This document shows, one piece after another, positions 1-64,000 of a stretch of 64,000 nucleotides of DNA (positions within the stretch are counted from its first letter, which is position 1; each line of letters starts with the position of its first letter). The position numbers and the translations under genes were made by a program. The notes below the pieces were generated by a model. That model was given only the letters and a program-made list of their open reading frames with translations, did not search any database and was not told where the DNA came from. The stretch is from Candidatus Gracilibacteria bacterium. Its GTDB lineage: Bacteria; Patescibacteriota; Gracilibacteria; BD1-5; UBA2023. Location of the stretch: the NCBI GenBank assembly GCA_028687475.1, contig JAQUAB010000001.1, forward strand, positions 434,001 through 498,000, in the 5' to 3' direction.

Positions 1-1
1 T

Positions 2-139
2 CCCATCCATCTTCATGACGAACGACTCACCTCAAGCGAAGCAAGAATCACCTTCGACGAAACGGGATTCGACGGAGATGTCGATATCGAGAGTGCGCGA
101 CTCATTCTCGAAGATTTTCTCGAATCAGAAAAAAAGTAA
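2..139 (+). CDS. C-terminal end of an unidentified protein (partial)
   Basis: This is an open frame entering from the left edge and ending at TAA 137-139. Its last 45 residues are acidic and end in ESEKK. It runs directly towards the Fur regulator, about 85 bp upstream, so it may belong to the same metal island, but nothing visible identifies the family. An ATG in another frame at 15 opens a longer frame, which I consider a shadow because its composition is unlike the neighbours. Confidence 0.5.
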   Translation, partial: PIHLHDERLTSSEARITFDETGFDGDVDIESARLILEDFLESEKK

Positions 140-140
140 T

Positions 141-187
141 CGCAAACATTTGCGTTATAAAAAATTTCACTATAATCCGCATCTCAA
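141..187 (+). promoter_or_regulatory. Promoter and palindromic operator of the first fur gene
   Basis: The palindrome CGCAAA-CA-TTTGCG (141-154) overlaps a -35-like TTGCGT, followed after 15 bp by a perfect TATAAT. The position suggests autoregulation by the Fur protein encoded just downstream. The operator role is inferred; the palindrome and hexamers are seen. Confidence 0.5.
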
Positions 188-223
188 TTATTTTTCTCCT
201 ACAAAATTCTAATCTATTTTCTT

Positions 224-598
224 ATGTCTATCGCTCGTATCACAGAATCTCGCAAACGCTTCGTCGAACTTCTCGGTCAATCTCCGCGTATCACCTTCAC
301 CGATCTGAAGAAGGAACTCGTCGGAAAGAAATGACAACCAGGAATGAATCTTGCGACGCTCTATCGTATCGTCGATGCATTTCGTGATCAGGGACTCATC
401 CATGAGATGACGATTGCTTGAGAGCGTGTGATTTTCCCTTGCCAATGCGATCACGCAGAAAAAGATGACGCTATCACTATTAGCTTCTGCGAGAATTGTG
501 GTGCTATCTACGATGTCCATACCAAGCTCGCGAGTCCATATATTTCGAGTATCACGTATGCACATATGAAGTCTTGCAATGCCTGTGTTCTTCATTAA
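224..598 (+). CDS. Fur-family metal-dependent transcriptional regulator (first copy)
   Basis: A 124-residue winged-helix repressor of the Fur/Zur/PerR family. The N-terminal half carries the DNA-binding helix (ATLYRIVDAFRDQGLIHEM, about residues 45-63). The C-terminal half carries two CxxC pairs (CENC and CNAC) that in this family hold the structural zinc, plus an upstream CQCDH. Two glycines are encoded by TGA, one before the recognition helix. It lies upstream of dsbB and a second fur gene, in an island with zinc-type GTPase and transporters, so zinc or iron sensing is likely. Which metal cannot be told from sequence. No clear ribosome binding site precedes ATG 224; the family alignment supports this start. 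Confidence 0.88.
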
Positions 599-626
599 AA
601 AAATTTATTATTTCTCTCCATAAAAT

Positions 627-1178
627 ATGTCACTCGAACAATTCTCCCTCATCGTCGGAATCTGTCTCGTTATCGGGCAAGCAATATTCATTCTCGGATG
701 GTTTTTGTTTGCGGTTTCCAGCAAATTCCGAACGTGGATTTCTGGACTTTTCTCGCGCCAAGTCTGGACATTCCTCACCCTTCTCCTCATCGTCGGCTCT
801 ATCGGATGAAGCCTCATCTACTCGAATATCTATGAGCTCGCTGTCTGCGAATTCTGCTGGTATCAGCGCATGGCTATCTATCCACAGGCCATCATCCTCG
901 TAGTCGCGCTCTGGAAAAAAGAATATATTTCTGGAATCGTCAGTTCACTTGTTCTCTCAAGTATTGGAATCGTTCTCGCGGCATATCAATATAGTCTCAA
1001 TGTCCGAAAAATGCTCCATCCTGACACATTTTTCGCACCATGTGATGCAAGTGGAATCTCTTGTGCGGATGTTCCTATCGTGATTTTCGGCTATATCACG
1101 ATCCCATTCATGACGATAGCGATTCTCCTCCTCTCAATGACGACACTCTACTTCGCACTGAAGACGAAGAAGATATAA
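627..1178 (+). CDS. dsbB: DsbB/BdbC-type disulfide bond formation protein
   Basis: A 183-residue four-helix membrane quinone-linked thiol oxidase that reoxidises a periplasmic DsbA-type protein. The first external loop has the classical CxxC followed by WYQR (CEFCWYQRMAIYP, about residue 75), and the second loop has the partner cysteine pair (PCDASGISCADV). One TGA (807-809) encodes the glycine just before the first active loop. It follows fur after 28 bp and probably shares its transcript. No DsbA is visible in the window. Several cysteine-rich exported proteins here (7233, 22444) are plausible downstream substrates. Confidence 0.88.
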
Positions 1179-1184
1179 CAAAAT

Positions 1185-1211
1185 TTGCATTTGCAAAAAA
1201 ATGCATATTAT
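1185..1211 (+). promoter_or_regulatory. Promoter-like site with inverted repeat before second fur
   Basis: TTGCAT (1185-1190) and TATTAT (1206-1211) are 15 bp apart. They are embedded in TTTGCA-TT-TGCAAA and TGCA repeats that could act as a Fur-type operator. The regulatory role is inferred. Confidence 0.4.
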
Positions 1212-1213
1212 AT

Positions 1214-1233
1214 GCGGGTAACTCCCGCTTTTT
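1214..1233 (+). terminator. Short hairpin with T-run after dsbB
   Basis: GCGGG/CCCGC stem with a 5-nt loop followed by TTTTT, ending one base before ATG 1234. It can act as an intrinsic terminator for dsbB, or as a 5' leader hairpin of the second fur gene. Confidence 0.5.
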
Positions 1234-1581
1234 ATGATGTCCACAATTCACCAGCGCCACATCCTCGCATTTTTCGCAGAGAAGAAAATGCTCTCTTTTT
1301 CTGAACTCAAGACTCAGTTCATCGAGACGAAAGAGATGAATCAGACAACACTCTATCGTATCCTGGAACGATTTCTCGAAACTGGAAAAATCCACAAGGC
1401 AGAACTCAAGTGAGAAAAATATTTCGTCCTCTGTGAATGTCACAAAGAACAAGAAGAAGGAATAAAACTCCAATGCTGTAACCAGTGTCATTCTATCCAA
1501 GAACAGCACTTCCCGCTCGCACCCGATGCACTCCGAAGCGAGACGGTCGAATATCTGAAGTGTTGCGAAAAATGCAGATAA
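1234..1581 (+). CDS. Fur-family regulator (second copy, Zur-like)
   Basis: A 115-residue Fur-family protein with the usual order: helix-turn-helix (TTLYRILERFLETGKIHK) then a dimerisation domain with CECHKE, CCNQCH and a final CCEKCR. The two CxxC pairs are typical of zinc-site members. It sits 46 bp upstream of the G3E GTPase gene, an arrangement known for Zur-controlled COG0523 genes, so a zinc-uptake role is inferred. One TGA encodes a wing glycine. It is clearly divergent from the first Fur copy, so this is not a recent duplication. Confidence 0.85.
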
Positions 1582-1626
1582 CAGCGATCTAATTTTGAAT
1601 TTTATATCTCGAATTTTAATCCCTCT

Positions 1627-2571
1627 ATGATTCCTATCACCATTATTACCTGATTTCTCGGCAGTGGCAAAACCACGCTCCTGAATCATATCCTCACCTG
1701 AGATCACGGACTCCGGATTGCCGTTGTCGAGAATGAATTCGGCGAAACCAGTATCGATTCCAATCTCATCGAACGTTCGACCGAAGAGCTCATCGAGGTC
1801 TCGAACGGTTGCATGTGTTGTGTCGTGCGCAAGGATTGGATGGATGCTATCGAACGTCTTCTCGACTCAGGGAAACAAATCGATGCTATCATCATCGAAG
1901 CATCGGGTGCGAGCGAGCCACTTCCGATTGCGCAGTCATTTCTCATGAATGATATGTGAGGTCGCGTGAAGCTCGACTCTATCATCTGTCTCGTCGATGC
2001 ACTGAACTATGAACACCTCTTGCAGGCGCATCCAGATATTGCGCTCGATCAGCTCGAATTCGCCGATTTCGTAGTACTCAACAAGTGTGATCTCATCGAT
2101 AGCGAAAAGAAAAAACTCCTCCATACACTCATCCGCCGAGTAAATGCGTTCGCGCCGATTATCGAGGCAAGTCATGGAAAAGTCGATATCGATCTCCTCC
2201 TCTCGACGGGACGATTCAGCATGGAGAATCTTCGTGAAGAGAAAAAAGGACACGTGCATGGACACGAGAATCTCCAGGTTTTCTCCTACGTACCGAATGG
2301 AAAATTCAAAGCAAAAGAACTCGACGCTTTTCTCGAAGATCTCACCACTGACTGTTATCGGATAAAAGGATTCGTGGAGTTCACCGAACGCCCGAATGAG
2401 TGGTGGCTCATCCAGAAGGCTGGAGCCCGATTCACGATGGATCCATGGACTGGAGCAATCCCAGCAGAATCCCGCATCGTCTTCATCGGGAAAGATATGG
2501 ATGAATCTCTCATCCGGAAACTCCTCGATGAAACGACAGAAAATGGACGGTCGGTTTTGTTTGTGACATAA
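1627..2571 (+). CDS. CobW/COG0523 family G3E GTPase (putative zinc metallochaperone)
   Basis: A 314-residue P-loop GTPase of the SIMIBI G3E class. Walker A is GFLGSGKTT at the N-terminus with its first glycine encoded by TGA, one of the clearest proofs of recoding. The metal motif is NGCMCC (CxCC), the G4 motif is NKCD, and a histidine-rich stretch (HVHGHEN) leads into the CobW C-terminal domain. Family members deliver zinc to target enzymes under zinc limitation. Position after the second Fur and before a ZIP transporter supports zinc rather than cobalt or nickel; the exact client is unknown. Confidence 0.88.
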
Positions 2572-2608
2572 AAAAAGACTCACCCCGGAGGATAAGTCAA
2601 AAGATTTC

Positions 2609-2830
2609 CTACCCTCTGCTTGCATCGCACGTGGCGATGGTTTGTCAAAGAGTGAGGGTAACCCAATCCAGAACCTTGAGGAGATGCAAAAGCATGAAAA
2701 GCCATGCACCTCCCGTCAATCCAAAAAGTACTGAGAAGAATGTCGACCTATCCGTAATCACTTTGGTAAGGTTCCAAAGCGTACAGACAAAGAAAAAAAT
2801 CGTAAAGAATCCGAACAGATTATGGCTCAC
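2609..2830 (-). CDS. Small two-helix membrane protein (unrecognised)
   Basis: A frame of 73 residues read from GTG, preceded at 5 bp by GGAGGT, one of the few strong Shine-Dalgarno-like sites in the window. An in-frame TTG four codons upstream (2842) is an alternative start. The protein has two hydrophobic segments (about 5-20 and 35-57) joined by a short basic loop, then a polar tail that passes one TGA and ends at TAG. No family is recognised. It lies alone, opposite to its neighbours, between the GTPase and ZIP genes; it could be a chance frame. Confidence 0.4.
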
Positions 2831-2939
2831 GATTACCTCCAAGGCTGATTGATGACAAATAAATCATATAAATTCCTCTCTCTCTGTCAAGACATTTTCT
2901 ATTTCTTATGAATAATACTATATAATTTCCTATTTTCCT

Positions 2940-3092
2940 TTGTCATTCCGTAGGAATCCATTTTTCCCCGCAATTATGAAAAATGGATAATCAAAATCTC
3001 TTAAGATGAGCTCAAAAAAGGGATGTCTCCGACATGACAAAAAAAGAAACCACAGAAGCTCTAGATTCCCACCTACGCAGGAATGACAAAAA
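2940..3092. repeat. Dispersed palindromic repeat, copy 1
   Basis: The element starts with TTGTCATTCCGTAGGAATCC and ends with the complementary CCTACGCAGGAATGACAAAA. An internal GACATGACAAAA at about 3035 suggests two nested units. Copies with the same termini occur at 5626, 11222 and 60032. With the 14-nt repeat that follows, it fills nearly all of the gap between the GTPase and the ZIP gene. Confidence 0.6.
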
Positions 3093-3100
3093 CTGTTCCC

Positions 3101-3128
3101 TAATTGTTCATTATTAATTGTTCATTAT
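3101..3128. repeat. 14-nt tandem repeat, two perfect copies
   Basis: TAATTGTTCATTAT is repeated twice exactly, 10 bp before the ZIP start codon. Related TTCATTG-type sequence occurs inside gatA (18154) and near rpmA (59184). The rest of this intergenic stretch is the palindromic repeat copy 1. Confidence 0.7.
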
Positions 3129-3138
3129 TCATTGATTT

Positions 3139-3918
3139 ATGTTTCTTCCTCTCCTCATTCTCACATCTATCTCTGCAACTGGACTTCTTCTCTATTCTTT
3201 CAGACGAGTCAATCCCACTATCCTCAATCTCCTCATCGCACTCGGAGCGGGATCGATGCTTGCTGTATCTCTCGTTCATATTCTCCCCGAATCACTCGAA
3301 CAGACAGAACTGGCGATTTACGCATTTCTCGCAGGCTTCATCCTCATCTATATTATCGAAGAACTGCTCACGCCACACTATCACGATCATATACACGGAG
3401 ATCATAGTCATGAGGATCCGCACGAACACTATGATCATGTAGCGGTGATTTCCTTTATTGCGATTTTTGCTCATACGATCCTCGATGGACTCGGTATTCG
3501 TGCTGGAATGGGACTCTCAGAAGTTGCTGGATATGCGATTCTCTTCGGGGTTGGTATTCACCAGATTCCTGTCTCACTTTCCCTCGCAGCGATTTTCCGA
3601 GAATCCAAACTCCAGAAATCCACCCAAATTACCCTCCTCGGACTCTTTGCACTCGCAGCTCCAACAGGATATTTTCTCTCTGATATTGTACTCTCGAATG
3701 TGGATGAAACTATCACCGGACTTGCTGCAGCATTCGCTGGTGGTTCACTTCTCTATGTTGCCACTGCTGACCTTCTTCCGATGATCCACGCACAATCGAA
3801 GAAGAAATATGCCACCATAATAATATTTCTCATTGGATGCAGTCTCATGACCTGGCTCGCGAGCCATCACCATACTGAATGAGATACTATGATGCATGAA
3901 CTCTCTCATCAAAAATAA
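3139..3918 (+). CDS. ZIP family divalent metal transporter
   Basis: A 259-residue polytopic membrane protein with about eight helices and a histidine-rich cytoplasmic loop (HYHDHIHGDHSHEDPHEHYD, residues about 82-101). The ZIP metal-site helices are visible as HTILDGLGIRAG and HQIPVSL, matching the HNxxDG/HxxPEG pattern of helices IV and V. ZIP proteins import zinc or iron by a non-ATP mechanism. It follows the two Fur genes and the G3E GTPase and is likely in the same zinc regulon. A TGA near the C-terminus adds a 12-residue polar tail before TAA 3918. Confidence 0.87.
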
Positions 3919-3940
3919 AATCCCCAATGGGGATTATTTT
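3919..3940. terminator. Bidirectional terminator between convergent genes
   Basis: AATCCCC-AAT-GGGGATT followed by ATTTT on the plus side and preceded by AAAATA on the other. It separates the ZIP gene from the convergent DUF3298 gene. Confidence 0.75.
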
Positions 3941-4599
3941 CTCATATTTGTGAGTCGTGCGAGTGGATAAGTGAGTGTCTGCATACCATATGCATACGCA
4001 TTGTGTTGATATTGCTGACCGAACACGACAAGTACTCTATCCGTCAGAATGAATGACTGATAATGCAATATATCGGTTGTACCATCACGAATCCAAGATT
4101 TCTCATCTGCAGTGAGTGTCTGTTCGAGTGCAGCAGAGAGCTTATTTCGGATACGCATCTGCCATACTGGAGAAAGCCTGTGAACCAATTTCTTGGTATC
4201 ATAGAAATCTCAGAGCGTGTATGTCTTACCAGTAATATTATCGATCACGAGACCGATGCGAGCACTTGATCCGTGAGCTCCACCTGTGAACTGATATGTT
4301 TCCATCAGAAGTGATGTGAATCCTGTATTGGAATAGATTTTCTTCACATTGATATCATATTCCCAATTCGCAGGATTCTGACCTTCTCCCATTCCAGAGA
4401 AGTCCACGACCTCAAAATCCGTCGGAAGATAGCTCTTAATCTTCGCATCAAGGGTATTCGCGACAGGCGTTGGAAGCCCTGCAGGAATCTCGATATTCAC
4501 CCGAGATCCATCAGGATTCAGATATGATTGCGCGGCTGCAGTATCGACGACGATAGCACCGAGAAAAAAGAAAAAACAAAAAATCAGAAATTTACGCAT
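3934..4599 (-). CDS. Exported DUF4163/DUF3298 (RsiV/PdaC-like) domain protein
   Basis: 221 residues with a clear signal peptide (FLIFCFFFFLGAIVV, cleavage near TAAAQS) and a DUF4163-DUF3298 type fold: MMETYQFTGGAHG-like core at about residue 105, then GKTYTL-G-DFYD and a C-terminal QQYQHNAYAYG. These domains occur in anti-sigma factor RsiV and in peptidoglycan-binding proteins. One TGA encodes the glycine preceding DFYD. ATG 4599 is chosen because it begins the signal peptide; the longer upstream frame overlaps the divergent cation exporter. Function probably extracellular; partner unknown. Confidence 0.72.
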
Positions 4600-4702
4600 A
4601 AAAAGAATTTTAGAATATACGGGTAGTATATGAATCGTGAACCGAAAGTAAAATTTGCAAAAGAAAAAAAAGACTCTAATATTCAGAAAGTAATTTTTGG
4701 TT

Positions 4703-5608
4703 ATGTTCAAACTCCCAACAACCGCATCTTTTGGAATCCGATTCGCGCTCGTTATGTCGCTTTTTCTCGCGATTATCAAAGCTATTATCGGATTCCTCTC
4801 AGGAAGTCTCGCGATTCTCGGTTCTGCGCTCGATTCTCTCATGGATATGTTCGTCTCGGGAGTGAATGTCATAGCACTGAAGCTCTCAGAGAAAGAACAC
4901 AGTCACACATACGCATATGGACTCGGGAAAGTACAATGATTTGCTGCGATTTTCGAATGACTGGTGGTGTTTGCATCAGGAGCATTTCTGACATACAACG
5001 GCGTGATGAATTTTCTCGCACACAAGTGACCAGAAGTTGCATCTCTAGAAATCATCACGATGATTGTCGCCATGCTCGGAACTGGAGCTATTATGTGGAA
5101 TTTCTTGCGCATTAGCCGAGTCACCAATTCCCTTCTGATTCGGTCTGATGCGCTTCATTATTCTTCGGATCTCTTCATGAATGGAGGAATCCTTCTTGCC
5201 CTTCTCGCGAGCAAATTCTTCGGGCTCTGGTGGTGTGATGCGGTTTTCGCTATCGGTATCGGACTCTGGATCATACGGAATGCTCTGCCAATTATCTGGA
5301 GTGGTATCCTGATGCTCCTCGATCGTGCGCTCGATGCCGAATCTATACAGAAAATCGGGAAATTCATCATGGAAGAAAAAGGCGTAGAAGATTTTCACTA
5401 TCTGAAAACTCGCACTTCCGGAGATCATACATTCATCGAAGCACATATTGTTTTCGCGGACAAAAATATTCTCCTCAGAGAGGCACATGATATTTCTGAA
5501 GCGATCGAATCGAAAGTAATGGCAGCTTTCCCTGGTTCAACTGTTACGCTCCATCTCGATATCGACGATGCGCCAGAACTCTGCGACATTCGCACAAAGA
5601 CGTGCTAA
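4703..5608 (+). CDS. Cation diffusion facilitator (CDF) metal exporter
   Basis: 301 residues, CDF family proton/metal antiporter with six membrane helices and a C-terminal cytoplasmic regulatory domain. Signature features: SLAILGSALDSLMDM in helix II and SDALHYSSDLFMNG in helix V, giving the HD/DD metal site. A C-terminal domain with HTFIEAHIVF and HLDIDD resembles the ferredoxin-like dimerisation domain. Three TGA codons encode loop glycines, so standard-code reading would shatter the gene. With the ZIP importer and two Fur proteins it completes an import/export pair. Zinc, iron or manganese specificity cannot be read. Confidence 0.88.
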
Positions 5609-5625
5609 TATAGTCATCATCTCCC

Positions 5626-5746
5626 GTTTTGTCATTCCATAATGAAATGGAGGAATCCCTTTTCTTTCGCTTATGAGAAAAGGATTATCAAATCTCTTAC
5701 GATAAATGTGAAAGAGATTTCTCGCTTTGCTCGAAATGACAAAATC
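5626..5746. repeat. Dispersed palindromic repeat, copy 2
   Basis: Begins GTTTTGTCATTCCATAATG and ends CTCGAAATGACAAAATC, an inverted arrangement of about 120 bp with internal GGAGGAATCCC and AAAGAGATTTCTCG segments. It occupies the space after the CDF gene. Confidence 0.6.
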
Positions 5747-5792
5747 ACTTTGATTGGATAGAGCAACAGGAAAAAGAATCACAAAAACTTTC

Positions 5793-5821
5793 TTGAAATG
5801 CTCCAGCAAAAAGATACAATT
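5793..5821 (+). promoter_or_regulatory. Promoter-like hexamers before 5856 gene
   Basis: TTGAAA and TACAAT separated by 16 bp, about 35 bp upstream of ATG 5856. Confidence 0.45.
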
Positions 5822-5855
5822 TCCCTGTATCTTTTTATTTCTTTATTCCTCGTAT

Positions 5856-6257
5856 ATGAAACTTCATCCTCGTCAAAAACGCTTCGCTATCGCGATGCCT
5901 CTCGCTCTCCTTGCTGGACTTCTCTGTGTCTACCTCTCATCTGGATCAGCACCAGATATCTGGGGAACAGCCCTCATGTGGACGATTCTCACGAATCGTA
6001 TCATCATCGGGATGATCGTGGGACTTGCTGGCGCCTATACCCGCCACCCCATTTTCGGTTTCCCGATTCCATCGTATCTCCGTGGATTCTGTCTCGGAGT
6101 CTTCGTCTCTGTCTCACTCGCAGCGGGTGCGATGATGAGTCCTGAGACAACTTGGACCATCTTCTGGGCAACGCTTCTCGTCGGTGGAACCTATGGTAGC
6201 ATCATCGATATGCTCGCGACCAAGTTCGGTGGTGAAGGAAAAGCAGTTACAGAATAG
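5856..6257 (+). CDS. Small polytopic membrane protein (unrecognised)
   Basis: 133 residues with four predicted hydrophobic segments (about 9-27, 37-60, 73-95 and 104-120), a basic N-terminus (KLHPRQKRF) and a charged tail. No family motif is recognised. It has its own promoter-like site and a strong terminator immediately after, so it is probably monocistronic. No TGA codon occurs in it. Confidence 0.6.
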   Translation: MKLHPRQKRFAIAMPLALLAGLLCVYLSSGSAPDIWGTALMWTILTNRIIIGMIVGLAGAYTRHPIFGFPIPSYLRGFCLGVFVSVSLAAGAMMSPETTWTIFWATLLVGGTYGSIIDMLATKFGGEGKAVTE

Positions 6258-6272
6258 AAAAATTATCAAAAG

Positions 6273-6299
6273 AAAACCTCCCAACAATTGGGAGGTTTT
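6273..6299. terminator. Strong intrinsic terminator
   Basis: 12-bp perfect stem AAAACCTCCCAA/TTGGGAGGTTTT with a CAA loop. The symmetric A/T flanks allow it to stop transcription from both the plus gene at 5856 and the minus gene ending at 6319. Confidence 0.8.
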
Positions 6300-6318
6300 A
6301 GTATCTAGAAATGATGAC

Positions 6319-6951
6319 TTATTCGGAATAACTACTAGGAAATAAACTCTCAAATGACTTTCTAGCAGAACGTTGGAGTGATAGATAAGAAGCATTTCAT
6401 TGACTATAATTAAAGGTATCAATTATTGCAATTCCCTTTTCAGTAACCCCATGTTCTCATACAAAATAATGAAGAAATTCTCATGGACTCATCTTTACCG
6501 GTTTTCTCATTATTTTTTCAAGCCAACTGCGCATATCTTTTCCATCACTCCGTATTTCTTCCATAGAGTCTTTACTAAAAATATACCATCAAAGTCTAAC
6601 AAATGGATCATTGTCTACTTCATTTTTATCTTGTAGATAGTAACAAGTTACTCAAATAGATCGTGGTTTATTTTTCTGAACGAAATATTTTACCATTTCA
6701 GGAATTTTCTCTTGTATAATCTCGGAGTCTGCAACTCATGGGAATAATGATTCCCAGATTTCTCGGTCCATATCAAAGATTGTTGCAAAGAAATACATTT
6801 GATACTCGAAATCCACTTGTTCTTGATGAATAGATTCGATAGCATCAGAAATAGCATCATCTACCCTTCTTGCCAATCATTCTCGAGTTTCATTAACTAA
6901 TTGCTCAACTATACTCTGTCATGTAGGTTCCTGATTTACTTGCTCTAGCAT
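6319..6951 (-). CDS. Uncharacterised cytoplasmic protein, 210 residues
   Basis: Visible only under TGA = Gly: eight TGA codons punctuate a continuous frame from ATG 6951 to TAA 6319. The product is soluble, acidic at the N-terminus, with a probable amphipathic helix (about residues 20-45) followed by a mixed alpha/beta region rich in aromatic residues (FEYQMYFFATIFDMD). I recognise no family. Its own promoter (TTGACA, TATAAT) and a shared terminator bracket it, supporting a real gene. The high TGA density and AT-richer codons suggest a lowly expressed or accessory gene. Confidence 0.7.
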
Positions 6952-6977
6952 AAAGTAACTTTTAAAAATATGGAATC

Positions 6978-7004
6978 ATTATAATTCCATATTTCATTTG
7001 TCAA
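6978..7004 (-). promoter_or_regulatory. Promoter of the 6951 gene
   Basis: Perfect -35 TTGACA (6999-7004) and perfect -10 TATAAT (6978-6983) on the minus strand, separated by only 15 bp and 27 bp upstream of ATG 6951. The remainder of the 281-bp gap to 7233 is AT-rich with no gene visible. Confidence 0.65.
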
Positions 7005-7171
7005 ATTAATATTTTTATACGTAAACTGTTATTTCACCTCTATAAAAATCTGTTCCTTTATAAGAAAACCCTTCCATAACAAATAACACTCAAAATACAC
7101 TAAAAGATAGTATGTATACACACTATTATAAGAAGTACAATTGAAATATCATAATATACTGATTCAAATTT

Positions 7172-7200
7172 TTGCATTTCTCTCCTGATTGATGTAATAT
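7172..7200 (+). promoter_or_regulatory. Promoter of the pilin-like adhesin gene
   Basis: TTGCAT and TAATAT with a 17-bp spacer, 33 bp upstream of ATG 7233. Confidence 0.5.
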
Positions 7201-7232
7201 GCACAAGAATTTTTATTTATAATTTCTTTTTT

Positions 7233-9578
7233 ATGTTATTTTCACAGTATCTTTCCTCAAATCAAGGAATGATGGTAACAAAGAAAGCTTTCACTCTCAT
7301 TGAGCTCATGGTAGTCATAGCTATCATAGGAGTATTGGCTGCCGCACTCTATCCCCAGATTGGGAAATATGCGAGCAGAGGACGTGATGCTGGTCGTATC
7401 ACAGCAATTGCCAATATAGGAAGTGCTCTCGATAGCTCTCGTTTTGACTATGATGGGAAATACCCAGACCATGTCGGAGGATGTGTACCGATGAATATGT
7501 TGCTCACCAAAAAATATCTCATGACGGAAATCATCAGTCCAAGTGGAACAGGATACAATGAAGGATGTGGAAATAATGGACAATTCGGATATGGAAATCT
7601 CGGAATCGGAAGTGTGCTCATGGGAATAATGGAAAATGACTCTACAGGAAACTACACTGGTTCCACTGCTGGCTTCACAGGAACACTCACAAAAGAAGGA
7701 ATACTCAATACGCTCAATACAAAAAATGGAGCATGACGATATCATATTCGCCCAACAAATTATATTCTGAATAATGCGATTTTCTTATCTGAGTCAAGTG
7801 GTGTCTGTGGTACAGAAGCAAATACGTGTAAATCAGGAGTAGCAAAAGATTATATCGCTGCTTCCTGTGGTGGAACTGAGACTTGGAAATGTGCCGGAAG
7901 TCCTGGATCTATTGATGATAATTGTGAAGCTGTACGCGTTTGTTCGAGTGATGGAAATTGTGGTACAGCCGCTGGAACTCCAACTCCTATATATCCTACA
8001 TCGAATCTTTGTAGCATAGCATCTATGACCGCTACACCGAATGATACAACTGCAACAGATGGTATCTATAATTGGACTTGTGAAGGAATCAATGGTGGCG
8101 GAGCAGTACCTTGTAGTGCCGCAAAACAATATACGGTCACTTTCTATACCAATGGATGAACTCCTGTAGGAAATCAGAGTGTAGCATACAACTCAACTGC
8201 AACAGAACCATCACCAGCACCAACAAAAGATGGATATGTATTTGGTGGATGGTATAGTAATGATGCACTTACTTCAGGATGGAATTTTTCTACTCTGATT
8301 ACTGGCAATACTTCACTCTATGCAAAATGGGGACTTCATACCTATGGTGTCTCTGGAACATTTGGAGCCAATGGAGCTGGAGCAACAATAAATGGTTGTG
8401 GAAAAAGTACTACTGCAGATGCATCTGGGCATTTCTCATTTGGGTCTGTAGAAAGTGGTACTGCTTGTGATAATGTATCAGCTGTTCTTACTGGATATAC
8501 TTGTACCACTTCGAGACAAGGACCATCAAGTCTTTCTACAGATGTTACAGATATTGAAGGAAGTTGTACACCAGAAACAACTATGTGTATGATTGGACAC
8601 GATGCTCTTGATTCTGGCATTATTGGATCATGTATTATTGAATGTGGTATTGAAGGAGGAACGTGTGAGACAATGACATATACTGTCACTTTTAATACCA
8701 ATGGATGAACTCCTGTGACCGATCAGAATATAGCACAGTGAGCAAACGCAACAGAGCCATCACCAGCACCAACAAAAGACGGATATGTATTTGGTGGATG
8801 GTATAGTGATGCATGATTTACTTCAGGATGGAACTTTTCTACTCCAATTACTGGAAATACTTCACTCTATGCAAAATGGGATACAATCTCATACCCTCCA
8901 TCATGTTCGAATAGTATAAAAGATGGTGATGAGTTATGAGTAGATTGTGGAGGAAGTTGTCAAGAATGTAAGTATTCATTTACTCAAAGTGTGAAAGGAG
9001 CTGCCGCTAATAATAGTATACGATTCATTTCTCTTGGCGTGCACAATAATTGTGTCATCTCAAAAGTATGGTGAGATGTGACAGATCATACATCATATTA
9101 TATTATTGGGTCAGCATGAACTGAATGGACTATCGCTATTCTCGATGAATGAAATGCTTCCACAGCATATGCTGAGACAATATGTAATGATCTCAGTATT
9201 GGTGGAGAATCTTCTACAGAATGAAGTAGTTGTGGAGTATGAGGCTTATGAATCATGGTTTGATGATGTTGTTATGAAGGCACTTTTGTGAAGTATAATC
9301 CGCTCACTCCATTTCTAAAATGGTATCATGATGTTAACTGGAATGTGAGTAATAGTTGTGGGAATCAGTGGTGTTCTGATGTCTCTCTTCCATCTTGTGG
9401 CATTACAAAATCTCCATCTTTATGGCCTGTAAATTGTAATAATTGATTCCAAGACGGAGGTGAAACATGAGTAGACTGTGGAGGGGGTTGTCAAGCATGT
9501 TGAGGTGGATTGGGTGGAGGAGGAGATAGTGGGGGAGGAGATAGTGGAGGAGGAGATGTATGGATTCCTGGAGCGTAA
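7233..9578 (+). CDS. Giant pilin-like surface protein with InlB-type repeats
   Basis: 781 residues. The N-terminus is a type IV pilin/pseudopilin signal (KKAFTLIELMVVIAIIGVLA, cut expected before Phe20), so it should be processed by prepilin peptidase and anchored or assembled by the pilus machinery. After the pilin-like head (to about 165) come cysteine-rich spacers and two InlB B-type/Listeria-Bacteroides repeats (about 300-366 and 483-549, each with TVTF.TNGGTPV and GYVFGGWYS). Two Cys motifs of the form DGxExGVDCGGxCxxC (about 560 and 740) frame a lectin-like segment. The tail is glycine-rich (GGGDSGGGDS) and ends WIPGA. Many glycines are TGA. ATG 7272 would give the usual short leader and is an alternative start. 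Probably an adhesin. Confidence 0.78.
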
Positions 9579-9583
9579 AATAT

Positions 9584-10207
9584 CTAATTTACTTCTGTAA
9601 AGATCTGTTCTTTTGCAAAACGAACTTTCGGTCGTGGAGTTTCACTCGCATCACGGTATCCAAAAGGAATCATAGCAATTGCTTTCTGAGATTCTGGAAG
9701 TCCGAGAATCCCACCAACAGCAGATGAATCGAATCATTCCATCGGACATGAGTCAATCTGGAGTTCAGCAGCCGCAGCAAGTGCAAATCATTGCGCGATA
9801 TACGCTTGTTTTGATGTCCATGCGAGGATATCAGCAGGTTCTGATTTCCCTTCGATGAATCCATTCATCATATCTTCGAATCCTTTGAGTTTCGCACGAA
9901 CTTCTGGATTCCCACCAGACATGAGCGTGAAATATTCTTCTTTATTCTGCATGAGATCCGTGCGCGCAGCAAATATAATAAGGTGAGATGCTGTTCCGAC
10001 TTGTGATTGATTCCATGCAACTGCTTGGATTTTATCCTTCACTTCTTGATTCGTGACGATATAGAAATGGTATGGCTGAAGTCCATATGATGACGGCGCG
10101 AGACGAATCGCTTCGAGGATTTTCTCGAGATCAGCATCAGAAATCTTCTTTGTTACATCGAATTTCTTCGTTGCATAACGCCAGTTGAGATTGGAAAGAA
10201 AAGACAT
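9584..10207 (-). CDS. NAD(P)H-dependent nitroreductase (NfsB-like)
   Basis: 207-residue flavin oxidoreductase of the nitroreductase family, about the usual length. The N-terminal FMN-phosphate motif is present (NLNWRYATKKFD), followed by APSSYGLQPYHFYIV and the C-terminal IPFGYRDASETPRPKVR that closes the flavin site. It reduces quinones or nitroaromatics with NAD(P)H as an FMN dimer in the cytosol. Two TGA glycines occur (AYIAQG, MEGFD). The divergent HxlR-type regulator at 10370 is the probable controller, as in Bacillus YodB/HypR systems. The stop is only 5 bp from that of the pilin-like gene. Confidence 0.87.
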
Positions 10208-10369
10208 ATAAATCAATTTAAAAAATAAAGTGACTTGATATTATGCAAATATGAAGAAAATGCAAATAATTTTGCTTTAGAAAAGAAATGGAATATATTG
10301 TGTGGACAAAGTCTCGTACATATTGGAAATATGTCCGTAGAATTTCTTCAAGACCTTACAATTTCTCAT

Positions 10370-10672
10370 ATGGTTCGAAATCCTCAATGTGCATGTCCGA
10401 AAGCCCAAGCCCTCTTCACTCTCCTCGGAAAAAAGTGGATCATCTTCATCATGCAAGCGGTCGATAATGGTGCAACCACCTTCACAGAAATCGGGAAAGC
10501 CGTCGGATGAGCCAACACAAAAATCCTGACGGATCGACTCCATGAACTCGTTGAGTCAGGAATCCTCGAGAAAAATACAGAAAGTGGGAAATATATCCTC
10601 TCCCCTCTCGGGCAAGAACTCTCACATCGACTCATCGAACTCTCACACTGGTGGGGTGAACAGAAAAAATAG
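10370..10672 (+). CDS. HxlR-family winged-helix regulator (YodB/HypR-like)
   Basis: 100 residues. CPKAQALFTLLGKKWIIFIM is the family signature, with the N-terminal cysteine (two here, CAC) at the position of the redox-sensing Cys of YodB. The wing and recognition helix follow (FTEIGKAVGGANTKILTDRL, with one TGA glycine). Such proteins repress nitroreductase or azoreductase genes until a quinone, diamide or hypochlorite modifies the cysteine. It is divergent from the nitroreductase gene, which supports that role. Start choice is uncertain: the frame is open to 10235 and ATG 10331 would add 13 residues. Confidence 0.82.
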
Positions 10673-10691
10673 CATCAATTGATGCTATTTT
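10666..10691. terminator. Bidirectional terminator
   Basis: A near-perfect palindrome AAAATAGCATCA/TGATGCTATTTT overlapping the HxlR stop codon and the 3' end of the convergent small gene. It serves both strands. Confidence 0.75.
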
Positions 10692-10909
10692 TATTGCTTC
10701 TCAACAATTTCTTTGACTTTTCCTTCGAGAAGTTGTATTGCTTGCGATACTTGAATCCTTGCGAGTCCTTTCTCAAGTCGAAGTCAGTGACGAAGAAGTT
10801 CAACTTCTACTTGTATTCTTGATAATAATTGCTTACTATTTCTCTTTGTAACATTAGTAGCAATAAGAGCCTGAACTCCCGCGATTTTTACTTGGTTTCA
10901 TACATTCAT
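10691..10909 (-). CDS. Small helical protein, unrecognised
   Basis: 72 residues with two TGA glycines, hidden under the standard code. Basic and helical (AGVQALIATNVTKRNSKQLL, then LEKGLARIQVSQAIQLLEGK), without membrane segments; it looks like a short coiled-coil protein. It follows the serine hydrolase gene by 38 bp on the same strand and ends in a strong terminator, so it is probably the last gene of that operon. Confidence 0.55.
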
Positions 10910-10947
10910 ATGAAATGAATGTACATATTTATTATTATTTGTCAACA

Positions 10948-11679
10948 CTATTTCAAAATTTCTCTCTCAAGCTCTGGGATTCTCTCGATTCCATGGAAAT
11001 GTCCATATCATTTCTCAGTCGAGAAGAAATGTATCTGTGCTTCTGGAAGGATTCTCATGAGCTCTTGCCCGACAGAAAAAGGAACTACGGCATCATCCTC
11101 AGAATGCCATATGTGAACTCGATTTCCAATCTTTTGCAAAAATTCGTAATTGTCCGGCGGAGTGAAATTTCCTTCAGAAATACAAGCAGCAAGAAGATGG
11201 ATTTGGTCTATTGATATCTTTTTTTGTCATACTGTAAGTATCTCTTTTTCTTCTTCTATTGAGGAAAAACTTCCTAAATTCTCATAAGATGAATTTGAAA
11301 GGGATTCCTCCTTCGTCGGAATGACAAAAGGAACATCCTGAGAACTGAGCTCAGAAAAATACTTCAAGAGGAAACAACCGCCTAAAGAATTTCCTATAAA
11401 AATGATTTCACCTGAAAGTGGAATTTTCTCGATCCAAGCATCGAAAAATATCTTCCATTCACTATACTTTGCATTGAGCTTATTCGGAAATTGTGGCATA
11501 TAGACAATATTCCCATTCATGACAGATTGCTCCGCAATTTTCACCTTCCAATCCGATTTTTCTTCCTGAGGAGCCCAAGCATCAAGCATCCATTCTGGAT
11601 AAGTATTCTCTATCCAATCGAGATATTCCGCATGTGTCGAGAAAGATTCTCCACCGTGTATAAAAATAAGAGTTTTCAT
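10948..11679 (-). CDS. RBBP9/YdeN-type serine hydrolase carrying a repeat insertion
   Basis: 243-residue alpha/beta hydrolase. The start (TLIFIHGG) and nucleophile elbow FIGNSLGG (Ser98) match the RBBP9/YdeN group. Asp195/196 (HSEDDAVVPF) and His227 (KGYGHFHG) complete a triad. Normal members are about 190 residues. The excess lies at residues 117-153, encoded exactly by a palindromic repeat (11222-11330) that also occurs between genes elsewhere, read as VIPTKEESLSNS and onward. The insertion sits between the helix after the nucleophile and the next strand (KISIDQIHLLAACI), a surface loop, so the enzyme may still fold. A TGA at 11227-11229 lies inside the insertion. Confidence 0.83.
11222..11330. 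repeat. Dispersed palindromic repeat, copy 3, inside a coding sequence
   Basis: Termini TTTTGTCATACTG and CGTCGGAATGACAAAAGG are inverted relative to each other and match the intergenic copies. The element adds about 37 codons in frame to the serine hydrolase gene without a stop under code 25. Confidence 0.7.
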
Positions 11680-11685
11680 AGGAAA

Positions 11686-13383
11686 TTAGAAATGAAGATA
11701 AAATTGGTGTGCATCGCGATAAATAGACTGTTCTTCACAATACGTATTCGTCGGAGAAATCTGACACTGGACCAAAAGTCCTCGCAGTGTCTCAGGAAAC
11801 GGTTGATCGAAGAGAAAATTGCCCAGAGAATAATATATCGGAATTCATCGATAAATCTCACTATCTTGAACTACATGAGGATGATGACCGATGACGAGAC
11901 GAGCCCCAGCATCGACGAAATCATGAGCCAATTTTTCTTGGCGAGCATTGTGTGTCGGGCTATATTCGATTCACCAATGCACATTCATGACGACAAGATA
12001 TCCTGATGCCGTGAGCGAACGTATCTGATCCAGAGTTCCTGTCGCATCGAGTGGCCGATCGATCGTATCAGCTCCGATGAATGCGAAATGATTTCCTCGA
12101 ATATCGCGAAATGCGACACGAGAATATCCAAAATCAGTGATTCCGCCAGAGAGAAATGCAGAAGAACTTTTCTCGAAAACATTTTTCCCACAATCATGTG
12201 AATGATTGTTCGCGACGTTCGCGAGCGTGATTCCGAGACTATGAAGCCATGGGAGGTATTTCGGATCCGTCCACATCTGCGTAGACTTCGTGGTTCGTGG
12301 ACAATCCGCATCGCTTGCGATTCCTGATTCCAGATTCACGATAACATCATCATATCCAGAAAATAATCGATGATATTTGGTCTGGAGGTCATTCTGTAAA
12401 TCATATTTCTGATAGAGAATACTCATCACCTTCCCAGAATACCCTTCCACTTTTTTCTCATAATATGGAAATCCGCGCGCCCAATGCGTATCTCCAGCAA
12501 AGAGAAATACTCCAGTCGATGCAGAAATAGAAGGAATACATGCGAGTCGAGAGGTATCTTCGAGGGAAGGAACTTCTCGAAAAATACCGAGAATATGGGA
12601 CGTATTCTCGAGTTCTGCACCACTTCCGAGAAGCGTATCGACACTTGTCCGAGTAGAAAGGGAGAATTGGGTTTTCATTTTTTTCCCAGCAACCAGACGT
12701 GCCACAGCAAGGCAATTCCGACAATCCACTTCGAGATTTCAGAAATCCTCAAAAGTTCCAGAACCCAGAACATCAATACTTTTAGCATCATGGAATTTCG
12801 CGAATTCCTCTCGAACATGATGGGAAAAATCGACTGACGCAATAACCAGAACGCGTTTATCGCGGATATTTGCAATATTTTCTGCGAGAGCTATTTCTTC
12901 CTTTCCTGGTGTGAGTTTCCTACGAAGAATCAGTGGTGTGACTTTGGTGTTTGGGAAAAATCGTGAGATTCGAAGAATATGTTCACCAATTCCATGTTCG
13001 CGTGTTACTCCTGATACTGAGAACACATATCCCGTAGGGGTTCCGACACTATATGGATCAAGAGGATATCCTGGAACACAGACTTCTTGATAGCATATCT
13101 TCTTGAGAGATTCAGGAATCGACCCAATACTCTTTCGTGTCATGCCATAGTGGTCAGGAGAAAGAACAATAATCCGATCAAAATTTCCAAACTCAGCCAC
13201 AAGGTTCTGATAAAATTCATCCATTTTCTTTCCAGTAATTCCATGGTGTGGAAGAATGACAACCTCGAAAGTTGGATTCTTTTTTTGTGGAGAAACGTCT
13301 GAAATGTGATTCTTTTCTCATCCGAAAGAACACCCAGAAAGGATGTTCACAAAAAGGAAAATGATGATAAAGATTCGAAACAT
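11686..13383 (-). CDS. MEMO-CapA two-domain fusion lipoprotein
   Basis: 565 residues. A lipoprotein signal (FIIIFLFVNILSGC, lipobox LSGC) is followed by a MEMO/AmmeMemoRadiSam-B domain (about 35-235: LPHHGITGKKMDEFY, RIIVLSPDHYG, ASVDFSHH). Then comes a CapA/PgsA metallophosphatase-like domain (about 265-540: FAGDTHWARG, NLESGIASD, NVANNHSHDCG, GHHPHVVQ, PIYYSLGNFLFD). MEMO resembles non-haem iron dioxygenases. CapA proteins act in poly-gamma-glutamate or other capsule export. The fusion suggests an extracellular enzyme; substrate unknown. It starts 3 bp after the stop of the lipoprotein gene upstream on the same strand, so they are co-transcribed. Several structural glycines are TGA-coded (HWGIEY, IYRGIP). 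Confidence 0.82.
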
Positions 13384-13386
13384 ACA

Positions 13387-15222
13387 TTAATGGATAACAA
13401 CCCCGTCATTTGAAGTTTTCTGCACTGTACCACCCCACTCGAATACATCGAATTCCCCTGAACGAATGAACTTTTTGAGAAGAAACGCATCGAATTTATC
13501 ACCGACTTTTGGCCATAGATATTTCGGATTCACTACTGACATAGGATATGCTTCGAGGAGGACTCGCATCTGATGTTTTGGTTTTGCGGAGAAGTTGAGT
13601 GTGACATACTGATCGAGCGCTTCATCGAACTTGAATGAGACAAAATACAGCGTATCAGCATCGAATTCATTAACCCAATAGTCGATAAAATCTTTTTTCT
13701 CCTGTGAATTGAATCCGATAACATCGAGTTTCTCATCGAAAAATGTGCGAATATCACGACCATAGAGCTGCCAACCATTGGTGTTATAGGTATAATCAGG
13801 AACACGAGCAGAGTAATAGAGATATCCGAATGTATTGGGAATATTTTTTACCGTGATATTTCCATCCAGATTTGCCTGGAAATCCCAACTCTGTACATCA
13901 GTAAAGGCTGGAAGAATCTTCGTGAAACTTCATCCATGAGGAAAATTAACCTCAAGAGAATTGGCACGCTGTTCACGATCATATACATAGACAAGTGGCT
14001 TGCAGAGCTCGGCTACTGGACTTGACTCATATGAATCAGTAGGATAGAGTAGATAATTCCCTTCACTATCAAGAGGAGTGACTCGAAAGATAGGAAGCAT
14101 AGCTGGTACTACACTTTCTGGAGTGATACCATCATAAGCCCCAGATTGTTTCTTGAGAATTTGACGATTTTCTATAAGAGGTGTAACATCGTCTTTTCTC
14201 TGGTAATAACTAAGAATTTTCTTTGTAAGATCAAAATTCAATAGATTTCCATTGCCACCAAGATTCTTGGATTTCCAAGTTGTATCATTTCCGAGAGAGA
14301 TAATACGATCGGAACTTTGGAGTGGTGATTTATAGAGGAATATGATGCCTGGGTATTCTCGAAATTCGAGAGCATATGTCTGAGTGAATCTCTTGGAAGT
14401 GAGAATATATTGGAGTACTTTTGCGCCCACATCATCATGGACTGAAAGGATAGTATCAATCTTTTCTATGCCTTCATTCGAAATAAGGCGAAAAATATAA
14501 GAAAGTCCATCTTCTGTCCAATAAGAAGAAAATTGTATATTACCAACCTGAAGCGACTTCGGATATTCTTTTCCTAGTGAGTCAAAACTCATCCTCTTTC
14601 CAGTATTGTCAATAAAATATTGCTTGAATCCTGTGCTTCCACACCCCTGAGAAGTTTCCTTTACGAGATATGCATGACTCCCAATAGATGAAACCTCAAT
14701 AGTGCTCAAAAACATGATTTCTGTTTTCTTCAAGCGTGCAGCGGTCTTATCCTTGTTGATATGATATTCTCGAACTCATTCAGACTGGAATATATATTCA
14801 CCCTCAGATGTACTAGGAAGATGTGAGAGATATGCCCATGTATCCATATTTGCACCAGTCAGTACCAGAAATTGTACATATTCATCTTTGACAGAGAAAT
14901 ATGGCTTCTCACCATGAATACAAATACTTTGTACGCAAATATCTTTCGGGCTTGGAGTCGTCACCTCTCACGATACGGTATCAAAAAGAGTAACAATACC
15001 CATGGTGTTCTCCTGTATCTTTCCAGAAGAAGAAATCTCTCCAGAAAGTGTACCTCCCGATGCTACAGTTCATGAAGAAACCTCTGTATTGATTCATCAT
15101 GAAGATGTATCTGCACCAGAAAGCATCTCGTTCCCCTGATCTACAATGATTGATGAAGAGGAATATGGAAAACTACAACTCGCAAGAAACAATAACCCAA
15201 TAACAATGAGAATTTTTTGCAT
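13387..15222 (-). CDS. Large lipoprotein, unrecognised
   Basis: 611 residues. Signal with lipobox LASC (LLFLASCSFPYSSS), a Ser/Gly/Thr-rich linker (about 20-75) with several TGA glycines, then a long beta-rich extracellular region without a motif I recognise. One segment repeats aromatic-turn patterns (YTYNTNGWQLYGRD). It is co-directional and nearly abutting the MEMO-CapA gene, and has its own promoter, so the two likely form one operon and act together at the cell surface. A propeller or beta-sandwich fold is a guess from composition only. Confidence 0.65.
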
Positions 15223-15243
15223 AAAAATGTTATGAATACTCTG

Positions 15244-15271
15244 ATTGTAAGGGTTTTCTCGAGACGAGCAA
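15244..15271 (-). promoter_or_regulatory. Promoter of the lipoprotein/MEMO-CapA operon
   Basis: Minus-strand TTGCTC (15266-15271) and TACAAT (15244-15249) with a 16-bp spacer, 22 bp before ATG 15222. Confidence 0.45.
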
Positions 15272-15299
15272 ATATATTTATTTGCAAGAAAAATAGAAT

Positions 15300-15950
15300 C
15301 TATAAAACAATATCCATCATGCTCCCCTCTTTCTCAAGATTCACATCGAATCCGCGGTCTTCATCCGTAAATCCGAAAGTTTTCGTCGGATTCTGCACTA
15401 CTTTCGTATCCTCGATATTGTCGCCAATGAGCATAATATCCTGATCTCCGTGTTCGAATTCCAGTTCAATTGTTTTATCGAGCGGGCAGATAACAGAATC
15501 TTCATCCACACCAGTTACTACACCATTCTCGAGAATGAGGTCATTCGCAATGATAATATCTGGCGTGTAATCGAATCGAAGTTGGAACCATCGAGCAATG
15601 AATTCACTAATTCCTGAAGAAACAATATAGAGCGGAATATCCTGCTCCTGGATTTCTGCGAGAAATTCTGCAACTCCGGCACGCGATGCAAAATATCGAT
15701 CATCCTGAACTATTGCATCAATCTGTTCTCGTGAGAGTTTATATTTTGCGAAAAGTTTCGCGTGTTCGAGAAACCACTCTTCTGTTTTTTCGATATTCCC
15801 CTCTTGTTCGAAATGGGAATACTGCTCAAAGAGTTGATTCCTATCATCAATATAATCCTGTCCAAGAGTTCCACTTTTCACAAAAACCGACCAAGTCGTC
15901 GGCATATCAGCCCGCGTGAATGTCTTGGAAAAATCAGAAATGAGAATCAT
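15300..15950 (-). CDS. HAD-superfamily hydrolase with altered first motif
   Basis: 216 residues. HAD fold: motif I ISDFSKTFT at the N-terminus, motif II VSSG (about residue 112), and motif IV LIGDNIEDT with the following acidic residues. Overall order and cap resemble pyrimidine 5'-nucleotidase (UMPH-1) and phosphoserine phosphatase-like proteins. The second motif-I acid (DxD general acid/base) is serine here (D-F-S), which in phosphatases would remove the proton donor. It may therefore be a weak phosphatase or a different HAD activity. It lies 15 bp downstream of the exported FKBP gene on the same strand. Confidence 0.75.
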   Translation of the reverse strand: MILISDFSKTFTRADMPTTWSVFVKSGTLGQDYIDDRNQLFEQYSHFEQEGNIEKTEEWFLEHAKLFAKYKLSREQIDAIVQDDRYFASRAGVAEFLAEIQEQDIPLYIVSSGISEFIARWFQLRFDYTPDIIIANDLILENGVVTGVDEDSVICPLDKTIELEFEHGDQDIMLIGDNIEDTKVVQNPTKTFGFTDEDRGFDVNLEKEGSMMDIVL

Positions 15951-15965
15951 AAGAGAAAAGGATTA

Positions 15966-16865
15966 TTATTCATCAGAATCGTCTAGTGTTGTGCGTATAG
16001 TGCTCGTGTATTTTCCCGTTTTGACCTGTCGAGAAATTTCTCGAATTTTCACTGTGTATTCCAGCGTTTTCCCGACATATGAATCTACCGGAATATAGTA
16101 CACCCTATCTCATTCAATACGTGTGATGCGAATATTTTGTCCATAATATTCGCCTTCAAGATCAACAGTAAGCGGAGTATCTCCGAATGGAGCGTTTTTC
16201 GAATCAACCTGGAATGTTACATTATTGTTCTCCATTTTTGTGATTGTATATTTTGTTCACTCATAGAAAACCACCATTCCGACAAAAGGTTTTCGGAAAT
16301 AAAAAGGACTCTTTTTATCGACAAACTCAATTTCCACATCGTCACCATCAACTGATTTCACAGTGCCAAATCGAGACGAATATGATGCTCTTACTTTAGC
16401 TCCTACCTTTATACGCTTCTGCATCACTGTATCAAAATCATCCGAAAGCGAGTAAGTATAACTATATACTGGCGAAAGATCACTTCATGAAACCGTATAC
16501 GTTCCGTGGTTTGATAAGTATGTAGTTCTTGCTCATCTCTCATAATCCTTGAGAAGAAATCCTTTCTCTGGTGGGACAATAATCGTTTTCTCTTCACCTA
16601 CACGCATACCAAAAATTCACTGTTCGAGTCATTCTGGTTCTTCATTGTTTCCGAGAGAACTAATATATGCATAGTATTCTGGAGAAATATCATTTGCTTC
16701 TGCAACATCATAATCTGTTGCTTCCACTATTTTTCCATCAACTTTCAAGGTATAATCATAATCAATCGCATCTCCTAAGATAGCGACTCCATAATCAGCA
16801 GCAAAGATACTACCAGAGTAAGAAAACAGAGCAAAAACGAAGAGGAGAAATAGTGAAAATCGCAT
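15966..16865 (-). CDS. Exported FKBP-like peptidyl-prolyl isomerase domain protein
   Basis: 299 residues. A signal peptide (FSLFLLFVFALFSYSGSIFA) is followed by an FKBP/SlyD-like pattern: DAIDYDYTLKVDGKIVEAT, then GLEQGIFGMRVGEEKTIIVP, typical of the FKBP active-site strand and loop. The C-terminal two thirds continue with beta-rich SlyD-like repeats (YYIPVDSYVGKTLEY). This points to an extracytoplasmic prolyl isomerase or chaperone, useful for the many exported beta-rich proteins here. TGA encodes several core glycines, for example before LEQ. ATG 16865 begins the signal peptide. It sits between gatA and the HAD gene in one operon-like run. Confidence 0.72.
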
Positions 16866-16882
16866 AAAAAAAGAGTGAAAAA

Positions 16883-18328
16883 TTACCAAACCTTTGGTTG
16901 TTTCGCATCAATCTTGGACTTCATCGCCTGTTCGAGCACATGACCGACCATGAGACACTTCTCTTCTCAGAGGACTGGCCCAAGAATCTGCATACCAACT
17001 GGAAGTTCGACAGAACTATCATCCTCAGGAGATGCGAATCCGACTGGAACAACGAGTCCTGGAAGTCCCGCAAGTGAAGCAGGAATCGTAAAAATATCAG
17101 AGAGATACATCTTGAGTGGATCATTGGCTTTTTCTCCGATTTTCCATGCGACACTCGGCGCTGTCGGAGTGACGATGATATCTACTTGATTAAATGCATT
17201 TGCGAAATCCTGACGAATGAGCTCACGAACTGCGGATGCTTTCTTGTAGTAGGCATCGTAGAATCCTGATGAGAGAACGAAAGAACCGACCATGGAACGA
17301 CGCTGTACTTCAGACCCAAGACCTTCAGCGCGATTTTTCGCAATATCATGTGCACCCTCGGCCTTATGCCCAAAACGAATACCATCATAACGTGCAAGAT
17401 TCGATGATACTTCTGCAGGACAGATGACATAGTAGACAGAGATTCCATATTCTGTATGCGGAAGTGAGAGCGGGACAATCTCAGCACCAAGTGTGCGAAG
17501 TTTTTCGATTGCTTCCTCTATCTCTCTACGAACTCCAGCATCAATACCATCGATGAAATATTCTTTCGGGACGCCGACTCGGACTCCAGTGAGATCTTTT
17601 TTCTCCCAGATGCTCGCATCAAGATTCACTTCTTCTTCGAGGGATGTCATGTCATGAGCATCATGTCCTGCTGTTGCCGCATAGAGAAGTCCCGCATCGC
17701 GAACGGTGCGAGTGAAGTATCCAGGACAATCAAGTGATGATGACATTGCCATAACACCATATCGAGAATTGCGACCATATCCAGGCTTCCATCCGACGAT
17801 ACCACACATACTCGCTGGCTGGCGGATCGAACCTCCTGTATCCGTTCCGAGCGCTGCCGGAACAAGTCCAGCTACTACTGCAACCGCCGATCCAGAAGAT
17901 GAACCTCCAGGAATACGCGTTGTATCCCATGGATTTCGTGCTGGACCGAAGGCACTATTCTCACCACTTCCCCCCATCGCGAACTCATCCATATTCGTTT
18001 TCCCGAATGCGACGAATCCTGATTTTTTCATACGTTCTGTCACCGTTGATTCATATGGTGGAACAAAATCCTCAAGCATCTTCGATGCTGCCGTTGTGCG
18101 AACTCCTGTCTCACAGAAAATATCCTTCACGGCTATCGGAAGTCACATTCCAATTGTTCATTGTTCATTGTTCATTGTTCATTCAATCGGAAGTGTATTG
18201 AATGCATTGAGTTCTTCATTGTATTTCTTTGTACGGTCGAGAAAATACGTATAGATTTCTTCGGAAGTCGCTTTTCCAGAACGAATAAGCTCAGAAAGTT
18301 CGATGAGGGAGAGATTTTTGAATTCCAT
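16883..18328 (-). CDS. gatA: Glutamyl/aspartyl-tRNA amidotransferase subunit A
   Basis: 481 residues, normal length. The amidase-signature triad is complete: Lys in AVKDIFC, Ser in PGGSSSGSA and Ser in DTGGSIRQPAS. With GatB and GatC it converts Glu-tRNA(Gln) or Asp-tRNA(Asn); neither partner is in this window. Oddly, the variable loop before the catalytic lysine contains a tandem heptamer tract (18154-18185) encoding TMNNEQGTIG, flanked by a repeated 9-mer ATCGGAAGT, so the loop appears repeat-derived. Three TGA glycines fall in this loop. Downstream genes on the same strand are the exported FKBP and HAD proteins. Confidence 0.93.
18154..18185. repeat. Heptamer tandem repeat inside gatA
   Basis: Four and a half copies of TTGTTCA, bordered by direct repeats ATCGGAAGT at 18135-18143 and 18186-18194. 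The repeat-to-repeat distance is 51 bp, so the reading frame is preserved. Confidence 0.75.
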
Positions 18329-18464
18329 GAAATAGTAAATTAGTATGGTAGTAATTAGAAAATAGTATATTCAGTAACAGTGTTTTTGATTGCTTCACTC
18401 TGTATTTATTCTATGTCTATGAACTATTGCCGGAGTATAGTGAAAAAAATGGAGAAAACAAGTT

Positions 18465-18491
18465 TTGACAAATTCATAGAAACACTATAAT
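18465..18491 (+). promoter_or_regulatory. Promoter of the 18517 lipoprotein gene
   Basis: Perfect TTGACA and TATAAT with a 15-bp spacer, followed about 26 bp later by ATG. The rest of the gap from gatA (18329-18464) is AT-rich with no gene seen. Confidence 0.65.
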
Positions 18492-18516
18492 AAAATATAT
18501 TATATAATTAAACATT

Positions 18517-19080
18517 ATGAATACACTCTCAAAATTTGCATCATGACTCCTTATTTGAGGTGCCCTCGCTGGCTGTAATCCACAAGAAAAAAGTTTCGAT
18601 CTACCAACGCATCCTATTGCAATCCAGGTGACCCTCACAAATGCACATAATTCAGTAGTAGCAGTACTTTGCAGAAATGGTGATGGGAATATCACTCGAA
18701 TTGATGGTTTCGAAAAATTTGATACTACAACTCAAGGAAAACTCCCATCAAGAGGACATTTCGTTCATCCTTTAAGTGGAATGAATTACGATAAAAATGT
18801 CTGAGGTAGTAAATTAGGAATTGGCACAAAAGCAATGATATTTGATGGGGACAGAATGATTTATGATTCTACCATGTTTCATGGTAATCCTGAATATAAA
18901 TATCTAGAAATCGTAACAACTGATGGTGTTGTTTTTCGGTATCTATCACCAAAAGGAAGTTCACGTATTTCTGTTATTACCGAGAATAAACGAGATAAGA
19001 TGGATACATTGCTATCTCAATGTTCTCAAATTCCGACCGATAAAGAAAAACCTGAAGTTTTTGAGATTACTACGAAATAA
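18517..19080 (+). CDS. Small lipoprotein, unrecognised
   Basis: 187 residues. Lipoprotein signal KFASGLLIGGALAGC (lipobox LAGC) whose two TGA codons encode glycines in the hydrophobic core, so the signal is unreadable under the standard code. The mature part is beta-rich with a repeated pattern of short strands (TTDGVVFRYLSPKG) and one extra Cys pair. It has a strong promoter and terminator of its own. Function unknown. Confidence 0.65.
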
Positions 19081-19129
19081 TCTTTGCCTTTTTCTCGCTT
19101 TTCCCTATACTCAAATTCATCACTTCATT

Positions 19130-19156
19130 GCACGAACAAAATTCGTGCGATTTTCT
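19130..19156 (+). terminator. Intrinsic terminator before hisS
   Basis: GCACGAA/TTCGTGC stem with a CAAAA loop followed by GATTTTCTT, placed after the lipoprotein gene. Confidence 0.65.
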
Positions 19157-19234
19157 TGTGTTTTCTCCCTCTTTCGACTATAATCAACACCTATTTGATC
19201 GGTCATTTTTCCAACCTCTAACTTTCCCAACCAT

Positions 19235-20596
19235 ATGGAACTTCCTCCACGTGTCCGCGGCATGCAAGACATCTTCGGTGAATACCAACGCTACTTCACA
19301 TTTCTGAAGAAAGTAGCACGTCATGAATTCCGTACGAATGGCTTCACTCGTATCACGACTCCAATTCTCGAGATGAAGAGCCTCATCGTGCACTCGACAG
19401 GAGATAGCTCTGATATCGTGACGAAAGAAATGTTCGACTTCACTGATAAGTGAGGTCGTGAAGTCGTCATGAAGCCTGAGAGTACACCTGGTGTTATGCG
19501 CGCCTATCTCGAACACATGCTCGAAGAACCACAGCCAGTTCAGCTCTATTATATCGAGCCGCATTTTCGCTATGACCGTCCTCAGAAAGGTCGTTATCGC
19601 CAGTTTCATCAGGTTGGTGCAGAGATTATCGGAGAAGAAGATCCAATTCTCGATGCGAAAGCTATCTACACGATGAAAAATATCCTTGATGGACTTGGGC
19701 TCCAAGGAACTTACACTATCAAAATTAATTCTCTCGGAATTACGAAAGAACGAGAAAAATACCTTCTCGAACTCCAATCTTTTTTCGAAAACAAGAAGCA
19801 CCTTCTCGATGAGATTGATCTCGCTCGCCTCGAGAAAAATCCACTTCGTCTTCTCGATTCGAAGAATCCTGACGTTCAGGAGCTTCTCAAAATTGCTCCA
19901 AAAATGACTGATTTTCTGAAGAAAGATTCCCTCGAGTTCTACAACAAAGTGAAGGAATATCTCCAGATTCTCGGTGTGGACTACGTAGAAGATCATACGC
20001 TCGTACGTGGACTGGATTACTATTCTCATACAGTGTGGGAATTCGTCGATGGAAGTGGTCGTACGCAAGACGCCTTCGGTGGTGGAGGTCGATATGACGG
20101 GCTTTCGAAGTCTATCGGATGGAAAAATGAGATTCCTGCGGTTGGCTTTGCTTTCGGTGCAGAACGTCTCATCGAAGCGATGATGGAAAATGGAGTCAAA
20201 CTCCGCAACAAGGATCAGATTCATCTCTACATCATGCAACTTGGCGATGAAGCGAAGAAACTCGCTCTTCCACTCAATATCGAAGCGCGACGAAAAGGTA
20301 TCAACAGCCTCATCTCTCTCGGAACTCCATCTATCAAAGTTCAGCTCAAGAAGGCAAACCGTGTCGGTGCACGATTCGTCATCGTCATCGGGATTATGGA
20401 AGCGAAAAAATGAATCTGTCAACTCAAAGACATGAATAAAGGAACTCAAGTAGAAATGCCACTCGATGCAGTTCTCGACGCGGTGATCGCAGAAATCGGA
20501 CAAGAAGCACTTTCCTTCTATCATCCTTCTCGTGATTTTATCATCACTGACAATGCTGTCAGCATCGAAGAATCGAAAAAAATTACGCTTGATTAA
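19235..20596 (+). CDS. hisS: Histidyl-tRNA synthetase
   Basis: 453 residues, class II synthetase. Motif 2 and the histidine-specific loop are clear (RPQKGRYRQFHQVGAEIIGE and VRGLDYYSHTVWEF), with motif 3 GFAFGAERLIEAMM, followed by an anticodon-binding domain (SLGTPSIKVQLKKANRVGARF). It charges tRNA-His. Two TGA codons encode glycines, one after FDFTDK and one before the last 60 residues, so the standard code would cut the enzyme into three pieces. It is followed after 4 bp by a glycosyltransferase gene, probably on one mRNA. An antisense frame of 488 codons on the minus strand is a shadow. Confidence 0.95.
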
Positions 20597-20600
20597 TTGT

Positions 20601-21635
20601 ATGCATCTTCTCGTCGACATACGAACATCGAATCCTACAGACACTCTCACTGAAGATTATGCTGTCGCCTGGGTAGAGCTCTGGAAGACATATCATCCAG
20701 ATGACACGATAACATATCTGGCAAATTCTGAAACTTCCATCCAGAAAAATGTCATTCTCGTACCACGATGATGGGATATTTTTGGGAAGAAAAGAATTGC
20801 CAATCATAAAAACGGGCCTGATCGGATTATTTCTTTCTCGACACTCACACCAATAGATCCACATATTCCTACATTGACACATATTTTCGATAATGCGAGT
20901 CTCCTCTACCCGAGAAGTGAACTGAATTATTTCGAACGGAAGAAAAAAGAAAATGCCTATAAAAAACTCCTCAGAAAATCTCACCATATCGTTGTTCCAC
21001 ATCTCGAAACAGGTATGGAGCTCGTAGAAATATTCGGAATTTCTGAGAAAAAAATATCTGTAATTCCCTATTTTCTTCCAAAAAAAGAATATTCTTCTTT
21101 TACTCTTTTGCATCCATATAGCATAACTCCCATGTACTGGATTGTCGAAGGAACCAGAGGAGATGAATGGAATCCATTCCAGTTGCTCCAAGCATATTCT
21201 CACTATATTCATGAACACAACGGTACAAAACGCCTCATTATCGTTGGTGATCTTGGATCCAATCTCAAATATATTTCTGATTGCATTCGCGGACTCAATA
21301 TCATGGAATATGTGAAAATTATTGGAACTTTGCCAAAATGAGAAAAAAATGCACTTTACGAAAATGCGAGCGGATGGATTTCGCTCGGAAGATACTATAG
21401 TGGATGACCAAACATTGCCTATGCACTTGCCTATGGACTCCCGATTTTATCATCTGATATTGCACCCGTTCGTGATTATGCAGATATCACTGTTCATCCG
21501 AATCACACGGATGAATTCCTCGAAAAGCTTCTTTTTCTCGCCAAACTCCAAACAGGAGGAGAAAAATATATACATAATCCACATGCCATCATGGACGTCT
21601 ATGCTCGTGTGCTGGCAGAGTCAACTTGCAATTAA
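20601..21635 (+). CDS. Glycosyltransferase, GT4-like (GT-B fold)
   Basis: 344 residues. A short N-terminal Rossmann-like half (HLLVDIRTSNPTDTLTEDYA) and a C-terminal GT-B nucleotide-sugar half with RLIIVGDLG, then GRYYSGGPNIAYALAYG and LPILSSDIAPVRDY, the E-x7-E/PxG region of family 4 in weakened form. It would transfer a sugar from a nucleotide donor to a surface polysaccharide or glycoprotein. It starts 4 bp after hisS and is followed by the hsp20 gene. Three TGA glycines occur, including the one in the sugar-binding loop. Confidence 0.7.
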
Positions 21636-21678
21636 GGAAAAGTTGCATAGGATGACTGCAATTTCTTATTTTCTATTT

Positions 21679-22134
21679 ATGGCAAAGATTTTTGGTATTG
21701 GTGCAGAAGATGCACGCGAGACAAAACACCACACAGAAACACATGAGGAATCTTCGGAACATGAAGTCGACGTAGAAATCCGCGAAGAACGCGATCATGA
21801 AGCTGATATTGGACAGATTGCGGTCGATGTACTCGACCTCGCCGAAGAGCTCATCATCGTCGCACCTGTTGCAGGAATCGATCCTGCACTCATCGACATT
21901 GCGCTTTCTCGCAATATTCTCACTATTTCTGGTGAGAGAAAACACGCACCAATATATCTCGATGCGAAAAGAATGCTCGTCGAAGAGTGTTATTATGGAC
22001 CATTTTCTCGATCGATTATTCTCCCAGAGAATCTCGCATTCAATAAGATCAAAGCAACTGTCGACTACAATACTATCATGATTCATGTACCAAAAATATC
22101 TTTCTTTTCAAAGACAATAAAAATCGGGGAATAA
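21679..22134 (+). CDS. Hsp20/alpha-crystallin-like small heat shock protein
   Basis: 151 residues. A charged, histidine-rich N-terminal tail (about 1-45) precedes an alpha-crystallin-type beta-sandwich: EELIIVAPVAGIDPALIDIA, LTISGERK, SRSIILPENL and IMIHVPK. The pattern of strands and the GxR-like spacing fit a small holdase chaperone, though the classical A-x-x-x-G-V-L motif is degenerate. It lies 43 bp downstream of the glycosyltransferase gene. No TGA codon is used. Confidence 0.75.
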   Translation: MAKIFGIGAEDARETKHHTETHEESSEHEVDVEIREERDHEADIGQIAVDVLDLAEELIIVAPVAGIDPALIDIALSRNILTISGERKHAPIYLDAKRMLVEECYYGPFSRSIILPENLAFNKIKATVDYNTIMIHVPKISFFSKTIKIGE

Positions 22135-22138
22135 AATT

Positions 22139-22167
22139 TTGGAGGAAAGAACGAAATAGAGTATACT
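22139..22167 (+). promoter_or_regulatory. Promoter-like site before 22191 gene
   Basis: TTGGAG and TATACT with a 17-bp spacer, about 24 bp before ATG 22191. Confidence 0.4.
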
Positions 22168-22190
22168 CTTGACGAATCTTAATTTTTTCT

Positions 22191-22427
22191 ATGTCTTCAC
22201 AAAATACTACCCCAGAATCAAACGATAATGTCGCAAAGAAAGGAATCAAACGCATGGATGCTGTTGTCACTGGTGTTATTCTTTCTGGAATTATCGCGTC
22301 CATATATGGTGTCTCGAAACTCCGAGAAAAAGAGAAAACGGAAGAAACACACAATGTTCCAGAAATTGAGCCTGTGAAAGAAATTCCAAAAAAATCATTC
22401 TGGAAAAGAATTTTCGGAAAAAAGTAG
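22191..22427 (+). CDS. Small single-helix membrane protein
   Basis: 78 residues: polar N-terminus, one membrane helix (MDAVVTGVILSGIIASIYGV, about 22-41), then a highly charged cytoplasmic tail ending in KRIFGKK. No family recognised. It precedes a secreted-protein gene by 16 bp, so the two may be cotranscribed. Confidence 0.6.
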   Translation: MSSQNTTPESNDNVAKKGIKRMDAVVTGVILSGIIASIYGVSKLREKEKTEETHNVPEIEPVKEIPKKSFWKRIFGKK

Positions 22428-22443
22428 TATATATAATCTCAGA

Positions 22444-23130
22444 ATGCTTATGCGAATTGTTTTCTCATTTCTCATCTTGTGTATCACTTTTTTCACGGCA
22501 CTCAATTCCCTTCATGCGGAAGTGAGCGATGCGGAAGTGATAAGTAAGATAAAAGAGTGTCTGGCGGCGAAAAATCCTCGAAGTATTACGGAGTATACTT
22601 GCCCCAAATGAGATTTCGCGAAAGGAAGTAACAGAGCATTGAGTGATGAAGATATTGCGTATTTTGTTATCATGTCTGTGCGATTCAATGACCTCGACAA
22701 AGAAGCGCTCGAAATAATGCGAAAAATGCAATCAAACAGACAGACTGACGGACTCAGTTGGATTGATTATATCAATACTACTGTCAAACCTTTTGGGACA
22801 AAATACCAAGCAATATGTACAAATATTGGTGGTGATATTAAAACACTATGACTCTGGAAAGCGGAAACAGAGACGCTTCCGACCACTGATAGCTTTCCAC
22901 AAACTTTTTGTAACGATACAGCAAAGAAAAAAGCAAAAGCTTGGGAAAACATGGGATATATTCTCGCGAGCAAAGGAATCGCAAAGTGATACCAGAATGC
23001 GAAAGATACACATGTTGACACAGTCAAAAACAAGTATGAGCAACTCCTAGAAAAGTGGCAATGGTATGAGCGTGTGATTGATACCGCTGTCTCAAAGTTC
23101 ACTGCTTATATTCGAGATCCTGTACAATAA
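22444..23130 (+). CDS. Secreted cysteine-containing protein, unrecognised
   Basis: 228 residues with a signal peptide (RIVFSFLILCITFFTALNSL, cut near HAEVS). The mature part is helical and has four cysteines (KECLAAK, YTCPKG, AICTN, FCNDT), so it probably carries disulfides made by the DsbB system. Three TGA glycines. ATG 22450 is an equally good start. It ends exactly where the convergent gene 23131 begins. Confidence 0.65.
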
Positions 23131-23676
23131 CTATACTGACATCTCTCGCAAATGTGTGATGATGTACCACCATTTCTCTGGATTCGACATTCCCTTCATG
23201 GGAGAATCTTCCGATTTCCGTACATCATAGATAACCTGGCGCACGTCTATCGGAGCATTCCCCTCAACATCAGATTCTTCCACAATATTGATGACTTCCT
23301 CACCAGGAAGTTTTTTATTCTGTGTCGCTTTCGCAACCATTGACTGATATGCTTTGGTTCTGATGTACGTATTGAGCAAATCTTTTTTATCATTTCTCTT
23401 CTCGATAGCGCTATTCGTCGTATTCAGCGAAGCGACATGGTTATTAATCTGGAAATCTTGATACTTATAAAATCCTATGAGATAGAGTTCATAGATAATG
23501 AAGAAAACAAGACCGATCAGAATGTAGAGAAAATGAGTTCGCAAGGGTGTCTTTGTTATTGCATTTCGTACGTGTTTCCCTACAATAACGAGAAATACAT
23601 TTTTTTCCAATCGAGTTATGAAATTTCGTATCTTTCTTTTCTCTTGAATTACTCTTTTTCTCTGAATTCTCTGCAT
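23131..23676 (-). CDS. Single-pass membrane protein with basic N-terminus
   Basis: 181 residues: very basic cytoplasmic N-terminus (RIQRKRVIQEKRKIRNF), one membrane helix (FLYILIGLVFFIIYELYLIG, about 48-67), then an extracytoplasmic part with a coiled-coil-like stretch (SLNTTNSAIEKRNDKKDLLN). The topology resembles a pilus-assembly or division bitopic protein, but no motif proves it. Its 5' end overlaps the divergent FecR-domain gene by 59 bp. Confidence 0.6.
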   Translation of the reverse strand: MQRIQRKRVIQEKRKIRNFITRLEKNVFLVIVGKHVRNAITKTPLRTHFLYILIGLVFFIIYELYLIGFYKYQDFQINNHVASLNTTNSAIEKRNDKKDLLNTYIRTKAYQSMVAKATQNKKLPGEEVINIVEESDVEGNAPIDVRQVIYDVRKSEDSPMKGMSNPEKWWYIITHLREMSV

Positions 23677-24772
23677 GTTCTCATGGAGTGCTTATAGCTA
23701 TTACCAGATGATTCATGCGGATGATCCAGTCACTCCGAGTCTCAGTGTCGTGGAGGGTGAAGCGAAAATCATTCGCGGAGATTATGCTATCGAGCTCGTG
23801 AAAGATGAGACCTATAATCTCGAAGCGAATGATGCCATCGAGACAGCGAAAAACTCGATTGCAACGGTCACATGGCCTGATCATAGTGTCACTCGTCTCG
23901 GATCGAATACACGCATTGTTATCCAGAAAATGATTGCCGATGCAGGATATGAAAACATTCAAATCTCTTTTTCTCTCAAAAAAGGAAAAATATGGTCAAC
24001 CGTCGTGCGCGCGCTCATCGGAGACTCCTATTTCGAGACGAAGCTTCCAAAAAATGACATTGTCGCATGAGTTCGTGGAACCATTTTCGAGATCAATCTC
24101 GATGACAAATATATCCACGCAGTGAATCATGCCGTCACTCTCACGGATAGTTCCCAGAAAAATGTAACGCTTATGCCAGGAGAAGTCGTCGACAGTGAGA
24201 ATATCTGGATCACTCGAGGAAAAGAAATCCTCGACAACGCTTGGGCGCAAGCGAATACGCTCTATGATGCGACGTATATTCAGGAACGTGTCACTTCTCT
24301 GAAGCTTTCTCTTTCTGATAATGCGAATATTCTCGTGAAGAAGTATGATCAGCTTGTACGCTGGATTCTGGAGCATTTCCGAGCATTTCAGGCGCTCAGC
24401 GTTTCCGAACTTCTGAACGCCAATAATGTCACTGAACTTGCGAAATATCCTCAAGAAATCCTGACAACCTATTATCAGCGCATCCAGTGAATCAGCACTC
24501 CTGAAGCACGAGACTCGCTCCGCAATGCACTCTATGAGAAATCTCTTCTCTCAGGTTCAGGAATGGAAAATATTCTCAATACCCTTCGTGTTGGGGCTAT
24601 CTGGGAAACACTTGAGTCCGGAGAGATACTTCCATGAGCACAGAAAATACTCGACGCATGAAGTTCGAAAGTATGAGAAAACCTGAATACCATCAAAACG
24701 CTTCTCATGGAAAAGAATTTCACGGAAGAAGCTCGGAAAATACTCAATACAATTCCTACATTAAAGCCATAG
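23618..24772 (+). CDS. FecR-domain membrane-anchored protein
   Basis: 384 residues. ATG 23618 is chosen because it supplies an N-terminal membrane anchor (FRIFLFSGITLFLGILCMFS) containing two TGA glycines. Residues about 30-180 form a FecR-type beta domain (TPSLSVVEGEAKIIRGD, TRLGSNTRIVIQ, SLKKGKIWSTVVR, VRGTIFEINL, LMPGEVV). The C-terminal part is helical. FecR domains sense or scaffold surface ligands; free-standing ones are common in CPR genomes. The 5' end overlaps the divergent 23131-23676 gene, and the 3' end overlaps the convergent 24756 gene by 17 bp. Confidence 0.7.
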
Positions 24773-26144
24773 CCTCAGCAGTGATAGCTCCAATATTTTG
24801 AATGAGAATGATAACTAGTCCCGCAATAATACTCACTCCAAAACCAGTGAGGACCTTTCATCCATAATGTCGTTCCCCGAATCGATAGGCAATAGATGCT
24901 TTGACAGTGTTGTTGGACATAACGGCAATCAGAATAGTCGTCGTTGCGATAAGCAGTGAGACTTCTCCAGATTTTGCAGCCGTGGAATAAATATAATTCA
25001 CACCATCAACATCAGCTAGTCCTGAGAACAATCCGATAAAATAACTCGAAACTTCGAGTGGAATGATATTTTGGTAGATAACTCCAATCTGAGAAATAAA
25101 CTTGATGAGAACAATCAATCCTGCAAATTGTAATGCAGGAATAAGCTGAAATGGACTTTCATATTCATGCTCTTTTTCACCTATAAGTGCAGTGACTTTT
25201 TCATTTTTTGTCTTGACGTAATAGTAAACGGTCATTCCAACGAGTCCGAGAAACATCACTGTCGCTGGAATCCAAATATTCTCCAGAATAACAATATAGA
25301 GATATGCTGCTACAATAATCACTCGGATAAACATAATACACGATGCGAGAAGTGTCGCGACAGCATAGGAGTTCGCATGTTCTGGATGTTCGGTACTTTT
25401 TCGTGTCATAGCAACGGTCGTCGCAGTAGACGATATGAGTCCACCGACCAATCCGGAAGCAATAATTCATCCTTTATCACCGAGCATTTTCGAGAGGAGA
25501 AAACCCGCATATTCAACACCCGCCATAACCACCACGAAAAACCAAATACTATACGGATTGAAGAATTTCGCATTCAAAACAGGATGTGACCATGCAATAC
25601 CTCCACTATAGAGCCAATTCACCATATCCAGGAGTGAATATTTCACATCTGGAAGAAGCGGAAGAATTACGAGTGCTATAACAGCAAATTTCAAAGAATC
25701 ACCCAACTCTTGCCGAGAAAATCGTGCTTTCCATTTCGTGAAATATTCCTTCGCAGAAAGGAGAATCAAGAGAAAAATCGAAAGAATCACGGCAACAGTA
25801 TAGTGCCCCATCATCGTGATCATACCAATACAGTATGTAATGAATGCAGCATATTCGCTCGTCACTCAAACTCTTCCCTTATAAAAAGCGGAATAGATAT
25901 ACGAAGCTATAATGAGAACTGCAGACATGATAGCACCAATCACTTCCCAGAGATAGAAAGAATTGAATTGATCCAGCCAAACAGCTATCGCACCAAACAA
26001 AGCCATAGAAGCAAAGGAACGAATTCCTCCGAATCATACTGCTCCACCTGTTCGAGTTCCCCCCCATGGTAATTCGCGTTCGGCACCAATAAGACCACCA
26101 AGGACAATAGCAAGAGAAAAACCAATAAAAGTTGAAGGTTCCAT
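24756..26144 (-). CDS. MgtC/SapB-DUF4010 membrane protein
   Basis: 462 residues with about ten to twelve membrane helices. The N-terminal MgtC/SapB half is recognised by FSLAIVLGGLIGAEREL and GGIRSFASMALFGAIA. The DUF4010 half contains GGLISSTATTVAMTRKS and SGLADVDGVNYIYSTAAKSG, the family hallmarks. It is thought to affect cation handling or cell-envelope stress, but no transport reaction is established. TGA glycines occur at several helix positions. Six bases short of sharing its end with the FecR gene, it overlaps it tail to tail by 17 bp. Confidence 0.8.
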
Positions 26145-26192
26145 AAAAAAGAAATTATATCTGTTAGTATAGCAAATGAATTCTAGAAATAC

Positions 26193-26222
26193 AAAAAATC
26201 CCCCTTTACAGAGGGAATTTTT
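26193..26222 (-). terminator. Terminator after the sigma-4/HARE gene
   Basis: AAAATCCCCCTTT...AGAGGGAATTTTT forms a stem with T-runs; it lies just 3' of the minus-strand gene ending at 26233. Confidence 0.6.
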
Positions 26223-26232
26223 AGGATACAGA

Positions 26233-27276
26233 TTATTTTGCTTGGTAGAGGTTACGTCCGACTCGTTCAATATGTTTCTTATTCTGAAGATTCATATAGA
26301 TAGTGGTTGTCTTTACTTTGCGAACCTTGAGAACGCGTGCAGTAATCTCTTCTGTTGAGAGTGGAGTACTCGCCTTCTTGAAAATATCGAGAATCACATC
26401 GAGAACGGTTCCATCACGATATCCCCATTCCTTGAGAACGTAGATACCACGACCAATCAGAACGAATTCTTCATTGCGAATGAGCTCGTTGTGGATGGTA
26501 GAGATCTTCACTGGTTCAGAGAAATATTCAGTGATAGAGTTAGCAATATCGAGAAAGTGCATTGGTTCCTTTTTCTTCTTGAGAACATAGATTGCCTTAT
26601 CCTTCAGTGTTGAAGGATTGAGAATCTTCCACTTTTCGAGACCGACGAATTTCTCTTCTCCCTTCACGATATCGAGATAGATATCCATAACAGAATCAAT
26701 CATCACTGTCTCTACTTTTCCAAACTGTGCAAAAAGATTGATTTTAATCATTTCGTAGAATGGAGCATTTTCCATAATATCTCCTTTTTTCTTGAGAAGC
26801 TTGATTGCTTCTTTATGAATTGCTTCGATGGTTTTCTTCTGGATTTCTGGGAAATGATAATATGTATGAGTTCCGAGTTGTGGTTTTGAACGCTGAAGAT
26901 TGAAGTCTGCTTGTAGAAGAACATCGATAATATTCTCATTCAATACCCCCTGAAAACCTATATCTGCAATGATAGCACTAATCAGACGATCTCGCGTCAT
27001 GACACCTCCGTGCATTTTCAGAAGTTTTTCTCCTGATTCTTGGATAGCCATGAGCGGACTCGAGCGCATAATTCGACCAATCTTCTTGATACCAACATCT
27101 TCGATCTGACGAACACGTTCTCGAGTGATACCATAGGTATCTCCGATTTCTTGGAGTGTTTCTCGTTCACCAGTAAGTCCTATACGACGAGAAATAACAG
27201 TACGCTCTTTTTCTGCGAGAGAATCAAGGATAGTCTTGAATATTCCGTGAACATCAAAAGCTGTAGCAGTAGACAT
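26233..27276 (-). CDS. Sigma-70 region 4/HARE-HTH regulatory protein
   Basis: 347 residues. Residues about 12-70 match sigma-70 region 4 (LAEKERTVISRRIGLTGE, TLQEIGDTYGITRERVRQIE). They are followed by several winged-helix-like modules related to HARE-HTH/RNA polymerase delta subunit (GDIMENAPFYEMIK, KEPMHFLDIANSITEYF, STPLSTEEITARVL). There is no region 2, so it cannot be a complete sigma factor. More likely it binds RNA polymerase beta flap or -35 DNA as an accessory transcription factor. No TGA codon in 347 codons, which suggests high expression. Similar proteins are known from CPR genomes, but their role is not established. Confidence 0.78.
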   Translation of the reverse strand: MSTATAFDVHGIFKTILDSLAEKERTVISRRIGLTGERETLQEIGDTYGITRERVRQIEDVGIKKIGRIMRSSPLMAIQESGEKLLKMHGGVMTRDRLISAIIADIGFQGVLNENIIDVLLQADFNLQRSKPQLGTHTYYHFPEIQKKTIEAIHKEAIKLLKKKGDIMENAPFYEMIKINLFAQFGKVETVMIDSVMDIYLDIVKGEEKFVGLEKWKILNPSTLKDKAIYVLKKKKEPMHFLDIANSITEYFSEPVKISTIHNELIRNEEFVLIGRGIYVLKEWGYRDGTVLDVILDIFKKASTPLSTEEITARVLKVRKVKTTTIYMNLQNKKHIERVGRNLYQAK

Positions 27277-27395
27277 GGGTGTAGACGGTTAAAATTTGAA
27301 AAAGTGTCAATTGCAGATATGCAATATTTGTATAACAATATAGAAGAATAATATTGTTTTTCTGGTAAAGTCAAGGGAATTTGTCGGAACGAACT

Positions 27396-28085
27396 CTAAA
27401 TCGGAAGTGTCATGTTTTTGTCTGCATCCTTTGGACTTCTCGTAGAATGTATCTCTCAGAGAATATCATCATATTCTCAAAAACCTTCTGTATCTTTTTT
27501 GTCGAGATAACTCATAGAAACCCCTGCTACTTTCTCGCTCTGAGAAAAGAAAAAAGCACTCACGAGAATCAATATTGTAGAAGTCAGGGCAATATTAAAA
27601 CCAATTCCGAGCGTTACACCATTCAGTGCGAATTGCGTATATGTCAAAGAAATAAGAATAAAATGAATCATCGCTGTCAGGATCATCGCATCTATAAAAA
27701 CAATCGCTTGTGCGTCGGAAAGACGAAATGGAACGTATGCTCGGATTCTTTCTTTTTTCTCATGAGAAATCAGGAAAAAAATAATCAGAAAAAGTCCGAA
27801 AATAATCCCGTATCCGATGCCACCTGTATAGAGCGAAAAGGCAGAATAAGATTTGCTGATACCATCGAGAAAATGCATATGAATCCACGGGAAAAAAAGT
27901 GAACATAACAGAAAAAAAGTCCAGAGAATAATACTTTTTCCTGCAATATCGAGCTTCTTGCCACCGAAAGTGATACGCGAAAAAAAGTTGAGAATTTGCG
28001 TTTTTAGTTTTCGATTTTTGGAATTCCGTATATAATCCATAAAGTTTTTGAGTAAGGAGAGAAATCTGCTAATACTTGTACTCAT
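27396..28085 (-). CDS. Polytopic membrane protein, unrecognised
   Basis: 229 residues with four hydrophobic segments (about 48-70, 85-110, 130-155 and 165-190) joined by basic loops, plus a polar C-terminal tail reached after TGA glycines at 27477 and beyond, ending at TAG 27396. ATG 28085 is used because the region upstream holds the divergent gene at 28111. No family recognised. It is divergent from the pseudopilin operon with only 25 bp between start codons. Confidence 0.6.
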
Positions 28086-28110
28086 AACCCGTATTTTTTC
28101 AAGTGAATAT

Positions 28111-28368
28111 ATGCGCAACTTTCAGAACAATATCTTCTTCCTTCTCACTGGATTGATACGAGATATTTTTCTGAGCTATAGAGAAAGCTTTTCCCAGCTT
28201 TTTCAGGAAAAAACGAATAAAAAATCTTCTCCTGGAAGGAATACAATATATCGACTGTTTCACCTCATTCTCGTCGCTGGACCAAAAAACTTCCAAAACT
28301 TTCCTTCTGGAATAAAAATAGGTCGCTCACTCTTTGCCCCATTTCTTTTTCTTTTTCGGAAAAAATAA
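28111..28368 (+). CDS. Small protein at the head of the pseudopilin operon
   Basis: 85 residues, hydrophobic N-terminus (NNIFFLLTGLIRDIFL) then basic residues and a C-terminal FLFLFRKK. No TGA. It ends 5 bp before the prepilin gene, so it is probably in the same transcript. I recognise no family; a pilin-operon leader protein or a short membrane protein are both possible. Confidence 0.5.
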   Translation: MRNFQNNIFFLLTGLIRDIFLSYRESFSQLFQEKTNKKSSPGRNTIYRLFHLILVAGPKNFQNFPSGIKIGRSLFAPFLFLFRKK

Positions 28369-28373
28369 TTTCT

Positions 28374-29567
28374 ATGTATTGTTCTCACCCCAAAAATCAA
28401 CATTGATTCACTCTTTTTGAGCTCATTATCAGCATCACAATTTTTTCTCTGATTATGATTAGTGTATTCGATGCTGTTGCCAATATCGGCATCACTCGAA
28501 TCAAAAGTACTCAACGGATTTCTCTTCTCGAAGAACTCTATTCCTTCAGTGAGAAACTCACAATTGGCATCAAGGAATCTGGGACTATCGACTATGAAGA
28601 ATACTGGTGACGAAAACGTGTCGGGCTCAGTAGTATCAACTGACACTATACCAATCCGACTCTCTTTGGAAATTATGGAAAATGATGAGTCGCTGCAACA
28701 GGAAGTGCCAACGACTTTTGAGAATGGCTCTATTATTGTGGAAGTGAAGATTCTTCTTTCATGGGGACGGGCGGATGTTCTAGTCCTGCATACAATTCTC
28801 ACATAGATACCCTTGCAGCGAATACGGATTACACGAATTCCGTGCAACGATATGGTGAATATAAGCTCCAATTCACCGACTACAATGGAAATCGTGATAA
28901 TGATAAAGGTGATGAAGATGGTGATGGAAGTGTAGTCGGTGATGATGACGATGTGAACCTCTGAAATGGTCCAGAGGTTATTAGTAATCCAATGTTAGAA
29001 TTATATCTTATAGACAGTATTCGAAAACAAAGAACTCTCTTCCGAGTTGTGTACAAACAAGATTCCGAAGCACCTCTTGGCATGGGTTGCAGCCCTGAAG
29101 TGGGAAATTTTGCTGGATGTGTTGGGAATGTACAGATTCTCAAAATGAACGGAAAAGATATTGGTATGAATCATGATGGATCCGGAACAACACTCTGAAC
29201 TTTCGATGGAAAAATCGACACTTGGGTCTGTGATCCCGACTGGAAATGTCCTGACGGAAAAACTCTCACCGGTGCATACGGTGTAGTTCCACTGAATAAC
29301 GATAGTGATTGGGTAGATCTTTTCCCTGACTATATCAATGTGAAAAGTCTACGCTTCTATATTTATCCACTCAAAGATCCTTGGCTCTCATGGAAAGCAA
29401 ATGATGATCTCATAACTCCAGGATTTATTAGTCCTTTTCTACATCCATATGTTCGTATGGAACTCACGCTGGGATTCGCATGGAAAAGACGATCCATCAT
29501 CAAAAATGATGACCCAACCATCACTGTTTCTACCACTATAAACCTGGAAGATTATGGAAATGAATAG
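28374..29567 (+). CDS. Type IV pilus/type II secretion-like prepilin
   Basis: 397 residues. The prepilin signal is GFTLFELIISITIFSLIMI: the cleavage glycine of GFTLFEL is encoded by TGA. After the hydrophobic stalk come a helix (RIKSTQRISLLEELYSFSEK) and a cysteine-containing beta-rich head. Residues about 185-210 are very acidic (DEDGDGSVVGDDDD). The expected Glu5 (FELII) for filament assembly is present. It overlaps the next pilin gene by 14 bp and should be matured by a prepilin peptidase not seen here; PilT at 39686 could power retraction. Confidence 0.78.
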
Positions 29568-30474
29568 TAAATTTCTCAAAAACCGAAAAGGTTCTGCTCT
29601 CCTTATCGCACTTGTCGTACTTATTATTCTCATCATAATGAGTACGGTATTCATCGAGAGGCTGCTGTCTTTCTCGAAGTCAAGTGAAGGAGTCGAGAAT
29701 TCAAATGTTGCATATTACCATGCACTTGGTTCTATCGAAAAGGCGCTTTTCACTGGATGAGTGGATAAATTCACCCCATGGAATATAGCAACTTCGGCTG
29801 TGTGAAACACAACAATTACTGGTAGCCTTCTCAAAGTCCTTACTGGTTCTACAACTATTCCTGTAACTGGATTTGGGAATAGTCCTTATGATTCCGATTG
29901 GAATATGGTTTCTCTCTGATCTCCAGTACAGCTCGTAGTACCAGATGGAATCGCATGGGATAGTGTGAATTTTTATTTTCGTATTCCAAAACTCGATTCA
30001 ACTCAAACAAGTACTAATATAGATACTTCTCTTAGTAATTCTGGCGTGATTCTCTGGATGCTGACATCGACAGGAAATACTCTTTTTGCAAGTGGTGAAA
30101 CGAGTATATTTCTCTGATCCGAAATCGATGGAATAGCGAAGAATATTTCTGGAAGGATAGGCATCACCAACGAAGGTATTTTCAAACTTTTTAGACAATT
30201 TTATACGAATGATCTCTGAATCAATGGGAATGATTGTGCTGGCTATCGATGTACTCTGAAACTCTCGATGATACGCCCTGTAACAATAATGGGAAATCCA
30301 AATACAATAATTCCATTTCTAGAATATAAAATTACTGGATTTAATAAAAGTGTGCCTCAGCAATATATGCATATTCAGGCAGATGGATATGCGTATGGCT
30401 TCATGCGGAGCCGAACGATTGAGCTTCCACAAATTACTACGAGCAACACGCTCGACTTCGCTGTTGTGCAATAA
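29554..30474 (+). CDS. PilX-like minor pilin/secretion accessory protein
   Basis: 306 residues. Short basic leader then a hydrophobic stalk: KFLKNRKGSALLIALVVLII, resembling the GSALLIALVVL start of PilX/GspK-type minor pilins, with no Glu5 (GSALL). The mature part is beta-rich and has several TGA glycines. It starts inside the end of the previous prepilin gene (ATG 29554), evidence of translational coupling. ATG 29560 is an alternative. Likely part of the pilus tip or initiation complex with the 28374 protein. Confidence 0.68.
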
Positions 30475-30488
30475 CCGATAAACAAATT

Positions 30489-31436
30489 ATGCAATTGATC
30501 CAAATCAACCATGCTTCTGATAGCGACCAAAGAGTAGATAAATTTCTCAAGAAATACCTTCCAAATGCTTCCCTCGGAAGCATTTATAAATGGCTTCGCA
30601 CTGGAAAAATAAAAGTAAATAAGAAGAAAGTAGACCAAACATATCGTCTCGAAATAGATGACGAAATCCAACTCCATTTTCATGAGGAAGAAATGAAAAT
30701 GATGCAACTGGAGGAAAAAAACGAAAAAAATATTTCCCCCATCACACTCGAAGTACTGTATGAAGATGAATTTCTGATGGTGATAAACAAACCAGCAGGA
30801 ATCAATGTCCATCCTGGGGATCATAAAACCTCTGAAGTTTCTCTAATAGAACTCATCCATGATCAGCTAGATGGGCGATATGATAGCCTTTCTTTTCGTC
30901 CTTCTCTCGTTCATCGTATCGATCGTGATACGAGTGGTGCGATCCTAATAGCAAAAGAAAAAAAGACTCTCGAAATACTCCTATCTCTTCTCCAAACTGG
31001 AAAAATAGAAAAAATCTACCATGCGATCGTGATCGGAAAACCTCCGAAACCACGAAATACCATAACTGCAAAACTCGAACGCCGAGAGAATGCGAAAGAT
31101 GAGGCAAAAGTAATCGTGAGTCCAAACGGACAAGAAGCAATAACCCATTACACAACTATCAAAGAAAATATTCACGAGAAATATAGTCTACTCGAATGTC
31201 GCATCGAAACGGGTCGAACACACCAAATTCGTGTTCATATGGCACATGAAGGAATGCCAATTCTCGGCGACAAAGCGTATGGAAACCTTCGAGAGAATAG
31301 CTTCGCGAAGAAAAATTATGGAATCGAGCGGCAGCTTCTTCATGCATATTCTCTCACTTTTTTGCATCCGATTCTTCAGAAAGCAATGCAGATAACTGCG
31401 CCGTATCCGAAAGACTTTCGTGACATAATATCGTAA
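30489..31436 (+). CDS. Pseudouridine synthase, RluC/RluD family
   Basis: 315 residues. An N-terminal S4-like domain (DQRVDKFLKKYLPNASLGSI) is followed by the catalytic RluA-type domain with the active-site motif HRIDRDTSGAIL (Asp catalytic) and the RTHQIRVHMA strand near residue 245. It isomerises uridines in 23S rRNA; which positions cannot be told. Unusually, no TGA codon is used, so this gene would look intact in either code. It starts 14 bp after the PilX-like gene. Confidence 0.9.
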   Translation: MQLIQINHASDSDQRVDKFLKKYLPNASLGSIYKWLRTGKIKVNKKKVDQTYRLEIDDEIQLHFHEEEMKMMQLEEKNEKNISPITLEVLYEDEFLMVINKPAGINVHPGDHKTSEVSLIELIHDQLDGRYDSLSFRPSLVHRIDRDTSGAILIAKEKKTLEILLSLLQTGKIEKIYHAIVIGKPPKPRNTITAKLERRENAKDEAKVIVSPNGQEAITHYTTIKENIHEKYSLLECRIETGRTHQIRVHMAHEGMPILGDKAYGNLRENSFAKKNYGIERQLLHAYSLTFLHPILQKAMQITAPYPKDFRDIIS

Positions 31437-31491
31437 GAGACAAATATCTTCCAATTCGTCAACTTCAAGTTTTTGTTTTTCGGGAAGAGAT

Positions 31492-32403
31492 ATGCTACGA
31501 TACAGGAAATACCAATATACATTTCCTCTCATGCATACCGATCCATTTCTTGCTCTCGAAAAAAAACAGAAACAAAAAGGAATCTTCTCATCTCTTGGAA
31601 ACACATTCCGTTTTCTTTTTTCTTATCTCTTGGTAACTGGCGGGGTATTCTTCTTACTCCTCGCGATTCTCAATTATAGTGCCTATTCGACACGTATATT
31701 CAACTATATCAACCCTGATGCACTTCTCGCCGCACGCGATCAAGTACAGAATATACTTTCTTCTTCTAGTATAGAAGTCCACGCATCGGAAGCGCTACAA
31801 ACCGAAAAAGTAGAATCTCTCGAAAGTGTAACAGAAAAACTTCTTGATTCCAATCCTGAGATCGTCTACAAGGATTCTTATTCCGCACAAGAATTGCTCG
31901 CCAGTGTCAGCAATACAACGAAGAAAACGAGCTTCGCACTCGCGCCATACGAAAATCGAATTATTATTCCTCGAATCGGGAAAAATATTCCACTGGTTGA
32001 TGTGCTTGTAGATTCACATCCTGATTACCAGGTCATGCATGAAACATTCATGGAAGAACTCAAGAAATGAGTCGTACGCTATCCTGGAACAGCAAAACCA
32101 GGAGAAATTGGAAATGTTTTTATTTTTGGACACTCCTCAAATTATCCATGGATTCAGAGTCAATACAACGATGTCTTCGCACTTCTCGACCAACTCCAGA
32201 ATGGCGATGAAATCACAGTGTATTACTATCAGAAGAAATACACCTATCGTGTCACGGATCGTGCAACCGTAAAACCTGGAGATATCGAAGCGCTTCAGAA
32301 TCGTGATCCCACAAAAAAAGAACTCTCACTTATGACTTGTTGGCCAGTTGGAACAACCCTCGAACGTTTGATTATATTTGCAGAACTTGTTGAAACACCA
32401 TAA
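31492..32403 (+). CDS. Sortase (class D/E-like transpeptidase)
   Basis: 303 residues. An N-terminal membrane anchor (FRFLFSYLLVTGGVFFLLLA) and a coiled linker precede the sortase barrel: VFIFGHSSNYPW (catalytic His), then LMTCWPVGTTLERLIIFAEL with the catalytic Cys in TCWP and the Arg in LERL. It attaches surface proteins with a sorting signal to the wall. I found no obvious LPxTG substrate among the large exported proteins in this window. ATG 31531 is a possible alternative start. One TGA glycine lies before VVRYPGT. Confidence 0.87.
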
Positions 32404-32412
32404 TTTCTTTCT

Positions 32413-32691
32413 ATGGATTCTACTACCCTCTTCCAGTACTCTCTCGATAACCTTTCCCTCTATTCTCCCAGTTTGATAGGAATTATTGTTGGAACTATTA
32501 TTTTGCTCACACTCACAATCCTGATTCACTATATACTCCTCTATGGAGAGATTGTCCGGATACTGAGCATCGAAAGAAAACAATTCGAGAAAAAGAAACA
32601 TATACTCTCTGATCTGATTCTCATGAAGGATATTCAGACGGAAATGGAAGCAGAAATCGAAAAAGCTATGCTTAAATCTACATTTCAATAA
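32413..32691 (+). CDS. Small membrane protein following sortase
   Basis: 92 residues with one long membrane helix (SLIGIIVGTIILLTLTILIH, about 20-39) and a charged coiled-coil tail (KQFEKKKHILSDLILMKDIQ). No TGA, no recognised family. It starts 9 bp after the sortase stop and ends before a strong terminator, so it is probably the last gene of the pilin-rlu-sortase unit. Confidence 0.6.
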   Translation: MDSTTLFQYSLDNLSLYSPSLIGIIVGTIILLTLTILIHYILLYGEIVRILSIERKQFEKKKHILSDLILMKDIQTEMEAEIEKAMLKSTFQ

Positions 32692-32700
32692 TCTATAACA

Positions 32701-32735
32701 AAAAATCCTCCTAGATCCATTGTAGGAGGATTTTT
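32701..32735. terminator. Bidirectional terminator
   Basis: A 13-bp stem AAAAATCCTCCTA/TAGGAGGATTTTT; it separates the sortase unit from the convergent penicillin-binding protein gene. Confidence 0.85.
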
Positions 32736-32736
32736 A

Positions 32737-35061
32737 TTATGAATTTTTTGGAACTTTGTAATATTCGAGCAAGTATTTCGCAATCTCAGAAAAAAGTGCC
32801 GATGATGTTGTCTCAGAATAGACAGAAGTACGTGGGCGATTCAGACTCACGATGAGCACGAATTTCGGATTATTCGCTGGAGCGAATCATCCATAAGAAG
32901 TGATAGTATGCCCCAGATCGGAATTCATGATACGGTTCTCATATCCTCATTTCATCGGAATTTGAGAAGTTCCTGTCTTTCCAGCAATGGTATATCCAGC
33001 AACTCATCCTTTTTTTGCGAAACCATTTTCTACACCATCTACTAACATAGCGACTACTTTCTTTGCTGTATCTTCCTTGATCACGCGACGAATTGGAGTC
33101 GGAATGGTATCTACCTTCTTTCCATCATTGTACTGGATAGATTCGACGATATATGGTTGCATATAGACACCTCCATTCGCGATCACAGAATATGCAGCTG
33201 CCATCTGAAGCATCGTCGCATTGATACCTTGACCGAACGACATAGTGAAGAACTGGGTTCGAGACCATTTCTCATATGGAGCAATCTGGGAATAATACTC
33301 TCCATCGAGCGTGATATTCGACTTCGCTCAGAATCCGAAATCACGAATATATTTATCGAAAAGTGATGGTCCAATCTTCTGGATAATATCAATCATACCA
33401 ACGTTACATGACCAATCGAGCGCATGCAGATACGTATGTCGGCCAGTACATTGGCTCGCCAAATTACTAATCTTGGTTGTTCCTCATCCATAATCAAGCT
33501 CAACATATCATTTATCATAATAGGTATCATCTGGATTTATTTCTCCTGTATCAATACCGATAGCTGTCGTGATTGCCTTGAATACAGAACCTGGTTCATA
33601 GAGGGCAGTAATAACATCATTCACATATACTCCAGCACCGTATTTATTTTTATACATATATTTTGGAATTGCTGGACTCTCTATCTCTATATCAGTCGCT
33701 TGCCTGAGGTTCAATCTTTTGCCATCAACATTCGCGAAAAATGCACCACTTGAAGTATCGATAACATAGAGATTTGTACCAAAAAGATCAAAACTCGGAT
33801 TCGGATATTTCATGTAATCTACTCGTTCCATCTCATATACATCCGTGAAGTTATTTGCATCATAGTCAGGATAATTCGCCATAGCAATGATTGCTCCTGT
33901 TTTTGGATTCATGACGATCACACTTCCCTTATTCGCACGATATTCTTCGACTGATTTTTGGAGCATAGCAGAAATCTGTTTTTGAATATTGCGATCAATT
34001 GTCAGATTCACATCAGCACCATTTTTGAGTGTGATGAAATCTTTTGAGACATATCCGCCAATCGGACGACCTGAACTATCTTTCGTCACAACTTGTGTCG
34101 GACTCTCTGATTGCAAAAGTTCATCGAAATATCACTCAACTCCATATTTCCCATTCCCTTCCCCATCGACGAAACCCGTAATCTGACTTGCAATATTTTG
34201 TTCTGGATAATATCGTACGAGATTATCTTCTATCTTGAGAAAATCATAAATAGAATCCTCCTTTTTTAATTGTTTACTATTGATAGCTAGTTTTTCGGCA
34301 TCCATTCTCTTGGTGATCGCATCACGAGTAGTCACACTCATCTTTCTGATAATTTCCAGATGTCGCTTTTTTCGTATTTCGAATTTTGGGAGCAATTCTT
34401 CTTGTGTTTTTCCGAGTGCAAGAGAAAGTCGGGCTACCAATTCTGCTTTATTTTGGACTTTTGTTGGATTGAGATAGAGATTATTGGAGACAAAATAGAG
34501 TGCAGAATCTTGCCAATCATCTATTTTCTGAATCACATCTTCCGCCAGAGTATCGGCTACGCTGACACTTTCGATTGGTGCATCCATTTTAGTGAGAAGA
34601 TAGAGACGGATTTTCTCCTTCATCTCTGTCACGGTCATATCAGCACGAGTCGAAAAATCTTCTCGTAGATATGAACTCATATTCGAGAGACACTCCGAAG
34701 TGTTTCGGCAAAACTCGTCGAATACTACATCGGTCAAAAACGAAAGTAGCTTGTCTCGAGAACCCGACTGGGATGGGTCTATAGCGAGATTTCCGAGATT
34801 GGTCGATACTGCCAATGCACCATGCAATGAATCATCAGAAGAAAAAATCGATCCACGAGACGCAGGATTTCTGAGTATCATTGTTTGCTGATCTTTCGCT
34901 TTCTGTGCATAGAATGCATGATGAATGACTGTGAAACTAAACGCAGTAAAGAGAAGGAGCAGTATATATGCAATTGCAATATACCAAATAATCCCAATCC
35001 TATCGAGTGAACGAAAATAACGATAGAGAAAATTGATCAGATGTTCAAGGGAAAATTTCAT
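32737..35061 (-). CDS. Penicillin-binding protein, monofunctional transpeptidase (FtsI/PBP2 type)
   Basis: 774 residues. One N-terminal membrane helix (IGIIWYIAIAYILLLLFTAF), a dimerisation/pedestal region, then the transpeptidase with all three motifs: SxxK in YEPGSVFKAIT (Ser about 490), SxN in WSCNVG (about 548) and KTG in AGKTGTSQIP (about 696). It cross-links peptidoglycan at division or elongation. TGA encodes several loop glycines, for example before YVELDYG and before VAGYTIAG. Its stop sits within the terminator shared with the sortase unit. Confidence 0.9.
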
Positions 35062-35095
35062 AGAAGATTGGTCTTATTTTTGCATCTGGGGGAAA

Positions 35096-35941
35096 CTATT
35101 GTGGAAAAATCTGGAAATCACGAAATTTCGCAAAAAGCTCAAGCGTCGGAGTAGAAGTGATAATCGTGATGTGAAATTGTCACTGATCAGCAAGGATACG
35201 AAGAATATCGAGATTCCGAATACGATGAGGATATTGATAATCCTCATCTCAGAATGCGTCTTCTATATAGTAAATCTGCTGGTACTGCGCGAGATTATAA
35301 TAAAGAAGTCTCCGAGTTCAAACTATTATTTTCTCTTTTCAACCATATATATTCATCCACTGTTTTGCCTTGTGAACTGGTGTCGAATCCGTGAGAACTC
35401 GTGAGGAAATCGGAAGCATATCTCATACAAGCGAAAAGAGAAAAAAGTCGTCAGGAAAAAGAAATGCACTTCCCGATTGGAAGTATTTCTCGATATCTGA
35501 AGTGGAAAAAGCATGACTCGTATAATGGTGAATCTGATATTTTCGTCGTATTTCAGAAGGTTCTGGAATCGCAGTATTTGTTTCGATTATATAGTTTTTC
35601 TTATCCAGACGACTCAGGAGTGGTACTGGTAGAAAGATACGAAGCACCTTGTGAAGGGGTATGAAGTATTGTCGAGCTATAGCAAGAATCATGGAAATCT
35701 GATATTCCTCCAAGAGCGGGATACTCGCAATCACTGATATCACTGGTCGCAATGATCCAATATCTGTCGATACAGGAACTTCCTCGAGAATCTCAGACAC
35801 AATTCCTTGTTCGATATTATTTCCAAAAGGAATCTCCACAAGACACCCAACTTGTATCTGTTCTTGCCAGTCTGAGTGGACAAAATACGTGAAAGGTTCG
35901 AGAGAAATCGTGTGCGAGAATGGAATAACAGAAATATACAT
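35096..35941 (-). CDS. Truncated PriA-like primosomal protein, probably without helicase activity
   Basis: 281 residues against more than 700 in normal PriA. The N-terminal 3'-end-binding domain is recognisable (VIPFSHTISLEPFTYFVHSD, GCLVEIPFGN, QGIVSEI). The following domain keeps landmarks of the helicase fold: KIIVGTRRLLYYNL for the VVGTRSALF region and TIITSTPTLELF for the SATPSLES region. The Walker A lysine motif is absent, the DEEH box is replaced by YYIEDAFGDED, and the C-terminal helicase and zinc parts are missing. The frame ends cleanly at TAG, with several TGA glycines. It may load or block a partner at forks rather than unwind DNA. Confidence 0.72.
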
Positions 35942-35943
35942 AA

Positions 35944-35970
35944 AAAAATCCCCCGGATTATACGGGAGAT
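35944..35970 (-). terminator. Terminator for the 35986 gene
   Basis: Minus-strand stem ATCTCCCG-loop-CGGGGGAT followed by a T-run, ending just before the PriA-like start. Confidence 0.6.
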
Positions 35971-35985
35971 AGGAAGAAATACAAC

Positions 35986-36465
35986 TTAGAGTCCAAGAGA
36001 CTTCTTGAGGTCTTCAGCTTTTTGTGCATCTTCGTTGGCTTTTGCATTTGCTTTTTCTTCTTCGGTATAGATATCCTTGAGTTGTTCCCATTCATTCTGA
36101 GCTTTGATAACGAGACCCTTGATAATCTCCCCTTCTGTTGGCATGAGCTTGCGAAATTCGACACGCTCATCTTCGAATACCTTGACCAGCTCATCAACTT
36201 GGAACTGAGAAAGCGTCGGAATCGCATCGATGACACGTTTCTTCTCGAAAGTTGAAAGTGAGAGGGAATGTTCGAGAAGATCCATGAAAGCTTGTTCTGC
36301 GAATGTCGTGAGTGGATGAACAAGAAATCGCTGGAAAATCGTATCATTCGAAGTCTTCGGACGTGGCGGAGGTGGTGGTGGAACTGGGGCTTGTCCGCCA
36401 GCTGGAGGTACTGGAGGATTTGTTTCTGCAGGAACACCAGCTGTATCGTCAGTAGGAGTAGTCAT
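35986..36465 (-). CDS. Proline-rich helical protein, unrecognised
   Basis: 159 residues. Residues 1-36 are Pro/Ala/Thr-rich (PPVPPAGGQAPVPPPPPPRP), suggesting a disordered tether. The rest is helical and acidic, ending with KANEDAQKAEDLKKSLGL. No TGA codon. Between yebC and the PriA-like gene, with its own terminator. No family recognised. Confidence 0.62.
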   Translation of the reverse strand: MTTPTDDTAGVPAETNPPVPPAGGQAPVPPPPPPRPKTSNDTIFQRFLVHPLTTFAEQAFMDLLEHSLSLSTFEKKRVIDAIPTLSQFQVDELVKVFEDERVEFRKLMPTEGEIIKGLVIKAQNEWEQLKDIYTEEEKANAKANEDAQKAEDLKKSLGL

Positions 36466-36519
36466 AGAGAAAAATTATGCGCGTATTATACAGGGTTTTT
36501 TGGATTTTCAAACTTTTTG

Positions 36520-37290
36520 TTAGGTGCGGAACTTTCGTGCTTCGACAAAAGCAACAACTTCCTGCCAAAGAGTATCAGAAATATCAGCATTGTTCCAAAC
36601 AACTTCTACATCTTCATCTTCACCGAATTCCTCAAGCATCTTGTAGATTTTGAGTGCGTTGTCGAAATCTGTTACCTCGATGAAATTCTTCGCAACATAT
36701 CCAATTCCAGCAGAAAGAATCTCATATCCAGCATCCAGAAGAGCTTTCTTCACATGAATCAAATCCGCCTTATCAGTGACAATTTCGATTGTTTCACTTT
36801 CTATATGGTAATCTTCCGCATCAGTGTCGAGAATCGTGAGTTCGAATGCATCGATATCATCGAGTTTCTGAAGAATAATCTGTCCCTTGTAGTCGAACAT
36901 GAAGTTCGAGACGGAACCAGTCTCCCCCATATTTCCTCAAAATGCAGAAAAAATATGACGGATATTCGGGGCAGTACGATTGCGATTGTCAGTAAGCGCA
37001 CGAACAATAATCGCCACTCCACCAGGTGCATATCATTCATAAAAAATTTCCTCCACTTTTGCTCCTTCTTTATCGAGTCAGGCACCGCGCTTGATGGCAC
37101 GATCAATCACATCTGCGGTCACTCCGTCTTTTTTGGCTGTGTGAATCGCATCTGCGAGAGCATTGTTCTGCGTCGGATCTGCACCACGCTCAGCCGCAAG
37201 AGTGATGAGTTTCGCATGAAGTGTATTTATTTTTGCCTTTGCTTTAGCATTTTTATCTTTCTGAGCCTGGACTGTTGGTCAGCGTCACAT
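36520..37290 (-). CDS. yebC: YebC/TACO1-family translation factor/regulator
   Basis: 256 residues, close to the normal 240-250. N-terminal [18 protein letters not shown], then [38 protein letters not shown] and [17 protein letters not shown] are the family blocks. YebC/TACO1 proteins act in translation of difficult (polyproline) stretches or as regulators. Four TGA glycines, three of them in conserved positions such as GYAPGG, make the standard-code frame end at 36930. The Pro-rich protein next to it is a plausible client. Confidence 0.92.
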
Positions 37291-37371
37291 AGTATCTCGA
37301 ATAAGGGATAAAACGTGAGGAACTATATGAAAAAAAAGGGAAAGCGCAAGTAGATACGATCATATATCTAA

Positions 37372-37929
37372 TTATCGAAGTTCTTTCCATCAATATGATG
37401 GATTTGCCATGCTTAATGTAATATTTGATCATGTGAGTTTATAGGTGCTTCCTGGTGGAACAATAGCATTTACTCATCAATTATAGGCATTGGTTGTATA
37501 ATGATCAACTATCATGTCATCAACATACAAACTGGCGTCTGATGATCCACTTACTGGAGCAGCAACAACTATATTCACAAAAATTGGTTTAGAAGTAGTA
37601 TTTGTATAAGTAGTATTCATGGTTCTACTTAAAGTTACATCTTGCCATGTTTGTTCGTATCATACTCCCCCAGCTGAACTCGAGAGAGTAGCAACCTTTC
37701 CGTTCAGATCATTCAGATTATTGATAATCTTTTGGACTAAGGTCTGTGTCACTGGCTGTCCAGCTTCTCATTCGCTAGAGTCAATGCTCAACCAAGCTGC
37801 GTATCCAGCTCCGAGAAAAATAACAATAGCGAAAAATATAGAAACCTGAAAAAAGACAGATTTTATAGCTCGCAAAAAAAATGAAGAAGATCTTGTTCCG
37901 TTCTCGGAACCCTGGCGAGAAACTGACAT
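37372..37929 (-). CDS. Membrane-anchored protein with tail-fibre-like beta domain
   Basis: 185 residues. One N-terminal hydrophobic segment (VSIFFAIVIFLGAGYAAWLS, about 28-47), a short coiled coil (VQKIINNLNDLNGKVATL), then a beta domain with WQDVTLSRTMNTTYTNTTSK and a terminal GWKELR. This pattern resembles the trimeric tail-fibre or receptor-binding domains of many phages. As no other phage gene is near, it is more likely a cellular surface or pilus-associated module. Seven TGA glycines. A promoter-like site (TTGCAA, TACAAT, spacer 15) lies upstream at 37967-37993. Confidence 0.6.
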
Positions 37930-37966
37930 ACTAATAAAATTGTTATAAAAATAGTAATTCTTCTTG

Positions 37967-37993
37967 ATTGTAAGAGTTTTTCTATATTTGCAA
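37967..37993 (-). promoter_or_regulatory. Promoter of the 37929 gene
   Basis: Minus-strand TTGCAA (37988-37993) and TACAAT (37967-37972) with a 15-bp spacer, 38 bp before ATG 37929. Confidence 0.45.
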
Positions 37994-37998
37994 ATTTT

Positions 37999-38736
37999 TT
38001 ATCGCTTCTGTATCCAGTAGACCCACTCCTGATTCCCTGCCTCACCAACAAGCGTCGACTTCTCTTTTTGCAATATTTCGCATCAAGTATCATGTACACA
38101 TTTCTCGAACCGATTCATAGCATCCTGTACAGATTTCTCATCTTTCGGCACTCCCGTTTTTCTGAGATGTTCCTTCCCGACTTCGAACTGGGGTTTGAAG
38201 AGAAGGATAATATCTGTCTCTCTGTCAGCAAAAGAGCAAATACTCGAAAATAATTCAATCAGTGAAATAAATGATGCATCACAGACAATAATTCCATAAC
38301 TATTCATTGAGGTAAAGTCTCGAATATCAGTTTCTTCATAACTCGTGACTCTTGCATCATTTCGGATCGTCTCATGAAGTTGATTGGTTCAGACATCCAC
38401 TGCATCCACATGTGCTGCATTATATTCAAGCAAAACCTGCGTAAATCCTCCCGTCGAAGCACCAACATCGAGACAAGTACTTCCTGATACTTTTTGCAGA
38501 AGTTTCTCATTGTCTGACTTTTCGAGAAAACCGATGAGTTTCTCTGCGCTTCGCGATACCCAATGAACGCGGCGATCTTCTTCGATATCTATCACATCAT
38601 TTTCTGTGACTTCGAATGAAGTCTTCGTGATACTCTTTCCATTCACAGAAATAAGCCCAAGAGCAATCAGTTGCTGAGCTTTGTTTCTTGTAAAAGAATA
38701 TCTTTCTGCTAGTGCTACATCGAGTCTCATAACCAT
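37999..38736 (-). CDS. tlyA: TlyA-family rRNA methyltransferase (S4 + FtsJ-like)
   Basis: 245 residues. An N-terminal S4 RNA-binding domain ([31 protein letters not shown]) is joined to a Rossmann methyltransferase (CLDVGASTGGFTQVLLEY for SAM binding, later IIVCDASFISL and KPQFEVGKEHL). TlyA proteins methylate 2'-O positions of 16S and 23S rRNA and affect capreomycin sensitivity. Two TGA glycines lie near the SAM site and near the C-terminus. ATG 38736 overlaps the last 22 bp of the pth gene, so they are translationally coupled. Confidence 0.88.
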
Positions 38737-39254
38737 TCATTTATAGAACTCTCAACCTTCGAGAAAACTTCCGTAGCAAGAACTTCTTTCTCGTCTTTCT
38801 GGAACTGCGAAAGCACCCAATCACTCACACTATACCGCTCATCACGACCGATCCCAATCTTGATACGAGCAAATTCATCTGTCCCAAGTTGCTCGATAAT
38901 ACTGCGAAGTCCATTCTGTCCGCCATGACTCCCCTTCGCACGAAACCGAACTTTCCCAAATTCCATATCAATATCATCCGAGATGACGAGAATATCTGTT
39001 TTTGGATTGAGCTTATAGAAATTCACCAAGCTCGCAACACCCTGTCCCGAGAGATTCATGAAGGTTGTGGGTTTTAGGAGAAAAGCTTTCTCCTGACCGA
39101 GCATCCCTGTTGCAATTACTCAATGAAATTTCGAATCCTGCCAATCGTCGAAACCGAAAGATGTCCGAATCTGGTCTACCATAAAAAATCCGACATTGTG
39201 TCGAGTATTCACATATTCCTTCCCTGGATTTCCTAGACCAACAATACATTTCAT
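38715..39254 (-). CDS. pth: Peptidyl-tRNA hydrolase
   Basis: 179 residues. [20 protein letters not shown] is the family start, with the catalytic His in TRHNVG, then [32 protein letters not shown] and [14 protein letters not shown]. It releases peptides from prematurely dissociated tRNAs. TGA glycines occur before VIATGML and near the C-terminus; with code 25 the gene extends to TAG 38715 and overlaps tlyA. Confidence 0.93.
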
Positions 39255-39371
39255 AGGAAGAAAGATACGAAAAAAATGGAAGAAATCAATAATTTCCCGA
39301 GAAATGGAACGGAACTTCTTTCTAGAAATACTTATTATAAATACATATATAAAATCGACCATACAAAATCT

Positions 39372-39401
39372 TTGACCATTCTATCGGAAACATGATAGAA
39401 T
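39372..39401 (+). promoter_or_regulatory. Promoter before the 39422-pilT operon
   Basis: TTGACC and TAGAAT with an 18-bp spacer, 20 bp before ATG 39422. It probably drives the small secreted protein, pilT and the cNMP-domain gene. Confidence 0.4.
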
Positions 39402-39421
39402 ACCTATGTAATATTTTCATT

Positions 39422-39673
39422 ATGAAAAAAATTCTTCTTTACATCGTGGCATTCTTTTTGTTCTCATTTTGCAATGTCCATGCAGCGGAAAATAATCATC
39501 GAGGATTTCGCGATGCATTTTTCGCATTCAATACTGAAATCGAGAAAGTAATCGTAAGTGCTGGAGATTGTGCCATAATAACAGAAATGCCAAGTGCTGG
39601 AGATAGGCTTCGAGCTTCTATTTCTCGAAAAGGATTCACTTGGACGAATCCAATTCACTTCACTCAACCATAA
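39422..39673 (+). CDS. Small secreted protein upstream of pilT
   Basis: 83 residues with a signal peptide (KKILLYIVAFFLFSFCNVHA, cut after HAAE). The short mature part ends in IHFTQP and has one Cys and no known motif. It is followed after 12 bp by pilT. A pilus-related periplasmic role is a guess from position. Confidence 0.55.
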   Translation: MKKILLYIVAFFLFSFCNVHAAENNHRGFRDAFFAFNTEIEKVIVSAGDCAIITEMPSAGDRLRASISRKGFTWTNPIHFTQP

Positions 39674-39685
39674 TTTCTTTTTTCT

Positions 39686-40744
39686 ATGGAAGCCTCAAAA
39701 TTCCTCCTGCTTGTTGATGATGTGATCAAGAATGATATTTCTGATCTGCATATCACGCCTCAGGACTATCCATATATCCGAAATGCTATCGGAGAAATTG
39801 TTCCCGTGGAAGCTTTCTGAAAGCTCAACGACGAGGATATTGCGACTATTTGTACCATTTTTCTTGGACGTCCGTTCACCGAAAGAACTCTGGATGTTTC
39901 CTATGAACGAACTGGAACTCGTTTTCGTGTCAATATTTCTCAAGTATTGAAAGGTGTCTGCATCTCCATGCGTACGATTCCTTCTGTGATCCCAAAACCA
40001 GAAGATATTCTCCTCACGAAAGAACTCCTCAATCTCACACAAGTGGAGAAATGAATCATCCTCGTCACTGGCCCAACTGGAAGCGGAAAAACGACGACAA
40101 TGGCAGCCATGATCGAACACATCAATCAGACAAGTTCTCGTCACATCATCACACTCGAAGATCCAGTGGAATTCGTCTATGAGAACAAAAAATCACTCAT
40201 CCACCAACGAGAACTCGGGAAACAATTCGATAGTTTCGCGGAAGGAATTCGTGGAATTCTCCGTGAAGATCCGGATGTGATTGTCGTCGGTGAAATGCGT
40301 GATCTAGCCACCATAGAAACCGCAATCACTCTCGCAGAAACAGGGCATCTCGTATTCTCGACGCTCCATACGAATGATACTATCCAGACAATAGACCGAA
40401 TTATTCAATCATTTCCTGCGGCTTCCCAGAACCAGATCCGCATGCAACTCTGACTCGCGCTGACGGGCGTTATTTCTCAGATGCTTCTGCCGAGAGCTGA
40501 CCAATCTGGACGCGTCGTCGCTCGTGAGATTATGCTCAATAATGATTCCGTTCGAAATCTCATCATTCGTGGTGAAACACAACACATGTATTCTATTCTC
40601 GAAATATCGAAAAAAGATGGAATGATGCTCATGGATGATGCGATTCTCACGCACTACAGAAATGGGCTCGTCTCACGTCATACTATCGAGTGATTCATTC
40701 GCGATCGTGACCGAATCAATCTGTTGAACGAAGAAAATATCTAA
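39686..40744 (+). CDS. pilT: PilT twitching-motility ATPase
   Basis: 352 residues of the secretion ATPase family. Walker A VTGPTGSGKTTT (about residue 135), Asp box RGILREDPDVIVVGEMRD and the His box HLVFSTLHTND are all present, as is the HIITLEDPVEF Walker-B region. This is the PilT rather than PilB pattern (no zinc tetracysteine). It retracts type IV pili, matching the pseudopilins at 28374 and the giant pilin at 7233. Several TGA glycines, one before IILVTGPT. It starts 12 bp after a small secreted-protein gene and is followed by a cNMP-like protein. Confidence 0.9.
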
Positions 40745-40752
40745 TCGATTTC

Positions 40753-41562
40753 ATGCTAAAAAAATCCCTCTATACATCCCTTCTCACACAATGTGCCAAA
40801 AATAATATCCCTAAAAAAGAATACCATTCGGGGGATATTGTCGTGGATCATGAGACGAATCATTTTCTCTATCTTTTTGGGGATGGATGGTATACGGCAT
40901 TTTCTGAGAGTCCTTTTGGAACAATCCATGAAGTGGGAGAAATCGATGCGCCGAGCACACTCGGGGAAGGTGTCTTTTTCTGATCCTACCAAAAACCGAT
41001 AAAAGTCATCGCGAAATCCGAATGATATGCGTATCTTCTGGATGAGAAAAATATCGAGAAAATGACAAATTCGTATCCAGATTTTCGTGAGAATCTCATG
41101 CGAGCGTGTCTTGCCACTGCGAATGAGCGTATCCGAGAAGCAAATATCGAACGTACCCTTGACTATACCCTCATCGATACGATTGAGTCTGACACGACGA
41201 GAAGTATTCCAAAAATGCTCAAAATTCTCCAGGACACTTTTTCTCTTCCTGAAGTACTCTGGATCGAACGACACGAAATCCTCGAAAATGTCTATTCTCT
41301 CCGCTATCGTTCGACTCTCGGTATTGTGCCTGTGAATGAACGTATCGATATGGAACATTATGAACAAGAATCATATTTTCACGAGACAGATTTTCTCGGA
41401 ACGAAACACGCGCATATTTTTCGACTCACATCTCGTGAGAATAATTATGGATTCCTCGTATACGCTTCGGAATCTCCACGAATTGCCGGATATATAAAAA
41501 GAATCACTGCGGATATCATCCCAAATTGTATCCGAATCATCGAAGAAAACTGGAAAAAATAG
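40753..41562 (+). CDS. Cyclic-nucleotide-domain-like protein next to pilT
   Basis: 269 residues. The N-terminal half looks like a cNMP-binding beta roll (KEYHSGDIVVDHETNHFLYL, GEIDAPSTLGEGVFF) but lacks a clear phosphate-binding RTA cassette. It is followed by a linker helix and a GAF/PAS-like half (VLWIERHEILENVYSLRYR, FRLTSRENNYGFLVYASES). No DNA-binding domain is visible, so this is not a CRP-type regulator. It may sense a second messenger or energy state and regulate the pilus motor. It starts 8 bp after pilT and ends before a terminator. Confidence 0.62.
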
Positions 41563-41601
41563 AATCCAATAATTCCTCTGTACACAATGCATTTGTCAAT
41601 G

Positions 41602-41632
41602 AAAATACCTTCCCGATTTGGAAGGTATTTTT
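41602..41632 (+). terminator. Terminator of the pilT operon
   Basis: AAAATACCTTCC/GGAAGGTATTTT stem followed by TT, after the cNMP-domain gene. Confidence 0.75.
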
Positions 41633-41665
41633 GGATATGGAAGCGGAAAATGCTATGCTAAATAT

Positions 41666-44317
41666 ATGAAATTCCTGAAGAGATACATCTCGTTTCTTAT
41701 TCTTTGTATTTTGATTTTTTCTTCGATCGAGAAATCTCTTTTTGCGGACGAAACCGTCGTACTCCATTCACTCGATGAACTTCCGAGTTCGTATATGGAC
41801 AATGCTCTGGTGTCAGCGCATGTGGATGAGAAAGAGGAAATTACAACTTCTATCATGTCTCTCGTACAAGAAAGATCAGATTACCGTTTTTTCAATACAA
41901 AAACAACACGAACTCATCTTGACGCTCCTGATACAAGATTGCAGAATTTTTCTGTACGGAAAACAGAGCAAATAGAGAACACGCTCGATGGCATGGAAAA
42001 AAATCCCATCAAAACCAATATACAAATAGGAACTATAATTCGTGAAAAAAACAAAACCGCCATCAACCCTAGCACTATCGGTATCCATGAAGTTTCTCCG
42101 ACAAATAGGAAAAAAGCTGTGGAACAACTAGAAAAAGAAATGGAAAAAAGAAAAAGAGGTTTCCAAGTCAATGCTGGAACAGTGGACCCGATCACATTCG
42201 AATTCGGTATTGAAGGGCAACATTTGATTTTCTCAAAACCTGTTGCCATCAGTGTAGATACACCGAATATGACAGATGGTATCGTTGTTGATATTCTCGT
42301 TCTTCATGCGGGAGATAATGACTACAATACAAGCGGACTGACGACTGATCCAAACGCCACTTGTAATCCTGATGGAACCACTTCAAGGCCTATAAATACT
42401 GGAGTGGTACGATGAGGAAAAGTAACATTCTATACTTGTGGTGCATCGAGTTTCACCATCAATCCGACTGGATGAGTCAGTGGATCCAATGATCTCAAGC
42501 TCATCATCGGTGACTGTGGACAGTTTCAACTCTACTATGATGGGAACAACAACATCTATGGTTCTACGCTCAATCCTCCTAGTAGTGGATGTAGTAGTGC
42601 TCTTGACAGCTGGTTCGCTCTCCGAATTGGTACTACTACTTATTGGAGCGAGTCGAATAACTGGACGACGAAATCCACCGTCTGAAGTCAATCATGAAAT
42701 ACATATAATGGAACTACAACTCTATCAAGAACAGTGAGTGGGAAAATATATGAACTTATCTTGAATTGGGAATACATAGCTCCGAATAAATATTTCACAA
42801 TTGATTGGGAAGTGAATATTCCATCTGGAAATTCTAGAAATGTTATTTTCTATATCGGAAATGATTCGATGGTATGAGGAAATGATGCAAATGATGTTGG
42901 ATATTCTGGATCTCTTCCCTCTCGCACTATTTGAGTATATGATAATGTACTCGATCAAATGTCTGCCATACGATACCTCTCAGGAATCACATGGACAGCA
43001 GCGGAAGTATGACCGTATGGAACTATTAGGAATCGTATCTCTGGAGGACGGAATTTTGCAGATACTATCCAAACTACTTCCGGAGATCTCGGATTCTGAG
43101 TGAATTGGAATTTCGGATCGACACCAGGTGCATACACAGGAAAAATCGCATGGAGAGTAGTGCCATATACGCAAGAAAATATTCCTGATGTGATATCTGG
43201 TATCGGTCAACCAACTCCAGAACTCCAAGTATGACAAATTTCGACTATTCCGATCACAGTGACAAATGTGGGAAATACGAGTTCTACTGGCATACACACA
43301 GTTGTCATGACTATTCCTGATAATATTTTGTGACCTCTGAGCACATTCTCGAATAATGGATGGTCATGTGGTGTGCAGATAGGCTCAGAAGTCACATGTA
43401 CGAAAAATATGACTCTCAATTTATTGGGGAATGATACTGTCAATATTCCTGTGAATCCCCAAATAGCAGCAAGTAACACTACAGCCCGATTCTTGGCAAC
43501 TGTCAGTAATGCAAGTGAGAGTGACACAAGCAATAATGGATCCTATGTAGACCTTCAAGTCAGTGTTGCTCCTCCTCCTGTCGATACAACCGCCCCAACT
43601 ATGCTTGGGACCAATGTGTCAGATGGATCACTGATTCCGAGTGGGAATTTCATTTTCTCGTTCTCGTATTTCGATGATGGTTCCAATATCGATATTACCA
43701 CACCAACGACAAAAATATATTCCTGGAATGCCGGAACTTCTACATGGAATACGAGTGATCTTGCTCCAACATATGCGACGACACTCTGAGTTACTACACA
43801 CACTGGAACTTTCCAGATACAGAATCTCCCTTTCGGAAAATACCGATTCGACCTCACCGTGAAGGACAACAATGGAAATACGAGTAATCAAAGTGTGACA
43901 CTTTTTGTCGATGCAGTGGAATGGACCATCAGTGCTCCAACGTATGACATCGGAGGACAACAGACAGATATCACGGGATTCGGAAGTGGCGAACTCCTTA
44001 TCACCGTGAAAACTGTTGGTGCTGGATTCGATCTCACGATGCAGCGAACCCAGGATCTCACGATGGAAAATGGAACAATCAGTGTCTGGAATGAAACAAA
44101 TGGATGGTGATATGATCTCTACAATATGAACTATTCAGGAAATCTCACAGCACATGGAACATCCCAAACACTCGCGAGTGTCTCGAAAAGCATCAATCAA
44201 TCATGACAAAAAAATACGTATATATATCGGGTGAAATATGGAATGAAAGCGAGTATCATGAGCTCGCCTGGAGATTACCTTGGGAAGCTTCAATTTGGGA
44301 TTAATCTAAACTACTAA
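41666..44317 (+). CDS. Large secreted multidomain surface protein
   Basis: 883 residues. Signal peptide (FLKRYISFLILCILIFSSIE), a helical N-terminal region rich in Lys/Glu (about 90-180), then many beta domains. One region reads like DUF11/CARDB repeats (ITVTNVGNTSSTGIHTVVM, VSNASESDTSNNGSYVDLQV), and one like an Ig-like domain before the end (GKYRFDLTVKDNNGNTSNQS). About fourteen TGA glycines occur. No LPxTG sorting signal. It probably acts as a cell-surface adhesive or lattice component. It follows the pilT operon and its terminator by about 30 bp. Confidence 0.7.
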
Positions 44318-44621
44318 ACATAAAAAATACGCTAGTCAATATATTTTCTCATTTCTTTTCGAAATTTAATATTTCTGTAATAATTGGTTTATAAAATGGG
44401 TTCGTCGAAAGATTGTTTTCGACATTATCTTGCAAGATAAAAATCCTATTTTTTTACTCAATTTTTCTTTGGCTCTTGCCTAGAAGAAAGTAATTCCTAT
44501 TAATTTTGTGATTTGAGCTGATTTATGAGACCCCAACAATGGAGTAAATGTTATAGTTGGCACCCATCTTACAAGCATAGTAACCGTTCCAATTAAATAA
44601 CTTTTATTACCTACTTTCATT
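44318..44621. other. 304-bp gap without a clear gene
   Basis: AT-rich. It holds a small palindrome ATCTTGCAAGAT (44427-44438) followed by AAAAATCC and a T7 run, possibly a weak terminator for the preceding gene, and a TTGGCA/TAGTAA promoter-like pair near 44560-44590. A 46-codon minus-strand frame (44480-44617) is not convincing. Confidence 0.4.
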
Positions 44622-45290
44622 ATGTATAAATTATTAGTAATCTGTTTTCTTATTCTCCTCCCTTTTTCTCTATTGAAAAGCATTTCCACTCATGCTGAAG
44701 TTATTTGAAACGGTCCATATCCATGATGTCTGGAGAAGCTTGCATCAAATCCTACAGTTCCTGACTTCAAGAATTTCTATCATGATTGGATTGATTCAGG
44801 AACATTTAGTGGTTCATTAAAATCCGCAGAAGAATGGCTCTGTACCTTTTATGTAATGGGGGGTTCACCAATGTTTTGAGATATACAGATAACTCAGGTG
44901 ATTCCTGTATATTTCCCACTTAAAAATCATCCACAGATATATCAATTTGTTTATACTGGACAAGAATATGCTACACGTAATGTTTTTAAGACGTGAGCAT
45001 GATTATTTTGGTGAGTATCTGCTTATTCTAATTTCTATGAGATGAGATGAGCTCGTTGGTTTGTAGGTGGTGCACTTTGATGAATTAACCCTGATGCCTA
45101 CCTCACTTCCCAGAAAGAACCCTTCGCCTCCGCCCCGATGCTCCAAATGTACTATTATCTCGGGCAACCTCTCCTCGTTGCTCGTAGTAGCACAGGAATA
45201 GTGACTGATGTTTTCTTCCAGTGAAGAACCATCGCGAATCCTATGGAACGCGCGAAGAAGTATCTCGGGAAGAAATGGTATAGTCCATAA
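44622..45290 (+). CDS. Secreted protein, unrecognised
   Basis: 222 residues with a signal peptide (YKLLVICFLILLPFSLLKSI, cut near THAEV). The mature part has about eleven glycines from TGA and several aromatic clusters (FYHDWIDSG, QMYYYLG). One Cys pair. No family recognised. It has its own terminator and is separated from its neighbours, so it is probably monocistronic. Confidence 0.6.
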
Positions 45291-45307
45291 TTGTTTATTG
45301 GAACAAG

Positions 45308-45335
45308 AAAATCCCCCTAATTACGGGGGATTTTT
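45308..45335. terminator. Bidirectional terminator
   Basis: AAAATCCCCC/GGGGGATTTT stem with a 7-nt loop between the secreted protein and the convergent 45349 gene. Confidence 0.8.
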
Positions 45336-45348
45336 GGATGGATTTTTT

Positions 45349-45852
45349 CTATTCTCCTTTCACTGAGAGATTGTAGCTCTGTCCAGCGCTCGTGAGCAAT
45401 GCATCGACAGGAGCAAGATTCACTTCACCAGAGAGGGTTGCAGAGAGTGAAGTGATGATCTCCCCTGCTTTGATTTGTTTTTTATTGTCTGAGAATTTTA
45501 CCATGTAGACTCATGGTTCATTCGAGAGAACAGATACACTTGGATCAGACGAAGTGAGTCCGAGAAATGCATCTGGATTCCCAAGGAGAGAAAGTGAGAG
45601 CATGTCTACATCATATGCGTCTTTTCCAAGACGAAGATCGATCTGATTTCCTTTTCGTTCCACCATGATATCCGCGGAATAATTCACTGTCTCTTCAGCA
45701 CCCGCATCGAGTACGTTCGAGAGGAGATATGATTGAGGATTGAGTTGATTCAGACTTGCCACTGCACCGATAGAAAAAGTAAGTGCTATGATAGTTGAAT
45801 TTGTATATTTGCGGATATTCGCATTACGGTATGATGTAAAAAAATCTTTCAT
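45349..45852 (-). CDS. Membrane-anchored protein with cohesin-like beta domain
   Basis: 167 residues: a short cytoplasmic start, one hydrophobic segment (STIIALTFSIGAVASLNQL), then a beta sandwich with NYSADIMVERKGNQIDLRLG and GEIITSLSATLSGEVN, a pattern seen in cohesin-like modules. One TGA glycine. No dockerin partner is visible in the window. Function unknown. Confidence 0.55.
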
Positions 45853-45963
45853 AATAAAGAAAAATACGTATACTTCAGGGAAAATTTTCCCTATCTGGAA
45901 ATAAAATATTCTGTTCTGAATTTTATCCTATTCTTTTCATTCTGTCAAATTTTCTCTCATTTC

Positions 45964-46335
45964 ATGCACTTGAAATCTTATTTCTTCATCTTGCTCATTA
46001 TCTTCTGATCCAGTAGCGCCTCTACTCTTCTTCTACTCTACTATATGAGTCCTGAGAAAGATATACAAACCGCGCTGATTCTGATGAGTATCTCTCTTCT
46101 GCTTGCGAGTTCGAGCATACTTTCTATGCTGATTTTTTTCGTGAAGAAAATCTACTATCGTGGAGATGTCACAATGTCGACTATGAACGCGAGTCTTCGA
46201 CAGGCGATCCTTATTACTCTTGGATGATTTATGATGTTCACTCTCTACGTTCTCCATCTTTTCGAGCCAAAACTCATCATGATTGTCTGGGCAGCTGTCG
46301 GGTGTCTCGAAGTCATGGCACAAGCAGTCGAATAA
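45964..46335 (+). CDS. Small polytopic membrane protein
   Basis: 123 residues with three or four membrane segments (FFILLIIFGSSSASTLLLLY, ALILMSISLLLASSSILSML, ILITLGGFMMFTLYVLHLFE). Two TGA glycines, one in the first helix. No motif recognised. It is followed by another membrane-protein gene after 10 bp, so the two may work together. Confidence 0.6.
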
Positions 46336-46345
46336 CCCGATTATT

Positions 46346-46810
46346 ATGAACTATCTTAAACCTTTCAAAAAGCGATCGCTTTTCATCACTTTTATCATCC
46401 TTGTATTGATAGGATTCTGAATCTGGTGGTATTTCACTGATATTGCTATTATGTTCGGGAATTATGGAAAAACCCATACCTATATCGATATTTCTTTATC
46501 GGTAGTTATGATTCTTGGATTTCCACTTTTCCTGATTGGGATACTCTACAAGGGTATGCTATTCGGACATAGAGAAAATCTCCATCACAAAACAGGAATC
46601 GGAACACTCTCAGGAATTATCGGAACTATCATATCAGGATCTTCTTGTTGTGGGCTTACACTTGCATCTTATTTTGGACTCCTTCCACTGATGAGCATGC
46701 TTCCCTATTCAGGACTCGAGATCAAGATCCTCGGAACCGCCGGGCTTCTCTGGGCAATCCAGGATACATATAAAAATCTCGAAGTATGTCGAGTGGGAAA
46801 GAAAAAATAA
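46346..46810 (+). CDS. Membrane protein with a CC motif in a helix
   Basis: 154 residues, four membrane helices. The third carries SGSSCCGLTLASYFG, a dicysteine in a membrane segment as in some metal or thiol transporters, but the family is not recognised. One TGA glycine (LIGFGIW). Its stop is 3 bp from that of the convergent ABC permease. A transport or thiol role is speculative. Confidence 0.55.
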
Positions 46811-46813
46811 TAT

Positions 46814-48031
46814 TTATTCCGTCCTCAGTGCATCAATTGGCTTCAATTTCGCGGCCTTGTACGCTGGAAATATCCCGAAAAATAGACCAGTTCCAACAGA
46901 GAATGAAAGAGCAAGCAATATCTGGTTTGTCGTAATCACGGGTGTAATTGCGGTAGTTATCGATGTAATCGTAAAGACAATGACATAACTCAAAAAGATA
47001 CCGATAGCACCTCATACAACTGTCAAAAGTACCGACTCGACGAGAAATTGTTCGATGATATCACGACTCTTGGCACCGATTGCCTTCCGGATTCCGATTT
47101 CTTTTGTGCGTTCAGATACAGTCACGAGAAGGATGTTCATCACTCCAATTCCTCCGACGATGAGTGATATTGCGGCGATTCCTCAGAGAAACAGTTTCAA
47201 TGTGCTCGTGATACTCGAGAGTGTATCGAGTGTATCTTCTTGACTCGAGACTGTGAAGGTTGCATTCGCAGAATCTGCAATTCAGAGAACTTCAAGGAGT
47301 TTTTCTGTGACGGCATCTTTGGTTGTGGTCATGTTTTCTTCAGAGTCTACCATGACAGAAATTGAGGAGAGGTATTTTGTTCCTGCAAGAGATATTTCAG
47401 CAGTAGTGATTGGTACAAAAACAGCAGAATCAGAACTGTTTCGACCACCAGATCATTTTGACTTTGTGACACCAATAACAGTATAGAGACTATTTCCGAT
47501 TTTTATCGTCTTCCCGATTGGATCCTCTGTTTCGAAGAGATTTGTTACCACTGTTGGTCCAAGGACTGCCACTTTTTCACGATTATCGACAGCAGATTGT
47601 GTGATAAAAGTTCCTGCCGTAACACTCGTATTATTCACGGTTTCATAGTCTGGAGTCACCCCATTGATAATAGCGCTCGTATTATTGTCACTGTAGACCA
47701 ATTGTTTCGAAGTGTTGATGAGTGGCGCAACTTTGGAAACATGCTCGATTTCCTTGATGATTTCGACATGATCCATCGTAAAAACTTTCGTATTACTTCC
47801 ACCTATTTGACGGACATTCCCAGAATTTTGACTGCCTGGAGAAATCGTGAGAAGATTTGTTCCCAATGCTGAAACGGTATTTACAATACTACTCGTTGCT
47901 CATTCCCCAACAGCAAGTAGAACTACCACAGAAAGAACTCAAATAATAATCCCCAAACTCGAAAGACCAGCTCGCATTTTATTGGCAAGCATATTTCTGA
48001 GCGCAAGTTTTGTCGTTCGAAGAAGGTTCAT
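46814..48031 (-). CDS. MacB/FtsX-type ABC transporter permease
   Basis: 405 residues. N-terminal helix ([20 protein letters not shown]), a large MacB-like periplasmic domain ([31 protein letters not shown]), and a C-terminal three-helix FtsX domain ([46 protein letters not shown]). It works with the ATPase at 48047 and the adaptor at 48732 to export a peptide, toxin or lipoprotein by mechanotransmission. Six or more TGA glycines. The three genes are in order adaptor, ATPase, permease on the minus strand with gaps of 15-25 bp. Confidence 0.9.
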
Positions 48032-48046
48032 AGGAATAAATAAAAA

Positions 48047-48706
48047 CTATACAATTTCCCCATCAAAAATCTTTACCATTCGCTTTGCGGCTTTTCCGAT
48101 TTTTTCATCGTGGGTAATCAGAACAATTGTTCGTCCTTCATCATTGAGTGACCGAAATATTTCGAGAACTTCTTGTCCTGTTTTTGAATCCAGTGCTCCT
48201 GTTGGCTCATCTGCCAGTAGTACAGAAGGTGCGCCGACAATTGCTCGGGCAATAGAGACACGTTGTTGTTGTCCTCATGACATTTCTGTTGGTCTACTAT
48301 CATACTTACTCGAAAGTCCAACACGATCCAGTGCTTGTTTCGCAAGACGTTCTTTTTCTGTCGCACCCATTCCTTGATAATCCAATGGCAACATAACTTG
48401 TTCCAATGCTGTGAGACGAGGAATGAGATTATATCATTGGAAAATAAAACCAATTTTCTTGCCACGAAATTCTGCTTCATCATTGTCTGTGAGTTTCGAA
48501 GTATCATGTTCATCGAGAAAATACTCTCCCGTCGTCGGACGATCGAGAAGCCCGATAATATTCATGAGAGTGGATTTTCCACTTCCTGATGGCCCCATGA
48601 TGGCAACAAATTCTCCATCTTGAATAGTGAGATTAATTCATTTCAAAATATGAATCGTCTCAATACCAACAACATAGTCTTTCGTGATGTTTTTCAATTC
48701 GAGCAT
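48047..48706 (-). CDS. MacB/LolD-type ABC transporter ATPase
   Basis: 219 residues. Walker [12 protein letters not shown]-loop IFQGYN, signature [15 protein letters not shown], Walker [14 protein letters not shown]-loop LITHDE. The first glycine of SGGQ and the glycine in IFQG are encoded by TGA: strong internal evidence for code 25, as the signature glycine is catalytically essential. It energises the MacB-like permease next door. Confidence 0.93.
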
Positions 48707-48731
48707 AACAAATATTTTTTTGAAGTATTTT

Positions 48732-50741
48732 CTAGAATCCAGGAGGAGGACCACCCATCCCACCACCCATCATGCCACCGTTACTTGTATTTCTCGTTGA
48801 GGTCGAAGATGATGATGTTCTTGTAGTTGTTGAGGTGAAAATAGGAGTGTACGAGATAGTTTCTCAGACTGTCAGTCCTGAGAGTATTTCTGTTTTTCCG
48901 TCACTTATGGTTCCGATAGTAACTTCACGTTTCTCTGTTGATGCGTTTATTCCTCGACCTGTCTGAATATTCACATAACTTTTTCCATTTTCTGATGTGA
49001 TAGCTCCGGAGGGAATCAAGATGACATTTTCTTTGTTGGAAACAATGATGGTGACGGTTGTTGTCATATTAGACATGACATTCACTCACTCTATAGAGAC
49101 GCCGACTACTGCCGTATATGATACAACACCAGAAGTGATGGTTGGAGTAGCAGATATCGAAGTCACGACTCCGGTGAAGGTCTGAGTTGGGAATGCATCG
49201 AGAACTACTCTTGCTTCCATTCACTCTTGTACTTTCACGATGTCGATCTGGTCAAGTGAGAGTTCTATCTTGTAGGTGTCCTTGTTCGCGACGAGGATAC
49301 CTTCATTCGTTTCAGCACTTTCTCCGACTTTCCATGGGATGTCTTCGACGGTTCCCGAAAAACTCGCGATAATCTGATAGTCCTTCATACCTTCTTTCAC
49401 TTTTTGGAGCGATATTCTCGCAGATTCAACCTTACTCTTTGCAGAACGAATTTCCGATGTTTTCGGGCCATTGATCAATTCATTATAGCTATATTGATTT
49501 TGTGTAATAGTATTTTGCTGACGAGCAATCTCGTTTTGACTCGATATTCGTTTTACTTCCTGATCTTTTTTGAGTTGTTCGAAATCTTGTTCTGCTTTCT
49601 TGAGACTGTTTTGTGCACTTACGAGCGATTGTTCTTTCGCGGTAATGGTATTTTTGTCAGAGAGTGCCTGGAGATCATCACTGCCATAATTTTTCAGAGT
49701 TGTGTACGTAGAATTGAGAGATGAAAGTTTTGAGGCGAGAGTACTTGCAATGGTTTTGGTATCGCTTTTCGTGGTGTCTAGAGTGTCACTCGACCATGTT
49801 GCATTCGCACGAGTCGCATCGAGTTCCTGGAGAATGAGACTCGTGAACTCAGACATATGTGTTGTGAGTGTACGTGCCTGCAGGAGAATATCATTCACAG
49901 TATCGAAGTCGGTATTTCCTCCATTATTTCGAATCATATTCACTCCTGTACCGAACGCTGCAACTTCTACAAGAATACTCTGATAGAAAGTATCCGTCTT
50001 TCATTTTAGAGTAGCGTTCTGATTACTAATATCCCCATACCAGTCACTGATCTTATCATCTACATATGAAATATCTTCGAGATCACTGAGAATATCTGGT
50101 ATATCACGATCAATTCCTTCGACAATGAGCCATGTACTTGCCACATCTTTTTCGAGATTATTCGTATCAGTGTCAGTAGAGATATTTTTCTTGGTATATT
50201 CGAGTTCAGATTCTGTCAGTTTGACTTTTTCTCTCTGGAGATCGAGATCTGATTGGTTTTGTGCAAGTGTTGCCTTCTGTGAGATCAGAAGATTCGCATA
50301 TTCCGTTTCCATGAGCTTGAGAGAAGCTTGCGACTCTTCGAGGTTTGCTTTTGCTTTGGCAATATCAGCAGCATCAGCTGGATCAAAAAGCTCATCATAT
50401 GTTGCTTGTGCATCACTCAGATTCCTCTCAGCACTCTCGAGATCGAGATCTGCCGTACCAGCATCAATCTCAGCAATTACATCATCAGCCACTACAGAAT
50501 CACCTTCTTTTTTATAAATGACGGAAACGATTCCGTCTTTCGCAAAAGAAAGTGTAGATTCCTCCATAGCAGAAATATTCCCCGTTGCCTTGATCGTAGA
50601 GGAGAGGGAGCCAGTAGAAACCGTAATAGTTCGGGCTGTTATTACTCGATCTGTGACAGATTTTTGTGAAAACCAATAGTAGCCTCCTCAACCAATTGCA
50701 AGCACCAAGACGCTTACAATAATCTTCTTCTTAAAAGTCAT
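48732..50741 (-). CDS. MacA-type periplasmic adaptor with very long coiled coil
   Basis: 669 residues; ordinary MacA is about 370. N-terminal membrane anchor (KKIIVSVLVLAIGGGGYYWF), lipoyl half (STIKATGNISAMEEST, IYKKEGDSVVADDVI), then a hairpin of about 350 residues of coiled coil (ESAERNLSDAQATYDELFDP, NSLKKAEQDFEQLKKDQEVK), then the other lipoyl half (KVGESAETNEGILVAN) and membrane-proximal beta domain. The C-terminus is Ser/Thr-rich then GMMGGGMGGPPPGF. The extra-long hairpin would reach far across the cell surface layer; no TolC homologue is visible. TGA glycines include IGGGG near the anchor. Confidence 0.88.
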
Positions 50742-50820
50742 AGAGAAATAAAATTAGAATTTATGACGATAAATATAATATGTCCAGTTTAAGTGAAGTT
50801 GAAATATCTCGAAGTTTTCT

Positions 50821-52398
50821 TTATTTCTCGACTTTTTTCATCTCAAGAATCCGAGCAACTGCAAAAACACGTTCCTCACCACGTTCATGACAATGTGCCA
50901 CCATGCCGAGATATTTTTTCCCCATGTGTGCCATATCCCCGATGCTAATCGGCGTGATTCGACGATTCGATTTCTCGTCTTTTCCTTTCAGATAGACCAT
51001 CTCGATATCTTGCCCATCCATAATAGCTGATTCGATAAAATCGATACGATCCTCGCGCGACATTTGTTGCTCTGCTATACGATACTGATAGCGCGTGAGA
51101 AAACGCACAATCGCATAATCCATGAAAATATGTCGTTTCTGGATGGGCTTCATGAGAAATAATCCTTCAAATGAACGACAACGAGAAAGCGCCACATAGA
51201 CTTGTCCGTGTGCGAAAGCACCGTTTCCAATATCCACCACGACATGATCGAACGTTTTTCCCTGAGACTTATGAATCGTGATAGCCCACGCGAGCTTCAG
51301 AGGAAATTGAGTGAAAGTACCTGCCACCTTCATCGTCGGTACACCCGTGATATCATCCTGCGCGTACTCATACATCTCCCATTCGAACGGCGTCACATTC
51401 ACGGTTTCTCCATCATCTTTCGTGACTTCGAGATAATCCTCTCCTTCTTCATCTTTTTTGAATCCTGCGATGCGACCGATTGTTCCATTCACCCAACGAC
51501 CGCGCGTATCATTCGCGACGAACATCACTTGCGCACCAATTTTTAATATCAGATGAAGTTCTGTCGGGAGATTTTTGGAATCGAAATGTCATTCTGTATA
51601 GCCGTCGAATGTCCGATGAAGTCCTGGAAGATTCCCGAGTCTTTCCGAATTCATCGTCTCTGCACTCGCATTGGTAGTCGTGAGTGTAATAGAAAAACCT
51701 TCACCCGATTCATGGCGAACTGGAAGTACTTTTCCGATGAGTCGCTCATTCAGAAGCTCTATGTCATTCTGCTCCACACTGTTATTGCGAATTTTATTGA
51801 GAAGGCCGATAAATGCATTGTCTCGCTGACGGTAAATATTCTCGAACTCGACGAAATCCATATCGAATGCCCCGTCCGTCATCACAAATGCATCGAAAAA
51901 ATACGGACTCTTGTATCGTTCCATGAAAATTGGCTTCTCAGCGGAAGTGAGTACTGGTGGAAGTTGATAGAGATCCCCGATAAATACCATCTGAATACCA
52001 CCAAATGGAATATGTCTCATCCCTTCACGATTGATACGAAGCGTGACATCGACCAGATCTAGGATATCCGCTCTCACCATGGAAATCTCGTCGATAATGA
52101 TGGTATCGATTTTCGCAAAAAGCTCCTTATTCTTCTTCGAAGGCTTGATATCCTCTGGTGTCGTATGTGGCTTCCATCCGAAGAAGGAATGAATCGTCAC
52201 CCCATGGATATTGAGCGCTGCTACTCCGGTCGGTGCAAGTACGACGACTTTTTTCTTCGTATGCAAGCGGAAATACTCGAGAAAGGTCGACTTCCCCGTT
52301 CCAGCACGACCCGTGAGAAAAACATTTCGCGATGTTGTATCGAGGAGCTGGAAAGCCTTCTGGAATGTAGGATTGAGGTCGAGTGACATAATGGTCAT
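50821..52398 (-). CDS. PIF1-like superfamily 1B DNA helicase
   Basis: 525 residues. Motif I FLTGRAGTGKST, motif Ia VVVLAPTGVAALN, motif II IIIDEISMV, motif III IGDLYQLPPV, then AITIHKSQGKTF (motif V-like) and HGQVYVALSRCRSFEGL (motif VI). It unwinds DNA 5'->3', in other organisms clearing R-loops, G-quadruplexes or stalled forks. The C-terminal 70 residues are unique. One TGA glycine in the middle (YTEGHF). ATG 52389 is an alternative start three codons in. Confidence 0.9.
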
Positions 52399-52432
52399 GA
52401 GTATATGGAAAATGAGAAAATCCAGAAAAGAA

Positions 52433-52459
52433 AAATCCCCTCGAATTGAGAGGAAATCT
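52433..52459 (-). terminator. Terminator of the 52489 gene
   Basis: Minus-strand stem CCTCTC-loop-GAGGGG followed by ATTTTT, before the PIF1 gene. Confidence 0.6.
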
Positions 52460-52488
52460 GAGATTTCAGAAATTGAGAATACGGTAAA

Positions 52489-52989
52489 TTACCGTGAAGG
52501 TGGAAATCCAGCAAAATCATCATCTAATCTTTGATAGAAAGATAATCTATACTGTGCAACTCTGTTATCCAATGTAATACTCCCATTAAGACTTAGTCCA
52601 TTCTCAATTCTTCAGCGAATAGTAGTATAAATCTCTTGTAACCTTCATTGAAGTGTCTGTAGCTTTGAATCATCTGGATCAAGTTCTTGGATATCAGAAT
52701 GAATAGATACAGCATTGCTCGACTGAATGATCCCATCCAACATTTGTTCTCTCTCAGGTACCCAAACAATTGGAGCATTCCCTCGCCTTGCATCAATATG
52801 ATTCCCATCTCGTGAATGGATAGTACGAAAAGTATATGCAACAATCTGTGGATATTTCTCGAGAAGACGATCAGTAAATCGAGGATTCTTATTATTTCCG
52901 ATTGCCATGATAACCGAATCTTCTGGTAAGACTCCAAATTGCCTTTTAGCAATATTCATTCCAGTAAAGATATGAGTTTGTTGTGACAT
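52489..52989 (-). CDS. Uncharacterised soluble protein
   Basis: 166 residues. The N-terminus is alpha/beta (GVLPEDSVIMAIGNNKN, YPQIVAYTFRTIHSRDG). The C-terminal part is helical and charged (RRLQEIYTTIRG-type) with two TGA glycines, ending at TAA 52489. No family recognised. It has a promoter 30 bp upstream and a terminator downstream, so it is monocistronic. Confidence 0.6.
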
Positions 52990-53017
52990 ATTCTATAAAT
53001 AATAAATAGTAATAATT

Positions 53018-53044
53018 ACTATATACCATATTAAAATATGTCAA
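53018..53044 (-). promoter_or_regulatory. Promoter of the 52989 gene
   Basis: Minus-strand TTGACA (53039-53044) and TATAGT (53018-53023) with a 15-bp spacer, abutting the nrdG stop. Confidence 0.55.
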
Positions 53045-53045
53045 G

Positions 53046-53747
53046 TTATTTTCTTACCGTGCAGTGTAGTCATTTTCGATTAACCTCATTCGCAATACTC
53101 ACCAATTTTTCTTCTGTAAAACTGGAACCAACAAAACTCAGATCAAGAACCTCTCCAGGACGATAGTTCTGGAGATAATATGCTTTCGCACCCTGAATAT
53201 ATGATGCTATCTCGAGAATATCTTCCTGAGAATGTACACCATCAATTACCGTCGTACGAAATTCATAATCAGGAGCGGAATCAATAATAAGCTTTATACT
53301 TTCCTGATATTTCGAAATCTCAATATCTCTTCCCGTAATCTCCTGATATTTACTCCAAATATGCTTCACATCCATAGCAACATAATCGATAAGATTTTTT
53401 TCAAGAAGATGAGCGAGTATTTCTGGATGACTCCCGTTCGTATCGAGCTTCACGAGGAATCCAAGCTCCTTGATCCGCCGACAGAAATCAGGTAAATCCT
53501 GATGCATCGTCGGCTCTCCGCCACAGATAGAAACCGCGTCGAGAATCCCTTGTCGCTTCTTGAGAAAGTCGAAGAACTCTCGTTCCTCCAGAAAAGATGC
53601 CTTGATAGAGAGAAGTTTCTCAGGAAGCACGAATTCTGGATTGTGACAGAATCCACAGCGAAGATTGCATCCGGGAGTGAAGACGACACAAGCGACTTTT
53701 CCCGGATAATCAAGAAGTGAGAGCTTCTGAAGTCCAGATACTAACAT
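53046..53747 (-). CDS. nrdG: Anaerobic ribonucleotide reductase activating protein (radical SAM)
   Basis: 233 residues. The radical-SAM cluster motif is CNLRCGFC (CxxxCxxC), with SICGGEPTMHQD supplying the GGE strand for SAM binding. The remaining barrel strands follow (VKLDTNGSHPEILAHLLEKN, DYVAMDVKHIW). It uses SAM to create the glycyl radical on NrdD. It overlaps the separately encoded NrdD tail by 7 bp, so the radical site and its activase are translationally coupled. The C-terminus passes one TGA to TAA 53046. Confidence 0.9.
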
Positions 53748-53923
53748 GCGCACGCTTGGTTACTCATACTCTCTTTCTCATCGAAATACTTCCGCGTGTA
53801 GAACTCGGATTTTTTTCCTTTGTTGAACTGTGTTACTGGGCGATAGTAACCCATGACACGAGTGTAGATCTCACAGCGAGTTCGCTCGATCTTGTTGCCA
53901 TTGGCATCGAAGAAGTGGTCCAT
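53741..53923 (-). CDS. Separately encoded glycyl-radical tail of NrdD
   Basis: 60 residues. The sequence EIYTRVMGYYRPVTQFNKGK matches the C-terminal glycyl-radical loop of class III ribonucleotide reductase (RVxGYYRPV.W.NxGK), with Gly25 (codon GGT, not TGA) as the candidate radical glycine. The main NrdD polypeptide at 54197 stops just before this part. The tail should therefore dock on NrdD as a detachable radical module, or be the remainder of a gene broken by repeat insertion. It overlaps nrdG by 7 bp, ending in ACAC-TAG. Confidence 0.72.
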   Translation of the reverse strand: MDHFFDANGNKIERTRCEIYTRVMGYYRPVTQFNKGKKSEFYTRKYFDEKESMSNQACAC

Positions 53924-54196
53924 AGAAAAGAGGGGTGAAAGAGTAAGAATTTGAAAATGTATAGGTATTCTTCCTTATGCAAATTTTTCGTATTTGTCAG
54001 TGCAGATTTCTGTGAAGAAATGCAAACTGTTTGAGTGAGGTACGAACGAGTTTTTGCATTTTAGGAAATCAAACTCGTACAAATACCAAAATGAAGCATG
54101 GAAGATTTGGAAAGATTTTTGGTACTTTTGGTCTCACAAAAGTACGCTCAGATTCAGAAATACTGGATTGCTTCATTCTTCGCAATGACAGGAACT
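53924..54196. repeat. Structured repeat-containing insertion between NrdD and its tail
   Basis: 273 bp without a convincing gene. It contains a perfect 9-bp hairpin GTACTTTTG-gtctca-CAAAAGTAC (54122-54145). At 54163-54192 it contains CTGGATTGCTTCATTCTTCGCAATGACA, resembling the half-repeat at 60067-60099. Its position exactly between the zinc motif and the glycyl-radical motif of NrdD suggests that insertion split the gene. Confidence 0.6.
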
Positions 54197-56401
54197 TTAT
54201 AGCAAGATTGTTTCGAGTTCCTGTTTTTTCTCAGCATCCGCCGTGTATGGGGCTCGGGCATTCATATCGAATTTCTGACCAGTGAATCCGATCTCTGCAT
54301 CACATTTCGGACAAAAATCATGCTCTCCATTGACGTAGCCATGCTTCGGACAGATGGAGAATGTCGGTGTCACTGTGATATATGGGAGCTGGTAGTTCTC
54401 GATCACTTTTCGTATGAAGTTCTTGCACGCCGTAGCATCAGAAATTCGCTCTCCCATGTAGAGATGTAGAACCGTTCCTCCGGTATACTTGCACTGGAGA
54501 TCATTCTGATAGTCGAGCGCTTCGAAGGCATCGTCTGTGAAGTTCACAGGAATCTGTGTCGAATTCGTGTAGTATGGATTCACTTCCGTCCCTGCCTGGA
54601 ACATTTCTGGATGCTGACGCTTGTCTTCACGGGCAAATCGGTAGGTCGTTCCCTCTGCGGGTGTTGCTTCGAGGTTGTACATGTTTCCTGTTTCTTCTTG
54701 ATATTGTTTCAGAACTTCTCGCATCATGTCGAGAATCTCAGTGGCGAATGCGCGACCGAAGTCTGTGGTGATATCTTCCTTCCCGTTTGTGAAGTTCATG
54801 ATCGCTTCATTCATCCCATTGAGCCCAATCGTAGAAAAATGGTTTCGGAAGGAACGAAGATACCGGTAGGTGTATGGATAGAGTCACTTTCCGAGCCACT
54901 CAGAGAGCACCTTACGCTTGATCTCGAGGGAGGTTTTCGCGAGATCCATGAGCTCATAGACTCGGAGTTTGAATCCTTCTTTATCGCCTCTATGGAGGTA
55001 TCCGATACGCGCCATATTAATAGTCACCACTCCAATAGAACCGGTCATTTCTGCAGAACCGAAGAGTCCATTTCCTCGCTTCATGAGTTCTCTGAGATCG
55101 AGCTGGAGACGGCAACACATCGATCGTACCGCTCCTGGCTTGTAGGCATCAGGATTCTCGACGCGCATCATATTCCCATTCTTATCAGGAACTCGCTTGT
55201 ACTGAGAACCGATGAAGTTCTGGAAGTATGGGAGTCCGTATTTCGCCGTCACATCGAAGAGTGAATTCACTGCCTCGCTTTCCCATGGAAAATCTGGAGT
55301 GATATTGTACGTCGGGATTGGGAATGTGAAGGCTCGTCCACGATAGTCCCCTTCACTGTAGACCTGGAGAAGTGCTCGATTCACTACCTCACGTTCCCTA
55401 TCGAGTTCTCCATAGGTTTTCGAGTAAAGTCACTTCTCATATCCTCCGAGATGGAGTGCTTTATCGGTAAGGTCTTCTGGACATGACCAATCGAGTGTAA
55501 TATTCGTGAATGGTGTCTGCGTTCCCCACCTGGATGGGACATTAAGCCCAAAAACGAAATTCTGCATCTGTTGAAGTACATAATTATACGTCTTGTCTTC
55601 GATATATTTTTCCTTCATTGCTTCGCTCGGGAAACTCATCTGATTCTTCTCGATATCCTCTCGGATCTCCTCACTGTACTTGTGCACAAATGGTGAGAGG
55701 TAAGTATCGAATGATGAGAATGCTTGAGCTCCTGCCCACTCATTCTGGAGTGTGCCAAGGAAGTTAATCATCTGATTCACGGCAGCCTGGAGGTTTTTTG
55801 GCGGTGCGGATTCGATACGGTTCGGCATACCATTGAACCCTTCTTCGAGAAGTTGTCTCAGGCTCCATCCGGCACAGTATCCACAGAACATATCGAGATC
55901 ATGGATGTGATAGTCTCCATTTCGGTGCGCATTCCCGACTTCTTTCGGATAGATATGTGAGAGCCAATAACTCGCTGTCATCTTTCCTGAGGTATTCAGG
56001 ATAAGTCCTCCGAGAGAGTATCCAGAATTCGCATTCGCATTCACGCGCCAATCGCTCTTCTCGAGGTATTCTTCGAGCGTCTTCCCCACTTCGAGCATGA
56101 TCTGTGTATCGTCTCGTGCCTCGGTTCGCTTTGCTCGATAGAGGATATAGGCCTTTGCGACGGTATCATGCTCATGCTTGATGAGGACTTCTTCGATAAT
56201 ATCCTGAATCTGTTCCACTGTTGGGATATCATCTCCGTGACGAAATTCTGTCAAATCCACCACCTCATCCACCATGTTCGGAAGCGTCGAAAAATCACTC
56301 CCACCAACCGCTCGAATTGCTTTTTCTATTGCGAATTCTATCTTGATCCGCTCGAATGTTACGATGGTACTATTTCGTTTTTTTATCTTGTAGATTGCCA
56401 T
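54197..56401 (-). CDS. nrdD: Anaerobic (class III) ribonucleoside-triphosphate reductase, main part without radical tail
   Basis: 734 residues. An N-terminal ATP-cone (KKRNSTIVTFERIKIEFAIE, residues 1-90) for allosteric control is followed by the ten-stranded barrel: SGYSLGGLILNTSGKMTASY, HIHDLDMFCGYCAGWSL, RLQLDLRELMKRGNGLFGS. A C-terminal zinc site reads CPKHGYVNGEHDFCPKC (684-700). The frame ends by a genuine TAA 34 residues later, before the expected RVxGYYRPV radical loop, which is encoded separately at 53741. Several TGA glycines. NrdR-like boxes lie at its promoter. The product makes deoxyribonucleotides without oxygen. Confidence 0.93.
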
Positions 56402-56425
56402 AACACAAAAAGAGTAAATTAAAAT

Positions 56426-56441
56426 TATCAATATATAGTTA
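56426..56441 (-). promoter_or_regulatory. NrdR-box-like site A
   Basis: TATCAATATATAGTTA, close to the NrdR consensus ACACwATATATwGTGT, 25 bp upstream of the nrdD start. Pairs with box B 33 bp away, about three helical turns. Confidence 0.6.
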
Positions 56442-56458
56442 CTCAAGCTAACTAACAA

Positions 56459-56474
56459 ACACAATATATAGTTT
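56459..56474 (-). promoter_or_regulatory. NrdR-box-like site B over the nrdD promoter
   Basis: ACACAATATATAGTTT. The minus-strand -10 (TATATT) lies inside this box, with TTGCTT 17 bp upstream at about 56486-56491, so a bound NrdR would block polymerase. Confidence 0.68.
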
Positions 56475-56502
56475 ATATGATGAAAAAGCAATTCATTTTC
56501 GA

Positions 56503-56535
56503 AAAAAGTCGACCATTTTTCTGGATCGACTTTTT
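56503..56535. other. 10-bp hairpin with flanking A/T runs
   Basis: AAAAAGTCGA/TCGACTTTTT with a 13-nt loop; it can terminate transcripts on either strand. It lies between two NrdR-box pairs, about 85 bp downstream of pair C/D on the minus strand, with no convincing gene in between. Confidence 0.6.
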
Positions 56536-56618
56536 CGCGGAGTATGAGGAAGCCACGTATCAGCTATTTGGACTTTCTCTATTTCTCTACTGAAATATAC
56601 TCTCTCTTTATTTTAATA

Positions 56619-56634
56619 ACACAATATATTGATA
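56619..56634 (-). promoter_or_regulatory. NrdR-box-like site C
   Basis: ACACAATATATTGATA, identical to box D, 160 bp upstream of box B. Confidence 0.6.
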
Positions 56635-56651
56635 CTTATTATCATAATAGA

Positions 56652-56667
56652 ACACAATATATTGATA
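56652..56667 (-). promoter_or_regulatory. NrdR-box-like site D
   Basis: ACACAATATATTGATA, 33 bp from box C, the same spacing as A to B. It is 14 bp from the stop of the FemAB-like gene. Confidence 0.6.
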
Positions 56668-56680
56668 AATAACCTAACCA

Positions 56681-57526
56681 TTAAAAAAACCGGAAATACG
56701 CCTTCGGAAACGAAAGTCCGAAATCGATGAAGTTTTTCTTGAATTCCGTATATCATTTCTGTTCGTTCGGTCCTCACTTCTGTCGGAGTTGATCGAAAGA
56801 GAGATACTTGACACCTCGCGCAAGAGAATCCTTGTACCATTCATCGATAAGGCCTGTACCTCACTGTATCGGATATGCATCCTTACCAGTAAATGCTGAG
56901 AGATGTACGGAATGATCTCCGTTGAAGTCATGCACAGAAAGTCCTGCAACCGCTTTTCCAGAAGTATCATAACAGAGCCATTGTCGAATACTTTCTCCAC
57001 CAATAGAAGTGATTTTTTTGTAGTACGAAATATAGTCGCTTTTGTACCAATGTTTCACTTTTGTCGCACGAAATGCTTCTACATATTCAGCTGCTGATAC
57101 TGCCTTTACAACACCTCCAGAAACAAGGAATTTCTTGCGAGCACGTCGAGCACGTTCGTTCCATTTTTTCGGATAGTTCTCATCTTCGAGAAGTGAATAT
57201 CCCGTCTCTTGAAAATGATCTGTGAGATAGAGTCGTCTCCATCATTTTGGTGCTTCGGTGCGAGAATATGGTATCCATGCGATCATCCCATGCTTCACGC
57301 CAAGCGTCGAACGAAGCATCTCAATATCTGGTTCCACATCCGTTCGTTCATACTTGATAATAGCCACCGTATTGCCGAAAAGTTTTTTCTTCCAAGCAAA
57401 TTGAGGTGGATGATTGATATCAAAAGTGGTGAGTCCACATGACTCGAGGTATTTTCGATATGTTGCTGAACCAGTACGGTGATAGTAGAAATCCTTCGGA
57501 TATTCGTGGGGTTGGAGTTGAATCAT
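56681..57526 (-). CDS. FemAB/GNAT-like acyl- or aminoacyltransferase
   Basis: 281 residues. The fold reads as a GNAT-type transferase with FemAB features: WNERARRARKKFLVSGGVVK in the first half, then HSVHLSAFTGKDAYPIQGGT and a conserved end (GYTEFKKNFIDFGLSFPKAY). FemAB proteins add amino acids to peptidoglycan bridges or modify lipids. Four TGA glycines, three in the last 60 residues. It lies between rnc and the nrd regulatory region on the same strand as both. Confidence 0.66.
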
Positions 57527-57570
57527 GTTGAGACTATAACAGAATCAGAAAAGAAAAGCAAAAGTTGAAA

Positions 57571-58341
57571 CTATTTCCCATACGTTTTCTTCGGAAGTGT
57601 AATTTTTCATTCCCATTCTTTTCTCTGAGAAATCGACTTTTCTGCAGCATCTTGTTCAGCTTTTTTCTTGCTCGTTCATTTTCCTTGACCAAGAATAACG
57701 GTTCCCAGTGTTGCATCGATAATATACGTCTTGTTGTGATCTGCTCCTTCCTCTGCAATAACGGTATATACTGGAATAATTCCCCAGAGAGCTTGGGTAA
57801 TTTCCTGGAGGTATGATTTCGGATCGACATAGAGTCCATTCTCGAGAATATGATCGAGTGTCGAGAAAATATGTTTCTGAATAAAAGCATCGGCAATCTC
57901 AAATCCCTGATCGAGATACAGCGCTCCGATCAATGCTTCCAGCGTATTCGCGAGAATATAGGCATTTTCTTGTCCACCAGCAAGTGATTCCCCTCGAGAA
58001 AGCTGAATTGCTTCTGTAACAGTCAAACGCTTCGCTATCTCTGCGAGATTACGTCCACGTACGAGCGCAGAACGAATATCTGTGAGTTCCCCTTCTGGTT
58101 TTTCTGGGAAATGAAAAAAGAGTGCCCTCGTCACAGAAAGTTCAAGAACAGCATCACCGAGATATTCGAGTCGCTCATTGGATTCAGAATAGCCTGTCTG
58201 TGATTCATTCAGAACCGAACGATGCACACAAGCAAGCACATAAAGAGATATATCTTTCGGCTGTATCTGAAGCGAAGTGAGAAGCGATTCTACCTTCGAT
58301 TCAAACACATCTCGATCAAAACGAAGAGAAGTGCGGGTCAT
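57571..58341 (-). CDS. rnc: Ribonuclease III
   Basis: 256 residues. Catalytic signature ERLEYLGDAVLEL, with DIRSALVRGRNLAEIAKRL and the second acidic cluster ANTLEALIGALYLDQG, then a dsRNA-binding domain (PKSYLQEITQALWGIIPVYT, GTSKKKAEQDAA). It cuts double-stranded rRNA precursors and structured mRNAs as a dimer. TGA glycines occur in the dsRBD (GKGTSKKK) and near the end. It lies downstream of nusB by 26 bp in the ribosomal cluster. Confidence 0.95.
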
Positions 58342-58367
58342 AATAAAAAATTAGGACTAAAAGGGAT

Positions 58368-58829
58368 TTATTTAAATACTCGAAACTTTACATTTTTCTT
58401 TTCTGCAAGGATTTTCTCGCGTTCCTTCAGAAATGTAGAAAGTGCACCATTGATGAATCCTTTTCCATGATCATCGGAAAAACGTTTCGCAAGCTCAATT
58501 GCTTCATTCACACTGACCGATTCAGGAATACCAAGATTCTGCGCATACAGAATCTCAGAAAGTGCAATCATCAGAATCAATATATGAAGTACTGGCATCG
58601 TTGCCAGATCAAACTTCGGAGCAAGATGACTGATAATCGAGAGAAGTTCTGCTTCATGTGGCAAAATCACACCTTCAAGCATATCGACATATGAGTACTC
58701 AAAAGAATCAGGAGTATCCCCCTGAAAGAAACTCTCCGTGAAAGTTGCACGATCATAAGAAGAACCGAGCTCTGCGCGAGCATAGAGAGCCTGAAGAAGA
58801 TACTCACGAGTACGACGACGAGAAACCAT
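58368..58829 (-). CDS. nusB: Transcription antitermination factor NusB
   Basis: 153 residues, all helical. [18 protein letters not shown] at the start and [20 protein letters not shown] plus [20 protein letters not shown] at the end are the NusB blocks; the last one binds boxA RNA with NusE. ATG 58829 is used rather than the upstream TTG. It joins the ribosomal protein and rnc genes, consistent with an rRNA-maturation operon. No TGA. Confidence 0.92.
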
Positions 58830-58867
58830 AACCAAAGCTTTAGAAAATAAGTCCCATTCTGGAAAAC

Positions 58868-58894
58868 AAAAAGAAGCCTAAAAGCTTCTCTTTT
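58868..58894 (-). terminator. Terminator after rpmF
   Basis: Minus-strand AAAAGAGAAGC-loop-GCTTCTTTTTG, between rpmF and nusB. Confidence 0.6.
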
Positions 58895-58900
58895 GTCGTA

Positions 58901-59137
58901 TTAGGCACGAATTTTTGTAGGAGTCTTCCCTTTTCCTGTTCGGATAGAGATAACTTTTCGTCCCTTGTATTCACCAGTAATTGGAGATGCAAAGTGAGAA
59001 AGAGCTGTTGCTTCACCTGCTTCATTGTATTGAAGTGATACAAGATCCTTAAGACGTTTTGCATTGAGCTTGAGCCAAGCAGAATAACGCTTTTTTCCGC
59101 GAACTTTTGAGAGTTGTTGCTGAGGAGAGATAGTCAT
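58901..59137 (-). CDS. rpmF: Divergent, zinc-free large-subunit protein bL32
   Basis: 78 residues. The pattern matches bL32: basic N-terminus and SKVRGKKRYSAWLKL in place of the family SK.RR.KRR.HWKL, then a C-terminal GEYKGRKVI matching the family GYYKGREVI. The usual four zinc cysteines (CPxCG, CP.CG) are replaced by non-cysteine residues, so this would be a C-minus form. It lies between rpmA and nusB. I am fairly but not fully sure of the family. Confidence 0.72.
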   Translation of the reverse strand: MTISPQQQLSKVRGKKRYSAWLKLNAKRLKDLVSLQYNEAGEATALSHFASPITGEYKGRKVISIRTGKGKTPTKIRA

Positions 59138-59144
59138 AAGAAGA

Positions 59145-59172
59145 ATTATTAATAATTAATAATTAATAATTA
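59145..59172. repeat. TAATAATTA-type tandem repeat
   Basis: About three copies of a 9-nt TAATAATTA unit between rpmF and rpmA, followed by further TTCATTG/TTAATTATTAA sequence at 59184-59214 similar to the 3101 tandem. Confidence 0.65.
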
Positions 59173-59216
59173 AGGAACTCTATAGTGTTCATTGTTAATT
59201 ATTAATCGTTCATTGT

Positions 59217-59489
59217 TTACACAACCGAAACGTAAATATCACGATATACACGCCCGTCGAAACGAGTACGACGCTTCTCTTGGAAGCTCACTACACCATC
59301 ACGAACTGCGAAAAGTGTGAAATCATCACCCTGAGCAACTCCATTACCAGCCCAGAAAGTATTTCCTTTCTGACGAATAATGATGTTTCCAGAAAATGCT
59401 GGTTGTCCACCGTAGATCTTTACGCCAAGTCTTTTGGCAACCGAGTCACGACCATTGGCGGTCGAACCCATCGCTTTTTTATGAGCCAT
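59217..59489 (-). CDS. rpmA: Ribosomal protein bL27
   Basis: 90 residues. [20 protein letters not shown] is the bL27 start (usual AHKKAGGSTRNGRDS), and [20 protein letters not shown] matches the later block. The N-terminal tail reaches the peptidyl-transferase centre in other bacteria. It follows rpsG on the minus strand and is separated from bL32 by a short AT-rich repeat tract. No TGA. Confidence 0.94.
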
Positions 59490-59534
59490 ATCCTATAATT
59501 GTTAATTTTTAATTACTAATTTGTTAATTATTGA

Positions 59535-59990
59535 CTATCTGTTGTTTGCAAAACGAGCAAATGCCTTGTTCGCCTCAGCCATCTTGTAGACATCAAGTTT
59601 TTTCTTGACAGCTGTACCAGTTTCAGTAGCAGCATCGATAAACTCTTGTGCAAGGAAGTGAGAGAAATCTTTTCCACTCTTTCCACGAGCTGCCGCAAGA
59701 ATCCAACGAGATGCAAGAGCAAATGAACGTCCTGGAGGAACTTCAGTTGGTACTTGGTAGATAGCACCACCAACGCGCTTTGGACGACATTCGATCTTTG
59801 GCATAGTATTATCAATTGCCTTGTCGAATACTTCCTCAGGATTTGTATATCCCTTTTCACGGAGGATATCAAAAGTCTGATTCAGAATCTTAAACGCGAG
59901 AGTTTTTTTACCTTCTTTCATGACATAGTTCACGAACTTTGAGAGTCGTTCGTTCTTTGTTGTGAATGCTACGCTTCCTTTTGTACTCAT
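59535..59990 (-). CDS. rpsG: Ribosomal protein uS7
   Basis: 151 residues. KFVNYVMKEGKKTLAFKILN and PEEVFDKAIDNTMPKIECRP followed by KRVGGAIYQVPTEVPPGRSF are the S7 blocks that nucleate the 30S head. Normal length. It lies between rpsL and rpmA on the minus strand. No TGA codon. Confidence 0.96.
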   Translation of the reverse strand: MSTKGSVAFTTKNERLSKFVNYVMKEGKKTLAFKILNQTFDILREKGYTNPEEVFDKAIDNTMPKIECRPKRVGGAIYQVPTEVPPGRSFALASRWILAAARGKSGKDFSHFLAQEFIDAATETGTAVKKKLDVYKMAEANKAFARFANNR

Positions 59991-60031
59991 AATTGAGAGA
60001 TTAATAGTTTAATAGTTTATTGATTTTTGGT

Positions 60032-60099
60032 TTTGTCATTCTCCGAAGGAGAATCCCTTTTTATAACTGGATTGCCACGCTTCGCTCGCAATGACAAAG
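60032..60099. repeat. Dispersed palindromic repeat, copy 4, between rpsL and rpsG
   Basis: TTTGTCATTCTCCGAAGGAG at one end and CTTCGCTCGCAATGACAAAG at the other, about 70 bp. The second half (CTGGATTGCCACGCTTCGCTC...) belongs to a widespread family of bacterial GTCATTGCGA repeats and is similar to the 54163 segment. Confidence 0.6.
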
Positions 60100-60110
60100 A
60101 CCACCTATAT

Positions 60111-60530
60111 CTATTTCTTTGCCTTTGGTTTCTTAGTACCGTAAAGGCTTCGTCCTTGTCCACGCTTATCAACACCCTGACAGTCGAGAACACCACGTAC
60201 GATATGGTATCGTACACCTGGAAGATCCTTCACACGACCACCACGAAGCATAACCACTGAGTGTTCTTGAAGATTGTGTCCTTCACCTCCGATATATGAT
60301 ATAACCTCATAACCGTTTGTGAGACGAACCTTTGCTACCTTTCGGAGGGCAGAGTTTGGCTTTTTTGGAGTACTTGTATACACCTTGAGACAAACACCAC
60401 GACGCTGTGGAGCAGAAAGTGGGCTCATTTCTTTTTTCAAAGTATTTTTGTTGAACTGAAGAGCTGGAGATTTACTCTTGCGAGTTTTATCTTTTCGCTT
60501 CTTGTGAACAAGTTGATTGATAGTAGGCAT
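60111..60530 (-). CDS. rpsL: Ribosomal protein uS12
   Basis: 139 residues. The conserved loop [20 protein letters not shown] holds the streptomycin-related lysine (wild-type KPNSA form), and [20 protein letters not shown], then [12 protein letters not shown], are the other signature blocks. It checks codon-anticodon pairing in the decoding centre. No TGA. It follows rpsI on the minus strand. Confidence 0.97.
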
Positions 60531-60544
60531 AAATAAAGTTATAA

Positions 60545-60566
60545 GTTATGAGTTATGAGCTATGAG
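60545..60566. repeat. Heptamer TTATGAG-type repeat upstream of rpsL
   Basis: TTATGAG repeated and decayed (TTATAAG TTATGAG TTATGAG CTATGAG) with complementary TCATATCTTAT nearby; the intergenic stretch has no gene. Confidence 0.5.
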
Positions 60567-60617
60567 ATGCTTAAGAAATTACATCTTATATCTCATATCT
60601 TATCGTTTCTAGTTGGA

Positions 60618-61013
60618 TTAACGCTTTGACCAAGATGGACCCTTACGAGCCTTATGAAGACCTGGTTTCTTACGTTCAACCTTACGTGAATCTCGAGTGA
60701 GAAGTCCAGCACCCTTGAGTGCCTTACGAAGATTCTCATCGTTCACTACGAGAGCACGAGCGATAGCGTGGCGAATTGCTTCTGCCTGAGCATTCTCTCC
60801 TGATCCTGATACCTTTACATCAAAGTGAAATGCATCGAATACACCAGCAGTCTTGAGTGGAGAGTAAATCTTGTGAAAAAGATCTGCTCGTTTTACGTAT
60901 GATTCGAGTGCTGCACCGTTGGCAGTATTTTCACCCTTTCCTGTATAGAGGCGGATTTCAGCGACTGCAGTCTTTCGGCGACCAACAGCGTATGCGTATT
61001 TTTTCTCTGACAT
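60618..61013 (-). CDS. rpsI: Ribosomal protein uS9
   Basis: 131 residues. YAVGRRKTAVAEIRLYTGKG and the C-terminal KPGLHKARKGPSWSKR (basic tail reaching the P site) are the S9 signature. It forms the usual L13-S9 pair with rplM upstream. No TGA. Confidence 0.96.
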   Translation of the reverse strand: MSEKKYAYAVGRRKTAVAEIRLYTGKGENTANGAALESYVKRADLFHKIYSPLKTAGVFDAFHFDVKVSGSGENAQAEAIRHAIARALVVNDENLRKALKGAGLLTRDSRKVERKKPGLHKARKGPSWSKR

Positions 61014-61035
61014 AATAGTAAGGTTTTAGGAGAAC

Positions 61036-61467
61036 TTATAAAGTAATAGTTTCAGGTTTCTGTGCAGCAAACTCATGTTCAGTACCAACAACGAGCTTGA
61101 GACGGATAGACATATCGCTCTTAAGACGATTTTTTGGAAGCATACCTTCGATTGCATGACGAAGAATATGAGTTGGGTTTTTTGTTCGCATCTTTGAGAA
61201 AACTGTCTCCTTGAGACCACCCATGTATTGAGAGTGTGAGCGGTACATTTTCACTGATTCTTTTGTACCAGTAACAGCGATTTTCTCAGCATTGATAACA
61301 ATAACATTAGCACCGTTATCGATGTGTGGAGTGAAATCTACGCGATCACGACCAGAGATGAGACGAGCTACACCCGTTGCGAGACGACCAAGATTTTTTC
61401 CATTAGCATCGACGACGTACCATTTACGTTCGTTTCCAAGGAGTTGTTTTGCGACAAGAGTTTTCAT
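61036..61467 (-). CDS. rplM: Ribosomal protein uL13
   Basis: 143 residues. RKWYVVDANGKNLGRLATGV and HIDNGANVIVINAEKIAVTG, then RSHSQYMGGLKE and HAIEGMLPKNRLKS, are L13 blocks. It precedes rpsI in the normal L13-S9 order. No TGA. Confidence 0.96.
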   Translation of the reverse strand: MKTLVAKQLLGNERKWYVVDANGKNLGRLATGVARLISGRDRVDFTPHIDNGANVIVINAEKIAVTGTKESVKMYRSHSQYMGGLKETVFSKMRTKNPTHILRHAIEGMLPKNRLKSDMSIRLKLVVGTEHEFAAQKPETITL

Positions 61468-61502
61468 AGAATTATGAGATTTTAGATTTAGATTGAGAGG
61501 GA

Positions 61503-61862
61503 TTATACGAGCTCGATACGAACAAGCTTCGCAGCATCACCATCACGATATTTGATAGGAGTAATGCGAGTATAACCACCATTTTGATCTTTATACTTTC
61601 ATGCGAGTGCGAGAAGAGATACGCTTGCCTCTTTGGTGAAGAGTTCAGCACCAATCATACGAATCTTGTTGTATTCAGTATGTTCTGAATTCGCAACGTC
61701 GATAAGACGATGAGCGAGTGGAGTAATCGCAAGTGCACGTTTCTCAGTTGTCTGGATGCTCTTGTGAGTAAAAAGACCTGTAAGGAGATTACGAACTGCA
61801 GATTTTCTCTGAGCTTTATCCATTCCACTAAGATGGAGATGTTTCTTGACGCGGTGACGCAT
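61503..61862 (-). CDS. rplQ: Ribosomal protein bL17
   Basis: 119 residues. RHRVKKHLHLSGMDKAQRKS at the start and GLFTHKSIQTTEKRA are the L17 blocks. The last 30 residues are reached only by reading a TGA as glycine (LALAGKYKDQNGGYTRITP), giving a normal length; it is the only TGA in this ribosomal cluster. It follows rpoA directly, the usual order. Confidence 0.95.
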
Positions 61863-61900
61863 AATTGTAAATTTTTAAGGTTTGTAATTGTAGTTGCAGA

Positions 61901-62878
61901 CTAATCATCTCCGAGGAGTTTGAGTCCGCGAGTTTTGAGAGCATCTCGAACTTCTGTCATAGCCTTCTTTCCGAATCCCTTGATAGAAGAAAGTTTTGCT
62001 TCTGTACACTTGGTGAGTTGTTCGATAGAGAGGATATCTCCGTTGACGAGTGCATTGAGTGTACGAGGAGAGAGACCCATGATTTCGATTGGAGTGTATG
62101 TTTCCTTTTCGAGATCAGCTTTCACTTCCTGTTTTTCTTTCTCGATAACCTCACGGATATCAGAGATGAACTCACCTCCAACCTGGAGTTTCTCTTCATT
62201 GAAGAGAGCAAAGTAAGATTCGAGCATTTTTGCTGAGAACTTCATGACATCAGAAGGAGACATAACTCCATTTGTTGTCACAACCATTTCGAGAGAATCA
62301 AGATTAGTGATTTCACCGTAACGAGTATTCTTGACTTCGTATTTTACATTGATAACTGGAGAGAAGTTTGCATCGAGAACGAGAACTTCTACATCATCTT
62401 CACGTTTCTTGATATCTTCGATAGAAGTATATCCGACATTTCGTTCGATACGAATCTGCATCGCGAAATCAAAACCAGTATCAACAGTAGTGATGTAACA
62501 GTCAGGATTGAGAATCTCAACTCCGCCTGGACATTTGATGTCGGCACCAGTAACCGTTCCACCTTTTTTCTTTGAGAGAGAAAGCCATTCGATATCTGTT
62601 GTCTCTTTAGCAATCACGAGTGATTTGATGTTGAGCATGATATCGAGGATAGATTCACGAACACCTGGAAGTGTCATGTATTCATGAGATGCGCCTGCGA
62701 TTTTGATACCTGTTACACGAGCCCCTGGAATTGAGGAGAGCATGACACGACGGAGTGAATTTCCGAGAGTGACACCGTATCCACTTGGAAGTGGTTCAAT
62801 GATGAACTTTTCTTCAGTCGCAGAGAGAACTTCACGACGAATTTTCGGAACTCCGATGGTATTATGGATGATGTGCAT
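61901..62878 (-). CDS. rpoA: RNA polymerase alpha subunit
   Basis: 325 residues. The N-terminal assembly domain (FIIEPLPSGYGVTLGNSLRR) and C-terminal domain (TPIEIMGLSPRTLNALVNGD) are both present, joined by a lysine-rich linker. The C-terminal domain binds UP elements and activators. It lies between rpsD and rplQ as in most bacteria. No TGA. Confidence 0.97.
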   Translation of the reverse strand: MHIIHNTIGVPKIRREVLSATEEKFIIEPLPSGYGVTLGNSLRRVMLSSIPGARVTGIKIAGASHEYMTLPGVRESILDIMLNIKSLVIAKETTDIEWLSLSKKKGGTVTGADIKCPGGVEILNPDCYITTVDTGFDFAMQIRIERNVGYTSIEDIKKREDDVEVLVLDANFSPVINVKYEVKNTRYGEITNLDSLEMVVTTNGVMSPSDVMKFSAKMLESYFALFNEEKLQVGGEFISDIREVIEKEKQEVKADLEKETYTPIEIMGLSPRTLNALVNGDILSIEQLTKCTEAKLSSIKGFGKKAMTEVRDALKTRGLKLLGDD

Positions 62879-62960
62879 AAACCGATATGTGGTGAAGAGC
62901 TAAATGGGGAGATGACTCTTATGAGAAAACCGAACTGTATACTAAGAGAATCGAATGGGA

Positions 62961-63581
62961 CTATTTTGAGTAAAACTCAATGATACGCTGTACATCAATC
63001 ATCTGATCGAAGTCACCCTTTTCAGGAAGTGCTGTGATTGTGATAGAAAGTTTCTTTGGATCCACTGTAAGCCATTTTGCGGAAGTCACCTGAGCAGCCG
63101 CGTTCTTGGAAGCGAAAGCCTGGAATTCTTCAACGAGAGACTTATAGAGAGCTGATTCTTTCATGCGTTCCTTGATAGTGATAACATCACCAACGCGAAC
63201 TTCATATGAAGGAATATTGAGCTTCTTACCGTTCACGAGGAAGTGAGCATGACTCACACACTGACGAGCTTGCATGATCGTTCGAGCGAAGTTCGCACGA
63301 AGAATCACTGTATCGAGACGTGTCTCAAGGAGACGGAGCATTGCGTCACCAGTTACTTCATTTGTCTTTACAGCACGAGAGTAGTAACGAGCGAATTGCT
63401 TTTCAGAAAGAGCGAATTGTCTTTTTGCAGCCTGCTTCTTGCGGAGCTGAACACCAAACTCAGACATCTTTCCAGCACGCTTAACACGACGGTGATTGTT
63501 CTCGAGGTTGTACTTTTCTGTTCCGAAGAGGTTGTACCCTTCTCGGCGACAAAGCTTCATTTTTGGTCCTGTATAACGCAT
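62961..63581 (-). CDS. rpsD: Ribosomal protein uS4
   Basis: 206 residues. KLCRREGYNLFGTEKYN and the S4 RNA-binding part RLLETRLDTVILRANFARTI, then QARQCVSHAHFLVNGKKLNI. It nucleates the 30S body. Order S11-S4-rpoA-L17 is the standard alpha operon. No TGA. Confidence 0.97.
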   Translation of the reverse strand: MRYTGPKMKLCRREGYNLFGTEKYNLENNHRRVKRAGKMSEFGVQLRKKQAAKRQFALSEKQFARYYSRAVKTNEVTGDAMLRLLETRLDTVILRANFARTIMQARQCVSHAHFLVNGKKLNIPSYEVRVGDVITIKERMKESALYKSLVEEFQAFASKNAAAQVTSAKWLTVDPKKLSITITALPEKGDFDQMIDVQRIIEFYSK

Positions 63582-63633
63582 GGTTTTGAGAGATAAGAGA
63601 TTATTTATGAGATATAAGATAGTAAATAAGAAA

Positions 63634-63661
63634 TCTTATAGTTTATATCTTATAGTTTATA
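63634..63661. repeat. 14-nt tandem repeat upstream of rpsD
   Basis: TCTTATAGTTTATA twice exactly, between rpsK and rpsD. Confidence 0.7.
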
Positions 63662-63669
63662 GCTAAGTA

Positions 63670-64000
63670 TTATAGCTTTCGAGCCTTAGGCTTACGACAT
63701 CCATTGTGTGGAACTGGAGTGATATCATAGATAGCTGTAAGTTCAACTCCTGAATTGATGATTCCACGAATTGCTTGTTCACGACCTGCACCAATACCCT
63801 TTACGTAGACAGAAGCACGTTCAACATTGTGCATTGTTTTTGCCTTGGAAACTGCTTGTTCGCTCGTAATCTGAGCAGCATATGGAGTTGCTTCACGAGC
63901 ACCCTTGAATCCTGCAGTACCACCAGTAGACCAAGTGAGAACTTGACCTGCAAGGTCAGATACAACGACGTGCGTATTATTGAGAGTTGCTGTGATAGAA
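63670..64000 (-). CDS. rpsK: Ribosomal protein uS11 (partial)
   Basis: The C-terminal 109 residues are in the window; the N-terminus lies beyond the right edge. VVVSDLAGQVLTWSTGGTAG, VKGIGAGREQAIRGI and the final PVPHNGCRKPKARKL are the S11 signature. It leads the alpha operon here (S11-S4-rpoA-L17), upstream of rpsD on the minus strand. No TGA in the visible part. Confidence 0.94.
   Translation of the reverse strand, partial: SITATLNNTHVVVSDLAGQVLTWSTGGTAGFKGAREATPYAAQITSEQAVSKAKTMHNVERASVYVKGIGAGREQAIRGIINSGVELTAIYDITPVPHNGCRKPKARKL

Follow-up and report, generated by a model that had tools for sequence, protein, structure and literature searches.

A palindromic repeat in frame within an RBBP9/YdeN-like serine hydrolase gene of a recoded Gracilibacteria genome

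Results

The hydrolase gene and its product

The window, a stretch of 64,000 nucleotides from a Candidatus Gracilibacteria bacterium (GCA_028687475.1, contig JAQUAB010000001.1, positions 434,001 to 498,000 of the forward strand), carries a serine hydrolase gene, a palindromic repeat within that gene and further copies of the repeat between genes (Table 1). Under code 25 the hydrolase reading frame is open and holds two TGA codons, 151 and 224. Its product matches RBBP9 and YdeN by sequence profile (E 9e-16 to 7e-15), and structural alignment places it close to the folds of YdeN (Z 19.1, rmsd 2.5, 168 residues aligned) and RBBP9 (Z 17.6, rmsd 2.3, 159 residues aligned); Foldseek likewise marks it as RBBP9/YdeN-like. 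The identification as an RBBP9-like hydrolase made in the earlier note, from the sequence alone, holds at the level of profile (E 1e-15) and modeled fold (Z 17-19), and an enzymatic activity of the RBBP9/YdeN serine hydrolase type is predicted for the product.

The catalytic core is intact and conserved. Ser98, Asp196 and His227 are invariant and align with RBBP9 residues 75, 138 and 165; the triad of RBBP9, which we take to be formed by these same three residues, agrees with the positions counted in the alignment. The earlier note had described an intact triad of Ser98, Asp195 and His227; the intactness, the serine and the histidine stand, and the aspartate lies one residue further on, Asp196 being the more likely catalytic residue because it is the one that aligns with Asp138 of RBBP9.

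Table 1. Features of the hydrolase locus and repeat copies in the window
Feature	Position	Strand	Evidence or score
RBBP9/YdeN-like alpha/beta serine hydrolase gene, 243 aa, genetic code 25	10948..11679	-	homologues, profile, structure
Ser98, nucleophile (GNSLGG), invariant	11386..11388	-	alignment
Asp196, probable catalytic Asp	11092..11094	-	aligned to RBBP9 Asp138
His227, catalytic His	10999..11001	-	aligned to RBBP9 His165
Long palindromic element copy, in frame, ~residues 117-153: FVIPTKEESLSNSSYENLGSFSSIEEEKEILTVGQK	11222..11328	-	107.4 bits, E 1.8e-18
First terminal hairpin unit, GTC-ATTCC..GGAAT-C	11303..11325	-	
Second terminal hairpin unit, GTC-ATACT-GTA-AGTAT-C; stem differs from first, self-complementary	11226..11242	+	
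TGA codon 151, inside repeat terminus, read as glycine	11227..11229	-	
Intergenic long copy	2938..3041		
Intergenic long copy, nearest gene 18 bp away	5627..5743		
Intergenic short (68-bp) copy; one end of ATTGCG type	60032..60099		

A loop absent from homologues

Protein searches found matches to the hydrolase in 42 of 99 genomes, its own included, and the closest of them stop at residue 110 and restart at 153-156. Residues 110-155, which span the insert, include EESLSNSSYENLG. It had been set out beforehand that a 37-residue loop in homologues free of the repeat would speak against an insertion; the loop occurs in none of the 27 homologues aligned, and a single one of these (L035 of genome G002) has a modest extra 10 residues at the site. 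The nearest orthologue, from genome G013 (67% identity overall, 66-68% on either side of the insert), connects the two flanks at 110 and 153 through a few residues, and its genome has no copy of the element at E<=1e-6. The boundaries of the insertion in the hydrolase are fuzzy because the loop differs by several residues between homologues, and no target-site duplication was seen by eye at the insertion.

In the AlphaFold model (mean pLDDT 88, with most of the core at 90 or more) the inserted segment has a pLDDT of about 49-68 and lies between the helix of residues 99-109 and the strand of residues 153-163. The model supports a flexible loop between the post-nucleophile helix and the next strand, and the placement in a surface loop proposed earlier fits a low-confidence segment outside the well-predicted core.

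Anatomy of the element

The copy that encodes roughly residues 117-153, the span given in the earlier note, is a complete element of ~107 bp, or ~36-37 codons, and was recovered both by a covariance model, among whose 17 hand-picked seeds it stands, and independently by blastn. Its two terminal hairpins are perfectly paired. The 23-mer of the first hairpin recurs identically at three other places in the same genome and at none in 379 other genomes searched across the phylum.

A copy consists of two TGTC-tagged hairpins arranged head to head, the unit being TTTTGTC-AT-stem-loop-stem-AT-C, and two inward-facing units are found in nearly all listed copies. Nearly all copies end in TTTTGTC-AT, and nearly all units read GTC-AT...AT, so that the stem begins with a complementary AT; the contiguous stem is mostly of 5-8 bp, the loop ranges from 3 to more than 20 nt, and the tail is mostly CCC or CTC. 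Long copies (100-125 bp) contain an extra 50-60 bp with an inner palindrome (..CTTATGAGAA..), and short copies (62-75 bp) have a short linker in its place. The letters of the stem vary from unit to unit and from one end of an element to the other, yet pairing is kept within the unit; therefore the conserved feature is the local hairpin and not identity between the ends. The stems show strong covariation: a perfect inner triplet was found in 44 of 54 units, whereas 10,000 reshufflings, which ignore kinship among copies, gave 7.7 on average and never more than 17. A second family with the same architecture, GTCATTGCGA, occupies 12 places in the genome.

Genome-wide, the stems of the terminal hairpins are widely variable yet paired, inside a family specific to one lineage, which suggests re-templating of the hairpins, with template switching as one possible route, and not maintenance by slow compensatory change alone.

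Copies in the genome and in relatives

About 33 related copies, some 26 long and 7 short, were found in the 1.06-Mb genome by blastn and the covariance model. The copies reported earlier near 2940, 5626 and 60032 are all real; the last is not a full repeat of the same kind, being a 68-bp relative of the shorter class. Among 39 relatives, related copies at E<=1e-6 occur only in G019 and G021, with 3 or fewer in each, and are absent at that threshold from the other 37; the genus of the host is represented by one genome (G000). The Y1 transposase domain of RAYT type (PF01797) was not found in G000, G019 or G021, genomes 80-96% complete in which controls were detected. Mobilization of RAYT type was considered and rejected, since PF01797 was found in no element-carrying genome, yet is present in some element-free relatives.

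Copies inside genes

Seven of the 33 copies lie within genes, and all seven are in frame and free of stops. Their hosts are the hydrolase, an aldose-1-epimerase-like gene, a 745-aa gene of unknown family, a nucleotidyltransferase-like gene, a glycosyltransferase, a CTP_transf_like-QueH gene and an ABC transporter; in G021, which belongs to a second genus, a further copy lies in frame within an ATP-citrate lyase gene. Relatives of several hosts lack the inserted residues: those of the nucleotidyltransferase-like protein align to 305 and then from 346, those of the glycosyltransferase skip from 111 to 133-136, those of the aldose-1-epimerase skip two inserts (84 then 110, and 199/211 then 239), and solved homologues of the ABC transporter align on either side of its insert. 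For the 745-aa gene, the paralogue at 13387-15222 was considered as a candidate empty site; its BLAST alignment is limited to the region downstream of the insert. Opposite-strand or other-frame ORFs over the copies at C4:98463, C1:360192, C1:341704 and C3:70243 were rejected on coding score and better-scoring neighbors.

Because ~81% of the window is coding and only 7 of 33 copies are genic (strong depletion, p=2e-13), most genic insertions are lost or avoided. Gene calls flanking the remaining copies gave no evident case of an out-of-frame, gene-disrupting copy, a kind that is harder to see. Long genic copies are less stably folded than long intergenic ones (median z -1.2 vs -2.8, p=0.002, n=4 vs 17). 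All five long genic copies, that of G021 included, are entered in the frame that reads F-V/I-I-P/S, although between genes this frame is open less often than any other (10 of 34), and all five encode polar residues and no cysteine; both patterns come from small numbers and were noticed post hoc.

Two of the hosts show further repeat-like segments. The aldose-1-epimerase-like gene (L111, G000:C1:298964-299974) contains two separate repeat insertions missing in relatives, one at residues 85-109 (NIPVIASESKTIH.., GTCATTGCGA-like by peptide) and one at about 199-236. In the glycosyltransferase (L104, G000:C1:254250-255503), besides the short palindrome, PHPSPLLQERGFQVPLPLSEGEGTEGGGG resembles another translated repeat.

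Genetic code and openness of the frames

UGA is described as a glycine codon in this bacterial group (PMC4032931), and TGA 224, which lies outside the repeat, agrees, standing at a glycine shared by the five nearest homologues with that loop. TGA 151 belongs to the conserved terminal ATGACA of the element, and because this terminus puts TGA in frame, the hydrolase copy is readable through UGA as glycine: none of its six frames is open under code 11 and two are open under code 25. The earlier statement that the TGA within the repeat is tolerated only through code 25 is thus borne out for the hydrolase copy. When all six frames are counted, code 25 leaves 45% of them open in the 21 long copies and code 11 leaves 14%, the figures for the seven short copies being 71% and 36%; with UGA as glycine, the long repeat is therefore open in ~3 times as many frames as under the standard code.

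Discussion

Origin of the loop and competing explanations

The reading we favor, and hold to be very probable, is that a palindromic element entered the hydrolase gene in no lineage but this one and would be translated as ~37 extra residues. A gene killed by the insertion, with an incidentally open frame, is an improbable explanation. The coding score downstream of the insert is low (-0.05 per codon), and the hydrolase appears dispensable, since a homologue is missing from many relatives; a pseudogene would, however, hardly be expected to retain 243 codons without TAA or TAG, intact Ser98, Asp196 and His227, and 66-68% identity to the G013 orthologue on both flanks of the insert, in a genome in which seven of seven genic copies are in frame. 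It is still less probable that the repeat never reaches the protein, whether because splicing removes it or because the ribosome skips the hairpin. The hairpin makes bypass possible in principle, but a removed segment would need neither a kept frame nor the avoidance of stops, and 7/7 copies have both, whereas long copies between genes have just ~30-55% of their frames open, without any demand that the length be a multiple of three; the hairpins of genic copies are, moreover, weaker and not stronger.

Least probable, to a degree that we regard as very slight, is that the loop is an ancient feature with a function in the enzyme, with the repeat derived from the gene or similar to it by convergence. 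The perfect pairing kept in both terminal hairpins of the insert could be read as a sign of long-standing function; against this stand the lack of the loop in all homologues, the many intergenic copies and the presence of the repeat, long or short, in six further genes of the genome that are unrelated.

Under an insertion in this lineage, a non-autonomous element made of two facing TGTC-tagged hairpins, about 107 bp long, would have entered the hydrolase gene in frame and without TAA or TAG; the insert would be translated and the enzyme would probably remain active. The element itself may be selfish DNA, neutral or slightly harmful to its host, moved in trans by some enzyme that acts on the terminal hairpins. 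Copies that survive within genes would be those in which the frame is kept and stops are avoided, whose peptide is a polar linker and whose mRNA hairpin is weaker.

That reading UGA as glycine made proteins more accessible to palindromic elements is more doubtful, and we offer it tentatively: frames that are closed elsewhere are open here because the ATGACA ends and the inner TTATGAG motifs carry TGA. If this were true, recoded lineages should gather in-gene palindromes more readily than their code-11 relatives. The finding also allows a test of whether changing the genetic code affects how much mobile DNA proteins can absorb.

Relation to known repeats

The resemblance to Rickettsia palindromic elements (RPEs) noted earlier holds for the mode of action, on which the comparison rests. 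Like RPEs, these small palindromes insert in frame into genes that are unrelated to one another, where they are read as additional residues (PMC10969869, PMC3733652), here in seven genes of G000 and one of G021; in both cases the expansion is limited to a lineage, and copies are both genic and intergenic. The host differs in phylum and its genome is recoded, the TGA of the element end being read as glycine, and nearly half of RPEs are genic (PMC10969869), whereas about a fifth of the copies are so here.

CGTC/TGTC-tagged REPs forming head-to-head dimers include dRS3, RPE-4 and RPE-6 (Di Nocera 2013, PMC3733652). The element shares with this CGTC-type family the TGTC tag, the stem starting with AT and the head-to-head dimers, as well as a distribution mostly near gene ends with some intragenic members and no known transposase (PMC3733652). 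It resembles the family but is not classed as a member because stem length, loop length and tail fall outside the family definition, which has a stem of 8-9 bp, a loop of 4-5 nt and a 3-nt tail CCA in place of CCC or CTC (PMC3733652); the long form differs further in its extra inner palindrome of 50-60 bp. The ERIC-like RU-1/2/3 are likewise small MITE-like repeats with open frames that are found in genes, and, compared by description, differ in being enterobacterial, 103-168 bp long and under the standard code (PMC2759123). REPINs of the REPIN/RAYT system also combine two inverted hairpins in one unit, with the tag GTAG there and TGTC here, and with no PF01797 found in the element-carrying genomes.

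Palindromes lying in frame within genes are known above all from Rickettsia and a few Proteobacteria, and titles and abstracts in the literature gave none on palindromic repeats in Gracilibacteria. The several cases in this bacterium, whose genome is reduced and recoded and whose phylum is distant, show that the process extends beyond Rickettsia and Proteobacteria, and the copies provide natural examples of loops inserted into enzymes.

Other observations

In two minus-strand leucyl-tRNA synthetase ORFs (L050 of G077 and L054 of G094) a whole hydrolase domain of the RBBP9 type is embedded immediately ahead of the editing domain, recognized in L050 as PF06821 Ser_hydrolase (E 2e-14) and in L054 by eye; it could possibly act as an extra aminoacyl-ester hydrolase within the synthetase. 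Elsewhere in the window, a 203-nt direct repeat, 85% identical between positions 8129-8331 and 8678-8880, sits in an ORF of 781 aa that begins like a pilin (FTLIELMVVIAIIG) and has repeated modules.

Follow-up and report, generated by a model that had tools for sequence, protein, structure and literature searches.

PriA divided between two genes and stripped of its ATPase motifs in a Candidatus Gracilibacteria bacterium: a probable two-chain pseudohelicase

PriA in this Candidatus Gracilibacteria genome is split between two genes, priA-N and priA-C. Our comparison of the gene sequences demonstrates that priA-N has no Walker A or DEEH motif, that priA-C has no motif V or motif VI and that both genes are retained under selection. 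Judging from these sequences, it is probable that the two products form a two-subunit PriA pseudohelicase that would recognize forks and pass them to DnaB without ATP. The first gene lies in the window, by which we mean the whole 64,000-nucleotide stretch analysed (G000:C1:434001-498000), taken from a genome (G000) of 1.056 Mb in five contigs.

Results

Reading frame and domains of priA-N

Under genetic code table 11, many frames in the window are interrupted by TGA, and the minus-strand frame at 35096-35941 ends at a TGA and yields only 172 aa (35423-35941). Under table 25 it runs to 281 aa, with five in-frame TGA codons and a terminal TAG at 35096-35098. Decoding of TGA as glycine fits the sequences of the window's group: a conserved segment of RpoB from 30 genomes contained 190 TGA codons on conserved columns (conservation of 80% or more among rows free of TGA), and the column was a glycine column for 187 of these. 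The clean stop described in an earlier, sequence-only reading of this DNA is the TAG that closes the 281-aa frame once TGA is read as glycine. A chance match or a wrong frame was ruled out by this frame, by a Pfam domain match and by the presence of the gene in relatives (Table 1).

That match, of PF17764 (PriA_3primeBD) to residues 15-105 (E=5.7e-16), bears out the proposal of an N-terminal 3'-DNA-binding domain (3'BD). The rest of the protein aligns weakly but colinearly with PriA models (NF004069, residues 189-277), and sequence matches to solved PriA chains are faint for the remainder after the 3'BD. Comparison of a profile of 25 short forms with one of 11 intact N-halves gave a full-length alignment (probability 100%, E=1.2e-43) in which the segment missing from the dead forms was the P-loop. 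Where dead N-halves retain GTR, Arg or Lys replaces the serine that follows it. The sequence-only reading was also right about echoes of helicase blocks, with IIVGTRRLLY and ITSTPTLELF aligning with IIIGTRSALF and LASGTPSI of intact forms, and about the absence of ATPase motifs, priA-N having neither Walker A nor DEEH. Relative to PriA, the spacer between the 3'BD and lobe 1 appears from its length to be too short for a winged-helix domain; an intact, fused PriA from a relative has a short spacer too. AlphaFold2 prediction for the protein alone (P0001) had a mean pLDDT of 35 and gave no usable structure model.

Table 1. Positions in the window of priA-N, its parts and the gene downstream
Feature	Position	Strand
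Class B penicillin-binding protein (PBP) gene, constant downstream neighbour of priA-N in families f1 and f3	32737..35061	minus
priA-N, 281-aa N-terminal half of split PriA, five TGA = glycine, stop TAG	35096..35941	minus
3'-DNA-binding domain, residues 15-105, PF17764	35627..35899	minus
Degenerate helicase lobe 1, approximately residues 157-277; preceding P-loop segment missing	35111..35473	minus
GTRRLLYYNL, corresponding to GTRSALFYPY of intact relatives	35291..35320	minus
YIEDAF, where the DEEH motif was lost	35252..35269	minus

The second half of PriA

The C-terminal half, noted earlier as missing, is indeed not in the priA-N gene but is encoded elsewhere in the same genome. This second gene, priA-C, is located beyond the window, at G000:C5:67841-68821 (L036:4842-5822, minus strand), and encodes 326 aa. 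A TIGR00595 search of the genome matched G000:C5:67853-68815 over profile positions 165-502 (E=4.7e-53), and the protein itself matched positions 171-488 (E=6.9e-53), a stretch of PriA that begins past lobe 1 and stops shortly before the end; its match to solved PriA had E=1.7e-26. It carries four CxxC pairs (eight zinc-type cysteines) and a conserved YPPY. PF18319 scored 24.7 bits, just under the cut-off of 26, and PF18074 (PriA_C) gave E=0.048, far under the cut-off, which it exceeds in 14/59 relatives. By homology, priA-C supplies the Cys-rich region of PriA with its zinc cysteines, together with lobe 2 and the C-terminal region.

The two genes together preserve the part order of PriA (TIGR00595, primosomal protein N'), namely 3'BD, lobe 1, Cys-rich region, lobe 2 and C-terminal region, and match the solved PriA chains 4nl4, 6dgd and 8fak in sequence; however, PriA is one chain, whereas here the parts are spread over two unlinked genes with no Walker A, DEEH, motif V or GRxGR. 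A fused or full-length priA was not found in G000 by PF17764 and TIGR00595 searches, where priA-N was the sole PF17764 match and the C-half the sole strong TIGR00595 match. The halves are on contigs C1 and C5 in G000; they are separated by approximately 535 kb in G043, a genome assembled as one contig, and by approximately 179 kb on contig C3 of G010. These separations on long contigs, with recurrence of the split in dozens of genomes, led us to reject a frameshifted or misassembled single gene. The neighbours of priA-C in G000 encode an MFS transporter (L036 3138-4832, plus strand) and a bacterial alpha-2-macroglobulin (6303-10898, minus strand).

Live and dead forms among relatives

When the priA-N protein was used to search 59 genomes, 54 of them, G000 included, yielded the N-half; it was not found in G014, G021, G032 (99% complete), G052 or G055. 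TIGR00595 detected the C-half in 57/59, the exceptions being G022 and G025. Both halves were present in 52 of the 59 genomes and only one in the other seven, with no fused PriA among the matches listed for these relatives. The short form is thus shared by relatives, and priA-N is a conserved gene.

Families, with their loci read under table 25, differed in motif state. Walker A and DEEH were absent from all 25 N-halves read from f1 (the window's family) and f3; 26 such loci were fetched and one was left out because its frame is broken at 110 aa (L027, G017). The 22 C-halves from f1 and f3 all lacked GRxGR (motif VI) and all kept at least four CxxC. Strings with the motif V pattern occurred in three of these (L040, L045 and L055), by eye away from the motif V place. 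In f2, a family of the same order as f1, Walker A, DEEH and GTRS were present in 12/12 N-halves (G057 and several other f2 N-halves are outside this count), and a GRxxR-type motif VI and a TGF[DN]-kind motif V were present in 10/10 C-halves read. At least four CxxC were found in all 32 C-halves of the three families. Motif state was concordant in every one of the 30 genomes in which both halves were read (21 dead/dead, nine live/live), but these genomes represent only a few clades and the number of independent events is therefore small. One N-half (L029 of G054; 511-1866, minus strand) carries an in-frame DUF559 (PF04480, residues 150-252, E=9.7e-30) between the 3'BD and lobe 1 of an otherwise intact PriA N-half.

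Selection and covariation

Ka/Ks was 0.08-0.20 for dead N-halves (7/9 pairs; two saturated) and 0.05-0.11 for dead C-halves (4/7 pairs; three saturated), these ratios being approximate because Ks exceeded 1 throughout. Distances for the N- and C-halves were correlated across 16 f1 genomes (r=0.84; partial r=0.65 given RpoB, 0/5000 permutations) and across nine f2 genomes (partial 0.61, 29/5000 permutations). RpoB evolves much more slowly than either half, so it is a weak control and the covariation is weak evidence for a complex. Dead N-halves evolve fast, with a mean distance of 1.62 in f1 versus 0.83 in f2.

Neighbours of priA-N

The same class B PBP gene follows the N-half in 25/25 other f1 and f3 N loci; no copy turned up in the flanks fetched for 12 f2 N loci. 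Fifteen loci combine an unbroken N frame with a PBP alignment that begins at residue 1, and among them the spacing ranges from a 17-base overlap to 43 bases in 14 and is 109 bases in L022. Co-transcription of cell-wall and restart functions through priA-N and the PBP gene is possible. Just upstream of priA-N, at 35986-36465 (minus strand), is a gene for a 159-aa protein without a Pfam match, the last 123 residues of which are 67-91% identical in eight relatives, far above the conservation of priA-N.

PriA in the wider class and phylum

Fused PriA, defined as a single match that starts at profile position 1 or 2 and extends to 436 or beyond, was present in 70 of 145 genomes sampled from the class, none of them in f1, f2, f3 or f13. 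Family f13 lies outside the order; there the C-half was found in 21/22 sampled genomes and the N-half, which Pfam missed and which was detected by profile comparison (probability 95%) and a family search, in 37/40 members searched. None of the five f13 C-halves read had GRxGR and none of the eight N-halves had Walker A or DEEH, so that by its sequences a second order also has a dead split pair. A genome of f5 with the standard code (G060) has a split PriA with intact motifs in both halves. In f11 (G066) an apparent split, also with intact motifs, may be a recent break or an assembly fault, because the C-half frame begins about where the N-half frame ends.

Fused but dead PriA also occurs: all eight genes read from f6, f7, f17 and f21 lacked Walker A, DEEH and GRxGR by pattern. 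A TIGR00595 match at E 1e-22 was obtained for 118 of 239 genomes sampled from the phylum and not for the other 121; 68 matches start at position 1 or 2 and extend to 444 or further. In 31/239 a single match starts at position 11-29, after the P-loop, and reaches at least 419, which is the pattern seen in the dead fused genes. On this profile evidence, many members of the phylum seem to have lost the PriA motor. Matches to the C-half only, with frames of 312-382 aa, were seen in four genomes of other families (G327, G210, G186 and G205) and suggest further independent splits.

Discussion

Under the pseudohelicase model, the two chains would come together along the former lobe 1/lobe 2 interface, restoring the fork-binding body of PriA, with the 3'BD contributed by priA-N and the zinc region and C-terminal domain (CTD) by priA-C. 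This body would recognize abandoned forks without ATP hydrolysis and hold the lagging strand in place for DnaB; unwinding would be driven by the motor of DnaB itself. Precedents are available for several of these steps. In a study of Escherichia coli PriA, the 3'BD, CTD and helicase lobe 1 are described as touching the fork and the Cys-rich region as binding PriB, ATPase-dead PriA loads DnaB in assays, and PriA-PriB restart in vivo is said not to need the ATPase (PMC10175261). Likewise, a report on Deinococcus radiodurans describes a PriA without ATPase that nevertheless binds fork DNA and DnaB (PMC4504706). DnaB, whose gene in the window's genome lies at G000:C1:53132-53887, was found in 30/30 relatives searched, and this, with the binding of DnaB by the D. 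radiodurans protein (PMC4504706), makes recruitment of another helicase by priA-N plausible.

Such recruitment was part of the earlier proposal that priA-N is a domesticated adaptor. The proposal holds in so far as this is a conserved PriA-derived protein without ATPase, and fails in having it stand alone; since a second gene holds the remaining PriA, priA-N is better called a subunit of a two-gene PriA. A version in which priA-N acts by itself as a 3'-end-binding adaptor, and priA-C does something else as an independent protein, would account for the lack of linkage, the seven of 59 genomes with one half only and the conserved gene order peculiar to priA-N. We regard it as unlikely, because catalysis has been lost from both halves in the same families, the halves co-occur in 52/59 genomes and the f2 halves are complementary parts of one ATPase site, an arrangement that is sensible only if they meet. 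A complex of the two halves with some task other than restart, such as a link to division through the neighbouring PBP, draws on the constancy of that neighbour in f1 and f3; we consider this very improbable, as the parts retained, a DNA-binding domain and a zinc region, are those needed for fork binding.

Slightly less credible again is that both halves are decaying remnants, restart being achieved by another route or dispensable in small genomes. Loss of the ATPase motifs, fast evolution of the N-half and the 121/239 phylum genomes without a TIGR00595 match are what decay would predict, but the frames are open, Ka/Ks is well below 1, the zinc cysteines are conserved in 22/22 f1 and f3 C-halves and the halves are present in most genomes of two orders. 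Rate covariation and the fixed order of genes, like the low Ka/Ks, speak against decay. Extending the pseudohelicase model, the PriA of this clade may be an obligate two-subunit machine, with f2 as a live two-lobe intermediate and the window's family having an ATP-free fork platform whose N subunit is co-transcribed with a transpeptidase; we put this fuller scheme at a little below an even chance. If the N subunit does belong to a cell-wall transpeptidase transcription unit, fork restart and division may be co-expressed.

A helicase-less PriA without usable helicase motifs is also found in Actinobacteria, but as a single chain. The PriA pseudohelicase of D. radiodurans has likewise been kept after losing its ATPase motifs; it is a single chain in which the Walker A Lys has become Arg, whereas here the protein is split and the P-loop and motif VI are wholly gone (PMC4504706). 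We found no report of a split PriA in the open-access literature, although papers behind subscription could have been missed. Thus, helicase-dead PriA was already known from D. radiodurans, and a split helicase-dead PriA is, as far as we could find, an unreported variant.

That ATPase-dead E. coli PriA still supports restart raises the question of what the motor does. The class offers PriA that is fused or split and, in each case, intact or dead; with these four states the contributions of the motor and of chain continuity become testable with natural proteins. The f2 form, an intact helicase with its lobes on separate polypeptides, would offer an uncommon opportunity to examine how the two lobes come together. 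There are also consequences for annotation, as treatment of TGA as a stop would truncate these priA genes and searches for full-length PriA would score replication restart as absent here.

In an RpoB tree of 30 genomes, rooted only at the midpoint, a branch with support of 100/98 separated f1, f2, f3 and f13 from f15, in which TGA is glycine and PriA is intact and fused. The placement of f15 apart from the other families that read TGA as glycine reflects either two origins of the code or an artefact of the tree. One f15 genome (G070; L086 and L124) combines heavy use of TGA as glycine with an intact fused PriA.
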